64,000 nt of DNA from Williamsia sp. CHRR-6 (GTDB lineage: Bacteria; Actinomycetota; Actinomycetes; Mycobacteriales; Mycobacteriaceae): positions 1 through 64,000 of the forward strand of contig NZ_JAHCSG010000001.1 of the NCBI RefSeq assembly GCF_018474015.1, written 5' to 3'. The stretch's first letter is position 1, and the number at the start of each line of letters is the position of its first letter. Shown one piece after another: positions 1 through 64,000 of the stretch. The position numbers were made by a program, and so were the translations under genes. The notes beneath the pieces are model-generated. The model was not told the origin of the DNA and ran no database searches. It saw only the letters and a program-made list of their open reading frames with translations.

Positions 1-351
1 GAAAAACCAAACGAAACAACCACCCACACCCACAGGCACAGACAGCCGAATCAACACAACGTTTCCCAGCAGAGCAAAACCCCAACCAAAAAACAAACCA
101 ACACACAAAGCGCTGGCACAACAAAAACAACCCACCCACAACAGGCAGGCCAAAAAACGGCATAAACAAAATGTCAACACACTATTGAGTTCTCAAAGAA
201 CACACACCCACGGCCAGGCCGTGATGACCTGGGGGTCGTGAGCTCCCGTAGAGCGCGCTGTTACCCAACGTTCTCGATCGGGGGTTCGCACCCGAGTGCA
301 CGAAGCTCGGCGGGATTTCCCCGCTCTGCGCCGCGCTGCGGTGCAACACGT
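1..351 (-). other. rRNA operon leader (upstream of 16S, which lies left of the window)
   Basis: This stretch has no protein gene. On the minus strand it is T/G-rich and ends at position 1 in a T-rich run like the one that precedes 16S rRNA in Mycobacteriales. At 181-201 the minus strand reads GTTCTTTGAGAACTCAATAG, the conserved boxA-type antitermination element of actinobacterial rRNA leaders. The 16S gene itself is not in the window, so the operon assignment rests on the leader element and the promoter at 352-380. It follows tyrS on the same strand. Confidence 0.8.
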
Positions 352-380
352 AAGTTACACAGATGGGAACAGGGCGTCAA
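352..380 (-). promoter_or_regulatory. candidate rRNA operon promoter
   Basis: On the minus strand a TTGACG -35 box (375-380) and a TAACTT -10-like box (352-357) are separated by 17 nt. The pair sits just after the tyrS stop codon and about 150 nt before the boxA-type element. TTGAC-type -35 boxes with TA---T -10 boxes are usual for rrn promoters in this order. The -10 match is only moderate. Confidence 0.55.
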
Positions 381-389
381 ATCGCCTGG

Positions 390-1679
390 TCACAGCGTTG
401 TGTCCGCTTGGGAGAACCGTGCGCCGGCGATCGACTTCTTACCCCGTCGGACCACCAACCACTCGCCGCCCAGCAAACCTTGTGGATCGACCGTCCAGTC
501 CTCGTCGGTCACCTTCGCGTTGTTCACGTACGCCCCTCCCTCGCCCACCACACGCCGAGCCGCCTTGTTGCTGTCGCACAGTCCCGTCGCGACCAGCAGT
601 TCGACGATCGTCGGCGTAGATGTTGCGGCGAACTCCGCGACATCGGTCTCCGACACTGCCGCCCGCAACGTCGCAGCGTCGAGTTCGTCGAGCGCGGCCC
701 GGCCGAACAACGCCTGACTGGCCAGCTCCACCGATCGCGTCGCCTCTGCCCCGTGCACCAGCGTCGTAGTCTCGGCGGCCAGACGCTTCTGCGCGGTCCG
801 AAGATACGGAGCCTCGCGGGTAGCGGCGTCGAGCTCCTCGATCTCCGTGCGTGACAGGAAGGTGAACCACTTCAGGTAGCGGATGACGTCGGCATCTGCG
901 GTGTTGAGAAAGTACTGATACCAGGCGTACGGGCTGGTCAACTCGGGATCGAGCCAGATACTGCCCCCGCCGGTGGACTTGCCGAATTTCGTGCCGTCGG
1001 CAGCGGTGACCAGCGGAACGGTCAGTGCGTGCACCGCCTCGCCGTCCACCCGGCGATTGAGATCAACCCCCGCGACGATGTTTCCCCACTGGTCGGAACC
1101 ACCGAGCTGCAGGCGGCATCCGTAATCGCGGCGCAGCTGCAGGTAGTCGTTCGCCTGCAGCAACATGTAGCTGAACTCGGTGTAGCTGATCCCGTCGCCC
1201 TCGAGTCGCCGTCTCACCGTGTCACGGGCGAGCATCACGTTCACCGAGAAGTGTTTGCCGATCTCGCGCAGGAAGTCGATCGCCGAGAGCTGCGACGTCC
1301 AATCGAGGTTGTTCACCACCACCGCACCCGTCGCTGAATCGTCACGTGTGACGAAGCGCTGCAGCTGCGTGTCGATCCGCGCCGCCCAATCCGCCACGGT
1401 CTCGCGGGAGTTCATCACCCGTTCCCCGACATCACGCGGATCTCCGATGAGACCCGTAGCGCCTCCCGCCAACACGATCGGGCGGTGACCCGCAAGTTGG
1501 AATCGACGCAGGGTCAACAGAGGTACGAGGTGCCCCGCGTGCAGACTGGGACCGGTCGGATCGAAGCCGTTGTACACCGAGATGACGCCGGACGACAGGT
1601 CCCGGCGAAGGTCGTCAAGGTCGGTGGACTGCGCGATCAGCCCACGCCACTGCAGCTCGTCGATGATGTCGGTGCTCAC
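390..1679 (-). CDS. tyrS: tyrosyl-tRNA synthetase
   Basis: The 429-residue cytoplasmic enzyme charges tRNA-Tyr with tyrosine in an ATP-dependent reaction. It is a class Ic synthetase. The HIGH-type motif is SLHAGH at residues 45-50, the KMSKS-type loop reads KFGKS, and the C-terminal ~70 residues form an S4-like RNA-binding domain ([12 protein letters not shown]). Length is typical of bacterial TyrRS. Its ATG overlaps the stop of the upstream mpg gene by 4 nt, so the two are translationally coupled. Only about 10 nt separate its stop from the candidate rRNA promoter. The same mpg-tyrS-rrn order occurs in mycobacteria (family knowledge). Confidence 0.97.
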
Positions 1680-2269
1680 GAGTCTGATCCTTGCCTATCG
1701 CGCGCAGCCGTCGCCACCTGCCGTCCGGCCCGGTAAGCCGACACCGCGGGCGAGTCGGCAAGCCACCAGCGCCACGCGCGGCGGGTAGCCACGCTCACAC
1801 CCACCCGTGGACCCGAACGGATCTCCGTCGTGACACCCTCGCCCTCGATGCGGATCCGGCTCGACGGCGCCAACACATCGACACCGGTGTCGTCCAGGCT
1901 CACCCCGAGCGCGGCACCGAGGTTGCCCGGCCCCCGGGCCAGGCGATGGTCGATGACCGTTGCGCCGCGTCGCCGACGCGCGATCTCACCACCCACGGTC
2001 ACCTCACCGGCCCGCAACAACACTGCGCCGCAGTGTCTCCCGGGTAAACAGGTGACGTTGACACACAGATGGATCCCGTAGGACCGGTACACATAGAGGT
2101 GTCCCGGACCGCCGAACATGATCGCGCTGCGTGGGGTGGGGCCACGCCACCCGTGCGAGGCCGGATCGGGATACTCGCTCTCAGGTGGCCCACCGTAGGC
2201 CTCCACCTCCACGATTCGGACCCCGACCACACCCGCCGCGCTCCGAGACACGACCATCGAACCGAGCAA
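1676..2269 (-). CDS. mpg: DNA-3-methyladenine glycosylase (AAG/Mpg family)
   Basis: The product removes alkylated purines from DNA to start base-excision repair. The family core is clear: VEVEAYGGP near the N-terminus, an [11 protein letters not shown] segment, the [20 protein letters not shown] block, and the C-terminal SGPRVGVS motif. The start is uncertain. The first recognised start codon is TTG (2267-2269), giving 197 residues, but the frame stays open upstream to the stop of the Trm112-like gene, and the extra residues (ELSRATLETGLESAALS) resemble the usual N-terminal helix of the family. No ATG, GTG or TTG lies in that extension, only a CTG at 2342-2344 preceded by GAGGG. The 3' end overlaps tyrS by 4 nt. 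Confidence 0.88.
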
Positions 2270-2347
2270 CGAGAGCGCTGCGGACTCGAGTCCGGTCTCC
2301 AGGGTCGCGCGCGAGAGTTCGATGGGCGTGGGTTCGTCGCTCAGCCC

Positions 2348-2572
2348 TCAGCCCTCAGTCCCCGACCTGGCGACCAAGGCGGCATGTTCGGCTTCGTCGG
2401 CCGTGCGTCCCTCGGAGACGAGCAACACGGGGATCCCGTCATCGATGCGGTACACCCGACGCAAGCGCGGGTTGTAGAGGATCTCTGATCCGTCGGTGTC
2501 GGTCACGTAGAGCAGGGGTCCGTGATCGTCGGGGCAGACCAAGCGTTCGAGCAGAATCGGGTCAAGCGGCAT
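2348..2572 (-). CDS. Trm112-like (UPF0434) small protein
   Basis: A 74-residue protein beginning MPLDPILLERLVCPDDHGPL and containing YRIDDGIPVLL, the two conserved blocks of the Trm112p/UPF0434 family. Trm112 proteins act in eukaryotes as activators of methyltransferases; the bacterial role is poorly defined. Only one of the zinc-type cysteines is obvious. It lies 60 nt downstream of the lipase/ligase fusion gene and directly upstream of mpg, in the same reading frame. The order matches the Rv1683-Rv1684 neighbourhood of M. tuberculosis. Confidence 0.85.
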   Translation of the reverse strand: MPLDPILLERLVCPDDHGPLLYVTDTDGSEILYNPRLRRVYRIDDGIPVLLVSEGRTADEAEHAALVARSGTEG

Positions 2573-2632
2573 CGTGGTGGGTCCTAGCGTCGTGAAGAGT
2601 CCGGATGGAGCGCGTTCCCCACTCTACGAATC

Positions 2633-5600
2633 TCACCGCAGTCCGGCGGCCAACGCGTCGGGACCGTCGATCACCTCACCGAGCCCGTCCTGCGTCCAGT
2701 CCTTCTCCGCGAGCACCGTGCGCGTCAGCCTGCGGTAGCGCCCGTTGTCGTCGCGGTACCAGACGCGCGAGCTGGGTTTGGGAACGCCCTGTGCGGCAAA
2801 GGAGTTCACCAGCGGACGGAACGAGTGACTGAGCGGGATCTCGTCCACGGCCCAGATGATGTGTGGGCGTTCGACCGCGGGCAGCCCGGCCAACGCCACC
2901 CGCAAAGACGAGACCGTGAGATTGTTGGCCTGATCGCGCGGTGAGACGACCGCCACCGCCAGCTGCGACCCGGGAGCTCCTACCGGGTAGACGACCACGT
3001 GTTCGACGTCGGCGTGGCAGCTCAGCGCCGACGCGATGGGGTGTGAGTGGATCGGCCCGTCCGAGGACTTGATGACGCCGTGCACGCTGCCCATCAGCCA
3101 GTGATCGCCGTCGACGTCACGACTCATCAGTTGACCCGAGTTCTCCCAGCGATCCCGCGGACCGAACACATCGCGCAACACCGTGGCACCGAACTCATCT
3201 CGCTGGCGCGTCTGGGCCAACAGCACGCCCACCTCGTCGACGCCGGCCTCACGGACATAGCCGCGCGAGTCGAGCTGGAATCGTTCCTCGATCACATCCC
3301 AGGCGGCGATACGAACGCGATTGGTCTCCGGCAGCGGGCGCCCCATGGAACCGACCTTTGTGCCCGACAGATTGGCCAAGATGGCCGCGCCGTCGGCGGT
3401 GGCGAAGAACTCGATCACGCCCGCATCAGGGAATCGGGCGACGACGTCGTGCCACAGTCCGGCGGGCATACCGGAACCGATCAGCAGACGGATCGGATTG
3501 TGGTCGGTGATCGCGAGGTCGGGGTCCCGCACGATCTCACCCATCATCGTCCAGGTGTAGGACACCACCGTGATGCCGTACCGGTAGACCTCACGCGCAA
3601 AGCTCTCGGCGTTGATGCCCGACGACAAGGCGATGCGAGCGCCGCCGACCACCGTGGCACCCAGCGTGGTCAGGAGTCCCGAGGCGTGATGCAGCGGGGT
3701 GAGGCAGTACACCGTGTCGTTGTCCGAGAGGGCCGCAGCCGAGGCGGCACCGAACGCAGAGATGGCCCACCGGTGATTGGTGATCGGCCACTTCTGCAGT
3801 GACCCACCGGTGGTGGTGAACAAGATGAACGCGAGGTCTCCGGCTTGACCAGGATCGCGCCGGTACCAAGACGGGATCTCCACCGCGTCGGGATCGATGC
3901 GCTCCATGTCGACGACGTGATCGCCATCAGCATCGAGAATGCACCGAGAGTCACCGCCGCCGAGGACCAACACCCGTTCGGCGTGTTCAGAACAGCGCTG
4001 CAGGCTGGCCGGATCCGCGATCACGACGTGGACGTCGCCCAGCCGCAACATCTGATCGAGCTCACCGGCATCAGGCGGCAACGGGACCACGACCGCACCG
4101 AGACGTGAGAGGGCGGCGATCGCGACCAGAGCGCTCGGTCGCGTCTCCATCATCACCCCGACGTGTTCACCGGGACGGATCCCACATTCGATGAGACCGC
4201 GCACCACGTTGTCGATGCGTCGGTTCACCTCGTGGTGACTCAGTACGCGGTCCTCGAACAAGAACAGTTCCCGGTCGCCGGACCGGTCGGCGTTCTCGGT
4301 CATCAACTTGCCCAACGAGATGCGCGTGCCGGGCTGGATCTGCCCCAGCCGCACCAGGCGCGGCAGAGTGCGCACGGACTCCCGGAGCACTGCGTGCGAG
4401 GTCCGCTGGATGGTGGCGGCGGCGTTGACCAGATCACGCCCGACGCCCGCACCCACGTCGGCGACCGCGCCGATGCCGTGGGTGACACGTGAGGACAGGC
4501 TGACTCCAGACCCCGTGACACGCTCGGGATTGTCGGCCATCGGAGCCACGGCGCGTGGCATCTCCCCCAACCCCTCCTGCCACCGCAGCCACTCGACCGT
4601 CGTCGGCCAGCTCTGGGTTCCCGACGCCGACCCGACCACGAGCCCGAAGTGACCGACCGGAACCAAGGACTCGTAGACGCGGGCGCGCGGCGCTGCCCGT
4701 TTGATGCCACGGACCGCAACCGGTTGCCCGATGTCGTCGGCCTCGCCGATGAAAGCCAGGACCGGGCTGTCGATCTCGGCCAGGGTAACGAGCTGATCGC
4801 GGATCACGAATCCACCCGAGACCATCCGGTTGTGGACCACGAATTGCCGCAGCAGCTCCGCGATCGCCGGGCCCGACCACGCCACCCACCCGTCGGCCTC
4901 GAGGAACCGCCGCTGGTCCTCGCGGGGCAGTAGAGCGTCACGGTCGTGCAGCTGCAGCAGGAAATCGACCCGACTGCGCGCCGCCTTCACCGGATCGAGG
5001 AGCTGGAATCCGGTGCGCGCCATCCACCCTGGAAGCGCGATGCGGCTGAAGACGTTGTCGGCCATGAAATTCGCAAGCGGAGCCGCCACGTTTGCCGGCA
5101 CCCCGAGCGGCAGCCCGGCCAGGACGTCGACCGGGCTCCCGAAGGTGGTGACGCTGGCGATGCTGCGCGAACGGCGATACGCCGCAGTCTGATACGCGAA
5201 CATGCCGCCTTGTGAGTACCCGATGAGGTGGACCTGTTTGCCGGTCTCCTCGTGGATGAGATCGATGATCTCGCTGATCGCGATGACGTGATCGGCGAGA
5301 GTGCGTTCCTTGCCGCCGACCTCCTTGTCCGGGGACCCGAAGTCGGCCACCCACGGATCGATCCCACCGCGGTGCAACACCGATACCGCGCCGTAGTGCG
5401 GCGTCACGTCATAGACGTTGGCCGACACCATCATCGGCGGCACCAGCAGTGCCTGTGGTCCTTCGGTCAAGGCGTCCGGGAAATACCGGCGCAACCGGTA
5501 CATGGGCGAGGTCTCCTCGACCCGGAACGGGGTGGGCCGGGTGCCGGTGTCGAGGCCGCCCATCCGGATGACCTCGAGTCCGTTCTGGGCGGTGGCCATG

Positions 5601-5641
5601 ATGCGGTCGAGCGCACGACCCACGTTCGGAAGACCGACCAC
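2633..5641 (-). CDS. bifunctional alpha/beta-hydrolase (lipase-like) / acyl-CoA ligase-like protein, Rv1683 type
   Basis: A 1002-residue fusion. Residues ~1-360 form an alpha/beta hydrolase with the nucleophile elbow GYSQGG (Ser143), an acid region GEADDIGQP and a histidine segment PVGHFGLVVG; this half resembles PHA-synthase/lipase folds. Residues ~440-1000 are an AMP-binding acyl-CoA ligase module with a P-loop-like FTTTGGSLQK and a C-terminal GSVHGVIKSSDG segment, both degenerate relative to active ligases. The length and architecture match mycobacterial Rv1683 (BCG1721), a lipid-droplet protein implicated in triacylglycerol turnover. The GTG start (5639-5641) has GGAGG about 10 nt upstream. 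Which half is active cannot be decided from sequence. It heads the Trm112-mpg-tyrS set. Confidence 0.85.
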   Translation of the reverse strand: MVGLPNVGRALDRIMATAQNGLEVIRMGGLDTGTRPTPFRVEETSPMYRLRRYFPDALTEGPQALLVPPMMVSANVYDVTPHYGAVSVLHRGGIDPWVADFGSPDKEVGGKERTLADHVIAISEIIDLIHEETGKQVHLIGYSQGGMFAYQTAAYRRSRSIASVTTFGSPVDVLAGLPLGVPANVAAPLANFMADNVFSRIALPGWMARTGFQLLDPVKAARSRVDFLLQLHDRDALLPREDQRRFLEADGWVAWSGPAIAELLRQFVVHNRMVSGGFVIRDQLVTLAEIDSPVLAFIGEADDIGQPVAVRGIKRAAPRARVYESLVPVGHFGLVVGSASGTQSWPTTVEWLRWQEGLGEMPRAVAPMADNPERVTGSGVSLSSRVTHGIGAVADVGAGVGRDLVNAAATIQRTSHAVLRESVRTLPRLVRLGQIQPGTRISLGKLMTENADRSGDRELFLFEDRVLSHHEVNRRIDNVVRGLIECGIRPGEHVGVMMETRPSALVAIAALSRLGAVVVPLPPDAGELDQMLRLGDVHVVIADPASLQRCSEHAERVLVLGGGDSRCILDADGDHVVDMERIDPDAVEIPSWYRRDPGQAGDLAFILFTTTGGSLQKWPITNHRWAISAFGAASAAALSDNDTVYCLTPLHHASGLLTTLGATVVGGARIALSSGINAESFAREVYRYGITVVSYTWTMMGEIVRDPDLAITDHNPIRLLIGSGMPAGLWHDVVARFPDAGVIEFFATADGAAILANLSGTKVGSMGRPLPETNRVRIAAWDVIEERFQLDSRGYVREAGVDEVGVLLAQTRQRDEFGATVLRDVFGPRDRWENSGQLMSRDVDGDHWLMGSVHGVIKSSDGPIHSHPIASALSCHADVEHVVVYPVGAPGSQLAVAVVSPRDQANNLTVSSLRVALAGLPAVERPHIIWAVDEIPLSHSFRPLVNSFAAQGVPKPSSRVWYRDDNGRYRRLTRTVLAEKDWTQDGLGEVIDGPDALAAGLR

Positions 5642-5736
5642 CTCAGCAACCTCCAGAAATCATTCTTGTGACCGCTGTCACTGTACTCAGGATCGTGAAT
5701 GCCGGTTCGCCAGGTGCGTGTCGATCAAGGCTCGTC

Positions 5737-8390
<2,654 letters not shown>

Positions 8391-8539
8391 GGTGTGAGAT
8401 CTCCCGGTCCGTGAGGTTGTGGTGGTCGTGGGGGTGGTGGTCAAGGGTCAGACAGTCGAGGTGTCGGCGACAACGTACGGCAGCACCAGGCGCCCGAGCC
8501 CGGCGCGGGGGCGTGAGGTCGATCACCGCGCACGCCTGG

Positions 8540-11161
<2,622 letters not shown>

Positions 11162-11165
<4 letters not shown>

Positions 11166-12090
11166 GGGGTGGACTCCTCAGTGGTCGCCGTCGATGTCGG
11201 GACGACCATCGTCCCCACACCGTCCTCGGTGAACAGTTCCAACAACATCGAGTGCGGCACCCGACCGTCGATGACATGCGCGCGGGGGACTCCCCCGAGC
11301 ACAGCCCGCAGGCAGGCTTCCATCTTCGGCACCATTCCCGAATCCAACTGCGGGAGCAGTTTTTCGAGCTCACCGGTGTCGACCGAGCTGACCAGCGACT
11401 CACGATCGGGCCAGTCGGTGTACAGCCCCTCGACGTCGGTGAGCATCACCAGCTTCTCGGCCCCCAGCGCCTGCGCCAGCGCAGCTGCGGCCGTGTCGGC
11501 GTTGATGTTGTGCACCACGCCGTCGACATCGGGTGCGATGGACGACACCACCGGGATCCGGCCGGCGGCGATGAGGTCGGTCACGGCGACCGGATCGACA
11601 GCGGTCACGTCCCCGACGAGGCCGATGTCGGTGGCCACCCCGTCGACGGCCACGGTGCGGCGGGTCGCGGTGAACAACCGCGCATCCTCGCCGGTGATGC
11701 CGACCGCGTAAGGACCGTGGGCGTTGATCAGGCCGACGAGCTCACGGCCGACCTGACCGAACAGCACCATCCGCACGACGTCCATCACCTCAGGTGTGGT
11801 GACGCGGTATCCGCCCCGGAACTCTCCGGACAGCCCGAGCCGATTGAGCATCGCCGAGATCTGCGGCCCCCCACCGTGCACCACCACGGGATGGATCCCG
11901 CACGTGCGCAGGAAGACCATGTCGGTCGCGAACGCCGCCTTGAGGTCGTCGTCGATCATCGCGTTGCCGCCGTACTTGACGACGATGATCTTGCCGGCGA
12001 ACCGCTGCAGCCAGGGCAGCGCCTCGGTGAGGACGTGCGCCTTGTCCAGCGCACTCAAACCCACCGGTGCCGCCGACGCGAGAGGACCGG

Positions 12091-12094
<4 letters not shown>
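11162..12094 (-). CDS. argB: acetylglutamate kinase
   Basis: A 310-residue amino acid kinase that phosphorylates N-acetylglutamate, usually the arginine-feedback-inhibited step. The N-terminal strand and glycine loop read [11 protein letters not shown], followed by [14 protein letters not shown]. The C-terminal nucleotide-binding part contains [13 protein letters not shown]. An N-terminal helix (~30 residues before the kinase core) is present, as in arginine-sensitive hexameric forms. It is overlapped by 4 nt on each side, by argJ upstream and argD downstream. Confidence 0.97.
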
Positions 12095-14360
<2,266 letters not shown>

Positions 14361-14384
14361 TCATTCATCAGCGGGGGTGCGGGT

Positions 14385-16874
14385 TCAGCGCAGTCGGGCT
14401 CCACACTCCACCGAAGCACGCTCGACCGCTGCGGTCCGTGCTGCGGTGGCGTCGTCCTCGGTCAGGGTGCGGTCATGCGCGCGGAACCGCAGAGCGAAGG
14501 TCAACGACTTGTGTCCCTCGCCCACCTGGCTGCCGACGAAGACGTCGTACAACCGGATGTCCTCGAGGAGCTCACCCGCGCCGAGAGTGAGGGCTCGTTC
14601 GACGGCTGCTGCGGGCACGGTGTCGGCGACCACCACCGCGACGTCCTGCAGTACCGCCGGGAACAACGACAGCTGCGGCGCGGGCAACTCGGTGCGGATC
14701 GGCAGTCGGTCGAGCTCGAGTTCGACAGCGCAGGCCCGTGCGGGCAGCGCGGACTTCTCCACGATGCTCGGATGCAGCTCTCCTGCCCATCCGACGGTGA
14801 TCGCATCATCGTCGTCGGTGACGACGCGTGCGCATCGACCCGGATGGAACGGCACGTGGGTGTCGGCCTCCAGACGCACCCGCACGCCCGCCGCGCGCGC
14901 CACCACCCGCGCCGCCTCGAACGCGTCGGCGGCCTCGGCCGGCCGACCCGTCCCCCACGGTCCAGGCAACTCACGAGATCCGGTCAGCACTGCGGCAACA
15001 CGCAGCGGTTGATCCGGCAGCGAGCCCATCAGCGTCGCCACCTGCTCGTCGGACGGACGACCGGAGACGTCGATCGCCTCGACCGGCCCCGTGGCGTCGG
15101 TGCCGATGACGACCTGTCCGATGGTGAACAGGGCGAGATCGCGTTGCCCTCGGGCGATGTTGCGCGCCGCCATCTCCACCAGACCCGGCAGCAGCGTGGT
15201 GTTGAGCTCAGCGCGGGCCGATTCGAGCGGGTTGAGGACCGACACCACGCGACGGCGCACGTCATCGGCAGGGACGTCCCACAGGTCCATCACATCGGTG
15301 GGCATGAACGGGAACGGCAACACCTCGACGAACCCGGTTCCGGCCAGGGCACGTCCCACACTCCGACGACGCCGCTGGGCCGCAGTCAGGCCCGACCCGG
15401 CGGGTGCGGCGGGTGCGATGGGAGGGATGTTCTCGAGCCCCTCGAGCCGCACCACCTCCTCGACCAGGTCAGCAGGCTGGCGCAGATCCGGGCGCCAGGA
15501 CGGCGGGGTGACCTCCACCATCGCCGCAACGGTGTCGCCGACCTGCACCACGCAGCCGACCTGCTCGAGTCGGCGCACGGTGGCGCCCTCGGGGTAGCTG
15601 ACTCCGGCGACGCGCGCGGGTAGATCGATCGGCATGGTGACAGTCGGTCGAGCCACGTCGACACGAGCCTGCGAGACACCCGTTTCGGCTGTGCCGCCTG
15701 CGATCTCGGTGATCAACGCAACCGCGCGAGCAAGGGCGACGTCGGTGACCTCGGGGTCGACCGACCGTTCGAACCGCTTGCCCGCCTCGCTCGAGAGACG
15801 ATGGCGGCGACCGGTCCGGAACACCGCCACCGGATCGAAGGTCGCCGCTTCGATGATCACGTCGGTGGTCTGGTCGCCGACCTCGGAGACCGCCCCGCCC
15901 ATCACCCCGGCCAGCGCAATGGGCCCGTTGTCGTCGGCGATGACCACGTCGTCGGCGTCGAGGGTGCGCTCCACGCCGTCGAGGGTGTGCAGGCGCTCCC
16001 CGACCGCAGCCCGACGAACCGTGATGGTGCCCCCGACGCGGTCCGCGTCGAAAGCGTGCAGCGGCTGGCCGAGTTCGAGCATCACGTAGTTGGTCACGTC
16101 GACCACCGCCGAGATCGGGCGCACACCGGCCACGAGCAGCCGCTTCTGTATCCACCACGGCGAGATGGCTGCCGCGTTCACACCCGTGATCAGCTGAGCG
16201 CAGTACCGGATGGCCTTCGAATCGGGATCGATGCGGACTGGCCGGGCTCCGGGTCCCGGTGTGGTCGTCGATCCTGGCGCGGCGGGATCGACGAACGGGA
16301 GGTCGAAACTCGCGGCGAGCTCTCGCGAGAGTCCACGTGCACTGAAGGCATACCCCCGGTCGGGGGTGACGTTGACGTCGATGGCGACGTCGTCGAGTCC
16401 GAGTACCTCGTGCGCCGACGCGCCGGGCGTGGCCGTCCCCGGTGCGAGCACCAGGATGCCGGAGTGATCGTTGCCGATGCCCAGTTCCGACACCGAGCAG
16501 ATCATCCCGTCGGAGGTACGACCGTAGGTGGAACGTGCGGCGATGGCGAAGTCTCCAGGAAGCACCACACCGGGCAGAGCCGCGACGATGAGGTCGCCTT
16601 CGGCAAAATTTCTTGCCCCACATACGATCCCACGCGGCTTATCTTCGCCGACGTCGACCTGACAGAACCGGATGGGTTTCTTGAAGCCGTCGAGCTCCTC
16701 GATCGCGGACACTCGACCGACCACCAACGGACCGGTGATGGTCGGAAATGCCGCCACCTCCTCGATCTCGAACCCGACGCGGACAAAGCCGGTGTCGAGT
16801 TCGTCGGTGGTGGCCACGAAGTCCGGCGCGCCCGCGCGCAGGGACTCGATCATCCAGGACTGGGGAACACGCAC
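14385..16874 (-). CDS. pheT: phenylalanyl-tRNA synthetase beta subunit
   Basis: The 829-residue subunit of the (alpha-beta)2 PheRS. Residues ~40-155 form the EMAP-like tRNA-binding domain, the middle holds the B3/B4 editing domain and the B5 domain, and the last ~95 residues form the anticodon-binding ferredoxin fold (LPAPQLSLFPAVLQDVAVVV). Length is within the family range of 780-840. It starts 53 nt downstream of pheS on the same strand and is almost certainly co-transcribed with it. Confidence 0.97.
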   Translation of the reverse strand: MRVPQSWMIESLRAGAPDFVATTDELDTGFVRVGFEIEEVAAFPTITGPLVVGRVSAIEELDGFKKPIRFCQVDVGEDKPRGIVCGARNFAEGDLIVAALPGVVLPGDFAIAARSTYGRTSDGMICSVSELGIGNDHSGILVLAPGTATPGASAHEVLGLDDVAIDVNVTPDRGYAFSARGLSRELAASFDLPFVDPAAPGSTTTPGPGARPVRIDPDSKAIRYCAQLITGVNAAAISPWWIQKRLLVAGVRPISAVVDVTNYVMLELGQPLHAFDADRVGGTITVRRAAVGERLHTLDGVERTLDADDVVIADDNGPIALAGVMGGAVSEVGDQTTDVIIEAATFDPVAVFRTGRRHRLSSEAGKRFERSVDPEVTDVALARAVALITEIAGGTAETGVSQARVDVARPTVTMPIDLPARVAGVSYPEGATVRRLEQVGCVVQVGDTVAAMVEVTPPSWRPDLRQPADLVEEVVRLEGLENIPPIAPAAPAGSGLTAAQRRRRSVGRALAGTGFVEVLPFPFMPTDVMDLWDVPADDVRRRVVSVLNPLESARAELNTTLLPGLVEMAARNIARGQRDLALFTIGQVVIGTDATGPVEAIDVSGRPSDEQVATLMGSLPDQPLRVAAVLTGSRELPGPWGTGRPAEAADAFEAARVVARAAGVRVRLEADTHVPFHPGRCARVVTDDDDAITVGWAGELHPSIVEKSALPARACAVELELDRLPIRTELPAPQLSLFPAVLQDVAVVVADTVPAAAVERALTLGAGELLEDIRLYDVFVGSQVGEGHKSLTFALRFRAHDRTLTEDDATAARTAAVERASVECGARLR

Positions 16875-16927
16875 GGTGGCTCAACTACTTTCGAGTTCGA
16901 GAAGGGTGTCGGGGAGGCGCGGCGTCG

Positions 16928-18055
<1,128 letters not shown>

Positions 18056-18922
18056 TCACAATCCGGGGCGGCGGCGAGCCCGGGCTCCGGCGTACATGCA
18101 GATCGCGGCCGCCGCAGCGATGTTGAGGCTCTCGGCGCCGCCGACGATAGGAATGGATACCCGGTGATCGGCGGATTCGACGAGAGCTTCCGGCAGCCCG
18201 TGCGCCTCGTTGCCGAACAACCAGGCAACGGGTCCGGCGATGATGTCGTCGGCCTCGTCGAGCGACAGCTCACCGCCGACGGTGGTGGCCAGCGTGGTGA
18301 ACCCGACACCACGTAGCTCGGTCATGACGTGTGCGACGTCGCGCTCTCGGACGACGGGGAGGTGAAAGACGCTCCCGGCGCTCGAGCGCACACACTTGCC
18401 GTTGTGGGGGTCGACCGCTCCCGGACCGATGAGCAGGACGCCCGCGGCCCCCATCGCGTCGGCGGTGCGGATGAGGGTGCCGGCGTTGCCCGGGTCGGAC
18501 AGACCGACGGCCACCGCAAGCATCGCGCCTCCCGCCGAATCGGCCAGCACATCGGTCAGAGAGTGCGTGAGCAGTGCGCACACGGCGAACACGCCGGGAG
18601 TGGTCTCGGTGTCGGCGAGCTTCGCTGCAGCGCGCGCGGTGACCTCGAGTACCTCGAGGCCCGCCGACCGAGCTGCTGCCTCGATCGTTGCGTGTCGTTC
18701 GCGGTGGTCGAGGCTGACGATGATCACTCGGGCGCGGCCGCTGGCGATCGCCGCATCCACCGCGTTGGCCCCCTCGACCAGGAAAAATCCGCGGTCCCGG
18801 CGCTCGGATGCTCGATGCAGCTTGGCAAACGAAACGACCCGCGTGGACCGCTCGGTAAGAGCGGTGTCCACAGCGGGTCGTGACGAACGAGATCGCGCCG
18901 GGTCAGACAGAGGAGCCGTCAC
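18056..18922 (-). CDS. SpoU-family (TrmH-type) RNA 2'-O-methyltransferase
   Basis: A 288-residue SPOUT methyltransferase, likely acting on rRNA or tRNA ribose. The N-terminal substrate-binding domain contains GFFLVEGANAV. The knotted SAM-binding domain shows the three SpoU motifs: LSDPGNAGTLIRTADAMG, WLFGNEAHGLP, and SIPIVGGAESLNIAAA. It corresponds to the tsnR-like gene beside rplT in mycobacteria. The start is not certain: GTG 18920-18922 is only 20 nt from the rplT stop, while GTG 18869-18871 would give 271 residues and starts closer to the conserved LTERS block. Confidence 0.9.
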   Translation of the reverse strand: MTAPLSDPARSRSSRPAVDTALTERSTRVVSFAKLHRASERRDRGFFLVEGANAVDAAIASGRARVIIVSLDHRERHATIEAAARSAGLEVLEVTARAAAKLADTETTPGVFAVCALLTHSLTDVLADSAGGAMLAVAVGLSDPGNAGTLIRTADAMGAAGVLLIGPGAVDPHNGKCVRSSAGSVFHLPVVRERDVAHVMTELRGVGFTTLATTVGGELSLDEADDIIAGPVAWLFGNEAHGLPEALVESADHRVSIPIVGGAESLNIAAAAAICMYAGARARRRPGL

Positions 18923-18941
18923 CGGTGTCGCGCTTCTCGAC

Positions 18942-19322
18942 TCAGGCAGCGGGTGCGTTGACGTCAGCGGGCAGGGCCTGCTTGGCCACGGCGACCAGAC
19001 CGGTGAACGCCTCGGGATCGCTGACCGCGATCTCGGCCAGGATCTTGCGATCGACCTCGACCCCGGCGATCTTGAGCCCCTGGATGAAGCGGTTGTAGGT
19101 GATGTCGTTGGCGCGAGCCGCGGCATTGATGCGTGCGATCCACAGCTTGCGGAACTCACCCTTGCGCGCCCGACGGTCGCGGTAGGCGTAGGTCAGCGAG
19201 TGCAGCTGCTGCTCTTTGGCCTTGCGGTAGAGCCGCGAACGCTGTCCGCGGTAACCCTTGGACGCCTCCAGCGTTGAACGACGCTTCTTTTGGGCGTTGA
19301 CCGCCCTTTTCACGCGTGCCAC
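18942..19322 (-). CDS. rplT: 50S ribosomal protein L20
   Basis: A 126-residue ribosomal protein needed early in 50S assembly. It begins [15 protein letters not shown] and has the conserved [20 protein letters not shown] stretch with the very basic N-terminal extension that threads into 23S rRNA. It is third in the infC-rpmI-rplT operon, 69 nt after rpmI. L20 often represses its own operon by binding the leader mRNA (family knowledge). Confidence 0.98.
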
Positions 19323-19391
19323 GTGATGTACCTCTTACTGTGTCGAGACCGCGCTCGGCGATCAGGGAAACGGATTGGGATGAGCGCGAGC

Positions 19392-19586
19392 TCAGATGTT
19401 GAGCAGCCGCTTGATGCGCGGGGCATCGACGTCGGCGACCACTGCGGTGCCCTCGAGACGACGAGTCCGCTTGGTGGCCTTGTGCTCCATCAGGTGGCGA
19501 CGGTTGGCGCGCTGACGCAGTACCTTGCCGCTGCCGGAGACCTTGAAACGCTTTGCGGTCCCCTTGTGGGTCTTTGCCTTGGGCAT
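19392..19586 (-). CDS. rpmI: 50S ribosomal protein L35
   Basis: A 64-residue basic protein starting [20 protein letters not shown], the family signature. The ATG at 19584-19586 was chosen from this signature; the frame is open 29 codons further upstream, but that extension has no family match. It sits 123 nt downstream of infC and 69 nt upstream of rplT. Confidence 0.98.
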
Positions 19587-19709
19587 GTTGTTCCTCGATG
19601 TCGGTGATCCCGCCGAGGGCGATGGCGGAATCCGTGTGGGTGCGGTGACGTTCCGACGGTGTCGGATCGCCACCGCAGGGGCGGTGCAGCCGGTGTGGCT
19701 TGGCGACCG

Positions 19710-20312
19710 TCAGGTCGCCGGCGGGGCGTCCGGTGCGGCGTCGGCGTCCGGGGCGGGAGCGACGTCGTCGCGCACCTGGGTCACCTTCGCCCGAGTCTTG
19801 GCACCCTTGTGCGGGGCCAGGACCATGGTCATGTTGCGGCCGTCCTGCTTGGCCGAGGTCTCGACGAAGCCGTACTCGCCGACGTCGGCGCCGAGGCGCT
19901 GCAACAGCCGGTAGCCGAGTTCGGGCCGCGACTGCTCGCGACCACGGAACATGATCGTGACCTTGACCTTCGACCCGGCTTCGAGGAAGCGGATCACGTG
20001 ACCCTTCTTGGTCTCGTAGTCGTGGTCGTCGATCTTCGGCCGAAGCTTCTGCTCCTTGATGACGGTCATCTGCTGGTTACGGCGTGACTCACGCTGCTTC
20101 TGCGCGGCCTCGTACTTGAACTTGCCGTAATCCATGATCTTGCAGACCGGCGGCCGGGCGTTGGGGGCCACCTCGACGAGGTCGAGGTCGGCTTCGATGG
20201 CCAGTCGCAAGGCATCTTCAACACGCACGATGCCCACCTGCTCCGAGTTCGGCCCGACGAGTCGGACCTCCGGGACGCGGATGCGCTCGTTGATGCGGGT
20301 CTCTGTGCTGAT
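19710..20312 (-). CDS. infC: translation initiation factor IF-3 (AUC start codon)
   Basis: IF-3 binds the 30S subunit, prevents premature 50S joining and checks the start codon. The 200-residue protein reads [20 protein letters not shown] at the N-terminus, with the linker [14 protein letters not shown] and the C-terminal domain [12 protein letters not shown]. No ATG or GTG fits the family N-terminus. The only start in register with the Shine-Dalgarno sequence AGGAGG (ending 4 nt upstream) is ATC at 20310-20312. Rare AUU/AUC starts are a known feature of infC, since IF-3 discriminates against them and so limits its own synthesis. The C-terminal tail is Ala/Asp/Pro-rich. Confidence 0.96.
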
Positions 20313-20659
20313 GGGGCCTCCTAGTTCAAAACCAATGGGTGCCGCTGGCAGTCGCAGCGGTTGCGGGTGGCAGAGCCACCGACCGTGCACGCGAGCAACC
20401 GCACATCAGCACAAGGGCCCCTGTCCGACAACGCCGGAAAGAGGCCCGCTACTGACCGATCGATACCGTGCGAGAGCTCACGCCCAGCGGGTATCTCCTC
20501 CAACGCGAGGAACCGGCCCGGTGTTCCCGCAAGGGATCCGAGCTGGCGACCGGACCGGGCAACAAGCCCCGATCGCATCGGGCGTCGCACGGTGGGAGCG
20601 GAACTCCACTTGCAACCCCAGCGCTGGCCGGGGTGGTCTGACGTGAAAGTCTAACAGCC
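20313..20659 (-). promoter_or_regulatory. long structured leader upstream of infC
   Basis: This 347-nt gap between infC and the divergent DUF1844 gene has no convincing coding frame. It contains nested inverted repeats: GCGGTTGC at 20357-20364 pairs with GCAACCGC at 20395-20402, and a GGTGGC/GCCACC hairpin (20366-20380) lies inside it. Such a leader would fit L20- or IF-3-dependent autoregulation of infC-rpmI-rplT, but the fold does not visibly match a known L20 leader. Promoters for both flanking genes should lie here; none is clear. Confidence 0.35.
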
Positions 20660-21010
20660 ATGACCGAGAATCCCCATTCCGCCGACGACGTCGATGTGCG
20701 CGAGCTCGGCGACATCCCTGCGGTGGAGGTGATCACCCGGTCGATCGTGATGTTGATGAGCTCGGCCGCCGAGAAGTTAGGCCTGGCCGACGACCCGGCG
20801 GCGCAGTCACGGATCGACCTCGACGAGGCACGGCGACTAATCACCGCACTGGCCGGATTGGTCACCGCTGCCCTACCAGACCTCGGCCTGCACGCGGCGC
20901 CCATCCGAGACGGGCTCAAGAGCTTGCAGCTGGCGTTTCGCGAGGCCAGCAGCGTGCCCGACGAGCCTGGTCACGGACCCGGCGAGAAGCTCACCGGCCC
21001 CGTGCATTGA
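20660..21010 (+). CDS. DUF1844 family protein
   Basis: A 116-residue cytoplasmic protein with the DUF1844 block: AVEVITRSIVMLMSSAAEKLGL followed by a helix DLDEARRLITALAGLV. Function is unknown. It is transcribed divergently from infC and converges on uvrA, the same arrangement as the hypothetical gene between uvrA and infC in mycobacteria. The ATG begins the conserved acidic N-terminus. Confidence 0.85.
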   Translation: MTENPHSADDVDVRELGDIPAVEVITRSIVMLMSSAAEKLGLADDPAAQSRIDLDEARRLITALAGLVTAALPDLGLHAAPIRDGLKSLQLAFREASSVPDEPGHGPGEKLTGPVH

Positions 21011-21069
21011 CGCCGTCTGACCCCCGGACCCCGGCGTAGCGCGCGAGCGCTCCCGCCACCGCGGCGCCT

Positions 21070-24069
<3,000 letters not shown>

Positions 24070-24111
24070 CGTTGTCCTCTGCTCTCCGCCCGCAGATCTC
24101 GGCCTGCCGGC

Positions 24112-24153
24112 GCATCGACGTCTCGCGCGGGTCCTCGCACCCGACGTCGATGC
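24112..24153. repeat. 11-bp inverted repeat upstream of uvrA
   Basis: GCATCGACGTC (24112-24122) is followed 20 nt later by its exact reverse complement (24143-24153). It lies about 45 nt upstream of the uvrA start and 130 nt upstream of the MBL gene. It could form a hairpin in the uvrA 5' leader or be a binding site for a dimeric protein. Confidence 0.45.
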
Positions 24154-24252
24154 CGGAGCGAGCGCAGCGCGCGCACTCGTGTTCATCGTAGGGGCGAGGT
24201 GAGACATTCACTGCGACGTGCGGATCGAGGGCGAGCGGATCACGGCTGCCCG

Positions 24253-24275
24253 GGTACCCACGCAGCGTGGGTACC
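24253..24275. promoter_or_regulatory. perfect palindrome overlapping the MBL hydrolase promoter
   Basis: GGTACCCACG and its exact reverse complement CGTGGGTACC are separated by 3 nt. The right arm overlaps a TACCGT -10-like hexamer (24272-24277) that lies 6 nt before the ATG. A protein bound here would block the promoter, so this is a good operator candidate. The regulator is unknown. Confidence 0.5.
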
Positions 24276-24283
24276 GTTGTCCC

Positions 24284-24967
24284 ATGACTTCTTCGGCCGT
24301 CGAGATCTCCGACCACTACACCGGTGACCTGTCCAGTGGGGCCCGCGTCCAGCGGCTGCACACCGACCACGCCAGTATCGCCAAGATGTCGGTGGGACCG
24401 ATGGACAACAACGTCTACGTCGTCACCTGCACCGCGACCGGAGATCAGCTGCTCATCGACGCCGCCAACGACGGTCCCGACATCCTGGCCGCACTCGACC
24501 AGCTGCCGGGACAGCTGCGGATGATCCTCACCACCCACCAGCACCACGACCACTGGCAGGCGCTGTCGGAGGTCGCCGCGGCCACCGAGGTGCCCACCGC
24601 GGCCGGGCGCGTCGACGCGGCGGGGATCGACGTGGGCACCGACCGGCTGATCAGCGACGGCGAACAGGTCAGGGTCGGCGACCTGACCTTGACAGCCATC
24701 GAGCTCGTGGGCCACACCCCGGGTTCGATCGCCCTGGTGTTGCGCGACGGCGACTCGACCCACCTGTTCAGCGGCGACTGCCTGTTCCCGGGCGGGGTGG
24801 GCAAGACCTGGCAGCCCGGGGACTTCGAGACGCTGCTCGACGACGTCGAGTCCAAGGTGTTCGCGGCGTTGCCCGACTCGACGGTGGTCCATCCCGGGCA
24901 TGGTCTCGACACCACCCTGGGTGCCGAACGTCCGCACCTGCCGCAGTGGCGAGAACGCGGCTGGTGA
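24284..24967 (+). CDS. MBL-fold metallo-hydrolase
   Basis: A 227-residue metallo-beta-lactamase-fold hydrolase. The zinc motif reads THQHHDHWQAL, with further ligands in GHTPGS, FSGDCLFPGG and HPGHG, so a binuclear metal site is intact. Glyoxalase II and related thioester hydrolases are the closest families by motif, but the substrate cannot be named. It corresponds to the conserved gene beside uvrA in mycobacteria (Rv1637c type). The ATG at 24284 was chosen because of the -10-like TACCGT exactly 6 nt upstream, suggesting a leaderless mRNA; 22 upstream codons are open but lie across the palindrome. Confidence 0.88.
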   Translation: MTSSAVEISDHYTGDLSSGARVQRLHTDHASIAKMSVGPMDNNVYVVTCTATGDQLLIDAANDGPDILAALDQLPGQLRMILTTHQHHDHWQALSEVAAATEVPTAAGRVDAAGIDVGTDRLISDGEQVRVGDLTLTAIELVGHTPGSIALVLRDGDSTHLFSGDCLFPGGVGKTWQPGDFETLLDDVESKVFAALPDSTVVHPGHGLDTTLGAERPHLPQWRERGW

Positions 24968-25280
24968 CGCTCCCGCAGCCTGCCCCCCGCGTCCAACCCC
25001 GACGCACGTCGCGAGCGGTCAGCCTCAACTGAGGTACATCCTGGTCACGGTATGGGCACAACTCTGGGGCCGCTGCGCCCTGAACTGCAGCAACAGAGAC
25101 CCGAGTCCGGTGTGCCCATCCCCCTGAAGCCTGTCGGGCGGTAACGTCGTTTGGGCTGTGCGGCCGATCCGCGCGAGGTCGCCGGCCCCGCGGTCCGCTC
25201 ATGCGATGGTGTCCATCCGCCGAGCGCCCGGGCCCAGCCAGACGTCGACACGCGACCGCGAGAGGTGGCAGATCCAACCC
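24968..25280. other. intergenic region upstream of the helD-like gene
   Basis: 313 nt without a supported gene. A TAACGT hexamer at 25142-25147 could be a -10 box for the downstream helicase gene. A short CCTCA/TGAGG dyad occurs near 25025. No rifamycin-associated inverted element of the type found before helR genes was recognised by eye. Confidence 0.4.
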
Positions 25281-27581
25281 ATGATCCGAGGCCGGGAGAA
25301 CAACGCCATCGCCACCACCGCGGGCGATTCGGAGCAGACTCGCCTAGACGCCGAACAGGCACACCTCGATGCTGTCTACGGACGCCTCGATCGGATGCGT
25401 CGGACCACGAACCGACGCCTGCAGACCGCGCTGCGGGAGAGCGACGGGACTCCGCAGTCGTACAGCGAACGCGAGTCCTATGAGCGGATGTACACCGACG
25501 ACCTGACGAAGTACGACGCGGCCGAACACAACCTCTATTTTGGGCGGCTCGACCTCATCGACGGCGAGGTACGCCGGATCGGCCGCATCGGCATCCTCGA
25601 CGACGACGACGAGGACACGACGCTGCTGTTGGACTGGCGAGCGCCGCTGTCTCGGCCGTTCTACCTGGCCACCCCGGCGTCGCCGGACGAGGTCGCGGTA
25701 CGTCGCCACATCCGCACCCGCAACCGTCGGGTCACCGCGGTCAACGACGAACGGCTCGACATCGGCGACGTGGACGCATCCACCCGCGGCGACGTGGTGA
25801 ACGAGACGGCACTGATCGGTGCGCTCAACGCAGCACGCACCGGCGAGATGACCGACATCGTCGAGACCATCCAGCGGGAGCAGGACCTGATCATCCGGTC
25901 CAGCCATCGCGGGGTGACCGTGGTCCAAGGCGGGCCGGGGACCGGCAAGACCGCAGTCGCCCTGCACCGAGCCGCCTACCTGCTGTACACCCACCGCGAG
26001 TCCCTCGCGCGCAGCGGCGTTCTCATCCTCGGCCCCAACGACGACTTCCTGCGATACATCGGGCAGGTCCTGCCGTCGCTCGGCGAGACCGGTGTGCTGC
26101 TCTCCACGATCGGGAACATCTTCCCCGGCGTGCGAGCCTCCCACGACGACTCCCGACGCAGCGCCGAGGTGAAAGGTCAGGTCAGGATGGCCGACGTGCT
26201 CACCGACGCGGTCCGGGAGTACGAGGCGCTGCCCACCGAGCAGGTGTCGATTCGTTTCGACGGCTACCCCCTCATCATCGACCGCGCCCTGGTCAAGAAG
26301 GCCCGCGGACGCGCCCGATCGAGTCGACGTCCGCACAACCAGGCGCGGCCGATCTTCATTCGATCGGCCCTCGACAGCCTGGCCCAGCAACACGCCCGAC
26401 GGATCGGCGCGAGTGTCATCGACGGGTCACAGCTCCTCAGCGCCGGCGATGTCGCCGACATCCGGGAGGAAATGGACGGTGACGCAACGATTCTCGCCGC
26501 GCTTGCCCAATTCTGGCCATCACTTTCGCCCGAGCAGGTGCTGCACGATCTGCTGCGCTCACCCGACCGCATTCGTTCGGCCACAGCGGGATGGGAAGCC
26601 GGCGACCGGGATGCGTTGCTCCGATCACCCGGGGCACCGGCCGGATTCTCGGTCAGCGACATCCCGCTGCTCGACGAGCTCGCCGAGATCATCGGCTTCG
26701 ACATCCGCGACGACGAACAGCAGGCCCAGGCTCGATGGCGTCGTCAGCTCAGCGAGGCTCAGGAGGCGTTGGACATCCTGACCGGTTCGGCCCCACAGGA
26801 TCTTGAGGACGAGGTCGACCCCGAGATCCTGATGGCCTACGACCTGATCGACGCCGAGCAGCTGGCCTCGAGGCAGCTGACCCGCGAACACCTCACCACC
26901 GCCGAACGCGCCTACGGCGACCGAAGCTGGGCCTTCGGTCACGTGATCGTCGATGAGGCCCAGGAGATCTCGCCGATGGGCTGGCGCATGATCATGCGCC
27001 GCATACCGAGCCGGTGGATGACGATCATCGGCGACACCGCCCAGACCGGCGACCCGGCGGGCAGCACATCGTGGAGTGAGGCGCTGGCCCCGTTCGTGGC
27101 CTCGCGCTGGAAGCTGCACGAGCTCACCGTCAACTACCGCACACCCGCCGAGGTGATGGCGGTGGCGGCGCGCGTGCTCCACGCCATCGACCCGAACCTG
27201 ACTGCGCCCACATCGATTCGGCGATCGGGTGTCGACCCCGTCTTCCGGGAGGTCGATCGCGACCGATTGGTCGATCAGGTGACCACCGAGGTCGCTGCAC
27301 TCGGATCCGGGCGCGAGGGGATCACCGCGGTGATTGCACCTGTCGACCTGATCGACGAGGTCGCAGCGAAGGTCGCACACGACGTCCGGGTTCTCCGCGT
27401 CGCCGCGTGCAAAGGCCTCGAGTTCGATCGGATCGTGGTCGTCGAGCCCGCAGCCATCGTGGCCGCATCACCGCGCGGGCTCAACGACCTGTACGTGGCG
27501 CTCACCCGGGCCACGCAGCAACTCGCCGTCGTCCACAGTGCGCCGCTGCCCGACGCGCTGATCGGACCGAGGAGCACCTGA
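25281..27581 (+). CDS. helD: HelD-type SF1 helicase-like ATPase (RNA polymerase recycling factor)
   Basis: A 766-residue UvrD/Rep-like protein. The N-terminal ~90 residues are a charged helical, probably coiled-coil arm (RLDAEQAHLDAVYGRLDRM). The Walker A motif is GGPGTGKTAVALHRAAYLL near residue 217, followed by the Walker B region VDEAQEISPMGW, IGDTAQTGD, and a C-terminal VYVALTRATQQL. The split 1A domain with a long insert is typical of actinobacterial HelD, which pries RNA polymerase off DNA. The start is uncertain: ATG 25281 is preferred, but the frame is open to a GTG at 25158. HelR, the related rifamycin-protection form, is an alternative. Confidence 0.85.
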   Translation: MIRGRENNAIATTAGDSEQTRLDAEQAHLDAVYGRLDRMRRTTNRRLQTALRESDGTPQSYSERESYERMYTDDLTKYDAAEHNLYFGRLDLIDGEVRRIGRIGILDDDDEDTTLLLDWRAPLSRPFYLATPASPDEVAVRRHIRTRNRRVTAVNDERLDIGDVDASTRGDVVNETALIGALNAARTGEMTDIVETIQREQDLIIRSSHRGVTVVQGGPGTGKTAVALHRAAYLLYTHRESLARSGVLILGPNDDFLRYIGQVLPSLGETGVLLSTIGNIFPGVRASHDDSRRSAEVKGQVRMADVLTDAVREYEALPTEQVSIRFDGYPLIIDRALVKKARGRARSSRRPHNQARPIFIRSALDSLAQQHARRIGASVIDGSQLLSAGDVADIREEMDGDATILAALAQFWPSLSPEQVLHDLLRSPDRIRSATAGWEAGDRDALLRSPGAPAGFSVSDIPLLDELAEIIGFDIRDDEQQAQARWRRQLSEAQEALDILTGSAPQDLEDEVDPEILMAYDLIDAEQLASRQLTREHLTTAERAYGDRSWAFGHVIVDEAQEISPMGWRMIMRRIPSRWMTIIGDTAQTGDPAGSTSWSEALAPFVASRWKLHELTVNYRTPAEVMAVAARVLHAIDPNLTAPTSIRRSGVDPVFREVDRDRLVDQVTTEVAALGSGREGITAVIAPVDLIDEVAAKVAHDVRVLRVAACKGLEFDRIVVVEPAAIVAASPRGLNDLYVALTRATQQLAVVHSAPLPDALIGPRST

Positions 27582-27600
27582 CCGACGTGGCCTGGAGATG

Positions 27601-27632
27601 ACAACGGCGGCCCGGTGCAGGGCCGCCGTTGT
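27601..27632. terminator. bidirectional intrinsic terminator
   Basis: A perfect 13-bp stem (ACAACGGCGGCCC and its reverse complement) with a 6-nt loop, followed by a T/G-rich stretch on the plus strand. It sits between the convergent helD-like and universal stress genes, so it can stop both. Confidence 0.8.
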
Positions 27633-27649
27633 TGTTGTGCGCCAAACGA

Positions 27650-28102
27650 TCAGACGGTGTGCACAATCAACACATCCGATCGCGACTTGCGCGCGACGTC
27701 GGCGGGAACCGAGCCCAGCAGTCGCCCGGTGATCGAGTTGAGTCCCTTGTTTCCCACGACGAGCAGGTCGGCGTCGATGTCTTCGACCAACTGCAGCAAC
27801 GCCTCCACCGGCGCTCCCTTGACCGGGCGCACCGTCACGTTCGCGACGCCCGCACCAGCCTTGACCGCTCGCTCGCGGCCGGTCCGCAAGATCTCCTCGG
27901 TCGGGGTGGTGCCGTGCACCTGGTAGGCCTCATCCTTGAGCAGGTCCGACACCGCGCTGACATCACGCCCCTCGTTAGGGAAGAAGGCGCAGGCGATCAC
28001 CAGCTGGGCTGTGGTCCCGACGATGGCACCGGCACGTTCGACCGCCTTGAGAGACGACTCCGATCCGTCCGTTCCGACGACCACCTTCGTGTACGCGCTC
28101 AT
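27650..28102 (-). CDS. universal stress protein, Rv1636 type
   Basis: A 150-residue single-domain USP. It begins MSAYTKVVVGTDGSESSLKA and carries the nucleotide-binding motif VVGNKGLNSITGRLLGSV near the C-terminus. The near relative Rv1636 of M. tuberculosis binds cAMP, and the conserved GRLLGSVPADVARKS segment matches it. The ATG at 28100-28102 has GGAGG 7 nt upstream. It lies in the uvrA-uvrB interval as in mycobacteria. Binding of cAMP here is inference from homology. Confidence 0.92.
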   Translation of the reverse strand: MSAYTKVVVGTDGSESSLKAVERAGAIVGTTAQLVIACAFFPNEGRDVSAVSDLLKDEAYQVHGTTPTEEILRTGRERAVKAGAGVANVTVRPVKGAPVEALLQLVEDIDADLLVVGNKGLNSITGRLLGSVPADVARKSRSDVLIVHTV

Positions 28103-28284
28103 CAATACCTCCGTCATCGCGGCTGATGGCTCAGCCTTCGAACTGGGACATTAATTGCAGCATGGCACCCTTGTCCGTCATTCGTGGGTATCGCCACACG
28201 GGCCGGGTCGGTGCGACCAAGCGCTCACAACCACGGTCGAGCGTGCCCACCATCGCCCGGCCCAGCGTGAAATGTGTTGTCCGT

Positions 28285-30444
28285 TCAGCGGATTCCCGCC
28301 GCGTCCATCCCCCGCAGTTCCTTCTTGAGGTCAGCAATCTCGTCGCGAAGACGGCCCGCGAGCTCGAACTGCAGATCACGGGCAGCGTTCATCATCTGCG
28401 CGGTGAGCGCGGCGATGAGATCAGCGAGCTCGGCGCGGGGCATCGCCGACACGTCACGCTTCTCGATGACGCCCGCCGATGTCCCCGATCGACCCGGCTC
28501 GCCTTGCGCGCGGCGACCGCGGCTGGCGTTGCGGCCTGAACCGCCGATCTCGGCGACCTCGTCCTCGGCCTCGCGGTACACCTGATCGAGGATGTCGGCG
28601 ATCTTCTTCCGCAACGGCTGCGGATCGACACCATGAGCCTTGTTGTAGGCGATCTGCTTCTCGCGGCGCCGCTCGGTCTCCTCGATCGCATTGCGCATCG
28701 AGTCGGTCATCTTGTCGGCGTACATGTGCACTTCACCGGAAACATTGCGTGCGGCTCGACCGATGGTCTGGATGAGACTGGTCGTCGACCGCAGGAACCC
28801 CTCCTTGTCGGCGTCGAGGATGGCCACCAACGACACCTCGGGCAGATCGAGACCCTCACGGAGCAGGTTGATCCCGACGAGAACGTCGTATTCGCCCGAC
28901 CGCAGCTGGCGCAGCAACTCGACGCGACGCAGGGTGTCGACCTCCGAGTGCAGGTAGCGCACGCGGATACCCAGCTCCAGCAGGTAGTCGGTGAGGTCCT
29001 CGGACATCTTCTTGGTCAGGGTGGTGACCAGCACGCGTTCGTCGCGTTCGGTGCGTACCCGGATCTCGTGGACCAGATCGTCGATCTGACCCTTGGTCGG
29101 TTTGACCACCACCTGCGGATCGACCAGACCGGTCGGGCGGATGACCTGCTCGACGAACTCGCCGCCGGACTGGCCGAGCTCATAGGGCCCCGGGGTGGCC
29201 GACAGGTACACCGTCTGCCCGATCCGGTCGACGAACTCGTCCCAGGTCAGCGGTCGGTTGTCCACTGCCGACGGCAACCGGAACCCGTACTCGACAAGGT
29301 TGCGCTTGCGGGACATGTCGCCCTCGTACATGCCTCCGATCTGCGGCACGGTCACGTGTGACTCGTCGATGACCAGCAGAAAATCGTCGGGAAAGTAGTC
29401 GATGAGGGTGGCCGGAGCGGTCCCGGGGCCTCGACCGTCGATGTGGCGCGAATAGTTCTCGATGCCCGAGCAGAAGCCGACCTGCCGCATCATCTCCAGG
29501 TCGTAACTCGTCCGCATCCGCAGCCGCTGGGCTTCGAGCAGCTTGCCCTTGTTCTCGAGTTCGGCCAGGCGCTCCTCGAGTTCGGCCTCGATGCTCGTCA
29601 TAGCCCGTTCCATCCGCTCGGGTCCGGCGACGTAGTGCGTGGCTGGGAAGATCCGCAAGGTGTCGACCTGACGGATCACATCGCCGGTCAACGGGTGTAG
29701 GTAGTACAAAGCCTCGATCTCGTCGCCGAAGAACTCGATGCGGACGGCGAGCTCCTCGTACGAGGGGATGATCTCGACCGTGTCGCCGCGCACCCGGAAG
29801 GTGCCGCGCGTGAATGCGACGTCATTTCGGGTGTATTGCACGTCGACCAACAGCCGGAGCAACGCGTCGCGATCCACCTCCTGGCCTACGTCGAGGTGCA
29901 CCGAGCGGTCGAGGTAGGACTGAGGCGTGCCCAGGCCGTAGATGCACGACACCGAGGCGACCACGACGACATCGCGGCGCGACAGCAGGCTCGAGGTGGC
30001 CGAGTGACGCAACCGCTCCACGTCGTCGTTGATCGACGAGTCCTTCTCGATGTAGGTGTCGGTCTGGGCGATGTAGGCCTCGGGCTGGTAGTAGTCGTAG
30101 TAGGACACGAAGTACTCAACAGCGTTGTTGGGCAACATGTCTCGTAGCTCGTTGGCCAGCTGCGCCGCCAAGGTCTTGTTGGGCGCCATCACCAGGGTGG
30201 GTCGTTGCACCCGCTCGATGAGCCAGGCCGTGGTGGCCGACTTGCCGGTACCCGTGGCACCGAGCAGGACGATGTCTTTCTCGCCTGCCCGCAGGCGCTG
30301 TTCGAGTTGCTCGATCGCGGCGGGCTGATCGCCGGCGGGCTCGTATTCGCTGACCACCTCGAACGTGGCCTCCGAGCGCTCGATCTCCCCCACCGGACGG
30401 AACTCGGAGTGGGCCACGATGGGATGTTCTGCCGCAAACGCCAT
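28285..30444 (-). CDS. uvrB: excinuclease ABC subunit B
   Basis: The 719-residue damage-verifying helicase of nucleotide excision repair. Walker A is [16 protein letters not shown], the beta-hairpin region [16 protein letters not shown] is intact, the DESH-type box reads [13 protein letters not shown], and motif VI is QTIGRAARN. The C-terminal ~40 residues form the UvrC-interacting UVR helix pair ([17 protein letters not shown]). The ATG at 30442-30444 was chosen; a TACGCT -10-like hexamer sits 6 nt upstream, suggesting leaderless transcription. Confidence 0.97.
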
Positions 30445-30450
30445 GACACC

Positions 30451-30479
30451 AGCGTAAGCCTGTCCTGTGACACTCACAG
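30451..30479 (-). promoter_or_regulatory. candidate uvrB leaderless promoter with an overlapping TGTGA/TCACA dyad
   Basis: A TACGCT hexamer (minus strand of 30451-30456) is 6 nt from the uvrB ATG. Upstream at 30465-30479 is a perfect dyad CTGTGA-N3-TCACAG. Its half-sites match the GlxR/Crp consensus, but the spacer is 3 nt rather than 6, so binding by a Crp-type regulator is doubtful. Confidence 0.35.
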
Positions 30480-30547
30480 CGATGACGATGAGCGGGCGGG
30501 CCTCACGCCGGCGCCGCACACCTCAGGCGCCGATCCGCGAGCTGACC

Positions 30548-30553
30548 TAGAGT
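30548..30553 (+). promoter_or_regulatory. candidate -10 box of the DUF402 gene
   Basis: TAGAGT lies 7 nt before the ATG at 30561. No good -35 box is visible. The spacing fits leaderless actinobacterial promoters. Confidence 0.4.
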
Positions 30554-30560
30554 CGCGGCC

Positions 30561-31085
30561 ATGAGCGAGTCCGTCGCACATCCGCCGAAACGGGAGATCT
30601 TCGACGTCCCCGCCCGGGTCAACGTGGACAACAAGGGGGTGGCGCGGCCTGTCGAGGTGTATCAGACCACCGACTTCGGGCTGTACATGTCACGCGCGGC
30701 GGACCATCCCCTCTTCTCCCACCTCGAGTCATGGTTGTTGCCGCGACTCGGTTTACGGGTGAGCATCTTCCACTTCGTCCCCGGTCACCCGAGCAGGCAA
30801 CGGCTTTACCTCGACGTCGGCGATTTCGAAGGTCCTGACCCGGCTGGGCGGTGGCACGCGATCGACTGGTATCTCGATCTGATCGACGTGCCCGGCGCCC
30901 CTCTCGAGTTGGTCGACGTCGACGAGCTGTTCGACGCACACCGTGCCGGACTGCTCGATCGCGGGGACGCGATCCGTGCCGTGCAGCTGGCGACTGATGC
31001 CTTGGTCGGGGCTGCGCGGCACGGTGACGTGGAGTCCTGGCTGGCCACCGTGGGCTGTCCCCTCACCTGGCGGGACTCGGGGTGA
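30561..31085 (+). CDS. DUF402 family protein
   Basis: A 174-residue protein with the DUF402 core: LRVSIFHFVPGHPSRQRLYLDVGDFE and WHAIDWYLDLIDVPG. DUF402 domains occur in nucleotide/nucleoside phosphatases and RNA-associated enzymes, but the activity of this subfamily is not known. It lies divergently between uvrB and coaE, as in mycobacteria (Rv1632c). A TAGAGT hexamer ends 7 nt before the ATG, consistent with a leaderless mRNA. It converges on coaE with only 1 nt between stops. Confidence 0.82.
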   Translation: MSESVAHPPKREIFDVPARVNVDNKGVARPVEVYQTTDFGLYMSRAADHPLFSHLESWLLPRLGLRVSIFHFVPGHPSRQRLYLDVGDFEGPDPAGRWHAIDWYLDLIDVPGAPLELVDVDELFDAHRAGLLDRGDAIRAVQLATDALVGAARHGDVESWLATVGCPLTWRDSG

Positions 31086-31086
31086 A

Positions 31087-32271
31087 TCAGGTGGCCGGGG
31101 CTGACCAACCCGTCAGTGCTGCCCACTCGCGGACGCGTGGATACGTTGCGGCAAACCATGGCTCCTTGACCGCCAGGTACGCCTCGCGCTCACCCGTACG
31201 CGCTGCGGCTCGCTTCACGGCCTCGTACTCGGACCGAACCTGCGCCTCAGCGATCAGGAAATCCCGGAACTGCAGCGCAAACGTCTGATTCGCGGCGCCG
31301 TCGACTCGCACGTGGACGTTCGCGGGCCGACCGGGATCGGCGCTGCCGTGGCCGCGCTTGATCCATGCGGCCGGGTCGACCACATCGCCGTGTGGTTCGT
31401 CGGAGGTGTAGCCGGTGGCGGGGAAACCCGCCTCGACCAATCGGGCCGACACCGCATCGAGGTCATCTGGCCGGGCCACCGTCACCTGCAGGTCGATGAC
31501 ATCCTTGGCAGCCAGACCAGGCACCGCGGTGGAGCCGACGTGATCGACACCGATCGCCTCGGCCCCCGCCACCAGCCTCAGTCGGGCCGCGAGCCGCCGC
31601 GCCTGATCGGGCCAGGACGGGTCGGACTCGACGATCTCGTACCGACTAGGTGCAATGCGCTGCGCGGTCACGTTGGCGGCGAACGGGATCAGACGCTCGT
31701 CCCACACCACCGCCGCTGCCTCAGCCAACGCGGCTGGATCGCCACTGTTGTCCAACCACACATCGGCGACGGCGCGTCGTTGCTCGTCGGTGGCCTGGGC
31801 GGCGATCCGTGCCCGCGCATCGGCCGGAGCCATCCCCCGGTGCTCAGCCAGCCGGGCGATGCGGGTCTCGGTGTCGGCGTACACGATGACCACGAGGTTG
31901 AACATCGGCGCGAGACCGTTCTCCACCAGCAGCGGGATGTCCTGCACCACAACAGCATCAGCAGGCGCGGCGGTCAGCAGCTCCCAGGTCCGGGCGCCTA
32001 CCAACGGATGGGTGATGGCGTTGAGCACAGCCCGCTGCTCGTCGTCGACAAACGCTCGTGCGGCCAGAGCCGGTCGGTCCAGCGACCCGTCCTCGGCCAC
32101 GATGTCGGTTCCGAACGCCTCGATGAGCGCGGCGAGTCCTTCGGTCCCCGGCGCCACCACCTCACGGGCGATGACATCGGAGTCGATGAGGTAGGCGCCG
32201 CGATCGACGAAGGTGCGTGCCACGGTCGATTTGCCGGCCCCGATTCCACCTGTGAGCCCGATTCTGATCAC
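31087..32271 (-). CDS. coaE: dephospho-CoA kinase with C-terminal GrpB domain
   Basis: A 394-residue fusion. Residues 1-200 are dephospho-CoA kinase, the last step of CoA synthesis, with the P-loop GGIGAGKSTVA near the N-terminus, LIDSDVIAREVV, and the CoA-binding region. Residues ~215-390 form a GrpB/UPF0157 nucleotidyltransferase-like domain (VDHVGSTAVPGLAAKDVIDLQV, HVRVDGAANQTFALQFRD). This fusion is typical of Mycobacteriales; the GrpB part may help folding or regulate the kinase (family knowledge). The GTG at 32269-32271 directly precedes the conserved IRIGLTGG. Upstream frame is shadow. Confidence 0.94.
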   Translation of the reverse strand: MIRIGLTGGIGAGKSTVARTFVDRGAYLIDSDVIAREVVAPGTEGLAALIEAFGTDIVAEDGSLDRPALAARAFVDDEQRAVLNAITHPLVGARTWELLTAAPADAVVVQDIPLLVENGLAPMFNLVVIVYADTETRIARLAEHRGMAPADARARIAAQATDEQRRAVADVWLDNSGDPAALAEAAAVVWDERLIPFAANVTAQRIAPSRYEIVESDPSWPDQARRLAARLRLVAGAEAIGVDHVGSTAVPGLAAKDVIDLQVTVARPDDLDAVSARLVEAGFPATGYTSDEPHGDVVDPAAWIKRGHGSADPGRPANVHVRVDGAANQTFALQFRDFLIAEAQVRSEYEAVKRAAARTGEREAYLAVKEPWFAATYPRVREWAALTGWSAPAT

Positions 32272-32302
32272 GGCCCCAGTCTTGCAGACGCGAACGCGCG
32301 AC

Positions 32303-33565
32303 CTACCTCGATGCCGCCGCGGGAAAGACTCCGAGCAGGTAGGACAGCTGCGTCGCGAGCGGGTTGAGGTCGAGCTTGTCCGGATCGCGTTTGGGTGTGG
32401 AGTCCCACGGCTGCGTGATGCGCGGGTCGCCGTATTTGGCGTTCTGCGCCCCGCGGACATCGGTCGGATTTCCCTGCGGCACAGCACAACGCGCATCGGT
32501 GTTGAACGGGAAGTCGTCGTAGTTGATGTCGAAGTTCGGGTTCTTGCGCTTCTCTTCGGCGATGATCTTCTGAGTGCCCTCGTACCCGACCGTGCAAGAC
32601 GGCGGGTTGTTGGTCTCGAAGGTGATGCCGAAACGGATGTGCCCGTCACCGTTGGCGGTGCTGCTCGATCCGCCGGACATCTGCGACAGCATGGCCAGGG
32701 CCGGCGAGGCATTGAAGAACGTGCCCCGGACGTTGCGGACGTCGAGTGCGAGGTTGCGCACCGCCGTGGTGATGTCGCCGCCACTTCGGGTGAGCAACGC
32801 CGAGAGCTCGGAGGCCGAGGTGGTGCCGGTGGTCAGCAGTCGCCGAAGATCGGGATCGCTGGTGGCCAGCTGGGCGGTGATCAGCCCGAGGCTGCGCGAC
32901 CACTCCAGGATCGCGTCGGACTGCTCGGACTGGGTCTGCAAGACGGTGTCGGAGTTACGGATCAGCGAGATGGTCTGCGGCAGATTGTCGTTGCCCGACT
33001 TGGACAGATTGCTCAGCGCGTTCACCAGCGATCGCAGATCGTCGCTGCGGCCGTTGAACGCCTTGCCCAGCTCGGTGATCACCGTGTTCAGGTCGTCCAG
33101 CGGCACCGACGAGGTGAGTTCGATGGTGCTGGCCACGAAATCCTCGACAGCGACCGGGACGCTCGTGTCGGTGATGACCGAGTTGTCCTCCAGGTAGGGA
33201 CCCCCGGGGCGTACCGGTCGCAGATCGACGTACTGCTCCCCGATCGCCGAACGATTGGCCACCACCGCCTCTACTGACGCCGGGATCTTGGGGCCTCGGG
33301 AGGCCAGCTGCAGATCGACTCGGACTCCGTTGCGGGTCAGCTTCAGGTCGGTCACCCGACCCACGGGCACGCCCTGGTAGGTGACCTCTGCGTTGGTGAA
33401 GATGCCGCCCGAGTCGCCACTGAAGTCCGCGTGCACGGTGTATTGGCCGATCCCGGCCAGCGCATCGATGCGCGCGTAGCGAACGGCGACGACGGACAGA
33501 GCGATCAACGCCACGATGACCAAAGCGATCAGTTGCTTGATCTGCAACCTGCTCACCATGTTCAT
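32303..33565 (-). CDS. orphan MCE (mammalian cell entry) family lipid-transport protein
   Basis: A 420-residue protein with one N-terminal membrane segment (residues ~10-28, LIALVIVALIALSVVAV), then the MCE/MlaD domain (~38-120: YTVHADFSGDSGGIFTNAEV, VPVGRVTDLKL). A long helical region ~150-290 with Ser/Asn/Leu-rich repeats follows, then a C-terminal tail with CTVGYEGTQKI. MCE proteins form periplasmic tunnels that move lipids or sterols. Normally six are encoded with two YrbE permeases; here one gene stands alone between coaE and rpsA. It most resembles the MceF-type ending without a lipobox. The ATG at 33563-33565 was kept; ATG 33557-33559 is possible. Confidence 0.85.
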   Translation of the reverse strand: MNMVSRLQIKQLIALVIVALIALSVVAVRYARIDALAGIGQYTVHADFSGDSGGIFTNAEVTYQGVPVGRVTDLKLTRNGVRVDLQLASRGPKIPASVEAVVANRSAIGEQYVDLRPVRPGGPYLEDNSVITDTSVPVAVEDFVASTIELTSSVPLDDLNTVITELGKAFNGRSDDLRSLVNALSNLSKSGNDNLPQTISLIRNSDTVLQTQSEQSDAILEWSRSLGLITAQLATSDPDLRRLLTTGTTSASELSALLTRSGGDITTAVRNLALDVRNVRGTFFNASPALAMLSQMSGGSSSTANGDGHIRFGITFETNNPPSCTVGYEGTQKIIAEEKRKNPNFDINYDDFPFNTDARCAVPQGNPTDVRGAQNAKYGDPRITQPWDSTPKRDPDKLDLNPLATQLSYLLGVFPAAASR

Positions 33566-33840
33566 ACGCGTGGTCCCCTCGTCCTCACAGATCGTTGCAG
33601 CCCGATGCGGGCAACAGAGCCGATTCGAGATTTGTCCGGCACCGTGGGGCCACCGGAGGCGGTGAGACCGTGACGTGCTCGGAAATCAACATATCCAACC
33701 CACACGTCACGATCGCCATCGAGGGACCGAACGCACGAAATTCGCGGTGTCGGTTGGCTCACATCATTCGGCCCCCGCCGGTTGGCTCACAGCGGCCGGG
33801 TCTCATCGAACGCGACGGTGGCGTGAATCCACACCGACAA
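33566..33840. other. intergenic region between rpsA and the MCE gene
   Basis: No gene seen. It should hold the promoter of the MCE gene. The 13-nt sequence CGGTTGGCTCACA occurs twice as a direct repeat (33751-33763 and 33779-33791), 28 nt apart start to start, about three helical turns minus a little, so a tandem protein-binding site is conceivable. Confidence 0.4.
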
Positions 33841-33872
33841 CAGACGCCCCGACCGGCAGGTCGGGGCGTCTG
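33841..33872 (-). terminator. intrinsic terminator of rpsA
   Basis: A perfect 14-bp stem (CAGACGCCCCGACC and its reverse complement) with a GGCA loop, located 20 nt downstream of the rpsA stop on the minus strand. A strong U tract is lacking, which is common in high-GC actinobacteria. Confidence 0.8.
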
Positions 33873-33891
33873 AAGGTGTCAGAGCCAGGTG

Positions 33892-35367
33892 TCAGGCGTT
33901 GCCAGACAGCTTCTCCCGCAGCGCCGCGAGCTGCTCGTCGCTGGCCAGCGACCCGCCGCGCGGAGCGGCCGGAGCAGAACCCTCGCCGGCCGCAGCCGAC
34001 GGATCCGACGACTCCGAGGAGTAGTCGCTCGGCGCGTTGGCGGCCTCGGTGGCTGCCGCCGCGAACTTCTCGATCTGCACGGTGTGCATCTTGTGGCGAC
34101 GCTCAGCCTCGGCGTACCGGGCCTCCCACGCCTCGCGCTGCTTCTCGAAGCCTTCGAGCCACTCGTTGGTCTCCGAGTCGAAGCCCTCGGGGAAGATGTA
34201 GTTGCCCTGCTCGTCGTAACTGTCGGCCATGCCGTACTTCGAGGGATCGAACTCCTCGGTGTAGTCCTCGTTGGCCTGCTTGAGGCTCAAGGAGATGCGA
34301 CGACGCTCGAGATCGATGTCGATGACCTTCACCAATGCATCGTCGTTGACCGCGACGACCTGATCGGGCACCTCGACGTGACGCTCGGCCAGTTCCGAGA
34401 TGTGCACCAGGCCCTCGATGCCCTCCTCGACGCGGACGAAGGCACCGAACGGCACCAGCTTGGTGACCTTGCCCGGCACGATCTGACCGATCGCGTGGGT
34501 GCGGGCGAACTGACGCCACGGATCCTCCTGGGTCGCCTTGAGCGACAGGGAGACACGCTCGCGGTCCAGGTCGACGTCGAGCACCTCGACGGTGACCTCG
34601 TCGCCCACGGCCACGACCTCCGACGGATGGTCGATGTGCTTCCACGACAGCTCGGAGACGTGCACCAGACCGTCGACGCCGCCGAGGTCGACGAAGGCGC
34701 CGAAGTTGACGATCGAGGACACCACGCCCTTACGGACCTGACCCTTGGCCAGCTGGTGGAGGAACTCGCTGCGGACCTCAGACTGGGTCTGCTCCAGCCA
34801 CGCGCGGCGCGACAGGACCACGTTGTTGCGGTTCTTGTCGAGCTCGATGATCTTGGCCTCGATCTCCTTGCCGATATACGGCTGCAGATCGCGGACGCGA
34901 CGCATCTCCACCAGCGACGCCGGGAGGAAGCCGCGCAGACCGATGTCGAGGATCAGACCACCCTTGACGACCTCGATGACGGTGCCCTTGACAGCCTCGT
35001 CCTTCTCCTTGAGCTCCTCGATGGTCCCCCAGGCGCGCTCGTACTGAGCGCGCTTCTTGGAGAGGATCAACCGGCCTTCTTTGTCCTCCTTGGTGAGGAC
35101 CAGCGCCTCCACCGCGTCACCGACGTTGACGACCTCGTTGGGGTCGACGTCGTGCTTGATGGACAGCTCACGCGAGGGGATGACGCCCTCGGTCTTGTAC
35201 CCGATGTCGAGCAGGACCTCGTCGCGGTCGACCTTGACGATGGTGCCTTCCACGATGTCACCATCGTTGAAGTACTTGATCGTGGCGTCGATGGCGGCGA
35301 GGAAATCCTCGGCAGAGCCGATGTCGTTGACGGCTACCTGCGGCGAGGTGATTGTGGTGGACGGCAT
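33892..35367 (-). CDS. rpsA: 30S ribosomal protein S1
   Basis: A 491-residue protein with four S1 (OB-fold) repeats, starting near residues 36, 123, 207 and 292; the first contains GDIVEGTIVKVDRDEVLLDIGYKTEG and repeats 3 and 4 carry GAFVDLGGVDGLVHVSEL- and GAFVRVEEGIEGLVHI-type blocks. It helps load mRNA on the 30S subunit. The C-terminus is an Ala/Ser/Pro-rich tail ending in ASDEQLAALREKLSGNA, typical of Actinobacteria and the site linked to pyrazinoic-acid studies in mycobacteria. The ATG at 35365-35367 begins the family N-terminus MPSTTITSPQVAVNDIG. Confidence 0.97.
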   Translation of the reverse strand: MPSTTITSPQVAVNDIGSAEDFLAAIDATIKYFNDGDIVEGTIVKVDRDEVLLDIGYKTEGVIPSRELSIKHDVDPNEVVNVGDAVEALVLTKEDKEGRLILSKKRAQYERAWGTIEELKEKDEAVKGTVIEVVKGGLILDIGLRGFLPASLVEMRRVRDLQPYIGKEIEAKIIELDKNRNNVVLSRRAWLEQTQSEVRSEFLHQLAKGQVRKGVVSSIVNFGAFVDLGGVDGLVHVSELSWKHIDHPSEVVAVGDEVTVEVLDVDLDRERVSLSLKATQEDPWRQFARTHAIGQIVPGKVTKLVPFGAFVRVEEGIEGLVHISELAERHVEVPDQVVAVNDDALVKVIDIDLERRRISLSLKQANEDYTEEFDPSKYGMADSYDEQGNYIFPEGFDSETNEWLEGFEKQREAWEARYAEAERRHKMHTVQIEKFAAAATEAANAPSDYSSESSDPSAAAGEGSAPAAPRGGSLASDEQLAALREKLSGNA

Positions 35368-35586
35368 GTGGTGGGTTGCTCCGGACACGTTGTTGTAGTT
35401 TGAGTCGATCGGGCGACCGTCGACGCGACGGACCCGCGCACGCATGGGCGCGCGCGCAGATCAGCGTACGCTCACGCCCGTGTCCTGGGCAAATGGCCAT
35501 CGAACCCACGCGTGCGTCACCCCACCACCGGCGCATCAGCCGCCTCGGGCCACCGCCAGTTCCTCCCGGATCGTGCAGGAGCACGC

Positions 35587-36390
35587 ATGAACACACCGAC
35601 GACACGACTACGTCCCGACTCGGCCGTCAGCGAGGACGCCAATCGCCGGTGGTGGGATGCCGACGCGGCGAACTACCACGCCGAACACGGCCGTTTCCTC
35701 GGTACCGACTCGGTGCACGGCGAGTTCGTGTGGTGCCCGGAGGGTCTCCACGAAGGTGACGCGGCTCTGCTCGGCGAGGTCGCCGGGCGCGACATCCTCG
35801 AAGTCGGATGCGGCTCGGCGCCCTGCGCCCGATGGCTGGCGAGTCGCGGTGCCCGGGTGATCGGTCTCGATGTCTCCGCCGCCATGCTGCGCAGCGGTCC
35901 ATCCGCCGGCGCGGGCGCCGGGCCCGCCCTCGTGCAGGCGGGCGCCGAGAACCTGCCGTTCGCCGACGCGTCGTTCGACATCGCGTGCTCGGCGTTCGGG
36001 GCGGTACCGTTCGTGGCCGACTCGGCGCGGGTGATGGCCGAGGTCGCCCGCGTCCTACGGCCCGGCGGCCGCTGGGTTTTCGCCGTCAACCATCCGATGC
36101 GTTGGATCTTCCCCGACGACCCGGGTCCGGTCGGCCTCACCGCGACGATCCCATATTTCGACCGGTCACCGTATGTGGAGGTCGACGACGACGGCACCGT
36201 CACCTACGTCGAGCATCACCGCACCATCGGCGACCGGATACGTGAGATCCGCTCGGCGGGACTGATCGTCGACGACATCGTCGAGCCCGAGTGGCCGGAG
36301 TGGCTGGACCAGCAATGGGGTCAGTGGAGTCCACTGCGGGGCCAGTACTTCCCCGGGACCGCCATCTTCTGCTGCCACAAGCCTGACTGA
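35587..36390 (+). CDS. class I SAM-dependent methyltransferase
   Basis: A 267-residue methyltransferase of the Methyltransf_11/25 type. Motif I reads DILEVGCGSAPCARWLASRG, followed by GLDVSAAML and FDIACSAFGAVPFVAD, then a conserved VLRPGGRWVFAVNHPM. The N-terminal NRRWWDADAANYHAEHG is a hallmark of a conserved mycobacterial subfamily found between rpsA and polA. The substrate is unknown. The ATG at 35587 has AGGAG 7 nt upstream. It is divergent from rpsA and convergent with polA. Confidence 0.9.
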   Translation: MNTPTTRLRPDSAVSEDANRRWWDADAANYHAEHGRFLGTDSVHGEFVWCPEGLHEGDAALLGEVAGRDILEVGCGSAPCARWLASRGARVIGLDVSAAMLRSGPSAGAGAGPALVQAGAENLPFADASFDIACSAFGAVPFVADSARVMAEVARVLRPGGRWVFAVNHPMRWIFPDDPGPVGLTATIPYFDRSPYVEVDDDGTVTYVEHHRTIGDRIREIRSAGLIVDDIVEPEWPEWLDQQWGQWSPLRGQYFPGTAIFCCHKPD

Positions 36391-36403
36391 GCGCGGCGCA
36401 CCG

Positions 36404-39175
36404 TCAGTGGGCGGCTGCGTCCCAGGACGATCCGAACCCGACCGACACATCCAGCGGCACCGACAGCTCGATGGCCCCGCCCATCTCGCGACGCACCAGA
36501 GCCTCGAGTTGTTCGCCCTCGTCCGGGGCCACCTCGAACACCAACTCGTCGTGCACCTGCAGCAACATCCGCGACCGCAGGCCGGCCTGCTCGATCGACC
36601 GCTGCACGTTGATCATCGCGACCTTGATGATGTCGGCCGCGGTGCCCTGGATGGGGGCGTTGAGTGCGGCCCGCTCGGCCACCTCGCGGCGCTGCCGGTT
36701 GTCGCTGTTGAGGTCGGGCAGATACCGCCGCCGCCCGAACAGCGTCGAGGTGTACTCGTTGCGCCGGGCGATGTCGACGACCTCGCGCAGATAGTCACGC
36801 ACCCCTCCGAATCGCGCGAAGTAGGCCTCCATCTGTTCCTTGGCCTCTGACGTGCTGATCTTCAGTTGCGCGGCCAGCCCGAAGGCGCTGAGCCCGTACG
36901 CAAGTCCGTAGGACATGGCCTTGACCCGGCGACGCATGTCCGGGGTCACCTCATCGATCGGTACACCGAATGCCCGCGACCCCACGAAACTGTGGAGGTC
37001 CTCACCGGTGTTGAAGGCCTCGATCAGGCCTGCGTCCTTGGACAGGTGCGCCATGATCCGCATCTCGATCTGGCTGTAGTCAGCGGTCATCAGATTGTCG
37101 TAGGCCGCCGCCTCACCCTGGCCCAGTCCCACCACGAACGCCTTGCGGATGTCGCGACCGGCGTCGGTGCGGACCGGGATGTTCTGGAGATTGGGTTCGG
37201 TGGACGACAGCCGCCCGGTGGCCGCGATGGTCTGGTTGAACGTGGTGTGGATACGCCCGTCGTCTGCGACCGACTTGAGCAGCCCGTCGACGGTCACCTT
37301 CAGCCGGGTGGCGTCGCGGTGCTCGAGCAGGTGCTCGAGGAACGGATGACCGGTCTTCTCGAACAGCCCCTCGAGTGCGTCGGCGTCGGTGGTGTAACCG
37401 GTCTTGGTCCGTTTGGTCTTGGGCATCTCGAGTTTGTCGAAGAGCACAGTCTGCAGCTGTTTGGGCGATCCGAGGTTGATCTGCTCCCCGATCACCGCGT
37501 ACGCCGCCTCGGCGGCGTCGGAGATGCGGGCGGCGAACGACTCTCCGAGGTTCTCCAGATGTGCTGTGTCCACGGCGATCCCGGTGGCCTCGATCTCGGC
37601 CAGCACGGTCTGCAACGGCAGTTCCATGTCGGTCAGCAGGCCCAGCGAGTCGATCTTCTCCAACTCGGCGTCCAGCGTCGTGGCCAGCTCGTGCACAGCC
37701 TGTGCAGCGATCATCTGTTGTTCACCGAGCCGGACGGCGTCGCTGCCCTCTTCGTCGAGCAGCGACATCTGACCGTCGGAGGGTGCATCGTCGGCGGTGA
37801 GCTCGCGGCGCAGATACCGCAACGCCAGGTCGTCGAGTTTGAACGACCGTTGACCGGGCCGCACCAGGTAGGCGGCCAGCGAGGTGTCGCTGGTGATCCC
37901 GTCGATACGCCAACCACGCCCACGGAGCGCGTGGATGGCCCACTTCGCCTCGTGCACTGCTTTGGCGATGGCAGGATCGGCCAGCCACTCCCCCAACGCC
38001 GCCTCGTCCTCGGGGGTCATGACGGCGGTGTCCAACCACGCGGCGCGGCCGTCGTCGGCGGCGAAGGCGATGCCCTCGGTGTCGGACCCGAACACCTGCT
38101 GCGGACCCACCACCGACAGGGCGGTGCGCCCGGTGCGGGCGTGCTCGTCCAACCAGTCGCGCACAGATCCACCCAACAGCACCTCACCGCGCACCTCGAA
38201 GCCCGACTCGGCCTCGGGCTCGACCGATGCCAACGTCGAGAACAGGCGATCACGGAGCACTCGGAACTCGAGATCGTCGAACAGCCGATGGATGCGATCG
38301 CGGTCCCAGGGCTGCAGGGCCAGGTCGTCCGGGCCCATCGGCAAACTCATGTCGCGCACGATCTCGGTCAGCCGGCGATTCATCTGGACCGAGGCAAGAT
38401 TCTCCCGAAGTGCCTCGCCCACTTTGCCTTTGACCTGATCGGCGTTGTGTACCAGGTCGGCCAACGACCCGAACTCACGGATCCACTTGGCCGCGGTCTT
38501 CTCACCGACACCCGGGATACCGGGCAGGTTGTCACTCGGATCGCCGCGCAGTGCCGCGTAATCGGGGTACTGCGCAGGGGTCAGACCGTACTTGGACTCG
38601 ACCTCCTCGGGGGTGAACCGCGTCAGCTCCGACACCCCGCGTTTGGGATAGAGCACCGTGGTGTGGGCGTCGACCAGTTGCAGCGCATCTCGATCCCCGG
38701 TGACCACGAGGACGTCGTAGTCGGCGGCACGCGCCTGGGTGGTCAACGTCCCGATGATGTCGTCGGCCTCGTAGCCCTCTATGGCCAGCACCGGGACACC
38801 CATCGCGGCCAACACGTCTTTGGTCAGATCGACCTGCCCGTTGAACTCGTCGGGGGACTTGCTGCGCTGCGCTTTGTACTCGGGGTACATCTGCGAGCGG
38901 AAGGTCGCCCGCGACACGTCGAAGGCAGCAGCGATGTGCGTGGGCGCCTCATCGCGCAACAGGTTGATCAACATCGACGTGAAGCCGTAGACCGCGTTGG
39001 TGGTCTGACCGGAGGCCGTCTTGAAGTTCTCCGCCGGGAGGGCGAAGAACGCGCGGTAGGCAAGCGAGTGGCCGTCGAGCAACATCAACCGCGGGGGTGT
39101 TGGGTCCGGCGTGGATCGCGATGTAGACGATCGGCGGGCGTTCGTGGATGACTCGGACGTTCGACTCGGGCTCAC
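36404..39175 (-). CDS. polA: DNA polymerase I
   Basis: A 923-residue replication/repair polymerase. Residues ~30-320 are the 5'-3' flap exonuclease (LMLLDGHSLAYRAFFALP, VVTGDRDALQLVD, GDPSDNLPGIPGVGEKTAAK). The middle 3'-5' exonuclease-like domain appears to lack the usual acidic metal ligands, as in mycobacterial PolA. The C-terminal polymerase has MTADYSQIEMRI, KAMSYGLAYGLSAFGLA and LLQVHDELVFEV. GTG at 39173-39175 was chosen because a TACACT -10-like hexamer is exactly 6 nt upstream. The convergent methyltransferase ends 13 nt from its stop. Confidence 0.96.
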   Translation of the reverse strand: MSPSRTSESSTNARRSSTSRSTPDPTPPRLMLLDGHSLAYRAFFALPAENFKTASGQTTNAVYGFTSMLINLLRDEAPTHIAAAFDVSRATFRSQMYPEYKAQRSKSPDEFNGQVDLTKDVLAAMGVPVLAIEGYEADDIIGTLTTQARAADYDVLVVTGDRDALQLVDAHTTVLYPKRGVSELTRFTPEEVESKYGLTPAQYPDYAALRGDPSDNLPGIPGVGEKTAAKWIREFGSLADLVHNADQVKGKVGEALRENLASVQMNRRLTEIVRDMSLPMGPDDLALQPWDRDRIHRLFDDLEFRVLRDRLFSTLASVEPEAESGFEVRGEVLLGGSVRDWLDEHARTGRTALSVVGPQQVFGSDTEGIAFAADDGRAAWLDTAVMTPEDEAALGEWLADPAIAKAVHEAKWAIHALRGRGWRIDGITSDTSLAAYLVRPGQRSFKLDDLALRYLRRELTADDAPSDGQMSLLDEEGSDAVRLGEQQMIAAQAVHELATTLDAELEKIDSLGLLTDMELPLQTVLAEIEATGIAVDTAHLENLGESFAARISDAAEAAYAVIGEQINLGSPKQLQTVLFDKLEMPKTKRTKTGYTTDADALEGLFEKTGHPFLEHLLEHRDATRLKVTVDGLLKSVADDGRIHTTFNQTIAATGRLSSTEPNLQNIPVRTDAGRDIRKAFVVGLGQGEAAAYDNLMTADYSQIEMRIMAHLSKDAGLIEAFNTGEDLHSFVGSRAFGVPIDEVTPDMRRRVKAMSYGLAYGLSAFGLAAQLKISTSEAKEQMEAYFARFGGVRDYLREVVDIARRNEYTSTLFGRRRYLPDLNSDNRQRREVAERAALNAPIQGTAADIIKVAMINVQRSIEQAGLRSRMLLQVHDELVFEVAPDEGEQLEALVRREMGGAIELSVPLDVSVGFGSSWDAAAH

Positions 39176-39181
39176 ACCCGA

Positions 39182-39187
39182 AGTGTA
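39182..39187 (-). promoter_or_regulatory. candidate -10 box of polA (leaderless)
   Basis: On the minus strand TACACT ends 6 nt before the GTG start of polA. A matching -35 box is not obvious. This spacing supports the GTG start and a leaderless transcript. Confidence 0.45.
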
Positions 39188-39401
39188 GTGAGGGCATCGG
39201 ACACCCGGCCGCGACCGGAGCCCGGGAGTGCTCGGCGATGGAGCACGAGCACAAGCTCGGCCCGACACACCGGTCGAGCACCGGATCGGCTTTCGTCCGA
39301 CCAGATGGTCAGCCGCGCACTAGAGTCCATCTTCAAGGTGACGCGCGTGCGAGGAACGGACGAACGGAACCGGGCAACGATCATTGGGAGGAACACCGCT
39401 G

Positions 39402-40727
39402 ATGCCTGTCCGAATGCCGGTACCGACGCGGCGATTGCCGTTTCGCGCCGCGCGCATGTGTGCGGGTCTGCTGCTCGCCGCGCTGACGTTTCTGACCGTC
39501 GGCGCCGTGGTCGACTCGGCCACCGCGAGCGCCGCGCCCACCGATGTCAAGATCTTCGGCACCCTGCGCAACGGGACCGATCGGGTGGCCGATGTGACGG
39601 TCAAGGCCACCGACGCCTCCGGTGCGGTGGTCGGGACCGCGAAATCCAGCGCCACCGGCGCCTGGTCTATCAGCCTGCCCCCGGGCAGCTATACCGTCAC
39701 CATCGACGAATCCACACTGCCCCAGGGCATCTCGCTCCAGGAGAAGACCCGGTCGATCCCGGTGGTGCTCACCGCGGGAACCGACCGGCCGGTCATCTTC
39801 TCGTTCGGCGCCAAACGCACCTCCACCCAGATCTCGGCGGTTTCGAAGCTGACCCGCCTGGCCATCGACGGCATCCGCTTCGGTCTCATCATCGCCATCA
39901 CCGGTGTGGGTCTCAGCCTCATCTTCGGCACCACCGGGCTGACCAACTTCGCCCACGGCGAACTGGTCACCCTGGGGGCGGTGATCGCCTGGGCGATCAA
40001 CGTCAAGTTGGGGCTCAACCTCATCCTCGCCACCGTGATCTCCATCGTGGTCGGTGCGCTGGTCGGCATGCTCAACGAGCTCGGCCTGTGGCGAATACTG
40101 CGGCGGCGACGATCGGGTCTCGTGGCCCAATTGGTGGTGTCCATCGGTCTGGCACTCATCGCGCGGTACCTGATCCTCATCTTTTACTCCGACCGGTCCA
40201 AGCCGTTCGACGACTACCAGGCCCAGAAGCAGATCGGCTCAGGGGCTTTCGCGATCACCCCGGTGAACCTGTGGTGCATCATCATCAGCCTGATCGTGCT
40301 GGTCGCCGTCGCAACCATGTTGCAGCGCACGAAGATCGGCAAGGCCATGCGCGCGGTCGCCGACAACCGCGACCTCGCTGCATCCTCGGGGATCAACGTC
40401 GACCGCGTCATCCTCTTCGTCTGGGCACTCGCGGGCGCGCTGGCGAGTCTCGGCGGCGTGTTGTTCGGGCTCTCCGAACTGTCCGGGCAGGTCCAATGGG
40501 AGATGGGATTCAAGCTGTTGCTGTTGATGTTCGCCGGGATCACCCTGGGCGGCCTGGGCACCGCCTACGGCGCGCTTGTCGGCTGCGTGATCGTCGGCCT
40601 GTTGGTTCAGCTGTCGACCTACTGGATCAACCCCGACCTCAAGTATGTCGGCGGCTTGGTCGTCCTGATCGTCATTCTCTCCATACGACCACAGGGCATC
40701 CTCGGATCCCGCGCACGGATCGGATGA
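39402..40727 (+). CDS. livH: branched-chain amino acid ABC transporter permease LivH with an extracytoplasmic N-terminal domain
   Basis: A 441-residue inner-membrane permease. Residues 1-46 look like a signal peptide (basic start, hydrophobic CAGLLLAALTFLTVGAVV, ASA-type cleavage). Residues ~49-118 form a carboxypeptidase-regulatory/Ig-like beta domain (VKIFGTLRNGTDRVADVTVK, GAWSISLPPGSYTVTIDE). From ~130 on is the LivH permease with the family block FGTTGLTNFAHGELVTLGA, the EAA-like loop GKAMRAVADNRDLAASSGI and C-terminal RPQGILG. Typical LivH proteins are ~290-310 residues and lack the extra domain. ATG 39402 has GGGAGG ~10 nt upstream. It leads livHMGF. Confidence 0.93.
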   Translation: MPVRMPVPTRRLPFRAARMCAGLLLAALTFLTVGAVVDSATASAAPTDVKIFGTLRNGTDRVADVTVKATDASGAVVGTAKSSATGAWSISLPPGSYTVTIDESTLPQGISLQEKTRSIPVVLTAGTDRPVIFSFGAKRTSTQISAVSKLTRLAIDGIRFGLIIAITGVGLSLIFGTTGLTNFAHGELVTLGAVIAWAINVKLGLNLILATVISIVVGALVGMLNELGLWRILRRRRSGLVAQLVVSIGLALIARYLILIFYSDRSKPFDDYQAQKQIGSGAFAITPVNLWCIIISLIVLVAVATMLQRTKIGKAMRAVADNRDLAASSGINVDRVILFVWALAGALASLGGVLFGLSELSGQVQWEMGFKLLLLMFAGITLGGLGTAYGALVGCVIVGLLVQLSTYWINPDLKYVGGLVVLIVILSIRPQGILGSRARIG

Positions 40728-40731
40728 GCTG

Positions 40732-41718
40732 ATGGATCTCGTCTCTGCACTGCAGCTCTCCCTCGCCCAACTCGTCGGGCCCTCGGCGATCTTCTACGCA
40801 CTGTTGGCGATCGGACTCAATCTGCACTTCGGCTACACCGGTCTGCTCAACTTCGGTCAGATCGGCTTCGCCCTGCTGGGCGGATACGGCGTGGGCATCA
40901 TGGCGGTCAAACACGACTGGCCCCTGTGGGCCGGTTCGCTCGTCGGCATCATCGCGGCCGGGGTCCTCGCGTTGGTGCTCGGTCTACCCACCCTGCGTCT
41001 GCGCGCCGACTACCTGGCCATCGTCACGATCGCGGCATCGGAGATCTTGCGTCTGGTGTTCCGATCGACGTCGACGACGAGCGTCACCGGCTCGACCAAC
41101 GGTCTTTACGGGTACGCGGGCGGGTTCTACTCCCAGAGCCCGTTCGACAACGGCAAGACCTACTCGTTCTTCGGGGTCAAGTTCCAGGGCAGCGATCTGT
41201 GGTCGATGCTGATCGGATGGAGCATCGTGGCGGTACTCTGCCTGTTGGTGTTCCTGCTGGTACGCAGCCCGTGGGGGCGTGTGCTCAAAGCGGTCCGTGA
41301 GGACGAGGACGCCGCACGCTCGGTGGGCAAGAACGCCTACTCCTTCAAGATGCAGGCACTGGTGCTCGGTGGCTGCGTCGGTGGTGTGGCCGGAGTCTTC
41401 AACGCTTTGCAGACACAGTCGGTCAACCCCGACTTCTACTCCACCGCACAGACCTTCTTCGCCTACGGCGCCTTGATCCTCGGTGGTGCGGCCACGGTGT
41501 TCGGGCCGGTGGTGGGCGCCATGCTGTTCTGGTTCCTGCTCACCATCCCCGATGTGCTGCTGCGCCAGGCGGTCTCGGCGGACTACATCGACCTGACCCA
41601 ACAGCAGGTGGGCGCCGTGCGTTACGTGCTGCTCGGCCTGGCCATCGCCTTGCTGATGGTGTTCCGGCCTCAGGGCATCCTGGGCAACAAACGAGAGGTC
41701 CAACTCGATGCCAAGTGA
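40732..41718 (+). CDS. livM: branched-chain amino acid ABC transporter permease LivM
   Basis: A 328-residue integral membrane permease partner of LivH. It shows about eight hydrophobic segments, the family block NLHFGYTGLLNFGQIGFALLG, the conserved LPTLRLRADYLAIVTIAASEI, and the EAA loop GRVLKAVREDEDAARSVGKN that contacts the ATPases. It starts 4 nt after the livH stop and overlaps livG by 11 nt. Confidence 0.96.
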   Translation: MDLVSALQLSLAQLVGPSAIFYALLAIGLNLHFGYTGLLNFGQIGFALLGGYGVGIMAVKHDWPLWAGSLVGIIAAGVLALVLGLPTLRLRADYLAIVTIAASEILRLVFRSTSTTSVTGSTNGLYGYAGGFYSQSPFDNGKTYSFFGVKFQGSDLWSMLIGWSIVAVLCLLVFLLVRSPWGRVLKAVREDEDAARSVGKNAYSFKMQALVLGGCVGGVAGVFNALQTQSVNPDFYSTAQTFFAYGALILGGAATVFGPVVGAMLFWFLLTIPDVLLRQAVSADYIDLTQQQVGAVRYVLLGLAIALLMVFRPQGILGNKREVQLDAK

Positions 41719-42738
41719 GACCACCGGCCGACCGGCCGACGACGCGACCCGGCTGTCCCCTCTTTCGGCCGCGCAGCGGGCAGAGATCTTCGCCGCGCTC
41801 GATCCCGTACCCGGCTGTGCCAAGCCCGACCCGGTCATCGTCGTTGATGGGGTGACCCGCAAGTTCGGCGGCTTGACGGCGGTGGACGTAGCCCACCTGG
41901 AGATCCAACGGGGTGCGATCACCGGACTCATCGGCCCCAACGGGGCCGGCAAGACCACCTTCTTCAACCTGATCACCGGCTTCGACAAGCCGAACACCGG
42001 GACCTGGGCACTCAACGGCGAGTCGTTGGGAAAACTCGTGCCCCATCAGGTCTCGCGCCGCGGAATGGTCCGCACGTTCCAGCTGACCCGCGCGCTGGCC
42101 AAACTCAGTGTGCTGGACAACGTCCGCCTGGGCGCTCGGTCGCAACGCGGCGAGAACTTCTTCGCCGCCCTGGCCCCGTGGACCTGGCGGTCGCAAGAGG
42201 CCGACGTGACCGAACGGGCGCACGCCCTGCTCAAACGGTTCAAGCTGGACGCCAAGGCGCAGGACTATGCCGGATCGTTGTCCGGTGGGCAACGCAAGCT
42301 GCTCGAGATGGCACGCGCACTGATGTGTGACCCCGAGGTGGTCATGCTCGACGAACCGATGGCCGGAGTGAACCCGGCCCTCACCCAGAGCTTGCTCGAA
42401 CACATCAAGTCGCTACGCGACGAGGGCAGGACGGTGGTCTTCGTCGAGCACGACATGGACGTGATCCGCGACATCAGCGACTGGGTGGTCGTGATGGCGC
42501 AGGGATCGGTCATCGCCGAGTCACTGCCGCATCGCCTCGGCGAGAACGAGGCTGTGGTCGAGGCGTACCTCGGCGGCCATCATGACCAGATGCTCGAGTT
42601 CGACGCCGACGGCAACCCGGTCGGCGCCACCGCCGAGTTGGCCGAGGAGGTGGACGACGCCGTGGCGAAGGCCCTGCAGGCAGGCGGCGATCTGTCCACT
42701 GCGGGCACGCATCCCACCGGAGCCGAGGAGAAGACACT

Positions 42739-42742
<4 letters not shown>
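41708..42742 (+). CDS. livG: branched-chain amino acid ABC transporter ATP-binding protein LivG
   Basis: A 344-residue ABC ATPase. Walker A is GPNGAGKTTFFN, the signature is LSGGQRKLLEMARAL and Walker B is VVMLDEPMAGVNP, followed by the switch histidine in VFVEHDMD. It is longer than usual LivG (~255): an extra ~45 N-terminal residues precede the nucleotide-binding core and a ~45-residue acidic tail (MLEFDADGNPVGATAELAEE) follows it. The GTG of livF overlaps its stop by 4 nt, so the two ATPases are made together. Confidence 0.95.
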
Positions 42743-43575
<833 letters not shown>

Positions 43576-43629
43576 GTGACCGACCCGCCGAGCTGATCTG
43601 GCGCGCAGGGCCCACACGGCACACAGACG

Positions 43630-43665
43630 ACGACCCCGGTACGGAGATCTCCGTACCGGGGTCGT
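43630..43665. terminator. bidirectional intrinsic terminator between livF and livK
   Basis: A perfect 16-bp stem with a GATC loop; the left arm is ACGACCCCGGTACGGA. It lies between convergent livF and the binding-protein gene and can stop transcription from both sides. Confidence 0.85.
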
Positions 43666-43688
43666 GGTGTCAGACGCGGTGGATCGAC

Positions 43689-45059
43689 CTACTTGGCGGC
43701 CACCGACACGTACTTGCGCACCGGATCGAGCAGCTTGTTGTCCTTGTCGAACTCCAAGATCCCGTACGACCCGATGGACGGCTCGCCCGCGGAGTTGAAG
43801 TCGAGCGTGCCGGTGATCCCGTCGTAGTCGATGTCGGTGCCCTTGTTCACCAGATCAAGGCAGGCCTTGTAGTCGGTGCACTTGGTGCCGCCGGAGGTGA
43901 CCTTGTTGATCTCGGCGGCGATGGAGCGGCCGTTGGTCGACTTGGCTTGTGCTGCAGCCAAAGCCGAAATCACCGTGGCGTCGTAGCTCTCACCGCCGTA
44001 GTTGAAGTCGACCAGCTTCGGGTCGACCGACTTCAGGCGCTCTTGGAAATCCTTGCCGGTGTTGGTCAGCGGCGTGGTGCCCTTCATGCCCTTGAGTAGC
44101 CCCTTGCCCACAGCCTCACCGAGCGCGTTGCCCATGTTGCCGTCGACGCCGTAGACCGACTTCCCGTCGGTCGGGCCGATGCCCACCTCGTGCATGCGGT
44201 TGATGATCTTGGCGCTCTCGTCGAAGCCGATCACCGCGATGCCGTCGGGGTTGAAGTTCTTCACCTTGTCGATCTCGGCGTTGAACGACTGGGCGTTGGG
44301 GTCGTAGATGATCTTCTGGATCTGATCCGATGGGATGCCTGCCGCCTCAAGGTTCTTGATGGCGTTGTCGGCCAGGCCCGTTCCGTACGGGTCGTTGAGC
44401 GCCAGGATCGACAGCCGCTGCACACCGTCGGCCGCGATGGTCTGGGCGAGAGCCTGACCCTGCAGGGTGTCCGATGGCGCGGTGCGGAAGTACTGACCCT
44501 TGTCCTTGTAGCAGGTGAACTGCGCTGAGGTGTTTGCCGGGGAGAACATGACGACGCCGGCGGTGGCGATCTTGTCGATCACCTTCAGCGACACCGACGA
44601 CGACGCGGCCCCGACGATCACCTGTGCGCCACCGGCGATCTCGCGGTCGACCGTGGCACTGGCGGTGTCGGTGGTGGTGTCACCGGAGTCACCGGTGATC
44701 TCCTCGACCGGCTTGCCGAGTACGCCGCCGGCCTCGTTGATGTCCTTGACCGCGAGCTTGACGCCTGCGAACTCGGGGGGCCCGAGGAAGGCGAGGCTTC
44801 CGGTGGCCGGGAGCAGAGTGCCCACCTTCAGCGGTCCGGTGCTGACCGGACCCGGCGTGGCGACATCCGGGGCGCAGTCGAGCTTCTGCGCCAGCCCCAG
44901 ACCCGCAGGCGCCGGGGTCGATTCGACCGCGACGCTCGCAGGCGCGCCGGAACTGCTGTCGCCGCTCGAGCCAGAACTGTTGTCGCTGCTACAGGCAGCA
45001 AGCGTCAGCACCGATACCGCTGCGACGACTGCACCACTCATCAGATGGCGACCCGACAT
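43689..45059 (-). CDS. livK: branched-chain amino acid ABC transporter substrate-binding lipoprotein
   Basis: A 456-residue periplasmic-binding lipoprotein. Residues 1-22 are a signal peptide ending in the lipobox LTLAACSS (lipidated Cys23), followed by a Ser/Gly linker. The rest is the type I periplasmic-binding fold (Peripla_BP_6: VGTLLPATGSLAFLGPPEFAG, VIVGAASSSVSLKVIDKI, ALNDPYGTGLADNA). Two cysteines in TKCTDYKACLDL may form a disulfide. Ligand may be leucine-type amino acids or another amide; sequence does not decide. The ATG at 45057-45059 has GAGGAG ~9 nt upstream. It is convergent with livHMGF rather than part of it. Confidence 0.93.
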   Translation of the reverse strand: MSGRHLMSGAVVAAVSVLTLAACSSDNSSGSSGDSSSGAPASVAVESTPAPAGLGLAQKLDCAPDVATPGPVSTGPLKVGTLLPATGSLAFLGPPEFAGVKLAVKDINEAGGVLGKPVEEITGDSGDTTTDTASATVDREIAGGAQVIVGAASSSVSLKVIDKIATAGVVMFSPANTSAQFTCYKDKGQYFRTAPSDTLQGQALAQTIAADGVQRLSILALNDPYGTGLADNAIKNLEAAGIPSDQIQKIIYDPNAQSFNAEIDKVKNFNPDGIAVIGFDESAKIINRMHEVGIGPTDGKSVYGVDGNMGNALGEAVGKGLLKGMKGTTPLTNTGKDFQERLKSVDPKLVDFNYGGESYDATVISALAAAQAKSTNGRSIAAEINKVTSGGTKCTDYKACLDLVNKGTDIDYDGITGTLDFNSAGEPSIGSYGILEFDKDNKLLDPVRKYVSVAAK

Positions 45060-45270
45060 CAATGTTTCTCCTCATGTGGACGTTCGTTGTGCACAACACC
45101 GCAACCGGGCAAATCCGACCCCAGGGGACCCACGACCCGCCGGCGGTGCGGTAAAGCTAGCGCGCTTGTGTTGCCCGCGAGTAACGATCCCCGAAAACTG
45201 CGTCCGTGTCGCGCCGAGCACGCCTCGTCCGTGCCGTACACCCGAACGCAGGGTCGTAGGGACACTCGGC

Positions 45271-45906
45271 TCAGGAGAGGCGGGGCTCCCCGTCGGTGTC
45301 GAGGGTCTCGATGATCACCGTCGCCACCGCCTTCATCGTCGTCCGCCGATCCATCGCCGCGCGTTGAATCCACTTGAACGCCTCGGGTTCGGTCAGCGAC
45401 TGACTGCTCATCAGCAGCCCCTTGGCGCGCTCGACCATCTTGCGTGTCTCCAGCCGGTCGCTGAGGTCGGCGACCTCCGATTCCAGCGTCGTCAGCTCGG
45501 TGTAGCGGCTCACCGCCAACTCGACCGCCGGGACCAGATCCGACTTGGTGAACGGCTTCACCAGATACGCCAGCGCACCGGCGTCGCGGGCCTTCTCCAC
45601 GAAGTCGCGTTGCGCGAACGCCGTCAACATCACCACCGGCGCCAACCGCTTGCGAGCGATCTCCGCAGCGGCATCGATACCGTCACGCACAGGCATCTTG
45701 ATGTCCATGATGACCAGATCCGGCCGTAGCGATTCAGTCAGGTCGACCGCGATCTGACCGTTCGGCGCCTCGCCCACCACGTCATAGCCCTCCTCGCGGA
45801 GCATCTCGATCAGATCCATCCGGATCAGCGAGTCATCCTCGGCCACCAACACGCGGTGAGCGGGAGCTGGTGATGGACCCGACGATGCCGCTGGTTCGAC
45901 TGTCAC
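45271..45906 (-). CDS. pdtaR: ANTAR-domain response regulator (PdtaR-like)
   Basis: A 211-residue response regulator. The receiver domain (residues ~17-135) has VLVAEDDSLIRMD, the phosphorylation site LVIMDIKMP (Asp68) and VMLTAFAQ with YLVKPF. The C-terminal ANTAR domain (~150-205: ETRKMVERAKGLLMSSQSLTEPEAF) binds two-hexaloop RNA hairpins to prevent transcription termination. Mycobacterial PdtaR is paired with the histidine kinase PdtaS encoded elsewhere; no kinase is in this window. The GTG at 45904-45906 has GGAGG 8 nt upstream. It lies upstream of livK on the same strand, 211 nt away. Confidence 0.95.
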   Translation of the reverse strand: MTVEPAASSGPSPAPAHRVLVAEDDSLIRMDLIEMLREEGYDVVGEAPNGQIAVDLTESLRPDLVIMDIKMPVRDGIDAAAEIARKRLAPVVMLTAFAQRDFVEKARDAGALAYLVKPFTKSDLVPAVELAVSRYTELTTLESEVADLSDRLETRKMVERAKGLLMSSQSLTEPEAFKWIQRAAMDRRTTMKAVATVIIETLDTDGEPRLS

Positions 45907-46040
45907 TTCGAGCACCTCCAGATCGTGGGACTCGACGGCTGCGGGCCGCGACGAGCTGAGGAGACAGTACCGGTTGGCGATTGTCGTCGCTGATCCACTA
46001 ACGTGGTCCCGCGCGCCGCTGCCGGGCAGCTGCGCCCGAC

Positions 46041-46114
46041 GCCCCCGTAGCCCAATTGGCAGAGGCAACGGATTCAAAACCCGTCCAGTGTCAGTTCGAG
46101 TCTGACCGGGGGCA
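46041..46114 (+). tRNA. tRNA with CAA anticodon (tRNA-Leu by codon)
   Basis: A 74-nt cloverleaf. The acceptor stem GCCCCCG/CGGGGGC is perfect, the T arm is GTCAG-TTCGAGT-CTGAC, and the D arm is a 3-bp GCC/GGC stem. The anticodon loop TTCAAAA gives anticodon CAA, which reads UUG leucine. Two features are odd: the variable loop is only 5 nt (CCAGT), although leucine tRNAs normally have a long class II arm, and the anticodon stem closes with an A-C mismatch (46072/46080). The discriminator base is A; CCA is not encoded. Confidence 0.85.
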
Positions 46115-46435
46115 CTCACCGCACGCGAACTTCTCAGCTCTGGTCACACGCCCCACGGGTGCGTGCAATGCACCCCGACCCCCGTGCGGCACCGACAACT
46201 GCCTACGAATCCGTTCCCGCCGTCTCGCATTGACTGTCAATTCGTGACCTTCGAAAACGGCAGGCGTCGGCTTCTGCCCCCAATCGTGACCGTGGACGAC
46301 CCCGGGACCAGGGTCAGCTGTGGAGAATAAGAGGTGATGCCGTCCACCTCGTCGCCCCGCCAACCGTCGCCCACCGGCGATGAAAGTCGTTCCCGCACAA
46401 CGTCGCGCGGCGCCACCCGGTTCGCGACCAACCGA
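46115..46435. other. intergenic region between the tRNA and tetR
   Basis: 321 nt without a supported gene. It contains a perfect dyad ATTGAC-T-GTCAAT at 46229-46241. No integrase remnant, IS end or copy of the tRNA 3' end was seen. Confidence 0.4.
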
Positions 46436-47011
46436 TCAGCGATGCGTGTCGACACCCGCGAGAACCAACGACACAGCGGCGTCGATGACATGGTCGCCGG
46501 GGACCAGACCGTGCATGAGGATCGGCCAGATCACCGCGCCGGTCAGCATCGCGACCGCGGCGTCGACCGCTGCCGCCGCGGACACCTCCGACAGCATCGA
46601 TCGCAGTCGGCTCTCCTGATCGGCAACCAGCCTGCGCCGGATGTCGGCGATCTCTTCGTGATCGGCACCCCACTGTGCCAACGCGACGTACACCCGGCCC
46701 AGGTTGCGCTCGACCGTCCCGGCCCGCATGGCACGCAACTCGGCCGCGAGATCGACCTTCAGGTCGCCCGTGGGAGCGGCGTGCGGGATGGAGTCGACCG
46801 CGGTCAAGGCCATCGCGATGAGGTCGACCCGCGACGGCCAATGGGTGTAGAGCGTGGTCTTCGAGTAGCCGGCGGCGCGAGCGACGACAGAGTGGGTCAC
46901 TTCCTCCCACCCACGCCTCACCAGGACATCGAGCGCGGCGCGGGCCACGTCGGCACGGGTCCGGGCAACCCGGGCGTCCTCCCCCGGTTCCCGAGAATGG
47001 CCGGTCGGCAT
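46436..47011 (-). CDS. TetR-family transcriptional regulator, divergent from the MAA cluster
   Basis: A 191-residue regulator. The N-terminal helix-turn-helix (residues ~42-61: VVARAAGYSKTTLYTHWPSR) fits the TetR_N family; the C-terminal two thirds are helical and form the ligand-binding/dimer domain, with no clue to the ligand. A strong Shine-Dalgarno AGGAGGTGA lies ~9 nt before the ATG. It is transcribed away from the pseudo-HAD gene across a 236-nt region containing a perfect dyad, so it probably controls the sunscreen cluster and itself. The ligand could be a pathway product or a stress signal; this is inference. Confidence 0.9.
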   Translation of the reverse strand: MPTGHSREPGEDARVARTRADVARAALDVLVRRGWEEVTHSVVARAAGYSKTTLYTHWPSRVDLIAMALTAVDSIPHAAPTGDLKVDLAAELRAMRAGTVERNLGRVYVALAQWGADHEEIADIRRRLVADQESRLRSMLSEVSAAAAVDAAVAMLTGAVIWPILMHGLVPGDHVIDAAVSLVLAGVDTHR

Positions 47012-47090
47012 CGGAGCTCGTCACCTCCTCGATCACGACGTCAATCGCACGTTTGTTGTCGGAGAGAAAATACCTGTTGTCCTGGCGGTC

Positions 47091-47103
47091 CAGTACTGTA
47101 CTG
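47091..47103. promoter_or_regulatory. candidate operator in the tetR-MAA cluster intergenic region
   Basis: A perfect dyad CAGTAC-T-GTACTG. It lies 80 nt upstream of tetR and 144 nt upstream of the pseudo-HAD gene. Short dyads of this kind are usual TetR operators. The same 6-1-6 layout occurs downstream of tetR at 46229-46241 with a different sequence. Confidence 0.5.
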
Positions 47104-47247
47104 TTGGGTCACCAATATCCGTCTCGGCGTGGAAAACTCACGGCGCCAACGGATTTCGACGAGTCGCGCGCCTGTTCGTCGCTCGTATCCCCTGCACGCG
47201 ATCCGCCTCGACGGGCGCGTCTCACAGCCTCTTCAGGAGGAAAACCC

Positions 47248-47919
47248 ATGCCGTACATACTCTTCGGGTCGATCAGCACCGTGGCCGACACGTCGGAACT
47301 GCAACGCCAGGCCTTCAACACCGCATTCGCCGCGCATCACCTGAACTGGTCGTGGACACGCGATGACTACCTCGCGATGCTCGACACCAGCGGCGGCGAG
47401 CATCGCATCCGAGAGTACGCCCACGCCCAGGGCCAGACCGTCGATGCCGCGGCAGTACACGCCACCAAGACCGCCGTGTTCGCCGACCTGATCAGCCCCG
47501 CCACCGTGACCGCCCGGCCCGGCGTGGCGGCCACGGTCACGGCCGCACGGGCCGCAGGCATCCCGGTGGCGTTCGTGACCTCGACTGCGCGGAGCACGGT
47601 CACCGCGCTGCTCGACGCCCTCGCGCCCGAGCTCGGCCGCGACGCGTTCGATCTGGTCGTCGACATCGAGTCGGCGGGTGCGGCCAAGCCCGATCCGGCC
47701 GCATATCTCTTCGCGCTGCGAAAGCTCGGTGCCCAGCCCGGCGACTGCGTGGCCATCGAGGACAACCTCGGCGGGCTCGCGGCAGCGCGCGCGGCCGGCA
47801 TCACCTGCGTGGCCTTTCCCAACCAGAACACCGCACACGCCGACTTCGCCGACGCGCACACCGCCAGCAGCGAACTGGACTTCACCGAGCTGAAATCACT
47901 GGCTCTCGCCGGGGCCTGA
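47248..47919 (+). CDS. HAD-like protein of the beta-phosphoglucomutase/CbbY type lacking the catalytic aspartates
   Basis: A 223-residue HAD-IA fold protein, first gene of the MAA operon. Alignment by eye to CbbY-type phosphatases (cap helix [13 protein letters not shown] follows motif I as usual) shows that motif I, normally FDxDGT, reads FGSIST at residues 6-11. Both aspartates are gone (Gly7, Ile9). Motif II (FVTST, ~109-113), motif III lysine (AAKPDPAAY, Lys147) and motif IV (AIEDNLGG, Glu171/Asp172) remain. Phosphatase or mutase activity by the normal mechanism is therefore not expected; a binding, scaffold or regulatory role is possible. ATG 47248 has AGGAGG 7 nt upstream. mysA starts 55 nt later. 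Confidence 0.85.
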
Positions 47920-47974
47920 GCAGCATCTGCCCACCCGGTCCCACCACCCGATTCATCTGTCTCGAGGAGTACCC

Positions 47975-49186
47975 ATGAGCACCATCCAGGCCAGTGTCAC
48001 CGTCACCGACACCTCGTTCCACGTCGAGGGTTACGAGAAGATCGAGTACGACTTGATCTATGTGACAGGGGTTTTCGATCCCGCCAACACCGAGCTCGCC
48101 GACAGCTACCGCGCCTACGGCCGTACGTTGATGGTGATCGACAAGAACGTGTTGGAGCTCTACCGCGAGCAGATCGAGGCCTACTTCGCCGCGCATTCGA
48201 TCGAGCTGACGATCGTCGAGGTCGGAATCGCGGAGAAGGCAAAATCGCTGGAGACGTTCGAGGAGATCGTCACCGCGTTCGACGCCTTCGGGCTGGTCCG
48301 CACCGAGCCGGTGCTGGTCGTGGGCGGCGGCCTGACCACCGACGTAGCCGGCTACGCGTGCGCGAGCTACCGCCGCAGCACCCCTTACATCAGGATCCCG
48401 ACGACGCTGATCGGACTCATCGACGCCAGCGTGTCCATCAAGGTCGCGGTCAACCACGGCAAGCACAAGAACCGGCTCGGTGCCTACCACGCCTCGAGCA
48501 AGGTGCTGCTCGACTTCTCCTTTCTGGCAACGCTTCCCGAAGATCAGGTGCGCAACGGGATGGCCGAGCTGATCAAGATCGCGGTGGTGGGCAACCTCGA
48601 GATCTTCGAGCTCCTCGAAGCCCACGGACCCGACCTGCTCCGTACTCGCTTCGGGCACCTCGACGGTTCGGCCCGACTCCGCGAGGACGGCGCCCGACTC
48701 ACCCACCAGGCCATCGAGACGATGTTGCACCTCGAGGCACCGAACCTGCACGAACTCGACCTCGACCGGGTGATCGCGTTCGGTCACACCTGGAGCCCCA
48801 CCCTGGAATTGGCACCGAGTGAACCGTTCTTCCACGGCCATGCGATCGCCATCGACATGGCCCTGTCGACCACGTTGGCCGAACGGCGCGGACACATCAC
48901 CGTGGCCGATCGCGACCGGGTGCTGACCGTCATGAGCGACCTCGGCCTGTCGCTCGACAGCCCGTACCTGACCGCAGAGCTGCTGACCGAGGCCACCGCC
49001 TCGATCCTGCGGACTCGCGACGGGCTGCTCCGGGCGGCGGTGCCCAACCCCATCGGCATCTGCCACTTCATCAACGACCTCAGCGACGCGGAGTTGACCG
49101 ACACCCTGGAGATCCACCGGAAGATCTGCGCCGAGTTCGCACGGGCGGGCGACGGCGTGGACGCTTTCACCGCACCCGTCGGATGA
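47975..49186 (+). CDS. mysA: 2-demethyl-4-deoxygadusol synthase (sedoheptulose-7-phosphate cyclase)
   Basis: The 403-residue sugar phosphate cyclase makes the cyclohexenone core of MAAs from sedoheptulose 7-phosphate, using NAD and zinc like dehydroquinate synthase. NAD-binding [11 protein letters not shown] is at 118-128. Likely zinc ligands are Glu198 (AELIKIA), His271 and His287. The segment [17 protein letters not shown] (265-281) has Ala268, where dehydroquinate synthases have Asn and valiolone synthases Asp, so it is the DDG type. From memory it closely resembles cyanobacterial Ava_3858 ([21 protein letters not shown]). ATG 47975 has GAGGAG 8 nt upstream. Its stop overlaps mysB by 4 nt. 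Confidence 0.94.
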
Positions 49187-50079
49187 CGCCGACGACCATC
49201 CCGCCCACCGCCCACACCGCGACGCGACCCGGTTCGCCGCCGGGTCGACCGGTCACCCCGTCGACCATCATCGCCGCGGAGATCGGCGCACTGCGCGATG
49301 AGTTGAGCGTCGCCGGTCACCTCACCCCCGAGCTCGGCGCTCGCCTCGATCGACTGCACCGTCTGGCTGCGGGACTCGAGCCCTACGTCGGCGAGTGCAC
49401 CAGCCCACCGTCGCGTGCATTGACGCAACTGGCCCATCGGACCGCCGAGACCCCCTGGTTCGGTGACGGTGCCGCAGCGCATGTGGTGCCGTTGGAGCAG
49501 GAGATGCTCTCGGGGCATGTGGAGGGTGCCCTGCTGGGGTTCCTGGTGGCGATGTCACAGGCCCGTCGGATCCTGGAGGTCGGGATGTTCACCGGGTACG
49601 CCACGCTGGCGATGGCGCAGGCCCTCGACGACGACGGGACGGTGGTGGCCTGTGAGCTCGATCCGGCGGTGGCCGAGTTCGCGCGCGCTGGTTTCGCGGC
49701 TTCCCCTGCGGGACAGAAGATCTCGGTCCACGTCGGGCCAGCCGGCGACACCCTGACCGGGTTCGCCGCGCAACCACCCGCCGAGCGTCCGGTTTTCGAC
49801 CTCGTCTTCATCGACGCCGACAAACCCGGCTACCTCGGGTATCTGGAGACCATCCTGTCGGGTGGACTGCTGGCCGAGCACGGAACCGTGGTGGTGGACA
49901 ACACCCTCATGCAGGGCGAGCCCTACCTGGACTGCGACGAACGATCGCCCAACGGCGAGGCCATCGCGGCGTTCAACGCCGCAGTTCGCGACGACCCACG
50001 CGTGGTTCAGGTGCTGCTGCCCATCCGGGACGGAGTGACACTGATCCGGCGGCGACCGGAGGCGAGCACGCCCCGATGA
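49183..50079 (+). CDS. mysB: O-methyltransferase forming 4-deoxygadusol
   Basis: A 298-residue SAM-dependent class I O-methyltransferase that methylates 2-demethyl-4-deoxygadusol to 4-deoxygadusol, the common MAA core. SAM motif I is [10 protein letters not shown] (130-139), the metal site region is FIDADKPGY (Asp211/Asp213), and VVVDNTL follows. Conserved family landmarks [12 protein letters not shown] and [11 protein letters not shown] at the C-terminus match cyanobacterial MysB (Ava_3857 type) rather than plain caffeoyl-CoA enzymes. The N-terminal ~25 residues are Thr/Pro-rich and unaligned. ATGA overlaps join it to mysA and mysC. Confidence 0.92.
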
Positions 50080-51458
50080 ACCGCCGGACGACGAGACGCA
50101 CGATCACCAGCATCGGGACAGCGAACACCGGGGCGTCGAACACCGGCGGTGGCGTGGCCCAAGCGCTACGCACCATCGGTGTGCTCGGCCTGCTCGCCAC
50201 CGTGCTGCCGATCAACCTGGTGATCACCACCGTCGCCTGGGCGACCACCATCGCCGGGGTCGCCTCGCCGACGGTGACGCCCGCGTCGCGTCGGCGCACC
50301 GTGCTGATCACCGGCGGCAAGATGACGAAGTCGCTGGCGATCGCACGGGCCATGCATCTGGCCGGGCATCGAGTGGTGCTGTGCGAGGCGGCAAAGTACC
50401 GGTGGACCGGACATCAGTTCTCCCGCGCGGTCGACGTCTTCTGCACCACCCCCGACCCGAGTGCACCTGGCTATGCCCACGCGCTTCGCGACATCGTGCT
50501 CGCCGAGGGCGTCGACGTGGTGATCCCCGTGTCGAGTCCGGCCTCGAGCATCCCCGAGGCCGCTGCTCGGGTGGTCCTCGACGAGGTGTGCGAGGTGATC
50601 CATGGCGACATCTCGACGGTCCGCATGCTCGACGACAAGGACGAGTTCACGGCCACCGCGCGAGCTCTCGGTCTGTCGGTGCCCGACTCGTGCCGCATCA
50701 CCGACCCGCACGGGGTGGAGACCTTCGACTTCCCGCCGGGCCGCACGTACATCCTCAAACGCATCGCCTACAACCCGGTCGGACGGATGGACCTGACCCC
50801 CCTGCGACGCGAGACACCCGCCGAGAACGCCGCATTCGCACGCAGCCTCGGCATCACCGCCGACGACCCGTGGATCCTGCAGGAGTTCATCACCGGCCGC
50901 GAGTACTGCACGCACGGGACCGTGCGGGCGGGCCGACTGCAGGTCTATGCCTGCTGCGAGTCCTCGGCGTTCCAGATCAACTACGAGATGGTCGACAAGC
51001 CCGCCATCCGGACCTGGGTCGAGAGATTCCTCGCCGCAACCGATCTCACCGGGCAGGCATCATTCGACTTCATCGAGTCGGCCGACGGGACCCCGTATGC
51101 GATCGAGTGCAATCCGCGCACCCACTCGGCGATCACCATGTTCTACGACCACCCCGACCTCGCCGCCGCCTACGTCGACAACCGCAGCGGGACAATCGAA
51201 CCCACTCTCACCTCCCGCCCCACCTACTGGCTGTACCACGAGATCTGGCGGCTGCTCACCGAACCGGATCGGCGTGCTCGGATCTCGACGATCATGCGCG
51301 GCACCGACGCCATCTTCACCCGCTGGGACCCACTGCCGTTCTTGATGGTCCACCATCTGCAGATACCGAGCCTGCTGGTGGCAAACCTGCGTGGCCGACG
51401 CCGATGGTCACGGATCGACTTCAACATCGGCAAGCTCGTCGAACCCGGCGGAGATTGA
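50076..51458 (+). CDS. mysC: ATP-grasp ligase making mycosporine-glycine
   Basis: The 460-residue ATP-grasp enzyme activates 4-deoxygadusol by phosphorylation and adds glycine to give mycosporine-glycine. A hydrophobic segment (~33-62) precedes the catalytic part, suggesting membrane association as in cyanobacterial MysC. The N-terminal pre-ATP-grasp domain starts VLITGGKMTKSLAIAR; TYILKRIAYNPVGRMDL and WILQEFITGREYCTHGT form the ATP cleft; the metal-binding block is AIECNPRTHSAITMFYDHP. The C-terminus RIDFNIGKLVEPGGD matches Ava_3856 from memory. It overlaps mysB by 4 nt and mysD by 1 nt. Confidence 0.93.
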   Translation: MNRRTTRRTITSIGTANTGASNTGGGVAQALRTIGVLGLLATVLPINLVITTVAWATTIAGVASPTVTPASRRRTVLITGGKMTKSLAIARAMHLAGHRVVLCEAAKYRWTGHQFSRAVDVFCTTPDPSAPGYAHALRDIVLAEGVDVVIPVSSPASSIPEAAARVVLDEVCEVIHGDISTVRMLDDKDEFTATARALGLSVPDSCRITDPHGVETFDFPPGRTYILKRIAYNPVGRMDLTPLRRETPAENAAFARSLGITADDPWILQEFITGREYCTHGTVRAGRLQVYACCESSAFQINYEMVDKPAIRTWVERFLAATDLTGQASFDFIESADGTPYAIECNPRTHSAITMFYDHPDLAAAYVDNRSGTIEPTLTSRPTYWLYHEIWRLLTEPDRRARISTIMRGTDAIFTRWDPLPFLMVHHLQIPSLLVANLRGRRRWSRIDFNIGKLVEPGGD

Positions 51459-52549
51459 TGACCAGGGCAGCCACCGGCACCTCCCGGACGGTGCTCCACC
51501 TCGTCGGCTCCCCTACCGACGACTTCCACCTCGATCTGTCGATCGTGTACGCCCGGGGATGCCTGGCGGCGTTGAGCGCGCGAGATCGCGACCAGCACCA
51601 CATCGCTCTGGTACATCCGGACCGGACCTGGCGCTTCCCGGTCGACCTGACCGCCGATTCCATCGCCGACTCGACGCCGATGGCGATCGCCGAAGCCATC
51701 TCCCACATCCTGTCGTTGGGCGTGGATGTGGCTGTGCCCCAGATGTTCTGCCACGCGGGCATGACATCGTACCGCTCGTTGCTCGAGGTGATCGGCGTCG
51801 AGTTCCTGGGCAACCGTGGTGAAACGATGGCGTTGGCGGCCGACAAGGCGCGCACCCGCGCCGTGGTGGCGACGGCAGGCGTCGCGGTGCCCCGGGGCGA
51901 GGTGCTGGCCGCCGGCGAATCGGCCACGCTCACCCCGCCGGTGGTGGTGAAACCGGTTGCCTCGGACAACTCGGTGGGGGTCACGCTGGTGACCGAGGCG
52001 AGCCAGTTCCCCGCCGCCGTCACCGCCGCCCAGCTCCCCTCCGGGGTGGCGTTGGTGGAGGAGTTCATCGCTCTCGGCCGAGAAGTGCGGTGCGGCATCA
52101 TCGTCCGCGACGGCGCTCCGGTGGTGCTACCCCTCGAGGAGTACGCCGTGGACGCCCACACCCGGCCGATCCGTCGGCCCGAGGACAAGCTGGCCCGCAC
52201 CGACGGAGAGCTGTTCCTGGTGGCCAAGGACGTGACCCGGGCATGGATCGTCGACCCCACCGACCCGATCAACGCACGCGTGGCGGCGATGGCAGTGCGG
52301 GCACACCGAGCCCTGGGGTGCCGACACCACAGCCTCTTCGACTTCCGGATCGACCCGCAGGGCAATCCCTGGTTCCTGGAGGCGGGCCCCTACTGCTCGT
52401 TCTCGCCGAGCAGTGTGATCGCGGTGATGGCGCGGGCCGCAGGCATCGACGTCACCACCCTGTTCGACATCGCCGTCGACGAACTGCTCTCGACGCACGA
52501 ACCCAGACCTGGCCGAAACCACCCCGACGACCCGACATCAGGAGTCTGA
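51458..52549 (+). CDS. mysD: D-Ala-D-Ala-ligase-like enzyme attaching the second amino acid
   Basis: A 363-residue ATP-grasp ligase of the MysD type, which condenses an amino acid (Ser, Thr or another) with mycosporine-glycine to make an iminomycosporine such as shinorine or porphyra-334. The ATP-binding lysine block is PPVVVKPVASDNSVGV (Lys165), the lid carries VEEFIALGREVRCGI, and the metal-binding end is HSLFDFRIDPQGNPWFLEAG (Asp295, Glu308). The usual E-x-N of D-Ala-D-Ala ligases reads E-x-G here (Glu308-Ala-Gly310), which may be normal for the MysD branch. Amino acid choice cannot be read by eye. The ATG overlaps the mysC stop by one base. Confidence 0.9.
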   Translation: MTRAATGTSRTVLHLVGSPTDDFHLDLSIVYARGCLAALSARDRDQHHIALVHPDRTWRFPVDLTADSIADSTPMAIAEAISHILSLGVDVAVPQMFCHAGMTSYRSLLEVIGVEFLGNRGETMALAADKARTRAVVATAGVAVPRGEVLAAGESATLTPPVVVKPVASDNSVGVTLVTEASQFPAAVTAAQLPSGVALVEEFIALGREVRCGIIVRDGAPVVLPLEEYAVDAHTRPIRRPEDKLARTDGELFLVAKDVTRAWIVDPTDPINARVAAMAVRAHRALGCRHHSLFDFRIDPQGNPWFLEAGPYCSFSPSSVIAVMARAAGIDVTTLFDIAVDELLSTHEPRPGRNHPDDPTSGV

Positions 52550-52554
52550 GCACG

Positions 52555-53337
52555 ATGCAGATCCGAACCGAATCACCCTGTGGAGCAACGGTCCTCGACC
52601 ATGACGTGGCGGCGACGAGCGAGGACGACATCGCGGTGCTGCGAGGTCTGCTCGGCACCCATGGGGTCCTGGTGTTCCCCGATCAGGACGTCGACGACAC
52701 CGGATTCCTGGCCTTCCTCACCGCCTTCGGCGATCCGATGTTCACCCCCGGCGAGACCCCGGTACCCGGACACCCCGACCTCAACGTGATCTCCAATGTC
52801 GGGCGGACGACCACCCCGCGGTCGGTGTTCCACACCGACACCAGCTACGTCCCCACTCCGCCGGCGTACACGGCTCTGGTGGCCAAGCAGGTACCGGCGC
52901 GCGGCGGACAGACCCTGTTCGCCGATCAATACTCGGCGTATGACGCAATGCCCGCAGCGCTGCACGCCAAGCTGGCGGGACGGACCATCACCCATGCCGC
53001 CGGCGCCATCGACAACGGTGTCGAGGCCCGGGCCGATCATCCTGCGTTCCTACAGCACCCCGTGTCGGGCCGCACTGCGGTGTACGTCTCCACCCCAGCG
53101 CGCTGTGTCGCGGTCAGCGGGATGGACGACGAGCAGTCCGCCGAGCTGATCGGAGCGCTCTACGAGCACTGCACCCGGGATGAGTTCGTGCTCCGCCATT
53201 CCTGGCGCGCTGGCGATGTGGTCATGTGGGACAACCGATGTGTCCTCCATCGGGCCGATCACTCCGAGGTGATCGGCGATCGGGTGATGCACCGGGGAAT
53301 GGTCTGCGACCGGGCGACGCCCGGCGACCACAGCTGA
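52555..53337 (+). CDS. TauD/TfdA-family Fe(II)/2-oxoglutarate dioxygenase, probable MAA tailoring enzyme
   Basis: A 260-residue non-heme iron dioxygenase. The facial triad is intact: HTDTSY (His93, Asp95) and the distal His232 in VLHRADH, with the 2-oxoglutarate arginine at 247 (MHRGMV), 15 residues after His232 as in TauD. It starts 5 nt after the mysD stop, so it belongs to the MAA operon. Cyanobacterial MysH, which converts MAAs to palythines, is also Fe/2OG-dependent but is placed in the phytanoyl-CoA dioxygenase branch, not TauD. The likely substrate is the MysD product; hydroxylation or oxidative removal of an amino acid carbon is inference. Confidence 0.88.
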   Translation: MQIRTESPCGATVLDHDVAATSEDDIAVLRGLLGTHGVLVFPDQDVDDTGFLAFLTAFGDPMFTPGETPVPGHPDLNVISNVGRTTTPRSVFHTDTSYVPTPPAYTALVAKQVPARGGQTLFADQYSAYDAMPAALHAKLAGRTITHAAGAIDNGVEARADHPAFLQHPVSGRTAVYVSTPARCVAVSGMDDEQSAELIGALYEHCTRDEFVLRHSWRAGDVVMWDNRCVLHRADHSEVIGDRVMHRGMVCDRATPGDHS

Positions 53338-53355
53338 CGATCACCGCAGCCGAGC

Positions 53356-53856
53356 TCACCCGTACTGTCGGGTGACCACCTGGGCCCGGATCTGGGTGAT
53401 GTTGTCGCGCAATAAGTCTGAAACGAGCTCATCGGTACGCGGGTCGGCCAGGATCTCGAAGATGACGCGAAGCGTTGTCTCGCTGGTCAACTCGAGAATC
53501 TCCCGGTGGAACGGCAGGTACCGCACGTAGCCGGCCTTGGGGTCGGAGACGATCTTCTCGGCCACCATGGCCTTGATCTCCACACGGTTCTCTTCCAGCG
53601 CCGAGGCGATGTTGCGGGTGTAGTGGCCGGTCTTGAGCACCGCGGCCACCTCGTCGAGGACGGCCACCGTGATCGGGTGTTTGACGCGATCGACCACCTC
53701 GTCGGTGAAGCGGTTGATCAAGGTAACCACCCATGGGGGCTGCTTGCCGCGACGCACGAAGTAGCGACCGACCAGCCAACCGATCCCAACGAGAACCACG
53801 ATCGCGAACAACACCCAGCCCAGGATCGCAAACGCTGCACCCACCGAAGTCTCCAT
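53356..53856 (-). CDS. small conserved membrane-anchored protein of unknown function
   Basis: A 166-residue protein, not recognised. One strong transmembrane segment (~5-30: AFAILGWVLFAIVVLVGIGWLVG) is followed by a basic stretch YFVRRGKQPP and an amphipathic cytoplasmic domain with two similar helices ending in LADPRTDELVSDLLRDNI. ATG 53854-53856 was chosen so that the membrane segment comes first. It is convergent with the MAA dioxygenase gene, 18 nt apart, and reads in the same direction as the backbone genes, so it is probably not part of the MAA cluster. Confidence 0.7.
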   Translation of the reverse strand: METSVGAAFAILGWVLFAIVVLVGIGWLVGRYFVRRGKQPPWVVTLINRFTDEVVDRVKHPITVAVLDEVAAVLKTGHYTRNIASALEENRVEIKAMVAEKIVSDPKAGYVRYLPFHREILELTSETTLRVIFEILADPRTDELVSDLLRDNITQIRAQVVTRQYG

Positions 53857-53951
53857 CACCCCAGCATGCCGAGGAATCCACACACGCGCCCGTGGTGGGT
53901 GCGGATGGCCATCGCGGCTGCCACGTCAGGGGCCAGGAGGTCGGCGGCTGA

Positions 53952-53984
53952 GATGGTCGGTTGGGATGGTCGGTTGGGATGGTC
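53952..53984. repeat. 13-bp tandem repeat
   Basis: GATGGTCGGTTGG occurs twice in tandem (53952-53964, 53965-53977) with a partial third copy starting GATGGTC. It lies just downstream of the tesB stop on the minus strand and is probably replication slippage. Confidence 0.6.
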
Positions 53985-54858
53985 ACGGTTGGTGGACTCG
54001 GGGCGGAAAGTGCCGGATCAATGCCTCCTGTGCCACCGTCACCGCCAGTCGCCCCTCGCGGGTGAAGAACCGCCCGGCCGCCAATCCGCGTGAGCCCGAT
54101 GCCACCGGCGACTCGGTGGCGTAGAGCATCCACTCGTCGAACCGGAACGGACGGTGAAACCACATCGAATGGTTCACGGTGGCCGCGAACAGTCGGTCGA
54201 TCCCCCACGACAGACCGTGCGTGGTGATCACCGAGTCGAGCACCGTGGTGTCGGAGGCGTAGCAGGTGACGGCGGCGTGCAGCAGTGGGTCGTCGGGCAA
54301 GCGTCCATCTGCCCGCATCCACACCCGATTGTCCTGGCGCCGCTCACCGGAATCGCGTGCCTTCCAGGTCGGATCGTTGGCGAATCGGATGTCGATGGGA
54401 TGCAGTGCGTTGATGAACACTGCGATGTGTTCTTCGAAACCCTCGAAGTGGTCGCCGAGCGGCGGTAGGTCTTCGGGATAGGGGACATCAGGGATCTCGA
54501 CGGCATGTTCGAGACCGGCGGCGGTGTCCTGGAAGGCGACGAGCATGGTGAAGATCTCGAGGTCGCCCTGCACCGCGGTCACCTGTCGGTTGGCGAAGGT
54601 GCGAGCGTCGCGAGAACGATGGACGTGATACTCCAGCGGCTGGGTGACGTCACCGCTGCGGATGAAGTGCGCGTGCAGCGCGTGCACCGGTGGCGCACCT
54701 TTGAACAGGGTGCGCCCGGCGGCGATCACACCTTGCGCCAGCAACTGCCCGCCGAACGTTCGCGAGGTGGTCTGCTCAGGGTGGCGCCCGACGAACCGAT
54801 CAGGACCGCACGCTGTGATGTCCAACAACGCGACCAGCGTATCGAGGTCACTCTGCAT
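53983..54858 (-). CDS. tesB: acyl-CoA thioesterase II
   Basis: A 291-residue double-hotdog thioesterase that hydrolyses acyl-CoA to fatty acid and CoA. First hotdog: TFGGQLLAQGVIAAGRT and VHALHAHFIRSGD; second: SWGIDRLFAATVNHSMWFHRPFRFDEWMLY, with the catalytic Asp in RFDEW and Thr/Gln nearby. ATG 54856-54858 was preferred because GGAG lies close upstream; an upstream ATG at 54888 would add ten residues without a ribosome-binding site. It sits next to pyk as in mycobacteria. Confidence 0.94.
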   Translation of the reverse strand: MQSDLDTLVALLDITACGPDRFVGRHPEQTTSRTFGGQLLAQGVIAAGRTLFKGAPPVHALHAHFIRSGDVTQPLEYHVHRSRDARTFANRQVTAVQGDLEIFTMLVAFQDTAAGLEHAVEIPDVPYPEDLPPLGDHFEGFEEHIAVFINALHPIDIRFANDPTWKARDSGERRQDNRVWMRADGRLPDDPLLHAAVTCYASDTTVLDSVITTHGLSWGIDRLFAATVNHSMWFHRPFRFDEWMLYATESPVASGSRGLAAGRFFTREGRLAVTVAQEALIRHFPPRVHQP

Positions 54859-54936
54859 GGTCGGTGCTCCGCCGGTCGGGATGAACATCTGGTCCGACGG
54901 GTTCAGAAGGTGTCCTTCGGCTCCGCGATCAGGGTC

Positions 54937-56355
54937 TCAGTGATCCTCCTCACCGATGCGGTGAACGTGGATCAGATTTGTCGAGCCTACGGTACCCGGG
55001 GGTGCCCCGGCCACGATCACCACCTGATCGCCGACGTTGAGCCGTGAGATCTTCAGCAATGAGCTGTCGACCTGTCGGATCATCGCATCGGTGGTCTCCA
55101 CCCGATCGACGAGGAACGTCTCGGTACCCCAACTCAGCGCGAGTTGACTGCGCACCTCCGGCAGCGGGGTGAACGCCAACAACGGCAGCCTGGTGTGCAG
55201 CCGCGCCAGTCGACGCACGGTGTCGCCGGACTGGGTGAACGCCACCAGCGCCTTGGCGTCGAGTCGCTCACCGATGTCGCGTGCGGCGTAGGAGATGATG
55301 CCGCGCTTGGTGCGTGGGACGTGACTCAGCGGAGGCACATCCCGCGAGCCGTTCTCGGCGGCCGAGACGATCCGGGCCATCGTGCGCACGGTCTCCATCA
55401 CGTGCTTGCCCACCGACGTCTCCCCGGACAACATCACCGCGTCCGCACCGTCGAGCACGGCGTTGGCCACATCAGACGCCTCGGCCCGGGTGGGTCGAGA
55501 GTTCTCGATCATCGACTCCAACATCTGGGTGGCCACGATGACGGGCTTGGCGTTCTCCCGTGCGATCTGGATGGCCCGCTTCTGCACCAGTGGCACATCC
55601 TCGAGGGGTAGCTCCACCCCGAGGTCGCCGCGTGCGACCATCACGGCATCGAAGGCCAGCACGATCGCCTCGAGGTTGTCGACCGCCTCGGGCTTCTCGA
55701 GCTTGGCGATCACCGGTACCCGTCGGCCGATCCGGTCCATCACCTCATGCACCAGCTCGATGTCAGAGGGTGACCGCACGAACGACAGTGCCACGAGGTC
55801 GACCCCGAGCCGCAGCGCGAACTCGAGGTCGGCGATGTCCTTCTCCGACAGCGCCGGGACCGACACGTTCATGCCCGGCAGCGAGACGCCCTTGTTGTTG
55901 CTGACCGGTCCACCTTCGGTGACCCGACACAGCACGTCGTTGCCCTCGATGTCGACGACGCTCAGACCCACCTTGCCGTCGTCGACGAGGAGACGATCAC
56001 CCGGTTGGGCGTCGGCGGCCAGCTCGCGATAGGTGGTGGAGACCCGATCGTGGGTGCCCTCGATCTCCTCGACGGTGATCCGGATCAACTCGCCGGTGGC
56101 CCACTCGGTGCGACCCTGGGCGAACCGACCGAGTCGGATCTTGGGCCCCTGCAGATCGGCCAGGATGCCCACCGCTCGGCCCGTCGTGTCGGATGCCTCC
56201 CGAACCCGCTTGTACATCGCCTCGTGGTCGGCGTGGGAGCCGTGGCTGAAGTTCAATCGGGCCACGTCCATTCCGCTCTCGACGAGTTCGCGGACCCGTT
56301 CGTTCGAGTCGGTGGCCGGTCCGAGGGTGCAGACGATCTTGGTTCGACGGTTCAC
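54937..56355 (-). CDS. pyk: pyruvate kinase
   Basis: A 472-residue glycolytic enzyme that makes pyruvate and ATP from phosphoenolpyruvate. The N-terminus MNRRTKIVCTLGPATDSNE, the substrate site VARLNFSHGSH, the active-site signature VIAKLEKPEAVDNL, MVARGDLGVELP and VATQMLESMIENSRPTRAE are all intact. The C-terminal allosteric domain is present, so length is typical. A 193-nt gap upstream separates it from gltD. Confidence 0.97.
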   Translation of the reverse strand: MNRRTKIVCTLGPATDSNERVRELVESGMDVARLNFSHGSHADHEAMYKRVREASDTTGRAVGILADLQGPKIRLGRFAQGRTEWATGELIRITVEEIEGTHDRVSTTYRELAADAQPGDRLLVDDGKVGLSVVDIEGNDVLCRVTEGGPVSNNKGVSLPGMNVSVPALSEKDIADLEFALRLGVDLVALSFVRSPSDIELVHEVMDRIGRRVPVIAKLEKPEAVDNLEAIVLAFDAVMVARGDLGVELPLEDVPLVQKRAIQIARENAKPVIVATQMLESMIENSRPTRAEASDVANAVLDGADAVMLSGETSVGKHVMETVRTMARIVSAAENGSRDVPPLSHVPRTKRGIISYAARDIGERLDAKALVAFTQSGDTVRRLARLHTRLPLLAFTPLPEVRSQLALSWGTETFLVDRVETTDAMIRQVDSSLLKISRLNVGDQVVIVAGAPPGTVGSTNLIHVHRIGEEDH

Positions 56356-56548
56356 CCGGACGAGCCTAGTCCCGAGGTGCTGTCATCTCCATCACAGCGC
56401 CGACTTGTCATCCGATGTGCATCGTCGAGCACAGCACACGACACTGAGCGCGGCCCGCACCGCCGCCGCGCCCCCTCGGATCTGGTCGCGCCCGCCGATC
56501 GAACACCCCGATCAGACACCCCGAGCACTAGCCGACGATGACCGATCG

Positions 56549-58043
56549 TCATCGCGGTGAGAGCGGCCGAGCAGCAGGATGCACCGGCGCGGGTAGATCC
56601 GAGGACCCCATCAGGTACTCGTCGACTCCCCTTGCTGCCGAACGTCCTTCGGCGATCGCCCACACCACCAGCGAGGCGCCGCGATGGGCATCACCGCACA
56701 CGAAGACACCTTCGGCGTCGGTGTGCCAATCGGCCGAGCAGCCGATGGTCCCACGCGAGCCCCGCGTGAGCCCGAGATCGTCGAGCAGCGTCGATGGCTC
56801 AACACCTTCGAAGCCGATCGCGAACAACGCCATGTCACAGGGGATCTCGAACTCGGGGCCGACTGGACGGATCGAGCGCCCGCCGTCGTCAGCACGCACC
56901 ACCTCGACCTCGGCGAGCACCAGGTGCGACACCTGCCCCGTCGAATCGCCTCGAAACCGTTGTACCGCAACCTGATGCCGGCGTTGTCCACCCTCGTCGT
57001 GCGACGACGAGCTACGCATCACCAGCGGCCAGGTGGGCCACGGCGAGAGCGCGTCGTCGCGTTCGGTCGGCAGGGCCGGGTTGTAGTCGAGCTGGGTCAC
57101 CGAGGCGGCCCCCTGGCGATGCGCGGTGCCCAGACAGTCCGCGCCGGTGTCGCCGCCACCGATGATCACCACGTGTTTACCCGCAGCCGTGATGGTCGAC
57201 GGGCCGTCGCCCTCGCACTCGCGGTTGGCGGCCACGAGATGTTCCATCGCCAGATGGATCCCCGCCAGATCACGACCTGGCACCGGGTTGTCGCGGGCAT
57301 CGAGTGCGCCCAGCGCCAGCACCACCGCGTCGTGGGCGTCACGCAACTGCGCCACGGTGACGTCGACCCCGACCTCACATCCGGTGCGGAATCGTGTTCC
57401 CTCGTCTTGCATCTGACCGATTCGCCGATCGATGTCGGACTTCTGGAGTTTGTACTCGGGGATCCCATAGCGCAGCAGTCCCCCGAGCCGATCGTCCCGC
57501 TCATAGACCGTCACCTGATGTCCGGCCCGGGTAAGTTGTTGGGCGGCAGCCAATCCCGCCGGCCCCGAGCCGACCACGGCCACCGATTTCCCGCTCTGAT
57601 GGGCCGCCACCTCGGGCTTGATGTGGCCGGCGTCCCAGGACATCTCGGCGATGGTCTTCTCGATGCGCTTGATCGTGACCGCGCCGCCGGTGTCGGACTC
57701 GGCGATGGACAACACGCACGCCGACTCGCAGGGGGCGGGACAGATCTTGCCGGTGAACTCGGGGAAGTTGTTCGTCGCGTGCAGTCGCGCACTGGCCGCC
57801 TCCCAGCGGTCGCGCCGGACGAGGTCGTTCCACTCCGGGATCAGGTTGCCCAGCGGGCAGCCCGCAGAACCCGAGTGACAGAACGGAATCCCGCAATCCA
57901 TGCAGCGACGCGCCTGGGTGGCCACCTCGATGCGAAGCTCCCGCAGGTCACGATCGACGTAGACATCGCGCCAATCGCCCACCCGCTGCGCCGGTGGTCG
58001 GGCGATCTCGTCGCGGCGCGAGACCTCCAGGAATCCACGTGGG

Positions 58044-58051
<8 letters not shown>
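56549..58051 (-). CDS. gltD: glutamate synthase small subunit
   Basis: A 500-residue NADPH- and FAD-binding flavoprotein that feeds electrons to GltB through iron-sulfur clusters. The N-terminus has two cysteine groups, [16 protein letters not shown] and CPAPCESAC, for 4Fe-4S clusters. The FAD fold begins [17 protein letters not shown] and the NADPH fold is [18 protein letters not shown]. It overlaps gltB by 8 nt, so the subunits are translationally coupled. Confidence 0.97.
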
Positions 58052-62612
<4,561 letters not shown>

Positions 62613-62797
62613 GAGAACCTCCGCGAGCGCAGCCTGCAATGGGCGGCGCGAAAACGTGGGAATCCTCAGGACGACAGTGGCCCGCGGTGAGAAGTCGACG
62701 CTGGCTTCACGGTGAAAGCCGATGGTAACACCGGGATCAGCCGAGTGCGCTGCCCTTTCGGGCCCACCGCGACGGCATCAGGCGGCCTACGGGTGCG

Positions 62798-63808
62798 TCA
62801 GCCACTCGCAGTCGGGGTAGCCGACCCAGAGGCGCTCTCGCCTGCACCGGGCTCTGCGTCGCGACCACCCGACCCGGTGGCCACCGACTCGCCGGTGTCG
62901 GGTTCGCCGACTGTCTCGTCGTCAGACCGGCTCGACCGGTTGCGGTACACCTGCGCCGATGTCTCCCGGCCCTTGGGCGCGAGGACGACGTAGGCCACCG
63001 CGCAGGCGAAGACGAGCGCCGCGGTGAACAGGTTGATCCGGATACCGAAGATGTGGGTGGCCGCGTCGTCACGCAACATCTCGATGAAGAATCGGCCGAC
63101 GCAGTACCCGGCCACGTAGAGCGCGAACAGTCGACCGTGGCCGATGCGCAGCCGACGGTCGACGACCACGAGCACCACCACGATCAGCAGGTTCCACAGC
63201 AGCTCGTAAAGGAAGGTGGGCTGCACGATCGCGACGACCCTGCCGGTGGATACGCCGTCGATCAGGTTGGGGCCGACGTTGCCGCTGCTGTCGGACCTCT
63301 CGTAGATCTTCAAACCCCACGGCAGGCTGGTGGGTCCGCCGTAGAGCTCCTGGTTGAAGTAGTTGCCCACCCGACCGATGGCCTGCGCCAACAGGATCGG
63401 GGGCGCGATCGCGTCGCCGAAGGGCGGCAGTTTGATGCCTGCGCGTCGTGCCCCGATCCAGGCGCCGACCCCACCGAGGGCCACCGCACCCCAGATGCCC
63501 AGCCCACCGTCCCAGATCTTGACCGCGTCGATCGGCGACTTGGGGCCGTCGCCGAAGTAGGTGTTCCAGTCGGTGGCCAGGTGATAAAGCCGACCACCGA
63601 GCAGACCGAACGGGACGGCCCAGATGGCGATGTCGAGGACTTCGCCGTCGCGTCCGCCGCGGGCCTGCCAGCGCTTGTTGCCCCACCAGACCGCGACGAT
63701 GATGCCGGTGATGATGCATAGCGCGTAGGCGCGGATGGGGAAACCCCCGAGGTGCCAGACCCCCTGCTGCGGGCTGGGGATGTAGGCCAGGACGGTCGGG
63801 TCGCTCAC
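62798..63808 (-). CDS. lgt: prolipoprotein diacylglyceryl transferase
   Basis: A 336-residue inner-membrane enzyme that adds diacylglycerol to the lipobox cysteine of prolipoproteins such as the LivK-type protein here. Several membrane segments are seen, the Lgt signature [17 protein letters not shown] is intact, with the conserved H/Y and LYELLWN loop regions. The last ~45 residues are a Ser/Glu/Gly-rich acidic tail, common in actinobacterial Lgt. The GTG start (63806-63808) overlaps the trpA stop as GTGA, the usual trpA-lgt arrangement in this order. Confidence 0.96.
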
Positions 63809-64000
63809 CGTGCCACAGTAGCCGAGGGTGCACTGGCCGAACGCACGCCGACGGCGAGCTCGGCGACGAGGTCGCTCAACGCGCTGCCACCGGCCTCGAC
63901 GGCGCTCACCAGGGCGGATCCGACGATCACGCCGTCGGCGTAGGCCGCTATCTCGGCGGCCTGGGCACCGCTGCGCACGCCGAGTCCGACGCCGATGGGG
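63805..64000 (-). CDS. trpA: tryptophan synthase alpha subunit (C-terminal fragment, cut by the window edge)
   Basis: Sixty-four codons plus stop of the 3' end are present. The translation reads [20 protein letters not shown] and then [18 protein letters not shown], the conserved phosphate-binding end of the TrpA barrel (GVGxGxR and GSAxV). The TGA stop at 63805-63807 overlaps the lgt GTG. The rest lies beyond position 64000. Confidence 0.93.

Follow-up and report, generated by a model that had tools for sequence, protein, structure and literature searches.

Both catalytic aspartates of the HAD phosphatases are missing from the HAD-fold protein encoded in the operon for mycosporine-like amino acids (MAAs), natural UV sunscreens, of the soil actinobacterium Williamsia sp. 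CHRR-6, and the Gly-Ser-Ile loop found in their place is shared by 61 of the 84 related proteins that we aligned. This loss is what appears to be new here; the architecture of the surrounding cluster is already known. Our preferred explanation, in which we place about as much belief as doubt, is an MAA operon of the described type in which a TauD-family dioxygenase (TauD) would convert shinorine to palythine-serine and the HAD would assist another protein without catalysis of its own, TauD being the likeliest partner. The operon lies within the 64,000-nt stretch analysed as a whole ("the window"; contig NZ_JAHCSG010000001.1, positions 1 to 64,000) of a 4.0 Mb genome assembled into 14 contigs.

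Gene content and pathway type

The locus comprises six operon genes in the order HAD–mysA–mysB–mysC–mysD–TauD, plus a divergent TetR gene (Table 1). mysA/mysB and mysB/mysC overlap by 4 nt each and mysC/mysD by 1 nt, and TauD follows mysD after a gap of 5 nt. Coordinates and family matches at 46436–53337 bear out the order, overlaps and flanking genes given in a preliminary description of this DNA. As expected for a shinorine-type MAA cluster, genes for a cyclase, an O-methyltransferase, an ATP-grasp ligase and a D-Ala-D-Ala-ligase-like protein are contiguous. The comparison with other MAA clusters that had been suggested revealed HAD–mysABCD–TauD in identical order in many other genomes, an arrangement that thus goes beyond chance.

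Table 1. Features of the MAA locus in the window
Feature	Position	Strand	Remarks
TetR-family regulator	46436..47011	-	Divergent from operon; Pfam TetR_N 36.9 bits and TetR_C_11
TetR–HAD intergenic region	47012..47247	.	Possible operator CAGTACTGTACTG at 47091-47103
HAD-fold protein, CbbY type, without both catalytic aspartates (FGSIST)	47248..47919	+	HAD Hydrolase 82.9 bits; AGGAGG upstream
MysA, sedoheptulose-7-phosphate cyclase, desmethyl-4-deoxygadusol synthase type (A268/T347)	47975..49186	+	DHQ_synthase 106.1 bits
MysB, O-methyltransferase	49183..50079	+	Methyltransf_3 143.7 bits
MysC, ATP-grasp glycine ligase	50076..51458	+	NF005315 394.7 bits
MysD, D-Ala-D-Ala-ligase-like	51458..52549	+	Dala_Dala_lig_C 67.6 bits; omega-loop pair L...A
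TauD/TfdA-family Fe(II)/2-oxoglutarate dioxygenase	52555..53337	+	TauD (PF02668) 191.2 bits; H93-x-D95...H232, R243/R247 intact

Assignment of the cluster to MAA biosynthesis, as proposed earlier, is well supported by gene-by-gene family matches and by the cyclase, which does not group with valiolone synthases. MysA scored 547 bits against 5tpr, which we take to be the Anabaena desmethyl-4-deoxygadusol synthase (named 3-dehydroquinate synthase in the PDB list), versus 299 bits against the valiolone synthase ValA (4p53). By alignment, the D and H sites of ValA correspond to A268 and T347 in the window MysA, the same A/T pair as in 5tpr, and the comparison with 5tpr revealed no difference bearing on function. 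A/T as opposed to D/H at these sites is presumably the published fingerprint of desmethyl-4-deoxygadusol synthase versus EEVS. In a tree of 83 sequences, rooted on the other dehydroquinate-synthase-family gene of the window genome, the A/T type, with 73 members, groups as a single clade (local support 0.958), with eight A/K sequences and one S/K sequence outside it. The existence of two such cyclase-distinguishing sites is documented in the accessible part of PMC4426668. Given the bit scores, the residue pair and the A/T clade, a valiolone synthase was rejected as the identity of MysA, whose sequence is that of the 4-deoxygadusol type. MysA and the gene used as root, which lies on another contig and is presumably AroB, are the two members of this family in the genome.

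MysC has no Pfam match; its score against NF005315 falls just below the model cut-off of 406 bits, and it is 72% identical to the protein of a Williamsia herbipolensis locus (L003). The window MysD carries L...A at the omega loop, where the pairs L-A or L-S have been linked to shinorine (PMC11983340, accessible part); with the position transferred by alignment, without the reference sequences of that study, this predicts a serine-type (shinorine) enzyme.

The catalytic residues of the HAD-fold protein

Motif I of the window HAD reads FGSIST where FDxDGT is expected, which explains its earlier description as "altered": the DxD that supplies nucleophile and acid/base in HAD phosphatases, CbbY included, is absent. 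The protein does retain the HAD fold, together with the Thr/Ser of motif II, the Lys of motif III and the acids of motif IV. An AF2 model (mean pLDDT 94.4) found its best structural matches in the xylulose-1,5-bisphosphate phosphatase CbbY (4uar, 4uas, 4uat, 4uau), with which the HAD shares its fold (TM 0.84), 35–37% identity and conserved cap and pocket residues; two of the nearest CbbY structures contain bound xylulose 1,5-bisphosphate. CbbY keeps FDxDGT, whereas G and I stand for the two motif I aspartates in the window HAD.

To place this change, 84 non-identical HAD sequences of 180–330 aa were aligned (HADs outside that range and identical copies were left out, and the frameshifted HAD of L013 was excluded from motif, codon and tree counts). 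G occupies position 7 in 61 of them, always followed by S8 and I9. Among the other 23, D is found at position 9 in every case and at position 7 in 22, with one gap. The GSI-type motifs take the general form FGSI[SG][TSV], with FGSIST by far the most frequent (50 sequences), followed by FGSIGT (4), LGSIST (2), FGSISS (2), FGSISV (1), LGSISS (1) and VGSIGT (1). Of the 61, 59 stem from genomes with mys genes, one from a Roseobacter plasmid (L085) and one from a cyanobacterium (L136/L192); outside Actinomycetota and Cyanobacteriota, where sampling was through plasmid records, 19 records matched, the motif having been read in two. With midpoint rooting, the 61 form a single clade, at a local support of only 0.57. 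Eight residues common to the HAD and CbbY in the alignment are invariant in 61/61, namely E17, Y41, H71, K74, T111, K147, E171 and D172 (window numbering).

By these sequence measures, the HAD is under purifying selection. All four synonymous forms of the G7 and S8 codons occur, and the reading frame is open in 48 of the 49 scanned mysC loci with a HAD match, L013 being the frameshifted one. Median dN/dS was 0.45 (415 pairs), above that of every other gene in the operon and closer to MysB (0.37), MysC (0.37) and TauD (0.38) than to MysA (0.21) and MysD (0.31); these are rough values from a simple Nei-Gojobori script, in which pairs outside dS 0.05–0.8 were dropped and those used are not independent. 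A HAD protein devoid of the nucleophile aspartate is unable to make the aspartyl-phosphate typical of HAD phosphatases, and we therefore read it as non-catalytic: most likely, it is not a phosphatase.

Family searches and record annotations label such proteins hydrolases, and a reader who follows that label could go looking for a phosphorylated intermediate where there is none. No report on the catalytic state of the MAA-cluster HAD was found in the openly licensed literature, and the main text of PMC11888242, the preprint discussed below, uses none of the terms nucleophile, active site or catalytic.

Distribution of the HAD and TauD genes

A MysC scan retained 80 of 88 loci, 50 actinobacterial and 30 cyanobacterial as titled in their records, a wider spread than the "few actinomycetes" to which such clusters had been ascribed. 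A HAD relative is encoded in 48 of the 50 actinobacterial loci; the two exceptions (L027, L043) are cut upstream by a contig end, and the genome of L043 has a HAD on another contig. TauD is found in 49 of the 50 (missing from L012, and split into two frames in L044). The cyanobacterial count is one in 30 for both genes (L046), based on the fetched stretches, some of them cut by contig ends, and on a whole-genome HAD search for 2/30.

Genome samples gave a similar picture. Among 396 evenly sampled Actinomycetota genomes (best seven HAD candidates per genome scored), seven carried mysC, and these same seven encoded the GSI-type HAD, with TauD adjoining in six. The 20 other HAD matches scored at most 158 bits versus at least 292 for the seven, were all canonical in the alignment and in no case lay beside mysA in 3–4 kb stretches. 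Among 394 genomes of a class sample, ten carried mysC; the HAD adjoins in all ten and TauD in nine, one of them split. Three genomes being shared, the samples combine to 14 distinct mysC genomes, with a HAD in 14/14 and a TauD gene in 13/14; they overlap the loci of the MysC scan (L030, for example, comes from G278), so that counts are not additive, and common descent of the operon inflates the co-occurrence.

A spread survey of 292 cyanobacterial genomes returned two matches passing 1e-45, in G397 (the genome of L046) and G457 (161 bits), and an MAA-TauD profile exceeded 144 bits in G397 only. The second-best cyanobacterial TauD (G409) adjoins two very long open reading frames, with no MAA gene found in the 19 kb around it, and by its sequence context is no obvious MysI. 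In L046, a metagenome-assembled genome, the HAD and TauD reading frames overlap (14 nt by first start) and are divergent from mysABCD. In G400, likewise a metagenome assembly, a gap of 9 nt separates the two genes, and the 18 kb around them, on a contig 173044 bases long, contains no MAA gene; mysABCD (L050) is on another contig, 158283 bases long. Among the sequences compared, each pair has its closest relative in the other (HAD 67%, TauD 73%; L011, L024 and L044, with short or split TauD, were left out of the TauD distances), and the two may reflect one event. They provide natural evidence, at the level of gene arrangement, that HAD and TauD could form a unit able to serve mysABCD from a distance.

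Other genomes speak against such a unit. Aeromicrobium L012 keeps the HAD, with no TauD match at 1e-20 in its whole genome, and G214 keeps it without an MAA-type TauD, the best TauD of that genome reaching 105 bits. No MAA genes were seen within the 16 kb inspected around the GSI-type HADs of L085 and L192; judged by these neighbourhoods, the link of the family to TauD is not universal. When plasmids were searched with TauD, 165 records matched, all below 60% identity (30.7–35.2% in the 30 listed).

Conservation (>60%) and co-occurrence of HAD and TauD in actinobacterial MAA clusters were described in the 2025 GATOR-GC preprint (PMC11888242, accessible part), and the HAD–mysABCD–TauD architecture was dismissed as a novelty on that ground. 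The clusters contain the same genes as ours, but the accessible text states that HAD and TauD are absent from Cyanobacteriota, whereas here two cyanobacterial genomes carry the pair.

Within the host genus, mysC was present in all eight Williamsia genomes examined. In the seven others, as in the window, TetR–HAD–mysABCD–TauD lies near a pdtaR-like response regulator (82–91% identical) and tRNA-Leu(CAA). In the fetched stretches of the remaining loci compared, a pdtaR match above 36% was found only in L003, L011, L024, L033 and L038, all called Williamsia, and was missing at L019, L020 and L040, although these are called Williamsia too. The genus-wide context argues that the MAA cluster is old in Williamsia, ruling out, by gene neighbourhood, a private island of this strain.

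Palythine formation and candidate roles of the HAD

The iron-binding residues HxD...H that mark the TauD/TfdA family are invariant in 28 aligned TauD sequences, as are two arginines 11 and 15 residues past the distal His; judging by E. coli TauD, these presumably serve 2OG and the substrate acid. The nearest TauD relatives of known structure include RdpA and AAD-1, both aryloxyalkanoate dioxygenases. TfdA/RdpA-type enzymes act on aryloxyacetates by hydroxylating X-CH2-COOH, with release of glyoxylate. As this is the chemistry that palythine formation needs, TauD fits as a palythine-forming enzyme, and oxidation of an iminomycosporine by TauD is plausible from its sequence.

Two cyanobacterial oxygenases invite comparison. 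MysH of Nostoc linckia, associated with palythine formation, presumably works in the same way, as an Fe/2OG oxygenase that takes off the glycine carbon arm, but is of phytanoyl-CoA dioxygenase type according to the accessible part of PMC10510106; for the window protein, Pfam returns only TauD at 1e-3. MysI of Nostoc sp. UHCC 0926, in the same source, shares the TauD/TfdA family with our TauD, and a role in converting Gly on C3 to palythine has been proposed for it; unlike the window TauD, it adjoins mysF and the NRPS gene mysE (compared by description only). PMC10510106 mentions no HAD for MysI, the word haloacid being absent from its accessible text, which weighs against the HAD–TauD partnership. 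No description of a pseudophosphatase partner for a TauD-type palythine-forming oxygenase was found in the openly licensed literature.

From these families we infer the following route, in each of its steps and in its product. MysA and MysB would convert sedoheptulose 7-phosphate to 4-deoxygadusol, MysC would attach glycine and MysD serine, giving shinorine. TauD would then hydroxylate the alpha carbon of the glycine arm, between nitrogen and carboxylate, and the resulting hemiaminal would break into glyoxylate and palythine-serine. Expression in Streptomyces of a similar operon of Rhodococcus fascians D188 with HAD and TauD gave shinorine as well as palythine and palythine-serine (unpublished work cited in the accessible part of PMC11888242), and the product is therefore probably a known palythine. 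Of the earlier interpretation, the MAA assignment therefore stands, and the suggested novelty of the extra genes and end product is weakened by that result, by the known occurrence of HAD and TauD in such clusters and by MysI; the cluster itself is one more likely producer on a known list.

The HAD keeps its fold and the compared CbbY pocket residues but lacks nucleophile and acid/base aspartate, and might act on TauD by stabilising it, presenting substrate or sensing a phosphosugar. We infer TauD as the most likely partner because HAD and TauD adjoin as a pair in two cyanobacterial genomes, one of which carries them away from mysABCD. The CbbY likeness allows another reading, in which the HAD is a pseudophosphatase that binds a sugar phosphate, either sedoheptulose 7-phosphate or some pentulose bisphosphate, and thereby regulates or supplies MysA without involvement of TauD: its nearest relatives of known structure are CbbY entries, two of them containing xylulose 1,5-bisphosphate, the residues shared with CbbY are invariant in 61/61, and the HAD is kept in two clusters without an MAA-type TauD. 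We consider this unlikely, however, as a HAD of this kind is missing from the fetched stretch at 29 of the 30 mysC loci of cyanobacteria (some cut by contig ends; 2/30 genomes searched whole), the HAD adjoins TauD in both cyanobacterial genomes having it, and two actinobacterial clusters (L127, L128) keep it beside a different cyclase type, evidence against a function bound to MysA of this type.

That the nearly invariant, non-degenerate motif and the intact T111, K147, E171 and D172 instead mark an active enzyme with changed chemistry, the GSI[SG][TSV] loop forming a new catalytic site for an MAA intermediate or glyoxylate, seems improbable to us: a targeted search of the literature, seen in part, found no precedent, and the proposed shinorine and palythine chemistry needs no such step. 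Least credible, and indeed very improbable, is a decaying passenger gene without function. Loss of both catalytic aspartates, the frameshift in L013 and the highest median dN/dS of the operon (0.45) would suit decay, but the motif is invariant over varied synonymous codons, dN/dS stays well below 1, the frame is open in 48/49 loci with a HAD match and the gene is present in 14/14 distinct mysC genomes of the two samples.

Returning to the non-catalytic partner, we put forward its broader form tentatively, with somewhat more doubt than belief: actinobacterial and two cyanobacterial MAA systems may rely on a pseudophosphatase of their own. In this CbbY-type HAD, an invariant GSI loop would have taken the place of the catalytic DxD, apparently a single time, and the protein would have become a subunit or regulator, without catalytic activity, of a TauD-type oxygenase that forms palythine. 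Such a partner would explain the strict association of the HAD with MAA genes in the sampled Actinomycetota and may be needed for palythine production in heterologous hosts.

As to regulation, TetR relatives above 60 bits are encoded in 31 of the 80 MysC-scan loci. The inverted repeat AGTAC-N1-GTACT occurs in 9 of 30 TetR–HAD intergenic regions, versus 2/30 for the best word in 20 first-order-shuffled sets, a count that is no independent test since the regions are related by descent. In the window, the sequence CAGTACTGTACTG is a possible operator.

A second cyclase type in MAA loci

At the two fingerprint positions of the cyclase (A268/T347 in window MysA, D/H in the valiolone synthase ValA), six cyanobacterial loci (L056, L075, L076, L079, L080 and L082) and two from Actinomycetota (L127, L128) carried A and K, defining a second cyclase type with 36–40% identity to MysA; L066 encoded an S/K variant. 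Second-type cyclases shared their loci with mysB and mysC, accompanied by HAD and TauD in L127 and L128.

Cluster composition and gene order

In three clusters, namely L029 (Mycobacterium gordonae), L042 (a Mycobacterium MAG) and L153, no match to mysB was found. Their genes were arranged as HAD-mysA-mysC-mysD-TauD, and the mysA and mysC matches lay no more than about 200 bases apart. The O-methyl group might be absent from their product, unless a methyltransferase encoded elsewhere serves. A differing order, HAD-mysA-mysB-TauD-mysC-mysD, was seen in L044, L045, L047, L048, L049 and L125, with hosts including Nocardioides, Pseudonocardia, Lapillicoccus and Antrihabitans. Three genes were broken (see table), reflecting either sequencing error or decay.

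Features of compared loci and the window
Locus	Position	Feature	Source or location
L085	7986-8657	GSI-type HAD, motif FGSIGT	Roseobacter litoralis plasmid pROLI81
L192	7352-8053	GSI-type HAD	Cyanobacterial genome
L013	5204-5911	HAD with frameshift	Mycobacterium sp. AT1
L044	7618-7998	TauD in two frames	Nocardioides mangrovicus
L046	7011-7819	mysB in two pieces	Leptolyngbyaceae MAG
Window	46041-46115	tRNA-Leu (CAA)	Between response-regulator gene and MAA cluster

GSI-type HADs elsewhere and the neighboring tRNA

Two GSI-type HADs (CbbY-like proteins with a G-S-I form replacing motif I, FDxDGT) had no MAA genes detected in the surrounding 16 kb: that of L085, adjoined by TrkA/TrkH and an L,D-transpeptidase, and that of L192, next to an ORF resembling glucose-1-phosphate adenylyltransferase (sequence judged by eye). 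The tRNA-Leu gene beside the window cluster recurred in 7/7 stretches from other Williamsia genomes carrying TetR-HAD-mysABCD-TauD.
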